Assembly: GCA_002304855.1 (NCBI GenBank)
Contig: DBPJ01000004.1
Location: 37,296 to 93,056 of the forward strand
Direction of reading: 5' to 3'
Source of the DNA: Caryophanales bacterium UBA1423
GTDB taxonomy: Bacteria > Bacillota_I > Bacilli_A > RF39 > UBA660
Length of the DNA: 55,761 nucleotides
Shown: one piece after another, positions 1 to 55,761 of the stretch
Position numbering within the stretch: position 1 is the stretch's first letter
Layout: every line of letters begins with the position of its first letter
The notes under the pieces: generated by a model
Told to the model about the DNA's origin: nothing
The model's input: only the letters and a program-made list of their open reading frames with translations
The model's database searches: none
Program-made: the position numbers and the translations under genes

Positions 1-233
1 ATCATTATTTTATTACAATATGTCGCATTGGGAGTGCTATAACAATGTCCATTCGGCGAGCTTGCCTCAAACTTACCCACCCGGATACCAGCTAATTCTT
101 TATTAGTACCATCTCCAAAAGTAAAGGCTGGATGAGTTAGGTAAGTATTAATTGCATCGCCAGTTGACTTAGATGTGTCTTTAGTTTCAAATTCAATTAA
201 TATTTCTCTTGGACCTTCTCCTTCAATAAGGTA
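1..233 (-). pseudogene. Remnant of a large surface/tail-type protein (C-terminal conserved part), 5' broken
   Basis: An open minus-strand frame runs from 233 out of the window at position 1 without a start codon. It reads YLIEGEGPREILIEFETK, later THPAFTFGDG and AGIRVGKFEAS. From memory, this matches the conserved segment (PRYKYRVWYL..., HPAFTFGDxELxGxWVGKFE) of large secreted surface or tail-like proteins in Erysipelotrichia-type gut bacteria. A TAG stop at 234-236 precedes it, and the codons upstream of the stop (ILRVR) still resemble the family, as if a conserved Trp codon TGG had become TAG. No start codon or ribosome site is visible, so I read it as a degraded or 5'-truncated copy. The rest lies outside the window, and the family assignment is from recall only. 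Confidence 0.5.
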
Positions 234-296
234 CTATCTTACTCTAAGTATGAACAATAATAGACATCATAGCAACCAATTGCTAACATTTTAAAA

Positions 297-330
297 AATA
301 AAAAGTGAATTTTTTAATTCACTTTTTATT
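297..330 (-). terminator. Intrinsic terminator of rpoC
   Basis: A 12-bp A/T-rich hairpin (AAAAAGTGAATT with its complement) is followed by a run of T on the minus strand, starting a few bases after the rpoC stop. It closes the rpoB-rpoC unit. Confidence 0.85.
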
Positions 331-337
331 TATATTT

Positions 338-3300
338 TTATTCCATAAATTCTTCTTCTAATGCTTCCATCGGTTCATCATCGACAAATTGACTTTCTAA
401 ATCATAACCAACATTACTATGATATTTAATACCTGTTCCGGCCGGAATCAATTTGCCAATAATAACATTTTCTTTTAAGCCTTGTAATTTATCGATCTTA
501 CCTTTTATAGCAGCATCAGTTAATACTCTTGTCGTTTCTTGGAATGACGCAGCTGATAGGAATGATTCGGTTTCTAATGAAGCTTTAGTAATCCCTAACA
601 AGAGTGGTCTACCAGAAGCTGGTTTTTTGTTTTTAAGGATTGCTTCTCTATTAACGTCTCTAAATTCATGAATGTGAACTAATGATCCACTCAATAAGTT
701 GGTATCGCCCGAATCTAAAATCTTAATCTTAGATAGCATTCTTCTAGCAATTATTTCAATGTGCTTATCGCTAATATCGACACCTTGAGAGCGATATACT
801 TTTTGAATTTCCGTCAAAATATATTCAGCTACTGTAATTGGATCAGTAATTGCTAATAATTCTTTAGGATTAATTGCTCCTTCAGTTAACTTATCACCAG
901 CATTTACTTTATCACCTTTATTGACACGCAATTTAGCACTATAGTTAGTAATATGTTCCTTTGTTTCAACTTCATTAGAAATAACAATCTTGTATTTTCC
1001 TTTATCTTCAACAATTGAATCGACAACCCCGTTAATCTCATTAATAGTTGCTTTACCTTTAGGATTGCGCGCTTCAAATAATTCTTGAACACGAGGTAGA
1101 CCTTGAGTAATATCTTCGCCAGCAACTCCACCTGTATGGAAGGTCCTCATCGTTAACTGAGTACCTGGTTCTCCAATAGATTGAGCTGCCATAATTCCAA
1201 CTGCTTCGCCAACCTCGACGACATTACCGGTAGCTAAGTTCCTACCATAACATTTACAACATATACCACTAATTGTCTTACAAGTTAATACGCTTCTGAC
1301 TTCAACTGATTTAATACCACTATGAATAATTTTTTCAGCAATATTTTCAGTAATTAATTCATTCTTATCAACAATCACTTCTTTAGTTTCAGGATGAATA
1401 ACTTTTTTATTGGTATATCGACCAATAATACGGTCATATAATCCTTCTATCACTAAACCTGATTTATCATCAATAAATTCTGATACTACAATACCTTGCT
1501 CAGTACCACAATCAATTTCTTTAATAATAATGTCTTGGACGACATCAACTAAACGACGTGTTAGGTATCCTGAATCAGCCGTTTTTAAAGCCGTATCAGC
1601 ACTACCTTTACGAGCACCATGAGTTGATAAGAAGAATTCTGAAACATTTAACCCCTCTTTAAATGATGATATAACTGGAATTTCAATTAATTCACCATTA
1701 GGCTTTTGCATTAAACCACGCATACCAGCCAATTGGGTATATTGGCTAATGTTACCCCTGGCTTTAGAATTCATCATCATCAAAATTGGATTGTCATAAC
1801 CTTCTTCAACAGTTTCACTAAGTTCTTTTTGAATTTCATTCTTAGCATCATTCCATGCTCTAATGACTCTATCACGACGTTCTAGATCAGTAATTAAACC
1901 ACGTTGGAATTGTTTATTAATCATCTCAACTAATTTTTTAGTATTTTCCAACACTACTGGTTTATTTTTACTTACTTGAATATCAGATGCCGCAATAGTT
2001 ATACCGGCCAAGGTTGAATATTTAAATCCTAAATCTTTTAACTTATCAAGCATGATAGAGGTTTCAGTAATTTTATAACGCTTATATACTTGAGCAATTA
2101 TTTTTTCCAAATCGCTACGCTTAAATGGCTTAATCAATGGCCTTTTAGCTATTTCTTCTTTAATATTTACCCCATAATTCAAGAAAAATTTATTTGGCGT
2201 AATTTGCTCAATATTTTCAGCACTAGCTTCATTAATGTATGGAAAAGCATCTGGTAATATCTCGTTAAATATCAATTTACCAACTGTCGTAATTAGATAT
2301 TTATTTTTTTGACTATCAGCAAACACTTTATATTTAAATGAATTGACTGGTACTACTATCCTAGTATGTAAATTTATTTCTTTGCGTTCATAAGCCATAA
2401 TTGCTTCATTAGGATTTTTAAATACTCGACCCTCTTGAGGCATTCCGGCTTTTTCTTTAGTTAAATAATAGTTACCTAAAACAATATCTTGTGCTGGAGT
2501 TACAATTGGTTTACCATCTTTAGGATTTAAAATATTATTGGTTCCTAACATCAATATTCTAGCTTCAGTTTTTGCTTCTTCTGATAGAGGCACATGAACT
2601 GCCATTTGGTCACCATCAAAGTCAGCATTAAAGGCATTAGTTACTAATGGATGTAATCTAATAGCTCTGCCACCAATTAATTTTGGTTCAAATGCTTGAA
2701 TCCCTAATCTATGTAAGGTAGGTGCTCTATTTAGTAATACTGGATATTCTTTAATTACATCTTCAACTACATCCCAGACTCTTTCATCTAAAGCTTCAAT
2801 TAAGCGTTTAGCTGATTTAATATTGTGAGCAATTTCTCTTTCAACTAATCCTCTAATAATATGAGGTTTAAATAATTCAAGAGCCATTTCCTTAGGTAAT
2901 CCACATTGATACATTTTAAGATCTGGTCCAACAACAATAACAGAACGACCAGAATAGTCAACGCGTTTACCTAATAAATTTTGGCGAAAACGTCCTTGTT
3001 TTCCTTTCAACATATGACTTAATGATTTTAATGGGCGATTGCCTGCCCCAGTAATACTACGTCCTCTTCGACCATTATCAAATAACGCATCAACTGCTTC
3101 TTGAAGCATGCGCTTTTCATTTTGAATGATAATTGAAGGGGCACCTAATTCCATCAACTTCTTTAAACGATTATTACGATTGATAACACGGCGATATAGA
3201 TCGTTTAAATCACTAGTTGCAAAACGTCCACCATCTAATTGAATCATTGGTCTTAATTCTGGTGGAATGACTGGTAATACATCTAATATCATCCATTCAG

Positions 3301-3967
3301 GACGATTACCAGATTGAAACAAGGCATCTAATATTTCTAATCGTTTCAATAATCTAACTCTTCGTTGTCCTACTGCATCTTTTAGTTCTTTCGTGATGTC
3401 AGTTATTTCTTTTTCTAAATCTACTTCTTTCAATAATTCCTTAATTGCTTCAGCGCCCATACCAACTTTAAAACTATTACCATACTTTTCAAAATAAGCT
3501 CGATATTCTTTTTCTGATAAAGTTTGTTTCTTTTCAAGTGGTACGTTACCTGGGTCAATAACTACATAAGATACAAAATAAATAACTTCTTCCAAATCTC
3601 TTGGCGACATATCTAAGACTAAGCCCATCCTAGAAGGCACACCCTTAAAGAACCAAATATGTGATACTGGAGCCGCTAGTTCAATATGCCCCATTCTTTC
3701 TCTTCTTACTTTAGAACGAGTAACTTCAACTCCACAACGATCACAAATAACGTTCTTATATCGAACTCTCTTATATTTTCCACAACTACACTCAAAATCT
3801 TTAGTAGGACCAAATATTTTTTCACAGAATAAACCATCGCGTTCGGGTTTTAAGGTTCGATAATTGATTGTTTCTGGTTTCTTAACTTCACCATAAGACC
3901 ACTCGCGAATTTTTTCAGGGGAAGCAATACTAATTCTTAAAGCTTTAAAATCATTTACTTCTATCAT
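338..3967 (-). CDS. rpoC: DNA-directed RNA polymerase subunit beta'
   Basis: Largest catalytic subunit of RNA polymerase. The 1209-residue product has the N-terminal zinc ribbon (C60, C62, C75, C78, in CSCGKYKRV and CDRCG), the invariant NADFDGDQ magnesium-binding loop near residue 446, and a second Zn site ([10 protein letters not shown]) near residue 900. The bridge/trigger-loop region includes [16 protein letters not shown]. The length is normal for Firmicutes. The ATG shares one base with the rpoB stop (TAATG), so translation is coupled. The C terminus ends in an acidic stretch (EEEFME). A strong terminator follows. No anomalies seen. Confidence 0.99.
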
Positions 3968-6900
3968 TAAAAATCATCCCCCTCTAAGCCATCATCATTT
4001 CCATCATCAAATACACCACCGAAGGCTTCAGTACTATCTAAGCCAATATCATCCGTATCATCATCACTTACTTCAATTTCTTCAATACTTAGCTTAGCTT
4101 CGGCTTTATCTTCGCTTTCTTCTAATTGTTTTAATTCAATTAACTCATCATTATCATTGACAACTGATATATCTAATCCTAAAGCTTGGAACTCTTTGAC
4201 CAACACTTTAAATGATTCAGGTACACCTGCTTGTTTTATTTGCTGACCTTTAACTAATGATTCGTACACTTTAACTCTACCAACAACATCATCCGATTTA
4301 ACAGTCAACAATTCTTGAAGCGTATAAGCCGCACCATATGCGTATAGGGCCCATACTTCCATTTCACCAAAGCGTTGACCACCAAATTGAGCTTTACCAC
4401 CCAATGGTTGTTGAGTAACTAATGAATATGGTCCAATTGAGCGTGCATGCAATTTATCATCTACCATGTGTGATAATTTAATCATATACATAACACCAAC
4501 TGCAACTGGATTATCAAATGGTTCACCAGTTCTACCATCATATAAAATAGTTTTACCATCCGAATCCATTTTTGCTTCAGCCATCATTTCTTTTATATCT
4601 TCAGGTGTTGCCCCATCAAATACTGGTGTAACTACATGAATATTTAAATTCTTAGCTGCCATACCTAAATGAAGTTCTAATATTTGGCCAACATTCATAC
4701 GGCTAGGTACACCTAATGGATTTAACATAATATCGATTGGTGTACCATCTGGTAAATAAGGCATATCTTCTACTGGTAATATTAATGAAATAACCCCTTT
4801 ATTACCATGACGGCCAGCCATTTTATCACCAACTGATATTTTTCTTTTTTGTGCAATATAAACTCTAACCACCTTACTTACACCAGCTGGTAATTCATCA
4901 TTTTCTTTACGTGAAAATACCTTAACTTCATGGACAATACCATCGCCACCATGTGGTACTCTTAATGATGTATCTCTAATTTCCCTAGTTTTTTCACCAA
5001 AAATAGCATGTAACAATTTTTCTTCACTAGAAAGTTCAGCAATACCTTTAGGGGTAACTTTACCAACTAAGATATCACCTTCTCTAACCTCAGTTCCAAC
5101 ATTGACAATACCATCAGCATCTAAATTTTTTCTAGCTTCTTCACTAATGCCAGGAATATCTCGCGTAATTTCTTCAGGACCTAATTTAGTTTCACGACAT
5201 TGGATTTCATAATCTTCAATATGAATAGAAGTATATATATCATCTTTTACTAAACGCTCACTTAGAATAACAGCATCATCATAGTTATAACCCTCAAAAG
5301 TCATAAGGGCAACTAATACATTTTTACCTAACGCTAATTCACCACCATCAGTACATGGTCCATCAGCTAAAACTTGACCGCGTTTTACCTTGTCCCCAAC
5401 TTTTACAATTGGTCGCTGATGATAACAAGTACCTTGATTAGAACGCTCAAAATTAGATAAGTAGTATGTATCATGTCCTTTTTTATTTTTAACCACTATC
5501 TTTTTAGCATCAACATAATCAACCACACCATCAGCCTTAGCTAAGATAACAATTCCACTATCTTTAGCTACAATATATTCTGCACCAGTTCCAATTAATG
5601 GTGCCTCATTAGTTATTAAAGGTATAGCTTGACGTTGCATATTAGCTCCCATAAGGGCACGAGTTGCATCATCATGCTCTAAGAATGGAATACAACTAGT
5701 AGTAACAGCTACTATTTGTTGTGGTGATACGTCAATATACTCAACTTCATCGGCTTTAGCAATTCTATTTTCACCATGATGTCTAACTGTAACTTCATCA
5801 TCAATAATATAACCCTCGCCACTAACACTAGCACTAGCTCCAGATATGACAAATTCATCTTCCTCATCAGCAGTCAAATAATCAATTTGATCAGTCAATT
5901 TTCGCTTGACAACCTTACGATAAGGAGTCATGATAAAGCCATATTCATTGACCTTAGCATAGCAGGCAAGTGAAGTAATAAGTCCTATATTTGGACCTTC
6001 TGGAGATTCAATTGGACATATTCTACCATAGTGAGAATAGTTGACATCTCTAACCTCCATTCCTGCTCTATCTCTTGATAGACCACCAGGTCCAAGCGCT
6101 GATAAACGTCTCTTATTAGTTAACTCAGCAATCGGATTAGTTTGATCCATAAAATGTGAAAGTTGGCTACTACCGAAAAATTCTTTCATAGCTGCTGTAA
6201 CCGGACGAATATTGATTAATGATTTAGGTGTTATATTCTCAATATCTTGAGTGGTCATTCTTTCACGAATAACACGTTCCATACGATTGATACCGATTCT
6301 AAATTGATTTTGTAATAATTCACCAACTTGACGAATACGTCTATTACCTAGATGATCAATTTCATCAATTGTTCCAATACCATATAATAAATTTAAATAA
6401 TATGAAACAGCGGCATAAACATCAGAAATAGTTAATCTTTTAGCCTCAATTGTTTGATCATTACCAATGAGTTTTAATTTTTTCTTTTTGTCAGTTGGTG
6501 AGTATATCGTAATAATCTGAACCTTATTATGTGAATCTAATTCATCATTAATAGGAACTTCATAAACTCCATAACCTTTATCTAAACATTCCTTAATATC
6601 CTTAAGTACTTCTTTCGTAATTAAAGTTCCTTTTTTAACAATTACTTTACCATCAACTTCTATATCTTCAGCTAAAACGTTATTTAATAAACGATTAACA
6701 ACATTCAATTTCTTATTAAATTTATAACGCCCTACTTTAGCTAGATCATATCTAAGCACATCAAAAAATCTGGTTATCAACTGATTTTTAGCACTTTCTA
6801 AAGTAGCTGGTTCGCCAGGTCTCAATTTTTCATATATTTCAATTAGTGCTTCATCAGTATTTTTAGTAGAATCTTTAGTAATAGTATTAACCAGATATTC

Positions 6901-7542
6901 ATCTTCACCAAATAATGAAAATATGGCTTCATCTGATGATAATCCTAAAGCTCTAAGTAAAGCCGTAATTGTTGTCTTCCTAGTGCGGTCTATTCTTACA
7001 TATAATACATCCCTAGCATCCGTTTCAAATTCTAGCCAGGTTCCACGTGATGGTATAATTTTAGCCGTATAAGAAACTCTCCCGTTTTTATCAATTTCGC
7101 TTTCATAATATACACTTGGAGAACGTACTAATTGTGAGACAATTACTCTTTCAGCCCCGTTAATAATAAATGACCCAGTATCTGTCATTATTGGCATGTC
7201 TCCTAAAAATATTTCTTGTTCTTTCACTTCGCCAGTTTCATGATTTATCAATCTAACTTCTACTCGTAATGGCGCTGAATAAGTAATTTCTCTATCCTTA
7301 CATTCCTTAACCGAATATCTTGGTTCATCAAATGAATATTTCCCGAATTCAAGCGACAGGGTGCCGGAGAAACTTGTAACTGGAAATAAATCCTCAAATA
7401 CTTCCTTTATCCCTTCTTCAACGAACCACTGATATGATTTTTTTTGTATTTCTAATAGATCTTTTAATTCTAATGAATTCTTTATTTTAGAAAAACTCCT
7501 ACGTGTGCGAGTTCCCCCGATATTAACAGTTTTGTATGCCAC
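3967..7542 (-). CDS. rpoB: DNA-directed RNA polymerase subunit beta
   Basis: Catalytic partner of beta'. The 1191-residue product carries the rifampicin-pocket sequence ([27 protein letters not shown]), the EGPNIGLI motif, and the C-terminal [22 protein letters not shown] segment that contacts beta'. Translation starts with GTG at 7542. An ATG four bases upstream is out of frame, and the GGGGTGA Shine-Dalgarno sits just before. The last ~60 residues are a strongly acidic tail (runs of D and E), common in low-GC Firmicutes. A good sigma-A promoter lies about 70 bases upstream, so rpoBC can be transcribed apart from the ribosomal protein genes. Confidence 0.99.
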
Positions 7543-7613
7543 TCATTTTCACCCCTATATCAAATAAAATCCAAAGAACACAATTAAAAAAGAAAACATG
7601 CTACCAACTTATA

Positions 7614-7642
7614 ATGGTAACAAAATTATCTATCAGTGTCAA
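7614..7642 (-). promoter_or_regulatory. Putative sigma-A promoter of rpoBC
   Basis: Minus-strand TTGACA at 7637-7642 and TACCAT at 7614-7619 are separated by exactly 17 bases. The start lies about 70 bases upstream of the rpoB GTG. A short inverted repeat (TTACCA...TGGTAG) overlaps the expected transcription start. No leader motif is recognised. Confidence 0.65.
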
Positions 7643-7663
7643 TATAAATTTTATAAATGTATT

Positions 7664-8254
7664 CTATATTTTACGCGCTTTTACAACAAAATACCCCTTC
7701 TTTTTCTTAACAATAGCCAATTCATAAATATCTGATAAATATTTTATTAAACTTTCAGCTCCCTGTTGCTTACGAATAACAAACCATAATGAACCGTCAT
7801 CAGTTAAATAATCTTTAGCTTTAACCATCATTTCATAAACGATTTTTTTGCCCGCTCTAATTGGTGGATTAGTAACAATCATATTAAATATATGATTAAC
7901 ATTATCAAACATGTTACTTTCATATATTAATATATTATTAACTCCATTAAGTTTAGCATTTATTTCAACTAAGGCTAAGGCTCTTAAATTAATATCTACC
8001 ATATGAATAAAACAATTCGTTAATTTAGCCAAAACAATACCGATTGGACCATAACCACATCCTATATCTAGTATTGTTCCATTCACCTTATCATATTCAA
8101 TATTTTCTAACAAAAGTTTAGTGCCAAAATCTATATGACATTTTGAAAAGACACCAACATCAGTATTGAATACAAATTTATGGCTAACAATCGTCACCTC
8201 AAATTGATGACGATTGCTTCTTAAATTATCATCATTAACAAAATAGTGACCCAT
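7664..8254 (-). CDS. Class I SAM-dependent methyltransferase, RsmC/YbxB type
   Basis: Predicted 16S rRNA (guanine-N2) methyltransferase of the RsmC-like family, 196 residues. The SAM-binding motif is ILDIGCGYGPIGI near residue 60. The acidic motif is VDINLRALALVEINAKLN, and the catalytic motif is VTNPPIRAGKK near residue 127. The N-terminal half-domain of Gram-negative RsmC is absent, as in the short Bacillus YbxB. It lies between rplL and rpoB, the same position as ybxB in Bacillus. Exact target base not determinable from sequence. Confidence 0.85.
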   Translation of the reverse strand: MGHYFVNDDNLRSNRHQFEVTIVSHKFVFNTDVGVFSKCHIDFGTKLLLENIEYDKVNGTILDIGCGYGPIGIVLAKLTNCFIHMVDINLRALALVEINAKLNGVNNILIYESNMFDNVNHIFNMIVTNPPIRAGKKIVYEMMVKAKDYLTDDGSLWFVIRKQQGAESLIKYLSDIYELAIVKKKKGYFVVKARKI

Positions 8255-8271
8255 ATAATCACCCCATAAAT

Positions 8272-8300
8272 AGAATAAAGCCTAATATAGATAGGCTTTT
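8272..8300 (-). terminator. Intrinsic terminator after rplL
   Basis: Hairpin AAAGCCTA/TAGGCTTT with a 7-base loop, followed by a short T-rich tract on the minus strand. It sits between rplL and the methyltransferase. The T tract is short, so read-through is plausible. Confidence 0.65.
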
Positions 8301-8307
8301 ATTACTA

Positions 8308-8682
8308 TTATTTTAATTCGACAGTTGCGCCTGCTTCTTCAAATTGGGCTTTAATTTGATTTGCTTCCTCAACTGAGAGGTCTTCTTTAATAGCGCCACC
8401 GTTATCAGCAATATCCTTAGCTTCTTTTAATCCTAAGCCAGTGATATCACGAATCAATTTGATAACTTGAATTTTATTAACTCCTGCTGCTGTTAAAACT
8501 AGATCGACAGTTGCTGGACCAGTTGATTCTGCTGCTTCGGTTGCAACTGGTGCAACTGCAACTGCTACCGAACTTGGATCAACACCATATGTTTCCTTCA
8601 ATGCATCAATTAATTCCTTAATTTCCAACATCGTCATCTCATTTAATGATTTAATAAATTCTTCCTTTGTTAATTTTGCCAT
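8308..8682 (-). CDS. rplL: 50S ribosomal protein L7/L12
   Basis: Stalk protein that recruits translation GTPases, 124 residues. The N-terminal dimerisation helix (LTKEEFIKSLNEMTMLEIKE) is followed by an Ala/Val-rich hinge (AVAVAPVATEAAES) and the conserved C-terminal domain (KIQVIKLIRDITGLGLKEAK, GATVELK end). ATG start with AAGGAGG eight bases upstream. It is 29 bases downstream of rplJ and shares its L10-leader-controlled transcript. Confidence 0.98.
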   Translation of the reverse strand: MAKLTKEEFIKSLNEMTMLEIKELIDALKETYGVDPSSVAVAVAPVATEAAESTGPATVDLVLTAAGVNKIQVIKLIRDITGLGLKEAKDIADNGGAIKEDLSVEEANQIKAQFEEAGATVELK

Positions 8683-8711
8683 TTTTTATTCCTCCTTCTT
8701 TTTAAATAATA

Positions 8712-9215
8712 TTATTCATTGTTAGTATCTTTTTGTTTAGCTATCAAATCCAAACAAATAGATAAATTTCTAACTACTCCTAATAACCCACTAGCAAGCA
8801 TAGTGAGTAGTCCTTCTTTTGATGGTAGTTTAGCTAATTCATTTAAGGTATCCTTATCAGATATAACACCATCAAGGATTCCTACTTTTAATTCTAAGGA
8901 TTTATTCTTCTTAGCAAATTCACTTAGAATCTTTACTGGTAATATTGGATCATCTGAAAAAGTTATTGCATTAGGGCCTTCCAAATATTTTTCATCTAAT
9001 TCAATTTTAAGATCATCTAAGGCTAACTTAGTTAAAGTATTTTTATATACTTTAATTTCTGAATTAGCTTCTTTTAATTTTCGTCTCAAATCAGTTAGTT
9101 CAGCTACTGATAGACCGCGATAATCCACTAAAATAATTGATGATGAATTTTTAAGTTTATTCTTTATCTCTTCAACTATTCCCTTTTTAACATTCAATAT
9201 CTTTTCGCTTGCCAC
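8712..9215 (-). CDS. rplJ: 50S ribosomal protein L10
   Basis: L10 anchors L7/L12 dimers to the ribosome, 167 residues. The N terminus has the family features (VDYRGLSVAELTDLRRKL, YKNTL near residues 30-62). The C-terminal helix that binds L12 is shorter and ends QKDTNNE. Starts with GTG at 9215 behind a perfect AAGGAGGTG. Expression is expected to be autogenous through the leader immediately upstream. Confidence 0.97.
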   Translation of the reverse strand: MASEKILNVKKGIVEEIKNKLKNSSSIILVDYRGLSVAELTDLRRKLKEANSEIKVYKNTLTKLALDDLKIELDEKYLEGPNAITFSDDPILPVKILSEFAKKNKSLELKVGILDGVISDKDTLNELAKLPSKEGLLTMLASGLLGVVRNLSICLDLIAKQKDTNNE

Positions 9216-9227
9216 AACTACACCTCC

Positions 9228-9347
9228 TTAACAATAAAAATCCTTCTACCAAGACATGATACAAGGATTTCAAAATACTAAGTGTATTTTAGTTCCTCGG
9301 TAGGATTATTAAGCATATGCCCCTACTGTCTTCGGTACCAATAACTG
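9228..9347 (-). promoter_or_regulatory. Ribosomal protein L10 leader (autoregulatory RNA)
   Basis: The transcribed spacer before rplJ contains the hallmark L10-leader core: GAAGACAGTAGG, then CCTACCGAGGAAC. It also has a downstream hairpin (AATCCTT...AAGGATT) with a following T run that acts as terminator or sequester. In this family the L10/L12 complex binds the leader when rRNA is limiting and shuts down rplJ-rplL. Recognition is by sequence pattern and position, and no folding was computed. Confidence 0.85.
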
Positions 9348-9353
9348 TTATTT

Positions 9354-9382
9354 ATTATATACACATTTTAATTATTTGTCAA
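9354..9382 (-). promoter_or_regulatory. Sigma-A promoter for the L10 leader/rplJ-rplL
   Basis: Consensus TTGACA (9377-9382), 17-base spacer and consensus TATAAT (9354-9359). The -35 box is built into the last codons and stop of rplA (TTT GAC AAA TAA). Confidence 0.85.
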
Positions 9383-10070
9383 AAGAATTTGTATTAATTT
9401 TTATACCAGGTCCCATTGTACTAGATAAAGTGACACTTTTAATATAATTACCTTTAACTGTTGCTGGTTTAATTTTGATTATCTCATCCATAAAAGCTCT
9501 AAAGTTTTCTAATAATTTATTAGCTTCAAATGATATTTTACCAATAATGCCATGAATATTGCCATCATTATCAGTACGATATTCAACTCTACCTTTTTTA
9601 ACATCAGCTACCGCTCTAGCAACATCATTGGTGACGGTACCAGTCTTAGGATTTGGCATTAAACCTTTAGGTCCTAATATTTTGCCGAGTTTTCCTAATG
9701 ATGCCATCATATCTGGCGTAGCAATAATAACATCGAAGTCAAGCCAATTTTCTTGTTCAATCTTATTTAACATATCAGTATCACCAACATAATCAGCACC
9801 GGCATCTTTAGCTTCTTTAGCAAAGTCACCTTTAGCAATTACTAATACTTTCTTATCTTTACCAGTACCATGGGGCAATACTATTGCTCCTCTTAGTTGT
9901 TGGTCAGTCTTTTTAGGATCAATATTTAATTTGACGGCAATTTCAACTGAAGCATCAAATTTAGTGGTTGATGTTTCTTTAACTAAATTGATTGCTTCTT
10001 CGGCACTATATAGTTTACCCTTTTCAATTTTTTCTAGCGCATTATTATAATTTTTACCTCTATTTTTCAT
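9372..10070 (-). CDS. rplA: 50S ribosomal protein L1
   Basis: L1 binds the mobile L1 stalk of 23S rRNA and represses its own operon in many bacteria. The 232-residue product has normal family length. Typical blocks are [44 protein letters not shown] (residues ~123-142) and [11 protein letters not shown] start with AAGGAGG upstream. A possible L1-binding RNA element lies in the 47-base gap after rplK. Confidence 0.98.
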
Positions 10071-10084
10071 TTTAAGTCCTCCTT

Positions 10085-10115
10085 TGTGGTAATATCGGTT
10101 TCCCTCCCACCGGTT
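10085..10115 (-). promoter_or_regulatory. Candidate L1-binding RNA element between rplK and rplA
   Basis: The minus strand reads CCGGTGGGAGGGAAACCG then ATATTACCAC, directly before the rplA Shine-Dalgarno. The GTGGGAGG...ATACCAC pattern copies the base of the L1 stalk in 23S rRNA (helices 76-77). L1 is known to bind such mRNA mimics to repress translation of its operon. Based on motif recall, not on folding. Confidence 0.6.
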
Positions 10116-10117
10116 AA

Positions 10118-10735
10118 TTATTGATTTCCCTCAACGGTTTCAGCTTGCTCTTCAACTTCTTTTTCTTCTTCGACTACTGGAACTTCAGGAGCTGCTTGTT
10201 TAGCTTCCATTAATTCAGCTTCAACTTTAGCAAGTTCAGCTTCTCTTTCTTCCATTCTACGTTGTTCTTCAAGTGCTTCAGCTTCTTGACGCGCTAATTC
10301 TTCTTCATTAATTCCTTTAACGGCAATTCCCATATTGCGAGCTGTACCAATAATAATTTTCATTGCACTATCAATATCATATGCATTAAGATCTTCTTTT
10401 TTGATTTCAGCTATTTCTCTAATTTGTTCTTGAGTTAAAACAGCTACTACTTCATTAGCACCTTTAGTAGATGCTTTTTCTAAACCTGCGGCTTTCTTTA
10501 ATAAAAAAGCTGCTGGTGGTGTTTTTAATTTGAAATCAAAACTACGATCCTCATATACAATAATTTCAACTGGGATTACATCACCCATTTTATCTTTACT
10601 TGCTTCATTAAATTTAGTACAAAATTCTTGTAAATTGATCCCTGCTGGTCCTAAAACCGTTCCAACTGGTGGAGCTGGTGTAGCTCTCCCGGCAGGAAGC
10701 TGCAACTTAATTTTTTTAGCAATTGGTTTCTCCAC
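10118..10735 (-). CDS. rplK: 50S ribosomal protein L11 with an acidic C-terminal extension
   Basis: L11 forms the GTPase-associated centre. The first ~140 residues are canonical: [37 protein letters not shown] and a conserved C-terminal rRNA-binding domain ([11 protein letters not shown]). It then continues for about 60 residues rich in Glu, Ala and Arg ([35 protein letters not shown]), probably a charged helix and tail. This gives 205 residues, versus about 141 usually. The start is GTG at 10735, eight bases after AGGAGG. An upstream in-frame GTG at 10744 lies inside the Shine-Dalgarno and is rejected. Confidence 0.95.
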
Positions 10736-10761
10736 GAAAAACACCTCCTATTTTTTTCGCG

Positions 10762-10791
10762 CGTGGTCCTATTAGCAATACTGCCTCCCAC
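10762..10791 (-). promoter_or_regulatory. Candidate L1-binding RNA element in the rplK leader
   Basis: The minus strand has GTGGGAGG at 10784-10791 and ACCACG at 10762-10767, a second copy of the element found before rplA. The outer bases can pair (GTGG with CCAC). In other bacteria L1 represses the L11-L1 transcript by binding such a site at its 5' end. Confidence 0.6.
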
Positions 10792-10806
10792 TTTTAAACA
10801 TCGTGC

Positions 10807-10812
10807 ATTATA
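10807..10812 (-). promoter_or_regulatory. Possible -10 box of the rplK-rplA promoter
   Basis: A perfect TATAAT lies upstream of the L1-binding element. The best -35 partners (TTGTGT or TGTTAT) are poor, so this is only a candidate. nusG ends about 50 bases upstream without a visible terminator, so read-through is possible. Confidence 0.35.
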
Positions 10813-10861
10813 TAGTCACGTTTTAGATAATAACACAATCTATATACTAAAATCAAGAGTT

Positions 10862-11395
10862 TTATTCTTTTATTATTTGTGATAATTCAACTTCAACTGG
10901 TGTTTCTTGACCAAAAAGATCTACTAACACTACTAATTTTTGGGTTTTGAAATCAATTTCTTGTACTTTACCAGTCATTAATTTAAATGGCCCTTCTACT
11001 ATTTTAACCTTATCATCAATTTTTAATTCATTCCCTAATTCAATTCTACTCATGCCCATACTACCTAAAATATGGTCTACTTCATATGGCTGTAACGGCG
11101 TAGGCTTAGCTCCTTTCCCAGAAGAACCAATAAAACCAGTTACTCCAGGAGTATTTCTAACTATATACCAAGATTCATCAGTCATAATCATTTCCACTAA
11201 AATATAGCCCGGAAACATTTTCTTAATTTTTTCTTTTTTAACTCCATCCTTTATTTCTATTTCCTTTTGTTCTGGAACAACTATCCTAAAAATATAATCT
11301 TCCATTCCCATTGAAGTAATTCTCATTTGTAATTTTTCTTTTACCTTATTTTCATGCCCCGAATAAGTATTAACTACATACCATTTCTTTTCCAT
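10862..11395 (-). CDS. nusG: Transcription termination/antitermination factor NusG
   Basis: 177-residue NusG. The N-terminal NGN domain (KKWYVVNTYSGHENKVKEKL, FPGYILVEM) is followed by the KOW domain (KIVEGPFKLMTGKVQEID, residues ~128-145). NusG binds the RNA polymerase clamp and affects pausing and coupling with the ribosome. It lies 10 bases downstream of secE, as in most bacteria, with AGGAGAAAGACA before the ATG. No unusual insertion. Confidence 0.98.
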   Translation of the reverse strand: MEKKWYVVNTYSGHENKVKEKLQMRITSMGMEDYIFRIVVPEQKEIEIKDGVKKEKIKKMFPGYILVEMIMTDESWYIVRNTPGVTGFIGSSGKGAKPTPLQPYEVDHILGSMGMSRIELGNELKIDDKVKIVEGPFKLMTGKVQEIDFKTQKLVVLVDLFGQETPVEVELSQIIKE

Positions 11396-11405
11396 TGTCT
11401 TTCTC

Positions 11406-11582
11406 CTAATCTAAGGTTTTAATTAATGCCACAATAACATCTATGATATAAAAAAACAAAGCAAAGAAAATAATTGACAAAATAGTGGCAATTGAATAGG
11501 TAACCATGTGTTTTCTACTAGGCCATCTAACTCTTTCGATTTCTTTCTTGACGCCATTCAAAAACAATAAAACTCTTTTCAT
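11406..11582 (-). CDS. secE: Preprotein translocase subunit SecE
   Basis: Small 58-residue SecE: an amphipathic N-terminal helix with the conserved KKEIERVRWPSRK (residues 12-24) and one transmembrane segment (about residues 29-53). It clamps the SecYEG channel. The start at 11582 has GGTGAAAT upstream. The order secE-nusG-rplK is canonical. rpmG, often just before secE, is not present. Confidence 0.95.
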   Translation of the reverse strand: MKRVLLFLNGVKKEIERVRWPSRKHMVTYSIATILSIIFFALFFYIIDVIVALIKTLD

Positions 11583-11612
11583 ATTTCACCTACTTATTTT
11601 TTTTCTCATAAT

Positions 11613-11633
11613 AAAAAACACGTCAATGTGTTT
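11613..11633 (-). terminator. Intrinsic terminator after sigH
   Basis: Minus-strand AAACAC, ATTGAC loop, GTGTTT followed by TTT. It separates sigH from secE-nusG. Confidence 0.6.
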
Positions 11634-11664
11634 ACTAATAAACTAACACATTCATTACTAAATG

Positions 11665-12285
11665 TCAATTATTTTTTACTATAATATTGCGAATCTTATT
11701 TTTTATACGCTGTAAGGTATTATCGATTGACTTAACTGATTTATCTAATATTTCAGCTATTTCGCGATAATTAAAATTATTAAGTTTAAGTTGTAATACT
11801 TGATTTTCAAAATCAGTTAAATGTTCCCTGATTTTATGATATGTTTCTTCTTCTTTTTCGAGATCAATAATATATTCTAAAGGATTGTTTTCTCTGTCTT
11901 CAATCACATATTCGATAATTGGCTTTTTTGAATCATCACTAACATAATCTAATGACAATGATTCATTTAATATTTTATGTTTATTACGATTGGCTGCCAT
12001 AATTGCACTACAAATTTGTCTTTCAATGCATAATGAGGCAAAGGTAGCAAATTTCACATCCTTTTCATATTTAAAATCTTTCAAGGCCTCACTAAAACCA
12101 ATCATACCTTCTTGTACCAAATCATTAAAATCAAGTCCAAGTTTATTAGCATATCGACCATATTTTTTGGCTTTTAATTCAGCTACTAACTTATATTTAT
12201 TATATAGAATGCGTCCTGCTTCTTCATTACCTTCATTATATAGATAAAGCAATTCATAATCATTATATTCCGTCTCTTTTGGCAT
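11665..12285 (-). CDS. sigH: RNA polymerase sigma factor, SigH (Spo0H)-type
   Basis: Sigma-70 family factor of 206 residues. Region 2 contains DLVQEGMIGFSEALKDF and the -10-recognition helix FATFASLCIERQICSAI (about residues 51-97). Region 4 carries the helix-turn-helix NYREIAEILDKSVKSIDNTLQRIK near the C terminus. The position between rlmB and secE-nusG is that of sigH in Bacillus, where SigH drives early sporulation and competence genes. Its start lies 6 bases after the rlmB stop. Length and context fit SigH better than SigA or ECF factors. Confidence 0.88.
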   Translation of the reverse strand: MPKETEYNDYELLYLYNEGNEEAGRILYNKYKLVAELKAKKYGRYANKLGLDFNDLVQEGMIGFSEALKDFKYEKDVKFATFASLCIERQICSAIMAANRNKHKILNESLSLDYVSDDSKKPIIEYVIEDRENNPLEYIIDLEKEEETYHKIREHLTDFENQVLQLKLNNFNYREIAEILDKSVKSIDNTLQRIKNKIRNIIVKNN

Positions 12286-12291
12286 TATACA

Positions 12292-13002
12292 TTACCCCCT
12301 ATCACGACTGCTAATTACTTTATAGATAATAACCCCAGCTGCAACCGAAGCATTTAAACTATTAATATGTCCTTTCATTGGTATTGTAACTATATAATCA
12401 CACATTTCTTTAATTAATTTTGAAATTCCTTGACCTTCACTACCAATAATTAACGCTATTGGCATCTTATAATCTTGTCTTTGATAATCGAGCCCTTCCA
12501 TATCAGCCCCAATTATCCAATAACCCTTATCTTTTAATTTGTGAATAGTATTACTTAAATTAGTAACTTTACATATTGGTATATATTCTATGCTACCCGC
12601 ACTAGTTTTCATAACTGTCGCTGTAACATCGACACTTCGATCTTTGGGAATAATTATCCCATCAATTCCGGCTGATTCAGCAGTTCTTATAATAGCGCCA
12701 AAATTATGGGGATCTTGAAGATGATCTAAAATTAATAAAAATGGCCAATCCTTATTAATTGAATCTAATACATCATCTAAATCCGAATATTTAAAATCAT
12801 CAATATCCACTATTATACCCTGATGTTTAGCCTTAACAAGTCGATCCATTTCTTTTTTATCGCTATATTTAATATCAATGTTTTCATTTTGTAAAGTCAA
12901 AACAATATCTTTATCACTAAAATTATTACTAATTATTGCCTTTTTTATTTTTTTATTACTATTTAACAATTCTCTTACAGTATTCTTACCATATACGTAC
13001 AT
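12292..13002 (-). CDS. rlmB: 23S rRNA 2'-O-ribose guanosine methyltransferase, RlmB/TrmH (SpoU) family
   Basis: A 236-residue SPOUT methyltransferase. The N-terminal substrate-binding part starts YVYGKNTVRELLNSNKK. The knotted C-terminal domain has LDHLQDPHNFGAIIRTAE, IIGSEGQGIS and SLNASVAAGVIIY, the three SpoU motifs. The probable product is Gm2251 of 23S rRNA. The ATG at 13002 lies just past the mrnC stop. The longer frame starting at 13014 uses a GTG inside the ribosome-binding site (GGCGGTG). Same neighbours as Bacillus (mrnC, sigH). Confidence 0.93.
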   Translation of the reverse strand: MYVYGKNTVRELLNSNKKIKKAIISNNFSDKDIVLTLQNENIDIKYSDKKEMDRLVKAKHQGIIVDIDDFKYSDLDDVLDSINKDWPFLLILDHLQDPHNFGAIIRTAESAGIDGIIIPKDRSVDVTATVMKTSAGSIEYIPICKVTNLSNTIHKLKDKGYWIIGADMEGLDYQRQDYKMPIALIIGSEGQGISKLIKEMCDYIVTIPMKGHINSLNASVAAGVIIYKVISSRDRG

Positions 13003-13003
13003 A

Positions 13004-13390
13004 TCATTTTTCACCGCCTAAGTTTATAATAAATGTCATTAGTTGCTCAATTCTTGTCTTTCTCTCCATCAAATATAAATAACCTATTAAAGCTTCTAAA
13101 CCAGTAGCCCATTTATAAGTAACGATATCAGTGTGTCTTGGATGAGCATTACCTTTATTATTTCTAGCTCTTTTAATTATTTTTATTTCTTCTTCAGTAA
13201 GTATTTGTTGTTTAAGCATTTGTTGCAAATAATTATTTTGGGCACGAGCACTAACATATTTAGTAGCCTCTTTTTGTAATTGATTTACTTTATTAATACC
13301 ATTATTAATCAAATATTCTCTAATATAAGATTCATAAATAACATCCCCCATATATGCTAACACTAAGATATTTATAGTATTAATATTCAT
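13004..13390 (-). CDS. mrnC: Mini-ribonuclease III
   Basis: 128-residue RNase III-like domain without the double-stranded-RNA-binding domain, as in Mini-III, which matures the ends of 23S rRNA. Visible are the catalytic-type motif LAYMGDVIYESYIREYL (near residue 10) and the second helix block KWATGLEALIGYLYL (residues ~93-107). It follows cysS-yugP and precedes rlmB. Its stop overlaps the rlmB start region (TGATATG). Confidence 0.93.
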   Translation of the reverse strand: MNINTINILVLAYMGDVIYESYIREYLINNGINKVNQLQKEATKYVSARAQNNYLQQMLKQQILTEEEIKIIKRARNNKGNAHPRHTDIVTYKWATGLEALIGYLYLMERKTRIEQLMTFIINLGGEK

Positions 13391-13443
13391 CTACGTCACC
13401 ATTACTATTTTATCATGTTAATTACTAAACTTAAAATGATATT

Positions 13444-13468
13444 AAAAAAAGACACTTTGATAGTGTCA
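13444..13468 (-). terminator. Intrinsic terminator after the yugP-like gene
   Basis: GACACT/AGTGTC hairpin with a 5-base loop followed by seven T on the minus strand, just past the stop codon. Confidence 0.85.
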
Positions 13469-13471
13469 ATT

Positions 13472-14164
13472 TTAATCGCGACGACGTCCATATATTAATA
13501 TCAATCGCATTATCTGTAATAATGAGGTAGCTACTGCTGCCACATAAGTTAGAGCAGCTGCTCCAAGCATATTATTTGCTTTAATAACTTCATCAGCAGT
13601 TAATACTCCCGTATCAATTAGTTCTACTTTAGCTTTGGCTGATGCATTATATTCTACTGGTAAGGTCACTAACTCAAAAATAATTATGCTCATCAATAAC
13701 CAAATACCAAGTGTCACTAAGTCATATAGACTTAAGATAAAACCAATGATAATAGCAACATAACCAAGTTTTGAGCCAAAACTTACCAATGGCATGATAG
13801 TACTTCTAACGCGCATAAAAAGATAACCCTGCTGATGTTGAACGGCATGTGAAGCTTCATGAGCCGCAATAGATACTGAAGCAATTGAATCACCATGAAA
13901 AACTTCAGTTGATAATCTAATTGCTTTTCTAACTGGATCATAATGATCTCCCAAAATACTTTTAACTTCAACTACGTGAATATTATCTAAGCCATTTTTA
14001 TCTAATATCTTTCGGGCTGCTTCAAAACCAGTAATACCTTTATTATTACCAATTCTTTTATATTTGTTATAAGCTTGAGTTACCAAAATTTGCGCCCCTA
14101 ATGTAATTACTATGCCAATTATTAATAATATCATGGTAGCTGGTGTTTCATATGTTAAATACAT
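13472..14164 (-). CDS. Membrane zinc metallopeptidase, YugP/DUF2324 family
   Basis: 230 residues with an N-terminal transmembrane helix (residues 9-30), the zinc-binding HEASHAVQHQ at about residue 103, and three further hydrophobic segments in the C-terminal half. The second half ends with YVAAVATSLLQIMRLI, typical of the family. The physiological substrate is unknown. Its ATG lies four bases after the cysS stop and its Shine-Dalgarno (GGAGGAATAA) is inside the end of cysS, so the two are translationally linked. A terminator follows. Confidence 0.88.
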   Translation of the reverse strand: MYLTYETPATMILLIIGIVITLGAQILVTQAYNKYKRIGNNKGITGFEAARKILDKNGLDNIHVVEVKSILGDHYDPVRKAIRLSTEVFHGDSIASVSIAAHEASHAVQHQQGYLFMRVRSTIMPLVSFGSKLGYVAIIIGFILSLYDLVTLGIWLLMSIIIFELVTLPVEYNASAKAKVELIDTGVLTADEVIKANNMLGAAALTYVAAVATSLLQIMRLILIYGRRRD

Positions 14165-14167
14165 GAT

Positions 14168-15571
14168 TTATTCCTCCATTCTCCATTTAGTAGTATTGTT
14201 AGTATCCATTAAAATAATTTTTTTCTCTTCTAATTCATCTCTTATTTTATCAGCTAATTCATAATCACCTTTTTGTCTAGCTATTTTTCGTTCCGCAATT
14301 TTTTGTTCAACATATTTAATTAAATCACTATCCACCTCTTCTTTATTCTTAGTCAAATCTAAAGAAAATATCTTATCAAAATCATCAATTAGCCATAATT
14401 TACTTCTATTATTTAATTCTTCATCCTTTAATAAATTAAATAAAACCGTAAGGGCATTGGCCGTATTCAAATCATCTTCAATGCAATTAATAAATTGTTC
14501 TTTATATTTATTAATTAATGCTGTTTGTAACTCTTCATCTTCGTTAATTTCCAAATTGCTAATTCTACTTTTTAACTTATTATATGCTATTGTCGCTGTA
14601 TTTAAAGAGTCATAAGTAAAAATTAATTGCCTACGATAATGGGATTGTAACACAAAGAAGCGATAGACAAGTGGATTATATCCTTTTTCTTGTAATAAAT
14701 TTAAAGTTAAAAATTCACCCTTAGATTTACTCATCTTGCCAGTTAGATCATTTAAGTGTTCACCATGTAACCAATAATTACACCATTTATGTCCTAAATA
14801 AGCCTCTGCTTGAGCAATTTCATTGGTATGATGAGGAAAAATATTATCGACTCCTCCACAGTGAATATCTAATTTATCACCTAACATTTTAATGGCAATA
14901 GCCGAACATTCAATGTGCCATCCTGGATATCCTTTACCCCATGGTGAATCCCACTGTAATATTTGATTAGCATATTTTGATTTAGTAAACCATAAACCAA
15001 AATCAAATGGATGGCGTTTATCTTTATCTTCTTCTACTTCTTCTCTTGCTCCCACAATTAAATCAGATTCATTCATTCCCGATAACTGATAATAGTCAGG
15101 CATTTTAGTTACGTCAAAATACACATTACCATTAGCAATATAAGCATATTCTTTTTCTAATAATACTTTGATTATTTCAATATAGTCAGCAATATGGTCA
15201 GTGGCCTTTCTAATAATATCAGGTTTTTTAATATTAAGTTTAGTTAAATCTTCTAAAAAAGCTTTAGTATAAAAGTCGGCAATTTCAAATACTGATTTCC
15301 CTTCTCTTTTAGCTCCTTTAATCATTTTATCTTCACCACTACCGTCATCTGACTCCATATGGCCAACATCAGTTATATTCATAACCCTTTTTACTTTATA
15401 ACCCAAATAATTGAGACTTTTTTCAAGCACATCTTCAAATATATAAGTCCTGAGATTACCTATATGGGCATAGTTATAAACGGTAGGACCACAAGTATAC
15501 ATTTTTACCTCTATATCCTGATTGGGTACAAAAGGTTCTACTTTTTTAGTCAATGTGTTATATAATTTCAT
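14168..15571 (-). CDS. cysS: Cysteinyl-tRNA synthetase
   Basis: Class I synthetase of 467 residues. TCGPTVYNYAHIGNLRTY (residues 26-43) holds the zinc ligand Cys and the HIGN signature. KMSKSKGEF occurs near residue 279. The Zn-binding GWHIECSAIA and HHTNEIAQ blocks are intact. The C-terminal anticodon-binding helices include EQKIAERKIARQKGDYELAD. No T-box leader is visible upstream; the gene sits 23 bases after gltX. cysE, found between these genes in Bacillus, is missing. Confidence 0.98.
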   Translation of the reverse strand: MKLYNTLTKKVEPFVPNQDIEVKMYTCGPTVYNYAHIGNLRTYIFEDVLEKSLNYLGYKVKRVMNITDVGHMESDDGSGEDKMIKGAKREGKSVFEIADFYTKAFLEDLTKLNIKKPDIIRKATDHIADYIEIIKVLLEKEYAYIANGNVYFDVTKMPDYYQLSGMNESDLIVGAREEVEEDKDKRHPFDFGLWFTKSKYANQILQWDSPWGKGYPGWHIECSAIAIKMLGDKLDIHCGGVDNIFPHHTNEIAQAEAYLGHKWCNYWLHGEHLNDLTGKMSKSKGEFLTLNLLQEKGYNPLVYRFFVLQSHYRRQLIFTYDSLNTATIAYNKLKSRISNLEINEDEELQTALINKYKEQFINCIEDDLNTANALTVLFNLLKDEELNNRSKLWLIDDFDKIFSLDLTKNKEEVDSDLIKYVEQKIAERKIARQKGDYELADKIRDELEEKKIILMDTNNTTKWRMEE

Positions 15572-15594
15572 AATACCGCCCCCAGTATAATTTA

Positions 15595-17028
15595 TTATTT
15601 TAATAGTCTATTTAATACTAAATCTTTTCCTAATAACTGAATAGTATTAGGTAACTCTGGCCCATGCATTTGACCAGTTACTTTAATCCTAATTGACATA
15701 TATAATAATTTACCACCAATACCAGTTATTTCTTTAGTATTATTTATAACTTTCGCAATATTATCGATTGTCCAATTATCAATTTTGGCTATTTCTTTAC
15801 TAAATATATCTATAACTTTAACAACCCCATCTTGTTTCATAAACTCTACACATTCATCATCTAACACTATATCTTCTTTAAAAAATAATAATGCAACTGT
15901 TACTATTTCTTGTCCGTATGATATTTGATTACGATATAATTTAACAATTGCTTTTAGCCATTCAATGTCTTTATCGTTAACATTATAAGTTTGCTTTAGA
16001 TGAGGAATGGTCAATTCATATATTTCTTCATCTGATAATTTCTTCATATATTGACTATTGATCCAATTTAACTTATTAACATCAAAGATAGCATTTCCTT
16101 TACTTATCTTCCTAGGATCAAAAATTTTAACTAATTCATTCAAAGTAAATAATTCTCGTTCATCACCAGGACTCCATCCCGTTAAGGCTAGCATGTTAAT
16201 TATAGCTTCATTTAAATAACCTTTTGCTTTTAGGGCTTCAACGGTTGCATCACCATCACGTTTACTTAACTTCTTATCTGAATAAACGGCCTTCTTAATA
16301 ATCGGTAAATGGACAAATTCTGGTACATCCCATCCTAAAGCTTTATATATCAATATATATTTTGGTGTTGATGAAACATATTCATTACCTCTTACAACAT
16401 GTGATATGGCCATACTATGATCATCAATTATATTAGCAAAGTTATAAGTAGCCATCCCATCAGATTTAATCATTATTAAATCTTCTAATTCAGCATTATC
16501 AACTGTTACTTCGCCATAAACATAATCATTGAAGGTAGTAATACCTTCTCTTGGCATTTTAAATCTTATGACATATTTTTCACCATTTTTTATTTTAGCT
16601 CTCGCTTCTTCTAAACTTAAATTGCGACAATGACCATCATATTTATATGGTACTTTCAATTGTTCTGCTTGTGCCTTTAGTTCATCCAAACGTTTTTCAT
16701 CACAAAAACAATAATATGCTTTACCTTCGTTCACCAATTTTTCAGCATATTCTATATAGTTATTTTTACGTTCACTTTGAATATAAGGAGCATAAGGACC
16801 ACCAATATCTGGTCCTTCATCCCAAATTAATCCTAAATCTCTTAAAGTTGAATAAATAACTTCAATTGCTCCTTCAACATATCTTTGTTGATCAGTATCT
16901 TCTATTCTTAAAATAAATTTACCATTATTTTGTTTAGCAATTAAATAAGCATATAATGCCGTTCTAACTCCTCCAATATGCATAAAGCCCGTTGGGCTAG
17001 GAGCAAATCTAGTACGTACTTCTTTCAT
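15595..17028 (-). CDS. gltX: Glutamyl-tRNA synthetase (probably non-discriminating)
   Basis: Class I synthetase of 477 residues: RFAPSPTGFMHIGGVRTALYAY near the N terminus (HIGH-type motif) and KKLSKRDGDATVE (KMSKS-type) near residue 245. Four residues near C100 (YCFCDEKR) resemble the zinc-containing insert. In Firmicutes the enzyme usually also charges tRNA-Gln, corrected by GatCAB; that is family knowledge and not tested here. I choose the ATG at 17028 rather than the GTG at 17037, which lies within the Shine-Dalgarno (AAGAGTGATT). Confidence 0.97.
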   Translation of the reverse strand: MKEVRTRFAPSPTGFMHIGGVRTALYAYLIAKQNNGKFILRIEDTDQQRYVEGAIEVIYSTLRDLGLIWDEGPDIGGPYAPYIQSERKNNYIEYAEKLVNEGKAYYCFCDEKRLDELKAQAEQLKVPYKYDGHCRNLSLEEARAKIKNGEKYVIRFKMPREGITTFNDYVYGEVTVDNAELEDLIMIKSDGMATYNFANIIDDHSMAISHVVRGNEYVSSTPKYILIYKALGWDVPEFVHLPIIKKAVYSDKKLSKRDGDATVEALKAKGYLNEAIINMLALTGWSPGDERELFTLNELVKIFDPRKISKGNAIFDVNKLNWINSQYMKKLSDEEIYELTIPHLKQTYNVNDKDIEWLKAIVKLYRNQISYGQEIVTVALLFFKEDIVLDDECVEFMKQDGVVKVIDIFSKEIAKIDNWTIDNIAKVINNTKEITGIGGKLLYMSIRIKVTGQMHGPELPNTIQLLGKDLVLNRLLK

Positions 17029-17118
17029 AAGAATCACTCTTTTCTATCAATATTCTATCATATGATTAAGTCTAGATAAAGGTGGTAATAAAGTATTATG
17101 TCAATAACTATTAAAAGA

Positions 17119-17141
17119 TATAATAGCATTATCCTATTATA
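17119..17141. other. Perfect 8-bp inverted repeat in the clpC-gltX spacer
   Basis: TATAATAG, seven bases, CTATTATA. It is followed by TCTTTT on the minus strand, so it could be a weak hairpin or a protein-binding site upstream of gltX. A TTGACA further downstream (about 17083) lacks a convincing -10. Nothing else is recognised in this 190-base spacer. Confidence 0.35.
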
Positions 17142-17191
17142 CTTATATTGTTTAACCTATAATTGGTAAGTAACTAAAATAAAAAGCTGTC

Positions 17192-17218
17192 AAAAAAGAC
17201 ATAACAATTTATGTCTTT
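17192..17218 (-). terminator. Intrinsic terminator after clpC
   Basis: A stem of AAAAAGACATAA with its complement and a short loop, followed by a T run on the minus strand. It begins at the clpC stop codon. Confidence 0.85.
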
Positions 17219-19546
17219 TTAATTTACAATTTTTTCTTTATCGCCTAGCTTTATATTTATAATTTTTTTCTTGTCAATAATACCATCAATAATTTGAGAT
17301 TCAATCTTATCTTTAATTATTTTATCAATACGTCTAGCGCCAAAGTTTTTATAATCACTAAGCTCTTTTACATTATTTATAACTTTATTATTTATTCTAA
17401 TGGTTAAACCCCGTTTCTTAACTTTAGCTCGTAATTTTTGTAATTTCATCTTAATAATTTTTTCAATATCCTGTTCAGTCAATTTATTAAATAAGATAAT
17501 ATTATCTAGTCGATTAATAAATTCAACACCTAAATTTTCCTTTAAAATACTGATAATTTGATTGTCGCTTCTATTAAATCCAACTGAACTAATACTGTAT
17601 CCTAAATTAGTAGTAAAGATTAAGATCGTATTATCAAATCGAATTATTAAACCTTTAGCATCTTTTATTTTACCTTCATCTAAAATTTGTAAGAATAAAC
17701 CAATGACATTAGGATGAGCTTTTTCAATTTCGTCAATGATTATTACTGAGTGGGGTTTATTTCTGATCTCTTCTAGCACATTTTTATTATCCATGTATCC
17801 AACATAGCCTGGAGCTGCTCCTATTATTTTGCTAGTTGAATAACTTTCAGCATATTCGCTCATGTCTAATTTTATAATATTTGGAATCCCCACTAAACTT
17901 TCACCAAATAATGTGGCTAATTTAGTTTTTCCTACCCCAGTTGCTCCAGCAAAGATAAAAGAATTAGGTTTATTATCTTCTTTGAAACCAAATTTAATAT
18001 GCTTTAATTTATTAATTAAGGTATCAATTACTTCATCTTGACCAATAATTTCATCTTCAAATTTATTTCTAACCTGTTTTATTCTTTCAATATCATTTTT
18101 CAATAATTCATAGACAGGTATTTTGGTTTTCATATTGATTACTTCGATTAAATCATCTATTTTAACCTTCTTTACTATCTTCTTAGCAAATGCTTTCATT
18201 TCTAATTTATTTACTTTATCGACTAATTCCTTTTCCTTTTCTTTTAATTCTGAAGCTCTATTAAAATCTTGTCTAATAATAGCTTCATTTTTTTCTTTGA
18301 CAATTAATTCAACTTCACTTTTTAACTTTTCCAATCTTTTATTTGTCTTTGTCTCTTTTAAATTAACTTTAGCACATACTTCATCTAATAAATCAATTGT
18401 CTTATCTGGTTCTTTACGATCATAAATATATTTTTTAGATAATTCGATCATTTTATCAATAATATTATCTTCAATAATTACATTATGATAACTTTCATAT
18501 ATATCTTTTAACCTAAATAATATTTTTCGCAATTGTACAGGCGTCGGTTCTTCGATTAATATTTTTTGAAAGCGCCTTTCAAAAGCGGCATCATTTTCAA
18601 TATATTTACTATACTCTGATAACGTAGTAGCACCAATACAACGCAATTTGTTACGCGCTAATGCTGGTTTTAAAATATTTGAAGCATCAATTGCTCCCTC
18701 AGCACCACCGGCCCCAATCAAAGTATGAATCTCATCGACAAATAAAATAATTTCATCCGTTTCTTCTAATTCTTTTAAAATATTTCTAATTCGTTCTTCA
18801 AATTCACCACGATATTTTGTACCTGCTACTAATGATGCAATATCTAAAGAAAAGATTCTTTTGTTTTTTAACACGGTAGGTACATTGTTATTGACAATAC
18901 GATTACTCAACTCCTCAACCAATGCCGTTTTACCAACTCCGGCATCACCAACTAATAATGGATTGTTCTTAGTACGACGACATAATATTTCTAATATGCG
19001 TTGAATTTCTTTTTCTCTACCAACAACCGGGTCAACTTTACCTTGCGATGCCAATTGTGTTAGATCAGTTCCAAATTCTTCAACTAATAACTTATTTTTA
19101 ACTTTATATTTAAAATTGCCTCTTAATTTATTTAATAAATCCTTATAGGTCTCATCTATATCCAATCCCAAACTTAAAAAAGTTCTAATGGCAATACCTT
19201 CGCCTTCTTCTAATAACCCAATAAAAAGATGTTCAACAGTAACATTACCATCATTATTTTCTTTACTATTAATAATGGCATTTTCAATTACTCTTTTCAA
19301 TAAAGGAGTATATAAAAACCAAGTACTCTTTTCACTGCCCATTCCAACTTTTTTTATCAATCCCTCTTTAAAACAATGATAGTCAATATTATATTCCTTT
19401 AATTTTTTGGTTATTAAGTTGTTATCATGTTTTAATATTGCTAAGACAAGATGTTCACTACCAACATATGGATGTCTAAGTTCTAACATCTCTTTTTTAG
19501 CCATGACTAACACCTTTTGGGCAGCTTCAGTAAATTTTCCAAACAT
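17219..19546 (-). CDS. clpC: ClpC-type AAA+ chaperone (Clp protease ATPase subunit)
   Basis: HSP100 unfoldase of 775 residues. The N-terminal double Clp repeat ([33 protein letters not shown]) precedes AAA1 with Walker [10 protein letters not shown] near residue 203. A middle coiled-coil/UVR-like segment ([22 protein letters not shown], residues ~415-436) identifies ClpC rather than ClpB or ClpE. AAA2 has GATGVGKTK. In Bacillus, ClpC with ClpP and MecA degrades ComK, which also occurs in this window. The ctsR-mcsA-mcsB genes that normally precede clpC are absent. ATG follows AAGGAGAATAAAAC. Confidence 0.95.
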
Positions 19547-19604
19547 TGTTTTATTCTCCTTCCACTACTATTCTATGCCAAACTTCAAATTTTATAGAAA
19601 GAGA

Positions 19605-19635
19605 ATAAAAAAATAGAGTCAAACTCTATTTTTAA
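19605..19635 (-). terminator. Intrinsic terminator overlapping the end of the FemX-type gene
   Basis: AAAATAGAGTTTGACTCTATTTTTTT on the minus strand: 9-bp stem and T run. It includes the last codon and stop and isolates clpC from the islet upstream. Confidence 0.8.
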
Positions 19636-20602
19636 AATAATATTCCATAGCTCCTACATACTTTATTCTTTTAGCACCCAACCGTTCTTTAAACTCAGAT
19701 AGACCAGGCATTAAATCCATGTGATCATCAATCCATCCTGTTCCGCCAAAATCAAAAAATTCACAACCATGCATCATCCCCCATTTAAAACCTTCCAAAT
19801 ATATTAAATAAATGGGGCTATATTTCAAATATTCAGTTAAAGTTCCCGCATACAAACACCACACAGTATGAGCATTTTTAATTCTCAACGCTGCCGAAAT
19901 GGGTTTATTATTCAAATAGGCAATTTGCAATATAGCATCATTACCAAATTGATCTAGTATATTTTTATAATATTCTTTAGAAAATAGTTTAAATTTTTTT
20001 CTCTCGCCTGTTTGTTGCAATATTTCATAAAATTCATCAATGTATGAACCATCACAATTATTAACTATAATATTATTTTTTCTAGCACATCTAACATTAT
20101 ATTTTACGCTTCTATGTAGATTATTAAACAGATCATCAAAAGTTGCATGATTTATTTTTAATTTATATATATATCTTAATTGTATACTTTTATGTTAAAC
20201 TTTTCCTTTAGAAACACTAAAACCTAATTCTTCCATAATATCAAGAAAAATTTCATCTTCTTCTTCAATACAAGGATCGCATTTTAATGCTAAAGCATTA
20301 TATTGATTTGCTATTTCAAATACGCCTTGTAATAATTCTTTTAATACCTCTTTATTGTGCGGGTCAAAAATTGGCCCCCTAGGCGAATATATTATAGTTG
20401 CACTCCAGTCAGGAAATTTTAAAATCATTAAAGACATGATGCCTTGTATTTCACCTTTATCATTAATGGACATTACCGCCTCCCATTTATATGGGGGATT
20501 AGCTTTGGCATAGGCCGAACTTTGGAACAAATGTCCATTTTTATGGTTATATACAAATTCATCATATTTAGTTAAATTTGAATTATCAACTCTACAAATC
20601 AT
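19619..20602 (-). pseudogene. FemX/FemAB-type peptidoglycan bridge aminoacyltransferase, broken by an in-frame TAA
   Basis: Two open segments (20602-20198 and 20194-19619) lie in the same frame and are separated only by one TAA at 20195-20197. The first encodes the first GNAT-like lobe (YNHKNGHLFQSSAYAKA, IYSPRGPIFDP, LALKCDPCIEE). After the stop, the frame continues IQLRYIYKLKI, LHRSVKYNVRCARKNNI, KPISAALRIK and FFDFGGTGWIDD, the second lobe. Together, about 326 codons, a normal FemX/MurM length. The N-terminal product alone would lack the second lobe. The stop may be a genuine nonsense mutation or an assembly error. The gene would have added the first amino acid of a peptide cross-bridge using aminoacyl-tRNA. 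Confidence 0.8.
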
Positions 20603-20616
20603 AAAATAATCAACAC

Positions 20617-21117
20617 TTATCTTTTCTTTGATTGAGTATCATCTATATTATCTAAATTAGAGATCTCAGCTTCTTCAACATAAGATAATATTTTTTTATA
20701 TTCATCAACTAATGAAATTTCCCCTTTTGAGTCTTGATAGTTGCCCAATTTTTGGTTTTGGTAATTTTCTAATATTTTAGGATCTTGATACCCTCCTAAT
20801 TTTGGTTCTTGATAACTACCTAATTTCGATTCTTGATAGTTACTTAATACTTTTGGCTCTTGATAATTGTCTAATGTTTTAGGATCCTGATACCCTCCTA
20901 ATTTTGGTTCCCGGTAATTTCCTAGAGTTGTAACAGTTTGTGTAATTGCTGGACTTTGTCCAATAAGACCATTAAATCTAGCATTTGAATAAACTTTTAC
21001 ATTAGAATATAGACCTAAAGTTAATGAAACACCTAGTACGATAATTCTAAATATTTTAGGTCGACCTGTAAAAAAAGATTTTATTGATTTAAAAACATTA
21101 TCTCTACATAATATCAT
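20617..21117 (-). CDS. Unrecognised membrane-anchored protein with eight NYQ(E/D)PK repeats
   Basis: 166 residues, family not recognised. A basic N terminus is followed by one hydrophobic helix (about residues 22-38, FRIIVLGVSLTLGLYS), probably a membrane anchor. Residues 65-131 are eight repeats of 8-9 residues with consensus LGNYQ(E/D)PK (LGGYQDPK, TLDNYQEPK, VLSNYQESK, LGSYQEPK). The C terminus is acidic (EEAEISNLDNIDDTQ) and ends QSKKR. It precedes the broken FemX gene by 14 bases and may be co-transcribed with it. A role in the cell envelope is a guess from the anchor and neighbour. ATG chosen with AAGG ten bases upstream. Confidence 0.75.
   Translation of the reverse strand: MILCRDNVFKSIKSFFTGRPKIFRIIVLGVSLTLGLYSNVKVYSNARFNGLIGQSPAITQTVTTLGNYREPKLGGYQDPKTLDNYQEPKVLSNYQESKLGSYQEPKLGGYQDPKILENYQNQKLGNYQDSKGEISLVDEYKKILSYVEEAEISNLDNIDDTQSKKR
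20725..20925 (-). repeat. Coding tandem repeat: 8 units of 24-27 bases, arranged as two ~102-base modules
   Basis: The repeats encode the NYQ units above. Unit lengths run 8, 8, 9, 9 and then 8, 8, 9, 8 residues. The DNA shows a higher-order period of 102 bases: a GGATCTTGATACCCTCC-type segment at about 20780 recurs at about 20882 with few changes. This implies a four-unit block was duplicated once. Confidence 0.85.
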
Positions 21118-21237
21118 TAATATTTAACCTTTTTTCTATCTTACATTCCATTTTTAGTATATATTACCAATAATAGATAATCAATTTATATTACATTTTT
21201 TTGAGTGGCTTTACACAATCAAATTGGTATTACCAAA

Positions 21238-21273
21238 AATAAAAATTCTACACTCAATAAGTGTAGAATTTTA
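21238..21273 (-). terminator. Intrinsic terminator after the YfcC-type transporter
   Basis: AAAATTCTACAC with its complement around a 7-base loop, then TTTTTATTTTTG on the minus strand. Strong hairpin within the 165-base gap before the repeat protein. Confidence 0.88.
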
Positions 21274-21282
21274 TTGTTATTA

Positions 21283-22671
21283 TTAAATTAATATTATTAT
21301 GGTTGATATTATTGTTATGACAATTAATAATTGAAGTACATATTTGTATATATGTTTCAACCACGTCATATATGGAACATTTAGATAACGTAATCCCATG
21401 ACTAATATTATACTGGTAGGTGCCAATAGCATTGTTAAACCATATATTGACTGTAATAATATACCCATTGCCGGATAAACATTTTTATCAGTAATAATAT
21501 CAGTAAATATTCGTAATGCTTCTGCAAAGTAAGATATATCAACTATTAAGACACTACCGATCGCAGTTACTATTATCATGGTTACAATATTAAAGGTATT
21601 AGTTAAATTGAGCATCCAATTAACAATAGTGAAATAGAATAAATGATAGTAAGTAATTAAGAATACTACATGGACAAGTCCAACTAATATAGCAATTGAT
21701 AATACTCGCTTACTTCCTTCTACAAAAGATTCAATTGCATCATCTAATTTTACTTTATAAATCCATGCCAACACAATTGCTGCCATTAACAATAAGACGC
21801 TAAATTCATTGATTCCCCAATTGCCAAATGGTGGGACATTACCTAATATTTTGCGAAATACTGGGAAAGTAGCTATTTCATAAGTCATAATTTTTTGATA
21901 AATCTCTTTAAACCAAGTGACATTAAAAACTGGTTCCCAAGCCAATGAACTTAAAATCATAATCAATAAAGTTAAACTAAGAATTGTTACTAATGGCCAT
22001 AATTTTTTCTTACTTTCTTTAGTTTCTAAATATAATGGCTCTTCATAGTTTTTAGGTAATTTAACTGTAACTTTGTTATTTAAAATATAGGTAACTAATA
22101 AGAAGAGCGAAATAATGAGTAAGAATATTCTACTGATGATTTCAGTATTGACTTCTAAAAATAGCTCAGCATTAATAGCACCAGCACCGTAATAAGAAAA
22201 AGTTGAACCAATAAGTCCGGCTAATGTGCTACCAACAATAGTAGTTAATACGGTAAGACGATCAAATCCCATCAATAACAATATTGAGATAACTAGTGGG
22301 AAAACTGCAAATATTGCAATTGATAAGTTAGATACCGAGGTAATAATAGCTAATAAAATAGCAATACCTATTAAAAATACTTTTTCTAATTTTCTAAATT
22401 TTCTAACTATTCTTTCAATTAATTGTTTGTAGACTCCCGTTATATTTAAGATTCCATAGAAGCCACCTACAATTAAAACAAAGACAATAGGTGCCCCCAT
22501 ATTTTGCATTACCCTCACAAAATATGTAAATAGTTGCCATATACCTACCATGTTTACTTCACCCAAAACCACTCCAGTATCCCCATAATTACTAGCTGGT
22601 ATTAACCATGTCAATAAAGCAACAATACCAATCGTAATGAGGATAACTTTAAATAAATTATATTTCTTCAC
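21283..22671 (-). CDS. Multi-pass membrane transporter, probably YfcC/DcuC-like family
   Basis: 462 residues with about 11-12 hydrophobic segments. The N terminus (ILITIGIVALLTWLIPASNYG) matches the opening of YfcC/anaerobic C4-dicarboxylate carrier-like proteins, which begin with a helix ending TWxIPAG. The segment GSTLAGLIGSTFSYYGAGAINAE and a mirrored second half (IVTMIIVTAIGSVLIVDIS) suggest an inverted-repeat fold. A soluble loop follows residue 200. Substrate unknown: C4-dicarboxylates or amino acids are possible. Starts with GTG at 22671 behind GGAGGTAAAAGAA. It sits between lysS and the islet, not a standard location. Confidence 0.6.
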   Translation of the reverse strand: MKKYNLFKVILITIGIVALLTWLIPASNYGDTGVVLGEVNMVGIWQLFTYFVRVMQNMGAPIVFVLIVGGFYGILNITGVYKQLIERIVRKFRKLEKVFLIGIAILLAIITSVSNLSIAIFAVFPLVISILLLMGFDRLTVLTTIVGSTLAGLIGSTFSYYGAGAINAELFLEVNTEIISRIFLLIISLFLLVTYILNNKVTVKLPKNYEEPLYLETKESKKKLWPLVTILSLTLLIMILSSLAWEPVFNVTWFKEIYQKIMTYEIATFPVFRKILGNVPPFGNWGINEFSVLLLMAAIVLAWIYKVKLDDAIESFVEGSKRVLSIAILVGLVHVVFLITYYHLFYFTIVNWMLNLTNTFNIVTMIIVTAIGSVLIVDISYFAEALRIFTDIITDKNVYPAMGILLQSIYGLTMLLAPTSIILVMGLRYLNVPYMTWLKHIYKYVLQLLIVITIISTIIILI

Positions 22672-22731
22672 TTCTTTTACCTCCTAGTATAATTATAGCA
22701 TACAAATAATAAATATACTATTTTTTAATTG

Positions 22732-24204
22732 TTAATCTTTATCAAGTGGCCTCATCAATGGAAACATTACCACATCTCTAATGTTAGGTGATTCGGTTAT
22801 AACTTGTAAGAAACGATCAACCCCTAGTCCCCAGCCAGAAATAGGTGGCATACCGTATTCCATAGCATCAATATAATCATTATCCATCACCATCGCATCT
22901 TCATCACCAGCAGCATTTAATTTAGCTTGCTCTTCTAAACGTTTCCTTTGTTCAATTGGGTCAACTAACTCAGAATAAGCATTTACCATTTCAGCTCCAT
23001 TAATAATCAATTGGAAACGATCAGCTACTTTTATATTTTCATCATTAGCTCTAGCAAGTGGTGAAAGCTCAATTGGATGCTCAATTAAAAAGGTAGGATT
23101 AATTATCTTAGGACGTGCCATTCGTTTATATAACAAATCAACCAAATTACCAAAACCAAGTAATTTAATATCAGTTTCAGATTCTAATTGTAGATCTAAC
23201 TCTTGAATTTTACCCAATAATAATTCTTTAGTATTATACACATTTATGTCAATTGAAGTATGCTCTAATATTACATCTCTAAAAGTAACAACTTTCCATT
23301 CTTGGGCTAAATCAATTTGATTACCACCTAAATTTATAACTGTCGTACCTAATATCTTTTTTAAAACGGTAGTAAGCATATCTCTAATCAAATCCATCGT
23401 ATCTTTATAATTATAGTAAGCACAATAACCTTCAATCATGGTGAAATCTTGAATATGCGTTGAATCAACACCTTCATTTCTAAAACATCTAGCTACTTCA
23501 AACACTTTATTAATACCAGCAACGACAGCGCGCTTTAAATAAGTTTCGGGAGCTATTCTTAAATATACATCCATATCTAAAGCATTATGATGAGCTATAA
23601 ATGGCCTAGCTAAAGCACCAGATGGCTTATTCATTAATACTGGTGTTTCAATTTCGGTATAACCTAAATCTTCTAAATAACGGCGAATATGTTTTAAAAA
23701 TTCAAATCGCAAAATAAATCGCTTTCTAGTATCTTCATTCATAATTAAATCAACATAGCGCTTGCGATAACATAGTTCAGGATCAGTTAAACCATGAAAT
23801 TTTTCTGGTAATGGCTTTAAAGCTTTGCCTAAAAAGTAAAAAGTTGAAACTCTAACTGTCCTTTCCCCAGTGTTGGTGGTAAACATTTCACCCTCAACAC
23901 CAATATAATCACCTATATCAAAGTATGATTTAAAAAACTCATATTGCTCTTCACCAACCATATCACTTTTAATAGCTAATTGAATACTACCATATAAATC
24001 ACTTATTTTAATAAAAGTAAGTTTGCCCATTACACGCATCAAAAGAATGCGACCCGCTACCCTAACTCCTTTAGTCCCATCCGCTAGCTCTTTAGCTTCA
24101 GTCAATTCATGAGTAATTTCAAAGCGATCAGGATACGAATTAGTATATTGAGTAATATTTTTTAATTTTTCACGTCTAACTGTTTCTTGCTCTGTCAATT
24201 CCAT
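22732..24204 (-). CDS. lysS: Lysyl-tRNA synthetase, class II
   Basis: 490-residue class II LysRS. The N-terminal OB-fold anticodon-binding domain carries KGVRVAGRILLMRVMGKLTFIK-like sequence (residues ~43-65). Motif 2 is VFEVARCFRNEGVDSTHIQDF, and motif 3 is GWGLGVDRFLQVI near the C terminus. Neighbours ftsH and dusB match the Bacillus order. No T-box is seen upstream; the start lies only 3 bases after the RDD gene. Confidence 0.97.
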   Translation of the reverse strand: MELTEQETVRREKLKNITQYTNSYPDRFEITHELTEAKELADGTKGVRVAGRILLMRVMGKLTFIKISDLYGSIQLAIKSDMVGEEQYEFFKSYFDIGDYIGVEGEMFTTNTGERTVRVSTFYFLGKALKPLPEKFHGLTDPELCYRKRYVDLIMNEDTRKRFILRFEFLKHIRRYLEDLGYTEIETPVLMNKPSGALARPFIAHHNALDMDVYLRIAPETYLKRAVVAGINKVFEVARCFRNEGVDSTHIQDFTMIEGYCAYYNYKDTMDLIRDMLTTVLKKILGTTVINLGGNQIDLAQEWKVVTFRDVILEHTSIDINVYNTKELLLGKIQELDLQLESETDIKLLGFGNLVDLLYKRMARPKIINPTFLIEHPIELSPLARANDENIKVADRFQLIINGAEMVNAYSELVDPIEQRKRLEEQAKLNAAGDEDAMVMDNDYIDAMEYGMPPISGWGLGVDRFLQVITESPNIRDVVMFPLMRPLDKD

Positions 24205-24207
24205 ATC

Positions 24208-24804
24208 TTACACTCCTTTATCGATAATAACTTTTGTATTAGCAAACAAATCATGCAGTCCTCGACCATCTTTCCTATATAATATCATAAAAATAGTAGT
24301 AGTGGTAATAATGAATTTAACTATACTGGTTACAAATATAAGTTGTAAAAAAATTGTTTTATTTAATATCAAAATGCCAATTAGTTCAATCATACTAATT
24401 GCTAAACCATTAATTATTAAACTTCTTTTAGCTATATCATCCATAGTAACAATACTACTTCCATTGCCTACAATTTTTATTTTCATTAATTTTTTACCAA
24501 TTGTGCGCCCCTCATTTTTAAATTGAAAAATAATATAATATAAGACACATATAGTGAAAGTTACAATATTATGACCAATCGTTTGATATTGAATGTCATA
24601 ACTAATGTCTAATGCTCTGTTTATATATACTTCAATTGATATTGCCCCATCAATAACTAGATTCATAACGCTATTTAATTCATCTTGCAACATCGCAATA
24701 TTGTTATTTGCGAGAAATAATCCGGTAATAATTGATATTGCCAATGACACTATAATAGAATCAATTAAATAAGCTAAAACTCTTTTATAAAAATGAGCCT
24801 TCAT
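24208..24804 (-). CDS. RDD-family membrane protein
   Basis: 198 residues with four hydrophobic segments. The N terminus FYKRVLAYLIDSIIV matches the family motif (Arg, Asp, Asp: R8, D15). NEGRTIGKKLMKIKIV near residue 96 is a conserved RDD block, and GRGLHDLFANTKVI near the C terminus is the closing one. Function is unknown; some members affect Na+/H+ exchange. It is tightly placed between dusB and lysS and likely co-transcribed. Confidence 0.85.
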   Translation of the reverse strand: MKAHFYKRVLAYLIDSIIVSLAISIITGLFLANNNIAMLQDELNSVMNLVIDGAISIEVYINRALDISYDIQYQTIGHNIVTFTICVLYYIIFQFKNEGRTIGKKLMKIKIVGNGSSIVTMDDIAKRSLIINGLAISMIELIGILILNKTIFLQLIFVTSIVKFIITTTTIFMILYRKDGRGLHDLFANTKVIIDKGV

Positions 24805-24819
24805 AATATCACCCTAATC

Positions 24820-25809
24820 TTATTCTATAATATTTTTATAGCTATTAATGTAATTATTTAATAATTCAATTAAACTATTTACATCCTTAGTATTAAAAAT
24901 ATTCTTACGTAATTCAGTTGCTCCCGGTAATCCTTTTACATACCAAGCAGCATGACTCCTAATTTCTAATAAAGCGGTCTTTTCATTTTTTAGTTTGATT
25001 AATCGTTTTAAATGTTCAAGGCACATCTGTATTTTTTCTTCTAAAATAGGTTTCGCTATTATATTGCCTGTTTCTAAATAAGTTACAATTTTTTGTATTA
25101 ACCATGGATTACCTAATACTCCTCTACCTACCATAATGGCATCACAGCCCGTCATATCAAGCATTCTTTTAGCATCCTCAGCACTTTTAATATCGCCATT
25201 ACCAATTACCGGAATAGTAACACTTTCCTTTATAGCTTTGATAATATTCCAATCAGCTTTTCCACTATATCCCTGACTTCTAGTACGCGGATGAATACAA
25301 ATAGCTTTAGCACCAGCTTTTTCACATAGCTTGGCCACTTCAACTGCATTAATTGTTTTAGCATCCCATCCGCTACGCATCTTTACCGTTACTGGACAAG
25401 GTACACTCTCAACTACGGCTTTAACTAGTTCATATATTCTATTAGGATTTTTCAGTAATGCAGCTCCAGCTTGGCTACGAACTGCTACTTTCGGAACAGG
25501 ACAACCAAGATTGATATCAATTATATCTGGTTTTACTTTTTCATATACATATTTAGCAGCATAAGTAAACGATTCTAAATCATTGCCAAATATTTGAACT
25601 ACAATAGGACGTTCTTGATCTGTAAAATATAACAAAGCTAATGTCTTCTTATTGTTGTACATAATAGCCTTATCACTAATCATCTCAGTATATATAAGAC
25701 CACATCCTAATTCTTTAACAATTGATCTAAAGGCGCTATCAGTAATTCCAGCCATTGGCGCTAAACAAACTTGATTATCAATCACTACATCGCCTATTTT
25801 CCATTGCAT
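24820..25809 (-). CDS. dusB: tRNA-dihydrouridine synthase
   Basis: FMN- and NADPH-dependent enzyme that reduces uridine in tRNA, 329 residues. N-terminal LAPMAGITDSAFR, the active-site motif DINLGCPVPKVAVRSQAGAALL with its catalytic Cys, VKMRSGWD, CIHPRTRSQGYSG and GNGDI (TIM-barrel strands) are all present. I use the ATG at 25809, preceded by GGTGATAAT. The longer frame (to 25851) would overlap the ftsH stop and has no ribosome site. Bacillus has dusB at the same locus. Confidence 0.95.
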   Translation of the reverse strand: MQWKIGDVVIDNQVCLAPMAGITDSAFRSIVKELGCGLIYTEMISDKAIMYNNKKTLALLYFTDQERPIVVQIFGNDLESFTYAAKYVYEKVKPDIIDINLGCPVPKVAVRSQAGAALLKNPNRIYELVKAVVESVPCPVTVKMRSGWDAKTINAVEVAKLCEKAGAKAICIHPRTRSQGYSGKADWNIIKAIKESVTIPVIGNGDIKSAEDAKRMLDMTGCDAIMVGRGVLGNPWLIQKIVTYLETGNIIAKPILEEKIQMCLEHLKRLIKLKNEKTALLEIRSHAAWYVKGLPGATELRKNIFNTKDVNSLIELLNNYINSYKNIIE

Positions 25810-25840
25810 ATTATCACCAAATTTTCTAAACCAAAAGAAC

Positions 25841-27793
25841 TTATTTTTCAAGTTCTTTTATTAATTCTTCTCTAGATAATTTAGAGTAACCCCTTATACC
25901 TTTTTCTTTAGCCATTTCTCTTAATCGTGTCATATTATAGTCTGAATAATCAATTTCATCAGGTATACAGCCATGTTCTACTAAATACTCAATTTGTTCT
26001 TTGGTTAATGTTTCATATTTTAATAAAGTAGATGAAATTAAATCTAATAGATCGCGATTCTCAAGCAATATTTTTTTAGCTTGTTCATAACATTCATTAA
26101 TAATATTTCTAATTTCTTTATCAATTTCTAATGCTACTTGATCAGAGAAGTTACGACTCTTATTATAATCTCTTCCTAAGAAGACGCCTTCAGTTTGTTG
26201 TTCAAATTGCATTGGACCTAAATTACTCATCCCGTATTCAGTAACCATACTGCGGGCAATTTTAGTAGCTTTTTCAAAATCGTTATGAGCACCAGTTGTC
26301 ATTTCATTAAATACTATTTCTTCCGTTACTCTACCACCAAGCAATCCGGTTATTTGATCCAATAATTCAGTCTTAGTTGCCGTATATTTTTCTTCCTTAG
26401 GAACCATCATTGCATAACCACCGGCATAACTACGGGGAATAATAGTTACTTTTTGAACTACATTAGCATCATTTAACTTAAGACCTAATACCACATGACC
26501 AGCTTCATGATATGAAACCATCTTCTTTTCATGGTCAGTATATTTCTTAGATAACTTGGCTGGCCCCATTAATACTCTATCAGTAGCTTCGTCTATTTCA
26601 GCCATCGTTATATATTCTTTATTTCGTCTAACGGCAAGTAGTGCAGCTTCATTTAATAAATTTTCTAAATCTGCCCCACTAAATCCTGGAGTACGTCTAG
26701 CTAAATTTTCTAAAGTTACATTTTTACTTAATATTTTATTGCGCGCATGAACCGCCAAAATCTCTTCTCTAGCTTTAACATCGGGTAAGTTAACTGTAAC
26801 TTGGCGGTCAAAACGTCCTGGCCTAAGTAATGCTGGATCTAAAACGTCAGGTCTATTAGTTGCTGCAATGATAATAATTCCTTCATTAGAACCAAAGCCA
26901 TCCATTTCAGCCAACAATTGGTTTAAGGTTTGTTCGCGTTCATCATGACCACCACCTAAACCAGTACCTCTTTGTCTACCTACCGCATCTATTTCATCAA
27001 TAAATATAAGACATGGGGCATTGTTCTTAGCTTGTCTAAACATATCGCGAACACGACTTGCTCCAACCCCGACAAATAGTTCAACAAAGTCTGAACCGCT
27101 TATATAATAGAAAGGAACATTGGCTTCACCAGCCACAGCTCTAGCTAATAATGTTTTGCCAGTACCAGGAGGCCCAACTAATAATACCCCTTTAGGTATT
27201 CTGGCCCCTAACTTTTGAAAGCGCTTTGGATTTTTTAAGAAGTCAATTAATTCTCTCACTTCTTCTTTCTCTTCTTTTAAGCCTGCTACATCATCAAAAG
27301 TAACTTTTTTGCCTTCTTCATGTAATTTAGCTCTACTTCTACCAAAATCCATTGATCGATTAGCCCCACTTACTTGTCTAGTAACAATAAAGAAAGTAGC
27401 TCCAATTAATAGTAATATTGGTAAGACATTAATTAATATTAAAACAAAAGATGTTGATTCAGGATCAGGTTCAGTTTCTAATTTAAATTTGTGTACTGAG
27501 TGATAATCTAATAATTTTTCTATTATTTCATCAGTCAATGGAACTCTTATTATAAATGATTCATTTTCCTTATAATCTTTAACTTTACCTCTCAATTCAT
27601 AAATTTTAGCTCTATCCCTAGGTATTATTGTTATTTGCGTAATATTATTTTGTTCAAAATAATCTATTAATTGTCCATAGTTTAAAACATGAACTTTTCG
27701 ATTCAATATATTAAACCCATAAAAAATAGAAACCATTAAAATAAATAAAAAGAGATACGGTACTATGCCTTTTCTAATTCCGCGTCTATGCAT
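25841..27793 (-). CDS. ftsH: ATP-dependent zinc metalloprotease FtsH with a C-terminal Rho_N/SAP-like module
   Basis: 650 residues. Two transmembrane helices (about 9-26 and 114-136) flank a short extracytoplasmic loop. The AAA domain carries [18 protein letters not shown] (residues ~206-223), [11 protein letters not shown] and the SRH. The peptidase has HEAGH near residue 432. It degrades membrane and regulatory proteins. The last ~35 residues are unusual: [20 protein letters not shown] then [13 protein letters not shown] reads like the small Rho_N/SAP helix-extended loop-helix domain. tilS lies 16 bases upstream, as in Bacillus (hpt missing). Confidence 0.95.
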
Positions 27794-27809
27794 TCTTTCT
27801 GTCTCCTCT

Positions 27810-29138
27810 CTAATAATACTTGATTATTATATCATGTTTTTCATCTTTATCTTTAACTAATTTAGATTTTTTTAATCCTGGTATCCAAACAATTTTATCT
27901 GACGAATCAACTACAATTGGCCATATATCGCGATCAGCCGATGAAATTTTCTCATCAATAAAGATATCCTTAACTTTTTTAGAACCTAACATTCCTTTAA
28001 CATCCATACGGTCGCCAACTCGTCTAGTACGAACGTATAGAGGTAATTTAATCTCACTGGTATCTAAACGACAAACGTCATTACCAGTCCCCTCATCTTT
28101 ATCTACTATTTCAATATTTTTCCCATTAGGTAAATTAATATAATTAATAAGTTCTATCTCATATTCATGATGTTCAATTGATTCTCTAATTAAGGTCAAA
28201 GAATCATATGCTTTAACTACTTTAATATTATTTGGTAAATAAATATAAGCATTAGGGCGCTTAGAAATAATTAGGTCATATATTAACTCCGCGTGCTTAT
28301 CATATATTAACATTAAATCATCTTGATATACATTTTCTAATATATAGTATATTATTTTCATTCTAATTAATTTATTTAAATTCAAAAACTTCTCAATATT
28401 TAAAACGCCCTGTTTATAAGTATCATTAATACAACTATGCATCTGTTCTTCAATGAAATTATTATATTCAATTAAAGTATTACTAAACTTAATAAACTTT
28501 TCATGAATATTAGGATCCTCACGTTTCAAGAAAGGTAAAACATACTTACGATATCTATTTCTCGTATATTTATCCTCATTATTTGAAGCATCCTGAACAT
28601 AGCTAAGATTATGATGTCTAAGATAGTCGATAATCTCATCTTTGGTAATTGAAATGAATGGTCGAATTATCTTATAATCGCCCATATTTACTACCTTTGA
28701 AAAACCACTATATCCTCTTAAAGTAGATCCTCTTGCTATACGCATCAAGATGGTCTCAATTAAATCATCCGCATGGTGGGCAGTAAATAAGTATTTAGCG
28801 CCATATTTTTTAACTATTTTACCAAAATAATTATAACGTTTGGTCCTAGCTTCATTATGAAAATTATCATCCCCATAATCATCGATCTTCATTGATTCAA
28901 AAGTAATTTGGTTATTATCACAATATTTCTGAAGAAATTCTCTTTCACGACTACTTTCATTCCTAACATTATGATCAACATGAGCACAAATAATAAAAAT
29001 ATCGGTTTCTTTTTTAATTTGCGACAGTAGATGTAATAGTGCCATTGAATCAGGTCCGCCAGATACGCCTACGACAATTGTATCACCATATTTTAAGCCT
29101 AGTTCACACACCAAGTACTTATATACCTCTTTCACCAT
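27810..29138 (-). CDS. tilS: tRNA(Ile)-lysidine synthetase
   Basis: N-type ATP pyrophosphatase that converts C34 of tRNA-Ile(CAU) to lysidine, 442 residues. The P-loop-type VVGVSGGPDSMALLHLLS is at residues 22-39. HHADDLIETILMRIARGS follows near residue 119. The C-terminal substrate domain (VRTRRVGDRMDVKGMLGSKK, residues ~372-391) is complete. It precedes ftsH, typical of Firmicutes. Confidence 0.96.
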   Translation of the reverse strand: MVKEVYKYLVCELGLKYGDTIVVGVSGGPDSMALLHLLSQIKKETDIFIICAHVDHNVRNESSREREFLQKYCDNNQITFESMKIDDYGDDNFHNEARTKRYNYFGKIVKKYGAKYLFTAHHADDLIETILMRIARGSTLRGYSGFSKVVNMGDYKIIRPFISITKDEIIDYLRHHNLSYVQDASNNEDKYTRNRYRKYVLPFLKREDPNIHEKFIKFSNTLIEYNNFIEEQMHSCINDTYKQGVLNIEKFLNLNKLIRMKIIYYILENVYQDDLMLIYDKHAELIYDLIISKRPNAYIYLPNNIKVVKAYDSLTLIRESIEHHEYEIELINYINLPNGKNIEIVDKDEGTGNDVCRLDTSEIKLPLYVRTRRVGDRMDVKGMLGSKKVKDIFIDEKISSADRDIWPIVVDSSDKIVWIPGLKKSKLVKDKDEKHDIIIKYY

Positions 29139-29159
29139 AGACCACCTTCTTAATTAATT

Positions 29160-29615
29160 TTATCTAAAATTATTACTTTGAGCAAGTAAAATTGCATATT
29201 TGAACCAGTTTTTAAATATAGCCACAATTAAATAAATAAAATTTAATAATAAGATAGAAAAAACAATATTTATAAATTGATAATAGGTAAAATCTAACTT
29301 TTCTATTATTTTAACTAACATTAAATATATAAATAAACTGGTATTAAATACCATCATCACATTGCATTTATAACTTACTAATAATACACATTGTTTGGTA
29401 AAATTAAATAAACTAATAAATAAGGTAATTTTAATAACTAATGATAACGGCAAAATTAATATCAAAATTAAAAAATATATTACATATCTACCATATTTGT
29501 TATTTATATAAATAGATAACAACAATATTAACAGGGGTTCACCGATTATCATAATTTTACTTGCTATTGTTATCATTAATATAAATAAATAGTTTTTGGT
29601 TACTAATTTTTTCAT
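29160..29615 (-). CDS. Hypothetical multi-pass membrane protein in the spoIIE slot
   Basis: 151 residues from the ATG at 29615, behind GGTGATAATATT. It is almost entirely hydrophobic with four or five probable membrane helices (for example LFILMITIASKIMIIGEP, VIYFLILILILPLSLVIKI, IVFSILLLNFIYLIVAIF) and few charges. No family recognised. The position between divIC and tilS is where spoIIE usually sits. It could be an unrelated replacement or a remnant of the SpoIIE membrane domain; there is no phosphatase domain. The longer frame to 29639 is rejected because its start lacks a ribosome site. Confidence 0.65.
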   Translation of the reverse strand: MKKLVTKNYLFILMITIASKIMIIGEPLLILLLSIYINNKYGRYVIYFLILILILPLSLVIKITLFISLFNFTKQCVLLVSYKCNVMMVFNTSLFIYLMLVKIIEKLDFTYYQFINIVFSILLLNFIYLIVAIFKNWFKYAILLAQSNNFR

Positions 29616-29700
29616 AATATTATCACCTGTTGCTATCACTATATAAATTAGTAACTGCCATTCTTGTCAAAAGAACATAACAAAATTAAATTTTTTAAAA

Positions 29701-29729
29701 TAAAAAGAGATAAACTTTTTTATCTCTTT
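29701..29729 (-). terminator. Intrinsic terminator after divIC
   Basis: AAAGAGATA/TATCTCTTT stem with T run, touching the divIC stop. It separates divIC from the membrane protein and tilS. Confidence 0.82.
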
Positions 29730-30024
29730 ATGGAATACGAATTAATATTTCGCCATCTTTTGAAAATAAATATTTTTCTCTAGCATATCTGGCAACATAT
29801 TCAGGATCTTGTAGTTTTTGTATCTCGGTTTTTAATCTTAGTTCTTCTTCCAGAAGAGTTTGCATTTGGACCTTTAAAAATTTATGTTCAATCGTCTTGC
29901 GGTATATTTGTATCCAATAACTCGAGATGGTAAATATAATAAAGATAGTAATAAAAATAGATAAGGTACCAAGTAATAAAAATCTTCTTTTGGCTTTCTT
30001 AGTTATTACTTTTTTAGTAGTCAT
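29728..30024 (-). CDS. divIC: Septum formation initiator, DivIC/FtsB family
   Basis: 98 residues: a basic cytoplasmic N terminus (TTKKVITKKAKRR), one transmembrane helix (about 16-36) and a coiled-coil (EHKFLKVQMQTLLEEELRLK). It ends in the conserved DPEYVARYAREKYLFSKDGE, the FtsB/DivIC signature. It is part of the DivIB-DivIC-FtsL septal complex that activates cell-wall synthesis. Follows yabP-yabQ, as in Bacillus. ATG has GGTGGTGAATAT upstream and its own promoter. Confidence 0.93.
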   Translation of the reverse strand: MTTKKVITKKAKRRFLLLGTLSIFITIFIIFTISSYWIQIYRKTIEHKFLKVQMQTLLEEELRLKTEIQKLQDPEYVARYAREKYLFSKDGEILIRIP

Positions 30025-30049
30025 TTTATATTCACCACCTATTGTTAAA

Positions 30050-30079
30050 ATTATAACATAAGCAAAACACTAGAAGCAA
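30050..30079 (-). promoter_or_regulatory. Candidate extended -10 promoter of divIC
   Basis: TATAAT with an upstream TG (TGTTATAAT) and TTGCTT at 18-base spacing, about 25 bases before the divIC start. The rest of the 236-base yabQ-divIC spacer is AT-rich, with the yabQ terminator and a TTGACA near 30100 lacking a -10. Confidence 0.5.
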
Positions 30080-30196
30080 ACATCAATTAAATTTATATGT
30101 CAAATAAGCATCAAAATAATATAATGCATTTTACTAAAATTTAAACATATTTTTATTACATTTAAAATTTTATATTATTTAATTACTCCCATAAAA

Positions 30197-30227
30197 TAGA
30201 AAAAGCATCTAGAATAAACGCTTTTCT
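30197..30227 (-). terminator. Probable intrinsic terminator after yabQ
   Basis: AGAAAAGC/GCTTTTTCT hairpin with an 11-13-base loop and a T-rich tail on the minus strand. Loose stem, so moderate confidence. Confidence 0.55.
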
Positions 30228-30260
30228 AAAATATAAATTATTAATAATTTCTAATTATAA

Positions 30261-30554
30261 CTATTTACTATTCTTAAATATTCTCGCTTTAATCATGGGA
30301 TAGTTTTTATTACCTATATAAAACCCAATTATTAACATTAAAATAAAATAAGGATGAATAATGCCATAATTTATTTTTAATAAAATCAAATAAAATAATA
30401 ATACATTATCTAATATAAATAGAATACTAATACTAATTTTATACCACTTTTTAGTATCATAAATATATTTTGAATTTAGATTATATATAATTGAAAAAAA
30501 TAAGCCATAGATAAAACAAAATATTAATGATTTTATTTGAATCGCAAGACTCAT
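30261..30554 (-). CDS. yabQ: Spore cortex biosynthesis protein YabQ-like
   Basis: 97 residues with three hydrophobic segments (SLIFCFIYGLFFSIIYNL; ISILFILDNVLLFYLIL; PYFILMLIIGFYIG). The pattern and order (start overlapping the yabP stop by one base, then divIC) match Bacillus yabQ, an inner forespore-membrane protein needed for cortex assembly. Sequence similarity is weak, so the assignment rests mainly on synteny and topology. It is shorter than Bacillus YabQ. Confidence 0.78.
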   Translation of the reverse strand: MSLAIQIKSLIFCFIYGLFFSIIYNLNSKYIYDTKKWYKISISILFILDNVLLFYLILLKINYGIIHPYFILMLIIGFYIGNKNYPMIKARIFKNSK

Positions 30555-30847
30555 TATTTAAATAACTTACTAAATAATCCTTCCTCTTTTGGCTTATTAG
30601 TTTCTTGTATATAACCCAAATTATTAAATTTACCTTTAATTGAGACATTTCCTTGATAAGTATCTAATTTAATTATTTCTAAATTTTCACCTTTAACTAC
30701 CATATAACCTAAAGTGGTTTCTAATAAAAATTCTTCGTCATTAAAACTATCGATACGTTTAACCCCGCTAATGACAATACTTTTCCGATCATTAATTGAT
30801 ATGGTACTATTACCAATTGTTTCTACATCAGTCGACATCTTGTCCAT
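30554..30847 (-). CDS. yabP: Sporulation protein YabP
   Basis: 97-residue YabP/YqfC-family protein. Residues 20-85 match the family: NDRKSIVISGVKRIDSFNDE, LGYMVVKGENLEIIKLD, GNVSIKGKFNNLGY. In Bacillus it is produced in the mother cell under SigE and needed for late spore development. ATG with AAAGGAGGAAGAATATT. Coupled to yabQ. Confidence 0.9.
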   Translation of the reverse strand: MDKMSTDVETIGNSTISINDRKSIVISGVKRIDSFNDEEFLLETTLGYMVVKGENLEIIKLDTYQGNVSIKGKFNNLGYIQETNKPKEEGLFSKLFK

Positions 30848-30904
30848 AATATTCTTCCTCCTTTATAGTACAATTTATGTATTTAAATATAAATTTATAC
30901 ATTT

Positions 30905-30935
30905 AAAAAGCTTTTGTTTTTAAACAAAAGCTTTT
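30905..30935 (-). terminator. Intrinsic terminator after spoVG (bidirectional)
   Basis: A near-perfect 13-bp stem, AAAAGCTTTTGTTT with its complement, flanked by T runs on both strands. It ends spoVG transcription and can work in either direction. Confidence 0.88.
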
Positions 30936-30941
30936 GTTTTT

Positions 30942-31262
30942 TTATTCATTTTCAGTTTCACTAATCTCTACGTTGCTATCTTCATCCAGAGTGGTTGGTG
31001 CTGGTTCTGCTTCATTATGATATGCATTCAAAATAGCGTCTTCAAACATTTTGCGGACTTCTTGATTTATTGGATGTACTATATCACGATATCCCCCAGT
31101 GGCTGTTTTACGACTCGGCATAGCAATGAATAAACCATTGTCACCTTCGATAACTCTTATATCATGAACTGCAAAGCTATCATCTAATAAAACAGATGCA
31201 ATAGCTTTCATGCGAGAGCCCTCTTTTTCAATCCTACGTACATTGACTGATGTGATCTTCAA
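30942..31262 (-). CDS. spoVG: Septation/sporulation regulator SpoVG
   Basis: 106-residue SpoVG. VNVRRIEKEGSRMKAIASVLLD, FAVHDIRVIEGDNGLFIAMPS and YRDIVHPINQEVRKMFEDAIL match Bacillus SpoVG, an RNA/DNA-binding regulator. The acidic C-terminal tail is variable. Start is TTG at 31262 behind GGAGGAGGAAGTTAC. In Bacillus it is under SigH; a sigma-A-like promoter is visible here, and no SigH-type box was found. Confidence 0.96.
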   Translation of the reverse strand: MKITSVNVRRIEKEGSRMKAIASVLLDDSFAVHDIRVIEGDNGLFIAMPSRKTATGGYRDIVHPINQEVRKMFEDAILNAYHNEAEPAPTTLDEDSNVEISETENE

Positions 31263-31300
31263 GTAACTTCCTCCTCCCGAAGTTAAAGAACTTCAATATA

Positions 31301-31329
31301 ATAATATACTATATTATGGAAAAATGCAA
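31301..31329 (-). promoter_or_regulatory. Promoter of spoVG
   Basis: TTGCAT (31324-31329), a 17-base spacer, TATTAT (31301-31306). A small hairpin (GAAGTT CTTT AACTTC) lies between it and the Shine-Dalgarno and could modulate initiation. Confidence 0.6.
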
Positions 31330-31346
31330 TAATTATAATCGAATTT

Positions 31347-32132
31347 TCATCTTGGGTACCCAATATACATCATACCATTAGTTTTAATTCCACCCATTCC
31401 TTCTTTACCATACTTAGTTTTAGCTATAATACCCATTAAATCAATATCTTTACCCCTCTCTGATAGGCTAATACTAGAAGCAACCAACGCTGGATCTAAA
31501 GCATGAATATTGACTCGTTTAGGACTTGAGGCAAAATTAGCGCCAACTTTTATTAATTCTTCGTAGTTTGATTGGCAAGCACCAGCAATAATAACTAACT
31601 TGTCGTGGGCTTTTTCGTATTTTCTTGCTTCAGCAATTGCTTTTATAAAATTATTAGTATTGCGATAAGATTTTAAATCTTTTAAGTCACCACTTTTTCT
31701 ATTATAAGCATCATGACCAGTAATCACCACGATATCTGGTTTAATCTGTTTTATATATTTAATAATATGTTTGTATATTTCATCTTCCTTTAAAACAATT
31801 CCATAAGCCATAATGTTAGCATTTTTATATAGTCGCATACTACGTTTAAAATAATCAGGGTCACCATCGATATGTAAAATAGTACCAGGAATATAAAAAT
31901 ATTCGTCACGTTCATATTTATATGTATTTCTTATAATATCGACAACTTCATCATCATTTTCACTTTTCTTTTCATCATCAGTACCCAATTTTAAATCATC
32001 TAATGGACTATCAGCCAATAATCTGACATTTACACCTTTTAAAATAGCTACATCATCTTTGATCTCAATTATTTTAAATAAAGTATCATTACCATATGAA
32101 TTTCTAGTAACTAAATCACCAACATTAAACAT
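31347..32132 (-). CDS. yabG: Sporulation-specific coat protease YabG
   Basis: 261 residues. The probable catalytic residues by comparison with YabG are His140 (VVITGHDAYN) and Cys186 (IAGACQSNYEE). The N terminus (FNVGDLVTRNSYGNDTLFKI) forms an SH3-like domain. The C terminus ends GMMYIGYPR. YabG trims coat proteins late in sporulation. Located after rsmA, as in Bacillus. Its ribosome site (GAGGTGTTTT) can pair with ACACCTC upstream. Confidence 0.9.
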   Translation of the reverse strand: MFNVGDLVTRNSYGNDTLFKIIEIKDDVAILKGVNVRLLADSPLDDLKLGTDDEKKSENDDEVVDIIRNTYKYERDEYFYIPGTILHIDGDPDYFKRSMRLYKNANIMAYGIVLKEDEIYKHIIKYIKQIKPDIVVITGHDAYNRKSGDLKDLKSYRNTNNFIKAIAEARKYEKAHDKLVIIAGACQSNYEELIKVGANFASSPKRVNIHALDPALVASSISLSERGKDIDLMGIIAKTKYGKEGMGGIKTNGMMYIGYPR

Positions 32133-32195
32133 TAAAACACCTCACATTTCCTCCATAATATGTTATGAATTAAAAAAGGCGAGGTGTCTCAAATA

Positions 32196-32996
32196 TTATT
32201 TACTTAACTCATTAGCTATTGCTGCAAAAATATCAATCGATATATCTTCAGCTCTTATAGTGCTATTCATGTTATATTTCTTCAAAACAGATTCAATTAG
32301 ATCTATATTATAATGTTTTAAATTATTTCTTAGATTTTTTCGTTTAAATACGAAGGCATCTTTCACTAATTTAAAAAATAATCTTTCATTATTAACGTTA
32401 ATTTTTGCTTTGTTTCTTTTTCTTAATCTAATAACAACACTATCAACTTTAGGTTTAGGAATAAATACATGCCGGCTTACCGAAAACAATTTATCAACTT
32501 CAAAGTAATAATCAATAAATATCGAAAGCGAATTATAATCTTTAACTCCCGGTTTAGCAATTAACCGTTCAGCCACTTCTTTTTGGACCATAATAATCAT
32601 CTCAGTTATTGGTATTTTATCTTCTATAATTTTATTGATAATCGGAGTGGTAATGTAATATGGTAAATTACCAATTATCATCATCCTATTGTATTTATAA
32701 TCACCTATATCCTTGATAATATCGCGCCCTAAAAAATCATCATAAATTATTTTTAAATTATCAATATCTTTAAACATCGGCTCAAGAATATCTTTTAATT
32801 CAGTATCAATTTCATAAGATATAACATATTTAGCTTTTTCAACTAATTTATTAGTTAATGCCCCGGCGCCAGTACCTATTTCAATAACTAATGTTTTTTC
32901 ATCAATATTAGCTTTATTTATAATATTATTTACAATGTTATTATCAATTAAAAAGTTTTGACCTAATCTTTTTTTAAAATGAAAATTAAGCTTCAT
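32196..32996 (-). CDS. rsmA: 16S rRNA dimethyladenosine transferase (KsgA)
   Basis: 266 residues. RLGQNFLIDNNI at residues 10-21, SAM motif VIEIGTGAGALTNKL and catalytic IGNLPYYITTPII near residue 115. Dimethylates A1518 and A1519 of 16S rRNA. The rnmV gene that usually precedes it is missing. ATG preceded by AAGGTGATGTT. Confidence 0.97.
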   Translation of the reverse strand: MKLNFHFKKRLGQNFLIDNNIVNNIINKANIDEKTLVIEIGTGAGALTNKLVEKAKYVISYEIDTELKDILEPMFKDIDNLKIIYDDFLGRDIIKDIGDYKYNRMMIIGNLPYYITTPIINKIIEDKIPITEMIIMVQKEVAERLIAKPGVKDYNSLSIFIDYYFEVDKLFSVSRHVFIPKPKVDSVVIRLRKRNKAKINVNNERLFFKLVKDAFVFKRKNLRNNLKHYNIDLIESVLKKYNMNSTIRAEDISIDIFAAIANELSK

Positions 32997-33043
32997 AACA
33001 TCACCTTATCTAACTGTCATTATTATCTCATAACCTAAAAATC

Positions 33044-33068
33044 AAAAAAAGCCTATTACTAGACTTTT
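33044..33068 (-). terminator. Intrinsic terminator after the YabE-like gene
   Basis: AAAGTCTA/TAGGCTTT stem with one G-U pair, four-base loop and seven T's on the minus strand. Confidence 0.75.
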
Positions 33069-33751
33069 TACCAGCCCCAACGTAATATTTTGTATTTTAT
33101 ATTTCGTTGGTAGCCAATTTTAGTTGTATCTTTTTCCGATGGATATAATAGATCAAATAATGTGCCGTTGATAACACCACCGCGATCTAAAACGACCGCA
33201 ATTACTGGATCTGGCTCAAATATAAAATTCGATATTTCAATAATGGTACCACACGGTATATTTTTATCTGCTGCCACTATTCGTATTTTGCCATATTCTT
33301 CATCATTATAATATATATTACCATTCCTTACATCTTGACGTCCACTATTTTTGCTATTACAAGATACTCTACCACCACATCCAATACAATCAGGTCCATA
33401 ACCAGTTAAAGCCCCAGTAAAAGATTTAGGATTAGCTTTACCAAATTCAATAATTCTATCTTGTGGCTCTTTAATTAATACTGGTTCGTGATTATATTTG
33501 GTAGTAGCTATAATACCTCGCTCTCCTTCTGACACTACCTTTGTAGTAAATAGAGGTAGTTTAGTATTAATTCTTTCAACCGTATTAAAATCAATATAAC
33601 TATATATTAAATTTACTGTTTTTTCTCTATTAATGTCATCGGCAATATAATCATAACTACTAGCTTCTGAAGCTAATAGGAAAACAGGTAGAAGTGACAT
33701 AATCAAAATTTTTATTAACATCCCACTAGTTTGAGATAATTTAAATTTCAT
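33068..33751 (-). CDS. Secreted YabE-like protein: G5-like and 3D domains
   Basis: 227 residues. A signal peptide (about residues 1-29; hydrophobic LIKILIMSLLPVFLLA). Residues 70-104 look like a short G5 domain (SEGERGIIATT...IIEFG). Residues ~113-225 form the 3D domain of peptidoglycan-active lytic transglycosylase-like enzymes, with the Asp signature (D189, D200, in VLDRGGVINGTLFD). A Cys-rich CIGCGGRVSC lies in the middle (122-131). Its location between tatD and rsmA is that of Bacillus yabE/rpfB; SLT or LysM domains are not visible. Probably wall remodelling. Confidence 0.82.
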   Translation of the reverse strand: MKFKLSQTSGMLIKILIMSLLPVFLLASEASSYDYIADDINREKTVNLIYSYIDFNTVERINTKLPLFTTKVVSEGERGIIATTKYNHEPVLIKEPQDRIIEFGKANPKSFTGALTGYGPDCIGCGGRVSCNSKNSGRQDVRNGNIYYNDEEYGKIRIVAADKNIPCGTIIEISNFIFEPDPVIAVVLDRGGVINGTLFDLLYPSEKDTTKIGYQRNIKYKILRWGW

Positions 33752-33783
33752 TTTTCCACCTCTTATAGGATAAAAACATTATA

Positions 33784-34554
33784 TCATATCTTATCTTTCA
33801 AATCAAATAACTCCAAAGCATTGAGACCAGTCTGATTAATAATTGTATCTATTTCTAATTGCTTTAATTCAGCAATTTTATTGGCAATTATTTTTAAATA
33901 TGCTGGCTTATTTTTTTGGCCCCGATATGGCTCAGGAGTTAAATATGGGGCATCCGTTTCTAATACTATATATTCGAGCGGTATTTCTTTTATTACATTT
34001 CCTAATTTAGTATTCTTAAAAGTTATAACCCCACCTACTCCTATCAACATACCTAATTTTATAAATTGATAAGCCATCTCTAAACTAGAACTATAACAAT
34101 GCATAATACCTCTTATCTTTTTTATATTTTCTTCTTTCAATGCATTATATGTATCTTTTATAGCTTCCCGACAATGAACAATTATTGGTTTATTATACTT
34201 TTTAGCTAATTTAATTTGTTTTCTAAATATTTTTATTTGCTCAAGTTTATTATCTTTATACCAATAATAATCTAAACCAATTTCACCAACTGCTATAACT
34301 TTTAGTTCCTGTAATTGTTTTTCTAAAACCACTAAATCATTATCACTTATATTGCCGACTTCAGCTGGCCCATATCCGATGGCCGCATACACCTTTTCAT
34401 ATTTTTTTGCTAATCTAATTGCTTCTTCATTAGTTTCACGATTATAACCATTAATAACTAATAATTGAATACCATCAACTAAAGCTTCGGTTATTATTTC
34501 ATCAATATTATCATAATCTTCACTTAATAAATGACAATGAGTATCAATTAACAT
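33784..34554 (-). CDS. tatD: TatD-family metal-dependent hydrolase
   Basis: 256 residues. MLIDTHCHLL at the start supplies two metal-ligand His. EIGLDYYW near residue 92, PIIVHCREA and LETDAPYLTP complete the TatD DNase/deoxyribonuclease active site. Start at 34554, preceded by GGTGATTAT. An upstream in-frame ATG at 34587 falls in a hairpin that ends the small ORF before it. Downstream of metG in most Firmicutes. Confidence 0.95.
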   Translation of the reverse strand: MLIDTHCHLLSEDYDNIDEIITEALVDGIQLLVINGYNRETNEEAIRLAKKYEKVYAAIGYGPAEVGNISDNDLVVLEKQLQELKVIAVGEIGLDYYWYKDNKLEQIKIFRKQIKLAKKYNKPIIVHCREAIKDTYNALKEENIKKIRGIMHCYSSSLEMAYQFIKLGMLIGVGGVITFKNTKLGNVIKEIPLEYIVLETDAPYLTPEPYRGQKNKPAYLKIIANKIAELKQLEIDTIINQTGLNALELFDLKDKI

Positions 34555-34563
34555 ATAATCACC

Positions 34564-34596
34564 AAAAAAAGTATACCATAAATTCATATGGTATAC
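34564..34596 (-). terminator. Intrinsic terminator after the 55-codon ORF
   Basis: GTATACCAT/ATGGTATAC 9-bp stem with an 8-base loop, then seven T's on the minus strand. It is read before the tatD start. Confidence 0.85.
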
Positions 34597-34605
34597 TCTG
34601 GTTAT

Positions 34606-34773
34606 TTAACTTCTGTCTTTTGTTAACAGCCAATATCTACAGAAATAGGTAATCAATATTATTAAATAACTAACGTCTATAACTGAAACCTCGTTGATTG
34701 TCACCGCCAGTTGAAATAATATTCCAATAATAAATACAATATAGATTACCCTATATTTACTGCGGGTAGTCAT
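34606..34773 (-). CDS. Small predicted membrane protein, 55 residues
   Basis: ATG at 34773 is preceded by a strong GGAGGAG. The product begins MTTRSKYRVIYIVFIIGILF and ends YWLLTKDRS, with two hydrophobic segments (about 9-24 and 31-49). No family recognised. It is bounded by its own terminator and lies between metG and tatD, where Bacillus has no equivalent small gene. Confidence 0.65.
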   Translation of the reverse strand: MTTRSKYRVIYIVFIIGILFQLAVTINEVSVIDVSYLIILITYFCRYWLLTKDRS

Positions 34774-34880
34774 CTCCTCCATTCTCCTTTTTTAATTTTT
34801 ACTGACTACTACCACTCTTAATATAACATAATAAAGTGCAAATTTTGATATAAATTGAATACACTTGATAAAACTTTACA

Positions 34881-36458
34881 CTAATTATTTCCCGGGAAAT
34901 AATTTACTTCGATCTCGTTTAATTTTTTTTCTTTATCAATCCTAGCAAATAATATTTGGGGTTGATTGATTTTATCCTTAAATTTATAAGTTGAGAAATC
35001 AGTAAGTGAATCCCAATCATTGCTGGTTGTATTTAATTGTTCTAAAATTTTAGCAGCTGTTGTTGGTAAAAAAGGGTGCAACAATACGGCTCCAAATCTA
35101 ATGGCTTCAGCTAAATTATATATGACAGTTTGTAACTGCGCATTTTGATCTTCGTTTTTAGCCAGTGTCCATGGAGCAGTTTCCTCAATATATTTGTTAG
35201 CACTACTAAATAATTTAAAAATATCATCAAGCGCATCGTTTATTTGGTAATTATTAACTTTTCCCTCAACTTGTTTAGGAAGTTTAATCACTTGTTCAAT
35301 AAATGCTTTATCAATGGCAGTTAATTTATTTTGTTTTGGAATTGCGCCATTAAAATATTGCTTAATCATATTCAAAGTGCGGTTTAATAAATTCCCTAAA
35401 TTATTGACTAATTCTGAATTGGTCCGTTCAATTAGCAACTCATAGGTAATTACACCATCACTATTTATATTAGTTTCGTGGAGAAGATAAAAGCGAATAG
35501 CATCAACATCAAAATGTTTTACTAACTCACTTGCATACATAGCATTACCTTTTGATTTACTCATTTTATCGTTGTTGTTTAATAGCCATGAATGACCTAA
35601 TATTTTTTTAGGCAAAGGCACATTTAATGCCATTAAGATAATTGGCCAATAAATAGCATGAAATCTTACTATATCTTTACCAATCACATGAACATCAACG
35701 GGCCAATATTTATTAAATAATATGCCACTTTCACCATCAGCATTGTAATCTAAAAAAGTAATATAATTGCTTAAAGCATCAATCCAAACATAAATAATAT
35801 GCTTATCATCAAATGAAACAGGTATTCCCCAATTAATAGATGTTCTTGACACACATAGATCTTGTAATCCCGGCTTTAAGAAATTATTAACCATTTCATT
35901 TCTTCTCGATTCAGGATAAATGAAACCTGGATTATCCTCAATATGTTTAATTAATTGCTCAACATATTTATTTAACTTTAAAAAATATGCTTCTTCTCCA
36001 GTTTTGGTTACCGGACGTCCACAATCAGGGCATTTCTCATCAACTAATTGTGATTCAGCAAAAAATGATTCGCATGGCGTGCAATAATGACCTTCATATT
36101 TACCTAAATAAATGTCTCCTTGTTCATATAGTTTTTTAAATATAGCTTGCACTTTTTGTTTGTGTTTAGGATCAGTTGTTCTAATAAAACTATCATAACT
36201 AGGATTTAAGGCATCCCATTCTTCTTTTATCTGTTTAACTATATTATCGACATAATCTTGCGGCTTGAGTCCTTGTTCTTTAGCTTTCATTTCAATTTTT
36301 TGACCATGTTCATCAATACCAGTCTGAAAATAAACATCATATCCTAACAGACGCTTAAATCTAGCAATGGCATCAGCATATATAAGTTCGTAAACATTAC
36401 CAATATGTGGTCGTGAAGATCCATAGACAATAGCCGTTGTAATATAAAATTTATTCAT
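34881..36458 (-). CDS. metG: Methionyl-tRNA synthetase
   Basis: 525-residue class I MetRS. FYITTAIVYGSSRPHIGNVYE at the N terminus (HIGH-type HIGN), the zinc-knuckle pair CTPCESFF and CPDCGRP near residues 126-147, and KMSKSKGNA near residue 299. The C-terminal tRNA-binding EMAPII-like dimerisation domain is absent, giving the short form. Under the T-box with dut, which precedes it by 11 bases. Its last codons (FPGN) contain a perfect Noc-type palindrome. Confidence 0.97.
   Translation of the reverse strand: MNKFYITTAIVYGSSRPHIGNVYELIYADAIARFKRLLGYDVYFQTGIDEHGQKIEMKAKEQGLKPQDYVDNIVKQIKEEWDALNPSYDSFIRTTDPKHKQKVQAIFKKLYEQGDIYLGKYEGHYCTPCESFFAESQLVDEKCPDCGRPVTKTGEEAYFLKLNKYVEQLIKHIEDNPGFIYPESRRNEMVNNFLKPGLQDLCVSRTSINWGIPVSFDDKHIIYVWIDALSNYITFLDYNADGESGILFNKYWPVDVHVIGKDIVRFHAIYWPIILMALNVPLPKKILGHSWLLNNNDKMSKSKGNAMYASELVKHFDVDAIRFYLLHETNINSDGVITYELLIERTNSELVNNLGNLLNRTLNMIKQYFNGAIPKQNKLTAIDKAFIEQVIKLPKQVEGKVNNYQINDALDDIFKLFSSANKYIEETAPWTLAKNEDQNAQLQTVIYNLAEAIRFGAVLLHPFLPTTAAKILEQLNTTSNDWDSLTDFSTYKFKDKINQPQILFARIDKEKKLNEIEVNYFPGNN
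34887..34900. promoter_or_regulatory. Noc-binding site (NBS), exact 14-bp palindrome in the 3' end of metG
   Basis: ATTTCCCGGGAAAT is identical to the Bacillus Noc consensus as I know it. The palindrome extends to 22 bp (34883-34904). CCCGGG is very rare in this AT-rich window. It encodes FPGN at the metG C terminus. Confidence 0.8.
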
Positions 36459-36469
36459 TATTTCACCTC

Positions 36470-36952
36470 CTAATTGGTGCTACCTATGCCACCAATTCTT
36501 ATCTTCATTTCTTCTTCTTCATTATCAATTAATAAATACTTATGGAAAATACCCTGGGCTATTTTGCTTCCTTTTTCAACAAGCCAATCGTTTTCACCTT
36601 CATTGCTAAAAGCAATAAGAATATGTCCTTCATTAGTTTCATTATTATAATAATCAGCATCAATAATACCAACCTGATTACATAATCTAACATTATATTT
36701 AAAACCAACACTACTTCTTGATATTATGGCCAAATATTCATCATTACCCATATATGCTTTAATTCCAGTAGGCACTATCATTCGTTCGCCCTTTTTTAAG
36801 ACAAAAGCAAAAGGTGCAAAAAAGTCATAGCCAGCAGCATTACCGGTGCCTCTTCGCGGCAATATAACATCATCATAACCGACATCTTGATATTTACTAA
36901 AATCATTGTTAAATTGTTCAATACTAATTTTTTCAAATCCTCTTTCGCGCAT
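36470..36952 (-). CDS. dut: dUTPase-like dUTP diphosphatase
   Basis: 160 residues from the ATG at 36952. It carries dUTPase motif 1 (NAAGYDFFAP, residues 38-47), motif 2 (IISRSSVGFK, ~77-86), motif 3 (QVGIIDADYYN, ~93-103) and motif 4 (GSKIAQGIF, ~128-136). The usual C-terminal P-loop-like RGxGGFGSTG is reduced to RIGGIGSTN, ending the protein. The longer frame to 37018 runs through the T-box terminator and is rejected. dUTPase keeps dUTP low and provides dUMP. It is transcribed behind the Met T-box and immediately before metG, an unusual pairing. Confidence 0.85.
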   Translation of the reverse strand: MRERGFEKISIEQFNNDFSKYQDVGYDDVILPRRGTGNAAGYDFFAPFAFVLKKGERMIVPTGIKAYMGNDEYLAIISRSSVGFKYNVRLCNQVGIIDADYYNNETNEGHILIAFSNEGENDWLVEKGSKIAQGIFHKYLLIDNEEEEMKIRIGGIGSTN

Positions 36953-36964
36953 ATTCACACCTCT

Positions 36965-37205
36965 TCCATTAAAAAACGTCCTTAAATTAAATTTAAGGAC
37001 GTTAATTCGCGGTACCACCTTAATTCATAATAAATAACTTTATTATGCTCTCTGCATATTTAACGCTATGGGCGTCCTAATTTACATATCAATTAGGCAA
37101 TTCCAGAACCATGTTCAATAACCAGTTATAACTTCTTTTCACCAACCGAAGCTCCCTAATTATAACTTAATTACCTACTCTTTCCTTCATCATCTTTAAA
37201 TTTAT
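36965..37205 (-). promoter_or_regulatory. T-box riboswitch, Met-type, controlling dut-metG
   Basis: The minus strand has the diagnostic T-box sequence GGTGGTACCGCG (36999-37020 region) and upstream Stem I features (AAAGAGTA, GGGAGCTTCGGTTGGTGAAA). A candidate specifier ATG lies at 37110-37112 in GAACATGGTTC. The T-box binds uncharged tRNA-Met and prevents the terminator. Specifier assignment was made by eye, supported by metG downstream. Confidence 0.9.
36971..37003 (-). terminator. T-box terminator hairpin
   Basis: AACGTCCTTAAAT with its complement, then TTTTTT. It overlaps the T-box element, the standard antiterminator/terminator arrangement. Confidence 0.88.
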
Positions 37206-37210
37206 TTATA

Positions 37211-37239
37211 ATTCTATCATAATAAAGTCTAATTTTCAA
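37211..37239 (-). promoter_or_regulatory. Promoter of the T-box dut-metG operon
   Basis: TTGAAA (37234-37239), 17-base spacer, TAGAAT (37211-37216) with a TGA extension. The -35 overlaps the last codons of spoVT. Confidence 0.78.
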
Positions 37240-37759
37240 TATTTTTACTTAAAAATTGGGCCGCTATTTCTGTAGTTTTATTATCAATAAAACTCAAATC
37301 GTTATTTTCAGTAAATATGATTACTAACCCTACAGCATCACCATTGACAATAATTGGGCTTAAAGAAAAAGCAACATTCTCAATTAATCCTGGTGAAAAT
37401 TCGACTTCCTTTTTATGACGTTCCATAAAAGTATCTCGTCTTAAAAGGGCATCCTCTAAATATTGACTAATATATTTATTAAGATATTTATCTTTATTAG
37501 CACCTGCGATGGCAATAATTGTGTCGCGATCAGTAATCATAATATTTTGTTTAACCATTGGATAAATGGACTCAACATATTTGCCAGCAAAATCTTTTAA
37601 TGTTTCCATTGGCGAATGTTTTCTTAAAACAATATTATCACCATCAACAAAGATTTCTAAAGATTCTCCTTCCCTTATTCTAAATGTTCTTCTTATTTCC
37701 TTAGGTATCACTATTCTTCCTAAATTATCAATTCTTCTAACAATCCCAGTTGCTTTCAC
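37229..37759 (-). CDS. spoVT: Stage V sporulation transcription factor SpoVT
   Basis: 176 residues. N-terminal AbrB-like swapped-hairpin DNA-binding domain (TGIVRRIDNLGRIVIPKEI, RTFRIREGESLEIF; residues 3-39). The C-terminal GAF-like domain (residues ~58-170; VEFSPGLIENVAFSLSPIIV, GLVIIFTE) distinguishes SpoVT from short AbrB. In Bacillus it tunes forespore SigG genes. GTG start at 37759 with AGAGAGGTAAATC. Follows mfd, as in Bacillus. Confidence 0.93.
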   Translation of the reverse strand: MKATGIVRRIDNLGRIVIPKEIRRTFRIREGESLEIFVDGDNIVLRKHSPMETLKDFAGKYVESIYPMVKQNIMITDRDTIIAIAGANKDKYLNKYISQYLEDALLRRDTFMERHKKEVEFSPGLIENVAFSLSPIIVNGDAVGLVIIFTENNDLSFIDNKTTEIAAQFLSKNIEN

Positions 37760-37840
37760 GATTTACCTCTCTTTCTACTAAGTAGTTTCTATAACTATTG
37801 TGCGTGATATTGGTCTAAATAATACGACCATTTTACATTA

Positions 37841-40800
37841 TTAAACTTTATCCTTATGCGAAAGGTAAGTTATAATTGCTTGAAAAAATTCAGTTAAATA
37901 ATAAATATAGTGTTTCTTTAATTTTGTAAAATCCAATCGCATACTTAAACGTTCCCGCTTATATTTAAATTGAAAAATATCAGCAATATTATACGCTATT
38001 TCAAACAGGGTGTCCCCTCTAATCCTTTGTAATAACTCTGGTCCAAAAATAATTTCAATATTTTTTTCAGTTTGACTAACACTAATTACATGAACTTTTT
38101 TAACTAATTGTTCAAACCATTCCTGATACATATAAATTTCTAATTCGTTTGAAACGGTTCCAAAACGATCTTCTAATTCGTCCTTTATAGCTAATAGACT
38201 TTGATATGAGTCAATTTCATTAATTCGTTTATGTATTTCTATTTTCAATTCTTCTTCTTTCACATAACTATCATCAATATGGGTTTCAACATTTATTAAT
38301 GGTTTTTCAGCCATTTCTCTTGGTACTTCCATAATTAATTCACCCTTCAATCTAGCAACTTCTTCATTTAACATTCTTATATATAACTCAATACCAATTG
38401 TATCAATAAAGCCGGCCTGTTCTTTACCAAGTAAATCACCAGCCCCTCTAATCGATAGATCACGTGAGGCAATAGCAAATCCACTACCTAACTCCGTAAA
38501 TTCTTTAATTGCTGATAAGCGCTTCACGGCACTTTCATTTAATACTTTTCGCTCATCATACATTAAGTAAGCATAGGCAATTCTATCACTTCGACCAACT
38601 CGACCTCTAATTTGATATAGTTGGCTCAAACCATATCGATCAGCATCAATGACAATTAAAGTATTGACGTTTGGAATATCGATTCCCGTTTCAATAATAG
38701 TACTACACAGTAATACATCATATTCTTTATTAATAAATGATAGCATTCTATCTTCTAACTCTATTTTAGGCATTTGCCCATGTGCATAAGTTATCTTAGC
38801 ATCTGGTACTAATTTTTTAATTTCTTCAGCTTTTCTTTCCATACTATCAATACGATTGTATAGAATGAAGACTTGCCCATTGCGTGATAGTTCTCTATAT
38901 ATAGCTTGCTTAATTATTTCGTTATTTATTGGCAAAACATACGTCTGAATTGGATGACGATTCATCGGTGGAGTTTCAATTAATGATAAATCTCTAAGTC
39001 CAATTAATGACATTTGTAATGTACGTGGAATTGGCGTAGCTGATAACGTTAAAACATCAACTGTTGCTTTATATTCTTTAATTTTTTCTTTTTGAATAAC
39101 TCCAAATCGTTGTTCCTCGTCAATAATCAATAACCCTAAATTTTTAAATTTTATTTTATCATTTAATAATTTATGAGTCCCAAATACAATATCAATTCTA
39201 CCTGTTTCTAAACCTTGCATTATTTCTTTAACTTTTTTAGGAGTAACAAAGCGATTCAATAATGCGATATTAATTGGAAAACCACTAAAACGTTCAAGGG
39301 CACTTTCATATTGTTGTTTTGACAAAATCGTCGTTGGACATAAATAAGCAACTTGTTTTGAATTAGATACGGCCTTAAACATTGCTCTAAAAGCTACTTC
39401 TGTTTTACCGTAACCTACATCACCACATAATAAGCGATCCATTGGTCGTTTCTTTTCCATATCTCGTTTTATAGCTTCAGTAGCTTTTATCTGATCATCA
39501 GTTTCTTCATAAATAAAATTATTTTCAAATACTTTTTGTTCAGAAGTATCTTTATCAAACTGGAATCCGGTAGCCAATTCACGTTCAGCAGCTATCTTTA
39601 ATAATCGGTTGGCAATATCTTTAATTTTAGCTTTTATTCTAAGTTTAGCTTTCTGCCACTCTGTTCCTCCTAATTTATTAATTTTAGGTACTACCGATTC
39701 AGAACCAGCATATTTACTGATAAGATCAATCTTTTCAACCGGAATATATAATTTATCGTTTCCTCGATATTTTATCAATAGATAATCTTTTTTCAATCCC
39801 AAAATAGTTAAGGTTGTTACGCCCATATAAATACCTATACCATGGGTATCATGGACAACATAATCACCAATGTTTATTTTATTTATATCTTTTATTTTAG
39901 TACTATACTTAAAATTAGTTCTAGTTTTAAGAGAAGTTTTCCTAACTCCAAATAATTCTTTTTTAGTAATAACCACTAGATTATCAATTTCAAATCCTGA
40001 ATTTACATCTTTTTCGATAATATTTATTTTATTATCAATAATATTTGTTTCTTTGGTAATAATATACTCAATTTCTAAATATTTAGTTAAATCTTTTATT
40101 TTAATTCGATTAGGTAGAGCAATAATTATAGTTTTATTCTTTTTTATTAAATCAATAAGATATTCATTTAATTTATTAAAGTCGCCTCTTAGATCAGGTG
40201 TTTCTTTAGTTGTATAGCGTTCTAAAATATCGATTGCTATATTGCTTATTATATTGTCAACGACCATTAAATATATATTCTTATCGGCATTTATTTGATA
40301 AAGATCATTTACATACATTTTTTTAGGATCAATTTTCTTATCAAGATTATAATTATGCATTTCTTCTAACAAAATTGTATAAGCACTTTTTATCTGATTA
40401 TAATCTTTATATATAATTGTAGGATTATTTAAATATTCTTTTATTGAAGATAATTTTGAAGCGTTTGAGTGAAAATGTTCTTGACGTGAAATAGTATCAT
40501 CAATTTCACCTTCAACAATATATTCATCACAAGGATATATTTCTATATTATTAATATTTTCTAGTGAACGTTGATTATCGACATCAAAATATCTTATTGA
40601 TTCAATAATATTACCAAAAAACTCAATTCTAATTGGCATTTTTTCATTAACAGGATAAACATCTAACACAAAACCTCTTACTGCTAATTCCCCTGTCTTA
40701 CCAACTATTGTTTCTCTGACATAACCAATGTTATATAATTTATCAACTAATTTATTTATATCAATTTCATCATTAATAGTTAAGTTGACAATACTTTCCA

Positions 40801-41164
40801 ACCAAAGTTTTTTAGTCGGCAAATATTTTAAAAACCCCATCAAGTGGGTGACTATTATTTTTTTATCTAATTTTATAATCTTATTCAAAGTTTCTAATCG
40901 TATCATTTTTAAATCAGGACTCATTGCAATTGCTACACTAGTTAAAAAATCATCAGCTGGAAAAAAGAAAACATTTTCAGTATAAGTTAATAATGATTCA
41001 TAAATTCTATTAGCTTCAAAAAGTGAATTAGTAACAACTATTACATCATCATTTTGTTTTTGAAAAAATGAATGTATATAAATAGCATTTAGTTCCTCAT
41101 TTAATCCAATTACTCCAATATTATTTTTACCACTATGATTAAATAGACTTTCAAATATACTCAT
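37841..41164 (-). CDS. mfd: Transcription-repair coupling factor Mfd
   Basis: 1107 residues. An N-terminal UvrB-like part is followed by the RNA-polymerase-interacting domain (DYVVHDTHGIGIYMGV, residues ~478-493). The RecG-like translocase has Walker A LLCGDVGYGKTEVAFRA (residues ~605-621), DEEQRFGV and SATPIPRTL. The TRCF C-terminal domain is complete. Displaces stalled polymerase and recruits UvrA. Start at 41164 behind GGAGGGGAT. The longer frame to 41197 has no ribosome site. Confidence 0.97.
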   Translation of the reverse strand: MSIFESLFNHSGKNNIGVIGLNEELNAIYIHSFFQKQNDDVIVVTNSLFEANRIYESLLTYTENVFFFPADDFLTSVAIAMSPDLKMIRLETLNKIIKLDKKIIVTHLMGFLKYLPTKKLWLESIVNLTINDEIDINKLVDKLYNIGYVRETIVGKTGELAVRGFVLDVYPVNEKMPIRIEFFGNIIESIRYFDVDNQRSLENINNIEIYPCDEYIVEGEIDDTISRQEHFHSNASKLSSIKEYLNNPTIIYKDYNQIKSAYTILLEEMHNYNLDKKIDPKKMYVNDLYQINADKNIYLMVVDNIISNIAIDILERYTTKETPDLRGDFNKLNEYLIDLIKKNKTIIIALPNRIKIKDLTKYLEIEYIITKETNIIDNKINIIEKDVNSGFEIDNLVVITKKELFGVRKTSLKTRTNFKYSTKIKDINKINIGDYVVHDTHGIGIYMGVTTLTILGLKKDYLLIKYRGNDKLYIPVEKIDLISKYAGSESVVPKINKLGGTEWQKAKLRIKAKIKDIANRLLKIAAERELATGFQFDKDTSEQKVFENNFIYEETDDQIKATEAIKRDMEKKRPMDRLLCGDVGYGKTEVAFRAMFKAVSNSKQVAYLCPTTILSKQQYESALERFSGFPINIALLNRFVTPKKVKEIMQGLETGRIDIVFGTHKLLNDKIKFKNLGLLIIDEEQRFGVIQKEKIKEYKATVDVLTLSATPIPRTLQMSLIGLRDLSLIETPPMNRHPIQTYVLPINNEIIKQAIYRELSRNGQVFILYNRIDSMERKAEEIKKLVPDAKITYAHGQMPKIELEDRMLSFINKEYDVLLCSTIIETGIDIPNVNTLIVIDADRYGLSQLYQIRGRVGRSDRIAYAYLMYDERKVLNESAVKRLSAIKEFTELGSGFAIASRDLSIRGAGDLLGKEQAGFIDTIGIELYIRMLNEEVARLKGELIMEVPREMAEKPLINVETHIDDSYVKEEELKIEIHKRINEIDSYQSLLAIKDELEDRFGTVSNELEIYMYQEWFEQLVKKVHVISVSQTEKNIEIIFGPELLQRIRGDTLFEIAYNIADIFQFKYKRERLSMRLDFTKLKKHYIYYLTEFFQAIITYLSHKDKV

Positions 41165-41217
41165 TATATCCCCTCCATAGGGAAAAAGATCAAACATATT
41201 GATCCTACTCCTGCTTT

Positions 41218-41781
41218 CTATCTGTGTTGATTATACTTATTCATTAGGTCTAAAAAAGTCATTTGAGTAAAATCAATCGCAATATCTACTGCTTTTTTTA
41301 TTGCTTCTTTAATTATTGCTTTTTCTGCTTGGCTAAATTTTGATAAAACATAATCGCTAGATAACGTTGACTTATTCCTAGAAATACCTATTTTCAAGCG
41401 TTGATAGTTTGTCGTTTTTAAATTATCTTCAATATTTTTCAAGCCTTTGTGCCCTCCAGTACCACCAATATGTTTTAGTTTTATATGGCCAAGATCCATA
41501 TCCATATCATCGTTAATAATTAGTACATCACTTAATTTAATTTTATAATAATCAATATATTTTCTTATCACTTCACCTGATAAATTTACATATTGTTGAG
41601 GCTTTAATAACATAATTTTAGTATCTTTATAATAACCTTTACCATATAGGCCGCCATCTTTTTCACAATCAATTTCAATACTTAAATGTTCAGCTATTTT
41701 ATCAACGACCATAAAGCCAAGATTATGTCTGGTATTTTCATATTCTTTACCAGGATTACCTAATCCTACTATTAATTTCAT
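41218..41781 (-). CDS. pth: Peptidyl-tRNA hydrolase
   Basis: 187 residues: KLIVGLGNPGKEYENTRHNLGF holds the catalytic His. KPQQYVNLSG and DDMDMDLGHIKLKHIGGTGGHKG are the substrate-binding blocks. Recycles stalled peptidyl-tRNA. ATG at 41781, not the GTG at 41790 inside GAGGTGATAAAA. Precedes mfd, as in Bacillus (spoVC). Confidence 0.97.
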   Translation of the reverse strand: MKLIVGLGNPGKEYENTRHNLGFMVVDKIAEHLSIEIDCEKDGGLYGKGYYKDTKIMLLKPQQYVNLSGEVIRKYIDYYKIKLSDVLIINDDMDMDLGHIKLKHIGGTGGHKGLKNIEDNLKTTNYQRLKIGISRNKSTLSSDYVLSKFSQAEKAIIKEAIKKAVDIAIDFTQMTFLDLMNKYNQHR

Positions 41782-41786
41782 TTTTA

Positions 41787-42620
41787 TCACCTCATATGAT
41801 ACTGCTTATAGACAATACTTTTAGCAATGTCGCGATCTTTTGCTACTAACTTTATTGCTTCTTTTTCGCTATGTCCTTCTTTTATATATAAATTGATGTG
41901 TTCAACAATTGAAAGATGTTCGTAACTATTTTCTTTTTTTCCTTCAACAATTAATACTAATTCTCCTCTAATTGTTAAATCTTCATCAAGACAAGTTGTT
42001 AAATTACCATAATATATTTCTTCATGTATTTTACTTATTTCACGCGCAATAGTTATTTTGCGCTCACCAAATATTTTATACATCGCCTTTAACGTATTTG
42101 TTAGTCGATGAGGCGCTTCATAAAATATAAGAGTATATGATACGCGTTTTAAGGCTTCTAATTCTTTATCTCTTTTGGCGACGCGACTATTTAAAAAACC
42201 ATAAAAGAGAAAAGGAGCCGGAGGTAACCCAGATACAACTAATGCTGGAATTAAGGCAGTTGGTCCTGGCAATCCTATAACATTATATCCCGCATTAATA
42301 ACATGAGTAACAACCCGATAACCTGGATCGCTAATTACTGGAGTACCTCTATCAGTAGTAAGGGCAACCATTTTCCCTTCTTTTAAATAAGCTATAACTG
42401 ACGCTTTTATTTCATCCTCATTTTGTTCATTACACAAAATTAATTTACTTTTAATTTTAAAATAGGACAATAATTCTTTTGTTTCTCTTGTGTCTTCGCA
42501 AAAAATTACATCTGCTTCTTTTAAAATTCTGACAGCACGAAAAGTAATATCCTCTAAATTACCAATTGGTGTCGGCACTAAATATAATGAAGGCGTTCCA
42601 TCATAACTTTTTCTTTTCAT
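41787..42620 (-). CDS. rsmI: 16S rRNA (cytidine1402-2'-O)-methyltransferase
   Basis: 277 residues of the tetrapyrrole methylase-like fold: LYLVPTPIGNLEDITFRAVR near the N terminus, VFCEDTRETKELL-like IFCEDTRETKELLS, TTDRGTPVISDPGYRVV and GPTALIPALVVSGLP. Methylates C1402 of 16S rRNA. The C-terminal part (KEGHSEKEAIKLVAKDR) is a helical module. The TGA stop is part of the pth ribosome site (ATGAGGTGAT). Four bases separate stop and start. Confidence 0.95.
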   Translation of the reverse strand: MKRKSYDGTPSLYLVPTPIGNLEDITFRAVRILKEADVIFCEDTRETKELLSYFKIKSKLILCNEQNEDEIKASVIAYLKEGKMVALTTDRGTPVISDPGYRVVTHVINAGYNVIGLPGPTALIPALVVSGLPPAPFLFYGFLNSRVAKRDKELEALKRVSYTLIFYEAPHRLTNTLKAMYKIFGERKITIAREISKIHEEIYYGNLTTCLDEDLTIRGELVLIVEGKKENSYEHLSIVEHINLYIKEGHSEKEAIKLVAKDRDIAKSIVYKQYHMR

Positions 42621-42635
42621 ACTATCTCACCTATA

Positions 42636-43421
42636 TTATTTATCTAACTTGACTTCAACTTCGCCATGTTCTTCTACATATACTTTATAGGTTCTATTTA
42701 AAATATCAATAGCGGTTACTTTCCCTTCGCCATGTGGCGTTTTGATAGTCTTCCCTATATCCGGCATCCCTTTTCTAAGGGCCTTATAATTATCGTCTTC
42801 ATAATTTAAACAACAAAGCAAACGTCCACATGCACCATTTATTTTTGAAGGATTTAGGGCTAAATTTTGATTCTTAGCCATGTTAATTGAAACGCTATCA
42901 AACGCAGATAAAAATTTAGCACAGCATAATACACGACCACACGGTCCAATACCACCGGCAACTTTAGCTTTATCTCTAACGCCTATTTGGCGCAATTCAA
43001 TTCTTGTCTTATAAATTTGTGCTAAATCTCTTACTAATCCTCTAAAATCAACTCTATTATCTGATAAAAAATTAAAAACTAATTGTTTACGATCAAAAGT
43101 AAAACTAGCATTCAATAATCTCATATCAAGATTATGTTTTTTAATTAATTCATTACAATCTTTCAATGCTTTCTTTGCACTCTCTAAATTTTTTTGATGT
43201 ACTTTATAATCATCTTCGGTTGCCACTCTAATAATTTTTTTTAATGGAATTAGGAAGTTACTTCTCCTACCTTCTTTAGTATTAGTAACAACCTTAGCAT
43301 ATTGTAAGCCGCGTTCAGTTTCAACTATAACTGGTGTCCCCTTTTTAACTTCAAGGTTGTTGGTACTAAAAAAATAGGTACGTCCACCATCATTAAAAGT
43401 TACACCGACTACTTTATCCAT
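42636..43421 (-). CDS. ricT: RicT/YaaT, PSP1-domain protein of the Y-complex
   Basis: 261 residues with the PSP1 domain and two conserved Cys clusters (GPCGRVLCCAKFL and NGACGRLLCCLNYE, near residues 159-207), known in Bacillus RicT to bind Fe-S clusters. RicT with RicA and RicF directs RNase Y and affects sporulation, competence and biofilms. ricA and ricF are not in this window. Followed by rsmI, preceded directly by holB (1-base gap). Confidence 0.93.
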   Translation of the reverse strand: MDKVVGVTFNDGGRTYFFSTNNLEVKKGTPVIVETERGLQYAKVVTNTKEGRRSNFLIPLKKIIRVATEDDYKVHQKNLESAKKALKDCNELIKKHNLDMRLLNASFTFDRKQLVFNFLSDNRVDFRGLVRDLAQIYKTRIELRQIGVRDKAKVAGGIGPCGRVLCCAKFLSAFDSVSINMAKNQNLALNPSKINGACGRLLCCLNYEDDNYKALRKGMPDIGKTIKTPHGEGKVTAIDILNRTYKVYVEEHGEVEVKLDK

Positions 43422-43422
43422 G

Positions 43423-44316
43423 TCACACCTCCGCCATATTAATAATCAATTTGTCAATTAAAAGTTCATTATTAACATTAACATCAATTTTATTTTGCAA
43501 TTCAACTAAAAACCTTATCTTTTTAGTTAATTTCATTATATCATTTACTTTTGCAATATCTTCAATATCACTAATATAATCAATAAAATATTTTAATTTT
43601 TTTCCAGTCACATAATTTAATACATCTCTATAAAAATGAAGTAACAGGTCAAATGCCATAATGTTATCTTCTTTACTTTTAAAACTATCATACCATGTGT
43701 TTTTGGTCACTAAAAATGTTTCCAACTTCTTCATTTCAAGTGTTTTTATAAATTTAATAATATTGTTAACTTTTTGTTTATACTCTTCATCATGTGTTAG
43801 ATTAAATTCCATTTCTTTTTGAAAGGTAATTACTTGACATCGCGAAACAATTGTTTTCAATACTTGTCCAATATTGTTAGTTAATAATATCGTAATTATA
43901 TTTTCTTCAGGTTCTTCCAAAAATTTTAATAAACTATTCGCCGCATATTTATTTAACTGTTCGCAGTTTAATATAATGCATACCTTGTATTTAGATTCAA
44001 TGGCCTTAGTTGAAAATTCGTTTTGTAATCCTAATATTTGTTCCTTTTTGATCCATAGACCATCAGGTTCAATTATTTTTATTTCAGGAAAATTATCGTT
44101 ATCTATTCGCTTACAAATATTACAATTACAGCAATTCTCATCATTGGAATAATGATTATGGCAAATTAAATACTTGGCAAAAGCAATGGCAAACTTCTTT
44201 TTATCATTTAAATTAGATACATCAAATAAATAGGCGTGTGATATACGATTATTTTTAATAGCATTAATTAAAAAATTATATGCCAATGGTTGTTCTATTT
44301 TATAATTATCAATCAT
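43423..44316 (-). CDS. holB: DNA polymerase III subunit delta' (clamp loader)
   Basis: 297 residues from ATG at 44316, behind AGGAGTGATATA. The N-terminal AAA-like domain includes NNRISHAYLFD and the zinc ligand set CNCNICKR (residues ~64-71). SLLKFLEEPEENIITILLTN and SRCQVITFQ follow. Like other delta' subunits it lacks a working P-loop. Works with DnaX and HolA to load the DnaN clamp. BofA immediately precedes it (10-base gap). Confidence 0.9.
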   Translation of the reverse strand: MIDNYKIEQPLAYNFLINAIKNNRISHAYLFDVSNLNDKKKFAIAFAKYLICHNHYSNDENCCNCNICKRIDNDNFPEIKIIEPDGLWIKKEQILGLQNEFSTKAIESKYKVCIILNCEQLNKYAANSLLKFLEEPEENIITILLTNNIGQVLKTIVSRCQVITFQKEMEFNLTHDEEYKQKVNNIIKFIKTLEMKKLETFLVTKNTWYDSFKSKEDNIMAFDLLLHFYRDVLNYVTGKKLKYFIDYISDIEDIAKVNDIMKLTKKIRFLVELQNKIDVNVNNELLIDKLIINMAEV

Positions 44317-44326
44317 TATATCACTC

Positions 44327-44515
44327 CTAAAAAACAAATAATTTTAATATCACCAATCCAAATATTCCAGGAATACCTAATATTGCCACCAAACACACTG
44401 TAATCCAATTAATCGGAATAATTAAATCCAATGGGGCTGCAATAATATTATAACCATATAAAATAAAAGCGGAAAATACGACTGACTTCACAATTTTATA
44501 TATTCTCTTTAACAT
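44327..44515 (-). CDS. bofA: BofA-family pro-sigma-K processing inhibitor
   Basis: 62 residues with two hydrophobic segments (about 10-26 and 39-60). The signature IPINWITVCLVAILGIPGIFG near residues 33-53 matches BofA (PIN...GIPG). In Bacillus it anchors and inhibits the SpoIVFB protease that activates sigma-K. Lies between recR and holB, close to the Bacillus position. Shorter at the N terminus than Bacillus BofA. Confidence 0.83.
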   Translation of the reverse strand: MLKRIYKIVKSVVFSAFILYGYNIIAAPLDLIIPINWITVCLVAILGIPGIFGLVILKLFVF

Positions 44516-44563
44516 TTCCTAATAATTCCTCCTCATTAACTATATATGAATAGTTAATTTGGA

Positions 44564-45163
44564 CTATGCTATTTTCTTTCGCTCAGCTAATGCTGCTTCT
44601 AAAGTCATAGTATCTATATATTCCATGTCAGCGCCCATTGGAATACCATAAGCAATTTTTGAAATAATAATATTAAAGCCAGCTAATATTTTAGATATAT
44701 ATAACATCGTCGTTTCTCCTTCAATACTTGGCTTTAACGCAAATATTAATTCTTCAAAATCACCTTTTTCAATTCTTTTCACTAAACTATCGATATTTAT
44801 ATCTTCAGGATTAACCCCATCCAAAGGTGATATTAACCCATCCAGCACATGGTATAAGCCATTATATGTTCCAATTTTTTCAAAAAGAATAACATTTTTA
44901 GGCTCCTCAACGATACACAATATTTTTTTATTTCTTTTTTTATCATTGCATATATTACAGGTTTCACTCTCCGTTAGATGATTACATATTTTACATTTTT
45001 TTATTTTTTTCTTGACATCCATTAGACTTACTGAAAATTGTGCTACTTTCTCATCCTCTAAGTCCATAATTGAAAAAGCTAATCTTTCAGCTGTCTTATC
45101 ACCAATTCCTGGCAATTCTTTAAATGATTCAATCAATTTTTCAATACTACTTGGATATATCAT
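44564..45163 (-). CDS. recR: Recombination protein RecR
   Basis: 199 residues from ATG at 45163 behind GAGGTGTTGATT. The N-terminal helix-hairpin-helix (SFKELPGIGDKTAERLAFSI), zinc finger (CKICNHLTESETCNIC, residues ~57-72) and TOPRIM domain (ILCIVEEPKNVILFEK; YGIPMGADMEYIDTMTL) are all present. Forms the RecFOR/RecOR complex that loads RecA. The upstream in-frame start at 45232 overlaps ybaB and is rejected. Confidence 0.96.
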   Translation of the reverse strand: MIYPSSIEKLIESFKELPGIGDKTAERLAFSIMDLEDEKVAQFSVSLMDVKKKIKKCKICNHLTESETCNICNDKKRNKKILCIVEEPKNVILFEKIGTYNGLYHVLDGLISPLDGVNPEDINIDSLVKRIEKGDFEELIFALKPSIEGETTMLYISKILAGFNIIISKIAYGIPMGADMEYIDTMTLEAALAERKKIA

Positions 45164-45173
45164 AATCAACACC

Positions 45174-45470
45174 TCAAAACAATCCTGGTATATTTCCAAA
45201 TTTGCCCATTTTCTCTTCAATTTCCTTATCAACTTTTTTCATTGCATCGTTAACAGCTACAACAATCATGTCCTCTAGCATTTCAAAATCGTCTTTTTCT
45301 AAATTAAAGTTCCTATCTATTTTAACTCTTACTAGCTCTTTTTTTCCGTTTACTTCAACTTCAATATTAGAATATTTCCCGGGAAATATTTTTTCTTCTA
45401 TTTCTTTTTTAATTTTGAGCATATCTTGTTGTATTTTTTGAGCTTGACGCAACATATTTTGAATATCCAT
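45174..45470 (-). CDS. YbaB/EbfC-family nucleoid-associated protein
   Basis: 98 residues: an N-terminal coiled helix (NMLRQAQKIQQDMLKIKKEI) and a C-terminal dimerisation half (LEDMIVVAVNDAMKKVDKEI), typical of YbaB (YaaK in Bacillus). The beta-core EVEVNGKKELVRVKIDRNF includes VNGKKELVRV. Binds DNA, in some bacteria near replication forks. Between dnaX and recR in the usual order. A Noc-type palindrome lies within its coding sequence (FPGKYS). Confidence 0.93.
   Translation of the reverse strand: MDIQNMLRQAQKIQQDMLKIKKEIEEKIFPGKYSNIEVEVNGKKELVRVKIDRNFNLEKDDFEMLEDMIVVAVNDAMKKVDKEIEEKMGKFGNIPGLF
45374..45387. promoter_or_regulatory. Noc-binding site (NBS), exact palindrome inside the ybaB gene
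   Basis: ATTTCCCGGGAAAT, identical to the site in metG and to the Bacillus Noc consensus. Perfect palindrome of 20 bp (45371-45390). Confidence 0.8.
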
Positions 45471-45483
45471 TATTTTATCACCT

Positions 45484-47097
45484 CTAATTTATTTCAACTA
45501 CATTTTCACCGAATAAGCCAATTGTCATTTTTAAGAAATCGTCTGATGCGGCACCAGTCAATTCTTCAATATCATTAATTTCTGGTTCATCTATTTTCTG
45601 ATATCCTTCACCGGTCTTCTTTTTTTGTATATATTCTTTTTTTATTTTTTCCCACTCTTCTTCGGTAGTAGCAATTAATTTTAATGGGAGATTAAAGACC
45701 TTTTCTATTGCTCTTTCAATTTTCTTTAAATTTTTATTTATTCTGTCAGCCATTGCGTTATATTTAAAAGCAATTAAAATACTACTTTCGCTGGCAGCTT
45801 TTAGATCTGAATCAACCAACATACCAATAATTGGGCCATAATCTTCATCAACAGTATGCGCTTTAATGTTATCCCATATCTCTTTATATTCTTTCAATTT
45901 TTTCTTATCAGCATCAACCAAAATATTATTGATTCTTATTTTTTTAATTTTCTCAAATTTTAACTTCATTTTATCGTCCTGATCAATACTACTATGACTA
46001 ATCATCGGCCTTTCCGTATTGCCGCTAAAATTTAAACCTAACAATGATGCTTCAAAAATAATTTTAGGATTATTAGCAATTTTCATATCATTAAAGGTAA
46101 AGTTGAATCTCTTAATTAAATTATATATATCGACTTCACTAATATTTAAATTAATTTGACTATAAAACTCAAATAATTCTTTATCAACTTGAAAATAATT
46201 AGGAGCTTTCATATAAATAAGGAAATCTCTTAAAAAAAACATTAAACCTTCAATTATTTTGAACAAATCTTTACCATTATTATCAAATTCATCAACTAAT
46301 TCCAATATGCCAGTCGCATCATTGAATATTATTTTTTCTAAAAACTTCAACATTTGTTCTCTCGTTATAGTACCATTCAACGAATAAACGTCATCAATAG
46401 CTATACTGTTATTGGTATATGATACTAGTTTATCTAATATCACTTCAGCATCTCTAAATGAGCCATCAGCCAATCGAGCAATTTCTTCAATGGCGGTATT
46501 ATCAATATTTATTTTTTCAGCTGTAACCATTTTTTGTAGCTTTTTAACCATCATTTTTCTATCAATCTTTTTGAAATCAAAACGTTGACATCTAGAAATT
46601 ATCGTCAATGGTACTTTATGTGCCTCTGTCGTTGCCAATATAAAAATTACATGTGCTGGCGGTTCCTCAAGCGTCTTTAATAAAGCATTGAAAGCTCCGG
46701 TCGATAACATATGAACCTCATCTACAATGTAAACTTTATACTTGCAATCACTTGGCACTATATTCACTTTACTTCTAATTTCTCTAATCTCATCAACCCC
46801 ATTATTTGAAGCGGCATCTATTTCAATAATATCCGGCGTTGCTCTGTTAGCTATTAGTTTACAATTATTACATTTATTACAAGCATAGCCATTTTTGGGC
46901 TTTTCACAATTAATAGCCTGAGCTAATATTTTAGCTACGCTCGTCTTCCCGGTGCCACGTGGTCCACAAAACAAATATGCGTGTGAAATTTTATTTTCTA
47001 TTACCGCATTTTTCAAGGTTTTTATAATAAAATCTTGGCCTAAAACATCATCAAAGGTGTAAGGCCTATACTTGCGATATAATACTTGATATTCCAT
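45484..47097 (-). CDS. dnaX: DNA polymerase III subunit gamma/tau
   Basis: 537 residues. AAA+ clamp loader with Walker A LFCGPRGTGKTSVAKILAQA (residues ~42-61), a four-Cys zinc module (CEKPKNGYACNKCNNCKL) and the DEVHMLS motif. Domain III and a shorter C-terminal tau domain, which should bind DnaB and PolC, follow. I see no clear programmed frameshift motif giving a separate gamma. Between the SRP RNA/tadA and ybaB, as in Bacillus. Confidence 0.96.
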   Translation of the reverse strand: MEYQVLYRKYRPYTFDDVLGQDFIIKTLKNAVIENKISHAYLFCGPRGTGKTSVAKILAQAINCEKPKNGYACNKCNNCKLIANRATPDIIEIDAASNNGVDEIREIRSKVNIVPSDCKYKVYIVDEVHMLSTGAFNALLKTLEEPPAHVIFILATTEAHKVPLTIISRCQRFDFKKIDRKMMVKKLQKMVTAEKINIDNTAIEEIARLADGSFRDAEVILDKLVSYTNNSIAIDDVYSLNGTITREQMLKFLEKIIFNDATGILELVDEFDNNGKDLFKIIEGLMFFLRDFLIYMKAPNYFQVDKELFEFYSQINLNISEVDIYNLIKRFNFTFNDMKIANNPKIIFEASLLGLNFSGNTERPMISHSSIDQDDKMKLKFEKIKKIRINNILVDADKKKLKEYKEIWDNIKAHTVDEDYGPIIGMLVDSDLKAASESSILIAFKYNAMADRINKNLKKIERAIEKVFNLPLKLIATTEEEWEKIKKEYIQKKKTGEGYQKIDEPEINDIEELTGAASDDFLKMTIGLFGENVVEIN

Positions 47098-47156
47098 TGT
47101 TGTTCACCCCACATCTACATTAAACAATATAGTTATTATAACATTTTTATTCAATA

Positions 47157-47195
47157 AAAAAAAGAAAGTTATAGGTATTTATTTTCTTTTTTTTC
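47157..47195 (-). terminator. Possible intrinsic terminator after tadA
   Basis: AAAGAAA / TTTCTTT stem separated by 13-14 bases, followed by eight T's on the minus strand. AT-only stem, so weaker. Confidence 0.5.
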
Positions 47196-47607
47196 TAAAA
47201 AAATTCTTAATCAAATTTTCGCTCACAAGACTCATTTTTTCATCTTTAAATTTTGTAATTTTTATTACACTTTTTTCCTTAATTTCGCCTTTTTCATCTG
47301 CTAAATATCTCACTTCACTGATCCTTGCTTCTTTTATGGCATTCATACACATATCACAAGGTTTTAATGTAACATACATAATCGATCCATTTAATCGCCA
47401 ATCTTTTATTTTCTTTGAGGCTTTTTCAATTGCTAAAATCTCAGCATGATATGTTGCTACTTTCTTTTTTTCTTTTTTATTATATGCCCTAGCTATTATT
47501 TTATCATCCTTAACAATTATTGCTCCGATCGGTACTTCGCCTTCTTTATATGCTTTTTTAGCTAACCGCATTATTTCATCAATATACTTTTTTCCACTTT
47601 CTAACAT
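47179..47607 (-). CDS. tadA: tRNA-specific adenosine deaminase TadA
   Basis: 142 residues from the ATG at 47607, with GGTGATAATAATT upstream. Zinc-dependent CDA fold: HAEILAIEKAS (catalytic Glu) and KPCDMCMNAI supply the His/Cys/Cys ligands. Deaminates A34 to inosine in tRNA-Arg. The GTG at 47619 lies inside the ribosome site and is rejected. Adjacent to the SRP RNA gene, as in Bacillus. Confidence 0.94.
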   Translation of the reverse strand: MLESGKKYIDEIMRLAKKAYKEGEVPIGAIIVKDDKIIARAYNKKEKKKVATYHAEILAIEKASKKIKDWRLNGSIMYVTLKPCDMCMNAIKEARISEVRYLADEKGEIKEKSVIKITKFKDEKMSLVSENLIKNFFRKKRK

Positions 47608-47645
47608 AATTATTATCACCTATTATTGTATTCTTTATATAAAAA

Positions 47646-47718
47646 GGGCACACATTAGTAGAGGCTGTTAAGGCTGCTATCTTTCAATCCTGACCTATTC
47701 CAACATACTAATTGTGCC
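47646..47718 (-). ncRNA. ffs: Signal recognition particle RNA (small, 4.5S-type)
   Basis: The minus strand carries the SRP core loop: GGTCAGG, ATTGAAAGATAGCAGCC (the conserved GGUCAGG...AGCAGCC with a GAAA-type apical loop). The ends pair (GGCACA...TGTGCC, and TTAGTA/TACTAA), and CCCTTTTT terminates it. About 73 nt, far shorter than the Bacillus scRNA (~270 nt) and lacking an Alu domain. Positioned between tadA and gyrA. Confidence 0.92.
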
Positions 47719-47768
47719 TATTAAAGATATTAATATATATTTTTATAAAAAGCAAGCAAAATTTTTTA

Positions 47769-47784
47769 TGTTTCACGTGGAACA
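47769..47784. promoter_or_regulatory. parS site 1 (ParB-binding)
   Basis: TGTTTCACGTGGAACA. It matches the Bacillus parS consensus (TGTTYCACGTGRAACA), with a C/T asymmetry between arms. Confidence 0.9.
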
Positions 47785-47807
47785 TCAATCATGTTTAACC
47801 AAATAAA

Positions 47808-47823
47808 TGTTTCACGTGAAACA
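47808..47823. promoter_or_regulatory. parS site 2 (ParB-binding)
   Basis: TGTTTCACGTGAAACA, a perfect 16-bp palindrome matching the universal parS consensus. Confidence 0.92.
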
Positions 47824-47834
47824 TTATTTTTTTA

Positions 47835-47866
47835 AAACATCATGTTCCACGTGGAACATGATGTTT
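47835..47866. promoter_or_regulatory. parS site 3 within a 32-bp perfect palindrome, just past the gyrA stop
   Basis: The core TGTTCCACGTGGAACA (47843-47858) is parS. The symmetry runs on without mismatch for eight bases on each side. In RNA this would fold into a long stem right after the gyrA stop codon and could act as a terminator hairpin, but it is followed by only a short T-tract before AAAAAAA. Confidence 0.88.
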
Positions 47867-47868
47867 CG

Positions 47869-50286
47869 TTATTTTACATTATCAACTATGGCAACAGAAG
47901 TTACAAACTGTTCATCCCTTAATGATATTAATCTTACACCTTGAGTAGCACGTCCCATAGTAGAAACCTGTGCTACCGGTATTCTAATAACTGTACCACT
48001 ATCAGTGATAATCATAAGATCCTCGTCGCCATTAACTGCTTTAAATGCAACTATTTTGCCATTTTTCTCAGTAATATTCACCGTTTTAACCCCTTTGCTG
48101 CCTCGGTGGGTTAAACGATATTCATCAATAGGTGTTTTCTTGCCATATCCCCTTTCAGTAACTATTAATACTTGTTGATCAATGTTAACAAGTTCAGCTC
48201 CCACACAAATATTACTTGTTAATTCCATTCCTTTTACACCACTTGCTGTACGGCCCATTGGTCGAACATCTTTTTCATTAAATCTTGCCATACGACCATC
48301 ATTAGTTGCAATGATAATTTCATTATTACCGGTTGTTTTCTTTACTGAAATTAGTTCGTCGTTTTGACGAAGAGTTATTGCTATTTTTCCGGTGGTTCTA
48401 ATATTTTCAAATTCCTCGAGAGTGGTTCTCTTCACAATACCTAATTTAGTTGTAAAGAATAAGTATTTACTTTTCTCATCACCATCAATTTTTATTATTG
48501 AGTTAACATATTCTCCTTTTTCTAAAGGTAGTAAGTTAACTATTGGCAAACCTTTCGCGTGCCTACCATATTCAGGTATTCCATAGCCTTTTAATCTATA
48601 TACTTTTCCTTTATTAGTGAAAAACATTAAATAACTATGTGTTAACGCGGTAATCAAGTGTTCAGCAAAATCTTCTTCATTGGTTGTAATCCCCTTGACG
48701 CCAACACCGCCTCTATTTTGGGTTCTATATGTATCAATTAATTGACGCTTAATATAACCTTTGTTAGTAATTGTAATAATTACCTCTTCGACCGGTATTA
48801 ATGATTCATCTTCAATTTGATCAATAGTAGTCAAATCAATTTCGGTGCGGCGTTCATCACCATATTTTTCTTTTATTTCCAACAATTCGTTCTTAATGAC
48901 TTCTAAGATTTTTTCTTCACTATTTAAAATTTCCGTCAATTCATCTATTAATTTTAATAATTGTGACATTTCATCTTCAATTTTTTCGCGCTCTAATCCA
49001 GTCAATCTTCTTAATCTCATTTCTAAGATTGCCTTTGATTGTGCTTCTGTTAAATTAAATGCCTCCATTAAATTTTTAGTAGCTATTTCGTCCGATTTTG
49101 ATTTTTTAATTAATTTAACTATCTCATCAATATTTTCTAACGCTATTTTTAATCCTTCTAAAATATGAACGCGGTTTTCGGCTCTTTCTAAATCAAATTT
49201 TGTTTTTCTAAAGATTATATTTTTTTGATGATCTAAATAATAAACTAGCATTTCTTTCAAGGTTAAGGTCCTTGGTTGTCCATCGACTAATGCCAATAAA
49301 TTAACTCCATATGATGTTTGCAATGCTGTTTGTTTATATAAATTATTTAATATCACATTAGCATTTGCATCTTTTTTTAACTCAATGACAATTCTTATTC
49401 CTTCGCGATTAGTTTCATCACGTAAATCTGATATTCCTTCAATTTGCTTTTCCCGAACTAACTCAGCAATTTTTTCAATTAAGCGAGCTTTATTTATTTG
49501 ATATGGAATTTCAGTCACAATAATTGATTGTTTGCCACTTTTATCTGTTTCAATTATAGCTTTTGATCTAATGGTTATAATACCATGACCGGTGTTATAT
49601 GCATTTCTAATGCCACTCATCCCTAAGATAATTGCTCCAGTAGGAAAATCTGGTCCTTTTATTATTTCCATCAAATCATTGACTGTAGCATCCGGATTAT
49701 CAATTAAATATATTATGCCATCAATTACCTCATTCAGATTGTGTGGTGGGATATTTGTCGCCATACCAACCGCTATACCAGTTGTACCATTTACTAATAA
49801 ATTAGGAAAGCGGCTTGGTAAAACGACCGGCTCCTTTTCACTACCATCAAAATTATCAACAAAATCAACTGTCTCTTTATTAATATCTCTTAATAGTTCG
49901 GTTGATATTTTTGTCATTCTTACTTCGGTATAACGCATAGCTGCAGCACTATCACCATCAATTGAACCAAAGTTACCATGACCATCAACCAATAAATATC
50001 TAAATGAAAAGTCTTGGGCCATTCTTACCATTGTGTCATACAAAGCCACATCACCGTGTGGATGGTATTTACCTAAAACCTCACCAACAACACGAACACT
50101 TTTCTTATGTGGCTTGTCAGGCGTATTACCTAATTCATCCATTGCATATAAAATACGTCGATGAACCGGTTTTAATCCATCTCTTACATCTGGTAAAGCT
50201 CTTTGGACTATGACGCTCATCGCATAATCAAGAAAGGACTTTTCCATTTCTTTCGATATATTTACACTAGTTAAAGTTTCTGCCAT
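47869..50286 (-). CDS. gyrA: DNA gyrase subunit A
   Basis: 805 residues from ATG at 50286, behind [32 protein letters not shown] is the N-terminal signature. [18 protein letters not shown] has the quinolone-pocket Asp, and [12 protein letters not shown] contains the catalytic Tyr (~Y121). The C-terminal beta-pinwheel has the gyrase box ([10 protein letters not shown] near residue 530). Typical gyrA rather than parC. The gyrB stop lies 10 bases upstream. Confidence 0.98.
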
Positions 50287-50296
50287 AAAATCACTC

Positions 50297-53324
<3,028 letters not shown>

Positions 53325-53328
<4 letters not shown>

Positions 53329-53351
53329 TTTAAAACCTTTTTCCCGTCCAT
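53325..53351 (-). CDS. Possible 8-codon leader ORF coupled to recF
   Basis: AAGGTGATTAT precedes ATG GAC GGG AAA AAG GTT TTA AAA TGA. The TGA overlaps the recF ATG (AAAATGATA). The peptide would be MDGKKVLK. It has the better ribosome site of the two, so recF could be translated by termination-reinitiation. Short and possibly fortuitous. Confidence 0.35.
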
Positions 53352-53428
53352 ATAATCACCTTTTTATTATATTAGTAGACCCATACTTATATTAATATTA
53401 TATCATACATTTGCCTTATTTTATATAA

Positions 53429-53463
53429 AAATAAAAGATTACTTATAAATATATAAGTAATCT
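53429..53463 (-). terminator. Intrinsic terminator after comK
   Basis: AGATTACTTATA with its complement, followed by TTTTATTTTT on the minus strand. It includes the stop codon. Confidence 0.85.
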
Positions 53464-53909
53464 CTCAATTCTTTTCTTTTGCGTAAAACAGATTCTAACC
53501 TCGCTGCTCTTAAAATTTGATTGTCTAATGAGCCATATGATATATCTAATTCTAATTTATAACCGGTATTAAATAAAATGATTGATTTATCAATACCTTT
53601 ATAATATTTTTCAATGTTTCCTAAAGATATCCAACAGCACTCATAGACAAGTGGCGAAGTAGTAGGAAAAAATATAATTTCTTTTGATTCCTCAATAATA
53701 ATTGGTGCTTTATGAGTAACTCCTATCAACTTCTTTGTTCCTACTTTTCTGCCAGCAAAAGAACTACCAAAATATTGACAACTATTATCTATTATTTCAT
53801 ATGGTGTTTGATTGACTATTAATTCTTTTTCTTTTTCAACTATTTTAGATCTATAATTATCAATTGGTAGAATTGCCAGAGTTTCCTCATTGATTTCATA
53901 AAAATTCAT
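53439..53909 (-). CDS. comK: ComK-family competence transcription factor
   Basis: 156 residues. Segments line up with Bacillus ComK as I recall it: YEINEETLAILP at the start, CQYFGSSFAGRKVGT (residues 44-58), THKAPIIIE, FPTTSP (81-86), CCWIS (91-95), ISYGSLDNQILRAARLES (123-140). The protein ends RDYLYIYK, about where Bacillus ComK carries the FMLYPK MecA-binding motif, and lacks the ~20 residues after it. A terminator on each side suggests a monocistronic gene. It lies between dnaN and recF, not its usual place. ATG preceded by GGGGGTGAAAAT. Confidence 0.85.
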   Translation of the reverse strand: MNFYEINEETLAILPIDNYRSKIVEKEKELIVNQTPYEIIDNSCQYFGSSFAGRKVGTKKLIGVTHKAPIIIEESKEIIFFPTTSPLVYECCWISLGNIEKYYKGIDKSIILFNTGYKLELDISYGSLDNQILRAARLESVLRKRKELRDYLYIYK

Positions 53910-53979
53910 ATTTTCACCCCCTAACTTTTTACTTAAGTATATTTTCTTTTAAAAATACACCTCATCCTTTTTATCAAAT

Positions 53980-54025
53980 AAAAAAGTAGAATTTTGTCAT
54001 TTTTTGTCGCTAATTCTACTTTTTT
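53980..54025 (-). terminator. Intrinsic terminator after dnaN
   Basis: AAAAAAGTAGAATT with its complement and a roughly 18-base loop, followed by a short T run on the minus strand. Confidence 0.8.
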
Positions 54026-54036
54026 AACAACTATTT

Positions 54037-55164
54037 TTAATATGTCCTAATTGGTAATATTAATTGTATTAAATTATCGTCATCAGGATTTTTTAATATT
54101 ATTGGTTTCATATCACCATTAAATAATATTTTTACCCGATCACTTTGGATAGCTCGTAGTGCTTCCATCATATAGGTAGCACTAAATGATATTTTTAATG
54201 TTTCTTTATTTTCATTTTCAACATCCATCGTTTCTTCTACTTTACCTATTTCTGGAGAATTTGAGGTTATTTTTACATTATTTTTATTGATATCTAAATT
54301 TACAATATTTTTTTCTCTATCGCTCATCAATAATGATGCTCTATCTATTACATCATATAATTCATAAGGATTAGTAATTATAGAAAGTGAATATTCTTCA
54401 GGTATTAATTTAGATGTATCTGGGTAGGTACCATTTAATAATCTTGATTGGAAAATAATATTATCAAATTTAAATATGATTTTATTACTAAATACATACA
54501 TTTCTACTTTTTCATCATCATTATCAAGTAATATTTTTGTTAGTTCAACTAAATTTCGACTAGGAATAATAATATTATTATCTTCATTTTTACCATCTAA
54601 TTTAATTATTTTTTTAGCTAAACGATATGAATCGGTTGCTATACATTCTAATTTATTATTACTTATTTTAAAATTAATACCGGTAAGAAGTGGTCTTGTT
54701 TCTTGATTTGATGCAGCAAATGAAGTTTGATTGACAATATTTTTTAATATTTTTTTATCTAATATTATTGGTTTATTATTAGTTTGTAAGTCTAATTTTG
54801 GATATTCAGTTGGATCCATACCATTTAAATTAAATTTGGCATTTTTGGTATAAATTAGTACTTTTAATCCATCAATTAATTCTATATTTACTATTTCATC
54901 AGGTAATTTTCTAATTATTTCTACAATATATTTTCCTTGAATAACAATTGATCCTTCATTCTCTAAATTTGATATATTTTCTTTTTTATTTTCAATGAAA
55001 GATTGAATAGTTATGTCATTATCACTTCCTGTTAAATATAATCCATTTTTCTTCAATTCAAATTTTATACCTGATAAAATAGGAATTAAATTTTTAGTTG
55101 ATAGAGCTCTCGATACATTTAATAGTCCATCCAATAAAATATCCTTTTTAATTGAAAAATTCAT
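54037..55164 (-). CDS. dnaN: DNA polymerase III sliding clamp (beta)
   Basis: 375 residues with the three-domain clamp pattern: NFSIKKDILLDGLLNVSRAL at the N terminus, QGKYIVEIIRKLP, TSFAASNQETRPLLTGINFK (~150-169), and LPIRTY ending the third domain. Ring-shaped dimer around DNA. Follows dnaA with a 150-base AT-rich spacer. ATG preceded by AAGGAGGATTTTT. Confidence 0.97.
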   Translation of the reverse strand: MNFSIKKDILLDGLLNVSRALSTKNLIPILSGIKFELKKNGLYLTGSDNDITIQSFIENKKENISNLENEGSIVIQGKYIVEIIRKLPDEIVNIELIDGLKVLIYTKNAKFNLNGMDPTEYPKLDLQTNNKPIILDKKILKNIVNQTSFAASNQETRPLLTGINFKISNNKLECIATDSYRLAKKIIKLDGKNEDNNIIIPSRNLVELTKILLDNDDEKVEMYVFSNKIIFKFDNIIFQSRLLNGTYPDTSKLIPEEYSLSIITNPYELYDVIDRASLLMSDREKNIVNLDINKNNVKITSNSPEIGKVEETMDVENENKETLKISFSATYMMEALRAIQSDRVKILFNGDMKPIILKNPDDDNLIQLILPIRTY

Positions 55165-55314
55165 AAAAATCCTCCTTTTATTTATATATATTTTTATTTA
55201 TATATATTTTTATATTGTGGATAGTGTTGAAAATTTATTTTTTTATTAATTTATAAATGAATTTTTGATATTCTATTTACTAACAAATTAACAATTATTA
55301 ATTTTTATCAACAA
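55165..55314. other. dnaA-dnaN spacer: AT-rich direct repeat with DnaA-box-like sites (part of oriC region)
   Basis: Two exact 16-bp copies of TTTATATATATTTTTA stand back to back at 55181-55212. Adjacent is CTATCCACA (minus strand, about 55216-55224), one base off the DnaA box TTATCCACA. TTATCAACA near the dnaA stop (55306-55314) is another one-mismatch box. The arrangement suggests an unwinding element. The main box cluster could be upstream of dnaA, outside the window. Confidence 0.45.
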
Positions 55315-55761
55315 TTAAGAACATTCTTTTTTTAGTGTTTCAATTACTTTACGTAATTCTTCGCTGCTTTTTAAAATTTTATTTATTTTTTCATAGGCGT
55401 GAATAACTGTTGAATGATCTCGGCCACCAAATTCTAAGCCAATTCGTGGATATGATTCATCAGTTAATATTCTAGCTAAATACATTGCTACTTGACGGGG
55501 TAGGGTAATTGAAGAATGTCTTCTTGCTGATTTCAAATCTTCAAAATTAATGCCATAGTGGTTGGCTACAATTCGTTGGATCCGTTGAATGTTATTTTTA
55601 CCACTAACATTTTTTATTAAATAATCTTTTAGAGCTTCAATAACTAATTCCATATTTATTTCACTACTATTCATTATAGCAGAATAAGCATACAATCTTG
55701 TTACCGCACCTTCCAATTGTCTTACATCAGATTCACAATTATTAGCAATATATTCTAAAAC
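55315..55761 (-). CDS. dnaA: Chromosomal replication initiator DnaA, C-terminal part (5' cut by the window)
   Basis: The open frame continues to the window edge, giving the last 148 residues. VLEYIANNCESDVRQLEGAV starts in the AAA+ lid. Domain IV carries the DnaA-box-recognition signature SARRHSSITLPRQVAMYLAR and GRDHSTVIHAYEKI. The window edge removes the start, domains I-II and the Walker motifs. Confidence 0.97.
   Translation of the reverse strand, partial: VLEYIANNCESDVRQLEGAVTRLYAYSAIMNSSEINMELVIEALKDYLIKNVSGKNNIQRIQRIVANHYGINFEDLKSARRHSSITLPRQVAMYLARILTDESYPRIGLEFGGRDHSTVIHAYEKINKILKSSEELRKVIETLKKECS

Follow-up and report, generated by a model that had tools for sequence, protein, structure and literature searches.

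Behind gyrA, the window (the whole stretch of 55,761 nucleotides analysed here) carries three parS sites in the spacer that separates this gene from the SRP RNA gene ffs. The sites, the Noc-binding sites (NBS) and the genes around them are given below by position, the palindromic elements without a strand.

34881..36458, minus strand: metG (Pfam PF09334, PF19303)
34886..34901, no strand: NBS palindrome TATTTCCCGGGAAATA at the metG 3' end, 12.9 kb from the triplet
45174..45470, minus strand: ybaB/ebfC (Pfam PF02575)
45373..45388, no strand: NBS palindrome TATTTCCCGGGAAATA inside the ybaB frame, 2.4 kb from the triplet
45484..47097, minus strand: dnaX (Pfam PF13177, PF22608)
47179..47619, minus strand: tadA-type deaminase, next after ffs (Pfam PF14437, PF00383; synteny in G098)
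47637..47725, minus strand: SRP RNA gene, ffs (Rfam RF00169, 44.9 bits, above the gathering score)
47769..47784, no strand: parS 1, TGTTTCACGTGGAACA, one asymmetric base pair, exact consensus match
47808..47823, no strand: parS 2, TGTTTCACGTGAAACA, perfect palindrome, exact consensus match
47835..47866, no strand: perfect 32-bp palindrome round parS 3, two bases past the gyrA stop, possible gyrA terminator hairpin
47843..47858, no strand: parS 3, TGTTCCACGTGGAACA, perfect palindrome, exact consensus match
47869..50304, minus strand: gyrA (Pfam PF00521, PF03989)
55315..55761, minus strand: 3' part of dnaA (Pfam PF08299 for 55315-55713)

The setting agrees with the original prediction, which had placed the cluster in the gyrA-ffs spacer about 8 kb from dnaA: gyrA (47869-50304) and the SRP RNA gene (47637-47725) flank the triplet, and the dnaA 3' end at 55315 is 7.5 kb away. 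The other neighbours identified by Pfam are gyrB, a RecF-like protein, ComK and dnaN, which gives the order gyrA-gyrB-recF-(comK)-dnaN-dnaA beside the triplet and a position near the origin. The contig ends 166 bases past the window, inside dnaA. Between positions 1 and 54000, all 27 bins show a negative GC skew, which fits an origin past the right end of the window. On the other side, the order gyrA-parS-ffs-tadA-dnaX-ybaB-recR is also present in a genome of the same genus. Two further features of the region are a ComK homologue between recF and dnaN (53439-53909; PF06338, E 4e-45), with 78% identity in the same-genus genome, and a T-box leader (36992-37199, minus strand), which precedes a 182-aa frame and metG.

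In the scan of the window, all three sites are exact to the consensus TGTTYCACGTGRAACA, and the description of two perfect palindromes and one with an asymmetric base was borne out. The sites are spaced by 39 and 35 bp, and site 3, which is nearest to gyrA, forms the centre of the perfect 32-bp palindrome at 47835-47866. No parS beyond these three was detected in the window at up to three mismatches, a threshold at which shuffled sequences average 0.48 sites and 2 of 100 reach three. As to whether this is the only cluster, a point that had been left to a genome scan, the triplet comprises the only parS sites of the assembly at up to two mismatches (one hit for the reversed-pattern control), while the missing third of this 67.8%-complete assembly could hold further ones.

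The same place is used throughout the family, a pattern that, like the Noc-binding sites, was not part of the original prediction. A gyrA protein query matched 98 of 98 family genomes; six gave only a weaker ParC-type match and two had a cut gyrA, and from the remaining 90 genomes we read 91 regions behind gyrA. Of these regions, 86 carry the parS core GTTYCACGTGRAAC, corresponding to 85 of the 90 genomes, each of a different genus. Among the five regions without it, G034 carries nine copies of the variant TGTTACACGTGTAACA, two comprise no more than 11 and 132 bp, and the only matches in G032 and G092 are poorer ones. For the canonical site (TGTTNCACGTGNAACA), 203 of 207 genome-wide matches lie behind gyrA, often in tandem arrays, a count restricted to the 60 genomes in which the reading extended over 1,390 bp or more; the 31 shorter regions (mostly contig ends) were excluded, and several of the genomes concerned, among them G001, G003, G006, G012, G015, G081 and G087, carry further sites on other, unplaced contigs. 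Within the 60 genomes, 54 have canonical matches, and in 51 of them every match is behind gyrA. The exceptions are G020, whose fifth site is in the last gyrA codons, and G014 and G066, whose regions were read for only 1.4 kb. In eight genomes scanned whole, none of the 38 cores was found outside the last gyrA codons and the roughly 2 kb that follow the gene. The canonical site had no match in 18 of the 98 genomes; 12 of these were readable behind gyrA, where nine retain the core with altered end letters, G032 and G092 have altered cores only and G078, of which 132 bp were read, contains no match. Twelve further family genomes gave sites behind gyrA in nine cases, the misses being G101 with no sequence left, G102 with 372 bp containing three NBS, and G122 with none. 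In a control set from other families of the class, 3 of 24 regions had a single site and none a cluster; the set represents the 24 best-scoring out of 54 such genomes, with regions of 1.27-1.47 kb each and one of only 279 bp.

Within the sequence read, the arrays comprise between 1 and 12 sites, and G030 carries ten sites, one per 37-38 bp. The cores of G098 are found at the ends of two contigs, each of which begins with the same parS; one of them carries gyrA, the other carries ffs, tadA and dnaX. L348 and L349 (both G098) have this parS core at position 1, and in several family genomes a contig breaks off within the array or close to it; assemblies of this family probably underrepresent the centromere. 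The arrays also show peculiarities of their own. A parS core within the last gyrA codons, read as VSRET or VPRET, occurs in L286 (G098), L299 (G100), L300 (G107) and L302 (G020). Some arrays consist of a single parS variant: TGTTACACGTGTAACA in G034 (L255), T as the last base in G063 (L213), G067 (L188) and G075 (L174), and A as the first base throughout in G004 (L218) and G080 (L249). Such array-wide variants suggest concerted evolution and perhaps shifts in ParB specificity. About 54 bp behind gyrA, G092 (L247) has a 46-bp perfect palindrome around TATTTCACGTGAAATA, which is neither a canonical parS nor an NBS.

The protein that should bind these sites was not found in the assembly itself. 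The original prediction had named the absence of ParB as evidence against it, and formally this is what we see, as HTH_ParB had no match in the 67.8%-complete assembly, hence neither ParB nor Noc was found; however, the contig stops before the positions at which the paralogues of the same-genus genome are encoded. There, two HTH_ParB paralogues are located on the gyrA contig, at distances of 13.1 and 15.2 kb to the start of gyrA; the first has Noc residues, and the second was assigned as ParB from its 298-residue frame. Since the contig analysed here ends 5.6 kb from the gyrA start, it is most likely that ParB is missing due to truncation of the contig. For 14 genomes picked by hand, all with gyrA and the two paralogues on a single contig, the distance to gyrA is 13.1-19.4 kb for Noc and 15.1-62.2 kb for ParB, and in at least eight other family genomes ParB is on the far side of gyrA. 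As regards a ParA partner, L273 has a 265-aa frame between Noc and ParB.

A chance or relic cluster to which no ParB binds, in a lineage that has lost the protein, would also account for the failed HTH_ParB search. Yet ParB-type proteins are found in 97 of 98 family genomes, the sole exception being this incomplete assembly, and in the same genus, and the core is likewise placed in 85 of 90 genomes. Moreover, an exact site is expected with 6.4e-10 per position, so that even a single one would be expected only about 0.0003 times in the 408,231-bp assembly (by arithmetic at 30% GC). We therefore reject a loss of ParB and regard such a relic as extremely improbable.

Besides their mere presence, the proteins of the relatives fit the two types of sites. 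Caulobacter positions 173, 179 and 201 have been described as specificity residues, with Q, K and R in Noc (PMC7383237). The parsed ParBs of relatives have R at position 173 in 10 of 10 and G at position 201 in 9 of 10 cases; the ParB of G098 was missed by the motif filter. Q and K (173, 179) are found in 12 of 12 parsed Nocs and R (201) in 11 of 12, where L275 has H instead, and for one relative's Noc-like protein the three closest solved chains are Noc. These Nocs comprise 362-525 residues, and 16-29 residues precede the NRFQP/NRYQP motif in 12 of 12, whereas this leader measures about 38-40 residues in 7nfu and 7ol9, two solved chains of Noc. An N-terminal, membrane-binding amphipathic helix has been described for Noc (PMC8429893). 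The short leader would leave little room for it, and this length argument, which considers the N-terminus alone, speaks against an N-terminal helix in the Nocs of the family.

Because three exact sites, unique in the assembly, occupy the near-universal parS place of the family, we interpret the triplet as very probably the chromosomal centromere of this bacterium, and probably its only one, in the form of a compact ParABS parS array on the origin side. The specificity residues of the relatives' ParBs are in line with this, as is ScpA, which was found in this assembly and in five of five others tried, and the near-origin centromere that the original prediction had proposed is thereby supported. 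By analogy with known ParABS systems, ParB dimers would nucleate on each site, bind CTP and close into clamps, which would slide out over gyrA and over the ffs-tadA-dnaX side. One large partition complex would form, to be moved by ParA and to recruit SMC-ScpAB. Due to the short spacing, several loaders could supply one patch of DNA.

Noc probably acts in the same region as the parS array, because both NBS of the assembly are on the same side of the triplet at 2.4 and 12.9 kb and there are relatives with NBS within the array. These two are the only exact NBS 16-mers in the assembly, and both are in the window; the one at the metG end is common to both same-genus genomes. Two positions of the palindrome TATTTCCCGGGAAATA, 1 and 6, deviate from the parS core, and these are the positions at which NBS has been reported to differ from parS (A1 and C6 recognised; PMC7383237). 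The palindrome is present in 78 of 98 family genomes, with 0-8 exact sites per genome and 20 in G022. The NBS core TTTCCCGGGAAA is found behind gyrA in 48 of 91 regions, and 22 regions have at least two sites of each type. Here, parS (P) and NBS (N) can alternate, with orders including NPNPNP (G004, with a unit of 66 bp), PNPNPNPN (G054) and NPNPNPNP (G059); G022 has 12 of each with one slip, and the mixing is loose in other regions. NBS spread over the origin-proximal chromosome were not found in the 13 genomes scanned: 12 of them have the NBS 14-mer, and in 10 all copies are within 7.3 kb behind gyrA on the same contig. The remaining placements concern G098, with NBS on the contig onto which its array extends, and G054, with two of six on an unplaced contig. 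The NBS inside ybaB could not be established as a conserved spot, as among the family regions such a site occurs only in G029 and the first NBS of the same-genus genome is at another place, in a comparison in which many family regions end before ybaB.

The palindrome directly behind the gyrA stop raises the possibility that parS 3 has a second task. Read on the gyrA strand, the palindrome RNA folds with -21.2 kcal/mol (z -6.7), so that the hairpin may additionally stop gyrA transcription. Across the family, sites up to 25 bp from the gyrA stop have a gyrA-strand T-run of at least five in 10 of 28 cases versus 22 of 287 (p = 1e-4). Such a T-run combined with a stem extended by five or more occurs in 7 of 28 versus 8 of 287 (p = 8e-5); these statistics cover 315 of 320 sites (five near region ends were dropped), and the kinship of the genomes inflates the p-values. 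At the other sites, T-runs of at least five are biased towards the opposite strand (58 of 287, gyrA strand 22 of 287). A stem extension as a general rule for the first parS was rejected, since the mean is 3.2 versus 2.8 for the others and a difference is confined to sites no more than 25 bp from the stop. The statistics favour a role as gyrA terminators for some stop-adjacent sites of the family. For parS 3 itself, a dual function as centromere site and gyrA terminator is a possibility that we consider rather doubtful: the T-run in the window consists of four T followed by A, the terminator consensus scan flagged the palindrome for the opposite strand only and not for the gyrA strand, and 20 of the 28 stop-adjacent sites have no stem extension of five plus T-run of four.

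One could go further and assume that transcription is the main function of the cluster, with the parS 3 hairpin ending gyrA, ParB on parS 1 tuning the ffs promoter and the centromere being secondary. The position of parS 1, about 44 bp upstream of the 5' end of the ffs RNA, would suit this, as would the fold of the palindrome two bases past the stop and the T-run and stem statistics. Nevertheless, the weak T-tract, the terminator call on the opposite strand and the 20 stop-adjacent sites that do without these features apply here as well, and termination does not need arrays of up to 12 sites. We consider this version very unlikely and retain the centromere as the main function of the triplet.

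Combining these observations, we consider as a speculative model, more likely wrong than right, that the chromosome of this family has one compound centromere. In it, ParB and Noc, which form separate systems elsewhere, would act side by side on interleaved units behind gyrA, a helix-less Noc with a long linker would serve as a second clamp and not as a chromosome-wide membrane tether, and the gyrA-adjacent parS would end transcription; the window would represent a simple form with three parS and two nearby NBS. The triplet alone is ordinary, and what is new is a single-place centromere with interleaved Noc sites. Judged from titles and the beginnings of abstracts, no report of interleaved parS and NBS or of parS as a terminator was present among the open-licence matches listed, and ParB and Noc are absent from the main text of PMC10868615, a paper on orders such as RF39.

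How ordinary the triplet is becomes clear from other phyla. The original prediction held that parS sites are usually more spread out than in this dense array. This stands insofar as parS clusters within 5-40 kb have been described as usual (PMC8357415), but equally dense triplets (three sites with gaps of 5-35 bp) are common, with at least 119 stretches from many phyla, and the idea that dense clusters are exceptional was dropped. Among the matches listed, gyrA is present in 14 of these at least 119 loci. In 13 of them the triplet is nearby, and these are named as Bacilli, Tenericutes or Mollicutes; in the remaining one, a Clostridia contig, it lies about 5.8 kb from gyrA. In the at least 119 loci (L054-L172), 17 of 301 spacings within the allowed range of 21-51 bp are shorter than 35 bp, with a mode of 39, in a sample that covers this range only and in which tandem copies are non-independent; when each locus contributes a single spacing, 14 of 119 are at 35 bp or less among the matches listed. 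The 35-bp spacing of the window is thus at the lower edge of the cross-phyla spacings. This edge is not absolute, as spacings of 28-34 bp occur in this family. A sharp lower edge near 35 bp from centre to centre suggests a steric rule, a candidate that is measurable.

In this context, the variation in parS number and clustering has been listed as an open question in a review on ParABS (PMC7333895). This family of small genomes provides a natural series to address it, since 85 of 90 genomes, each from a different genus, have parS at a single place and the arrays read comprise between 1 and 12 sites. Most of its named relatives are recorded as Bacilli, a group cited for scattered parS. The interleaved parS-NBS units additionally offer a direct test of cooperation versus exclusion between ParB and Noc clamps.

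Of the systems that can be compared, Bacillus subtilis has parS sites (bound by Spo0J) with the same consensus as those described here, and the F plasmid uses a different type of ParB. A close counterpart to a compact chromosomal array is that of Myxococcus xanthus, where 22 repeats in about 3 kb are bound by ParB in vitro (PMC3899335). In that organism the array is about 4 kb upstream of parA (PMC3899335), whereas here it lies behind gyrA with NBS in the same region, and ParB of the same-genus genome is encoded about 15 kb off, past dnaN. The F plasmid parS_F (sopC) likewise consists of tandem 16-bp inverted repeats with a spacing of about 40 bp, in 12 repeats of 43 bp (PMC6238139), and differs in belonging to a plasmid with its own partition system. 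This likeness could point to a foreign partition locus from a plasmid or phage inserted at gyrA, but the identified neighbours are housekeeping genes and the order from gyrA to recR is kept in the same-genus genome, which leaves practically no probability for such an origin of the triplet. As in the family studied here, B. subtilis possesses paralogous ParB and Noc, with NBS told apart by A1 and C6 (PMC7383237). Bacilli are described as one of the few lineages with scattered parS (PMC8357415), whereas parS and NBS mostly share one region here and can alternate. In Staphylococcus aureus, the NBS core is identical to that of B. subtilis, with an origin-proximal bias and a link of Noc to replication control, and all but one of 41 Noc loci are spread up to 700 kb to either side of the origin (PMC5540599), in contrast to the 0-8 sites per genome, or 20 in G022, of the present family.
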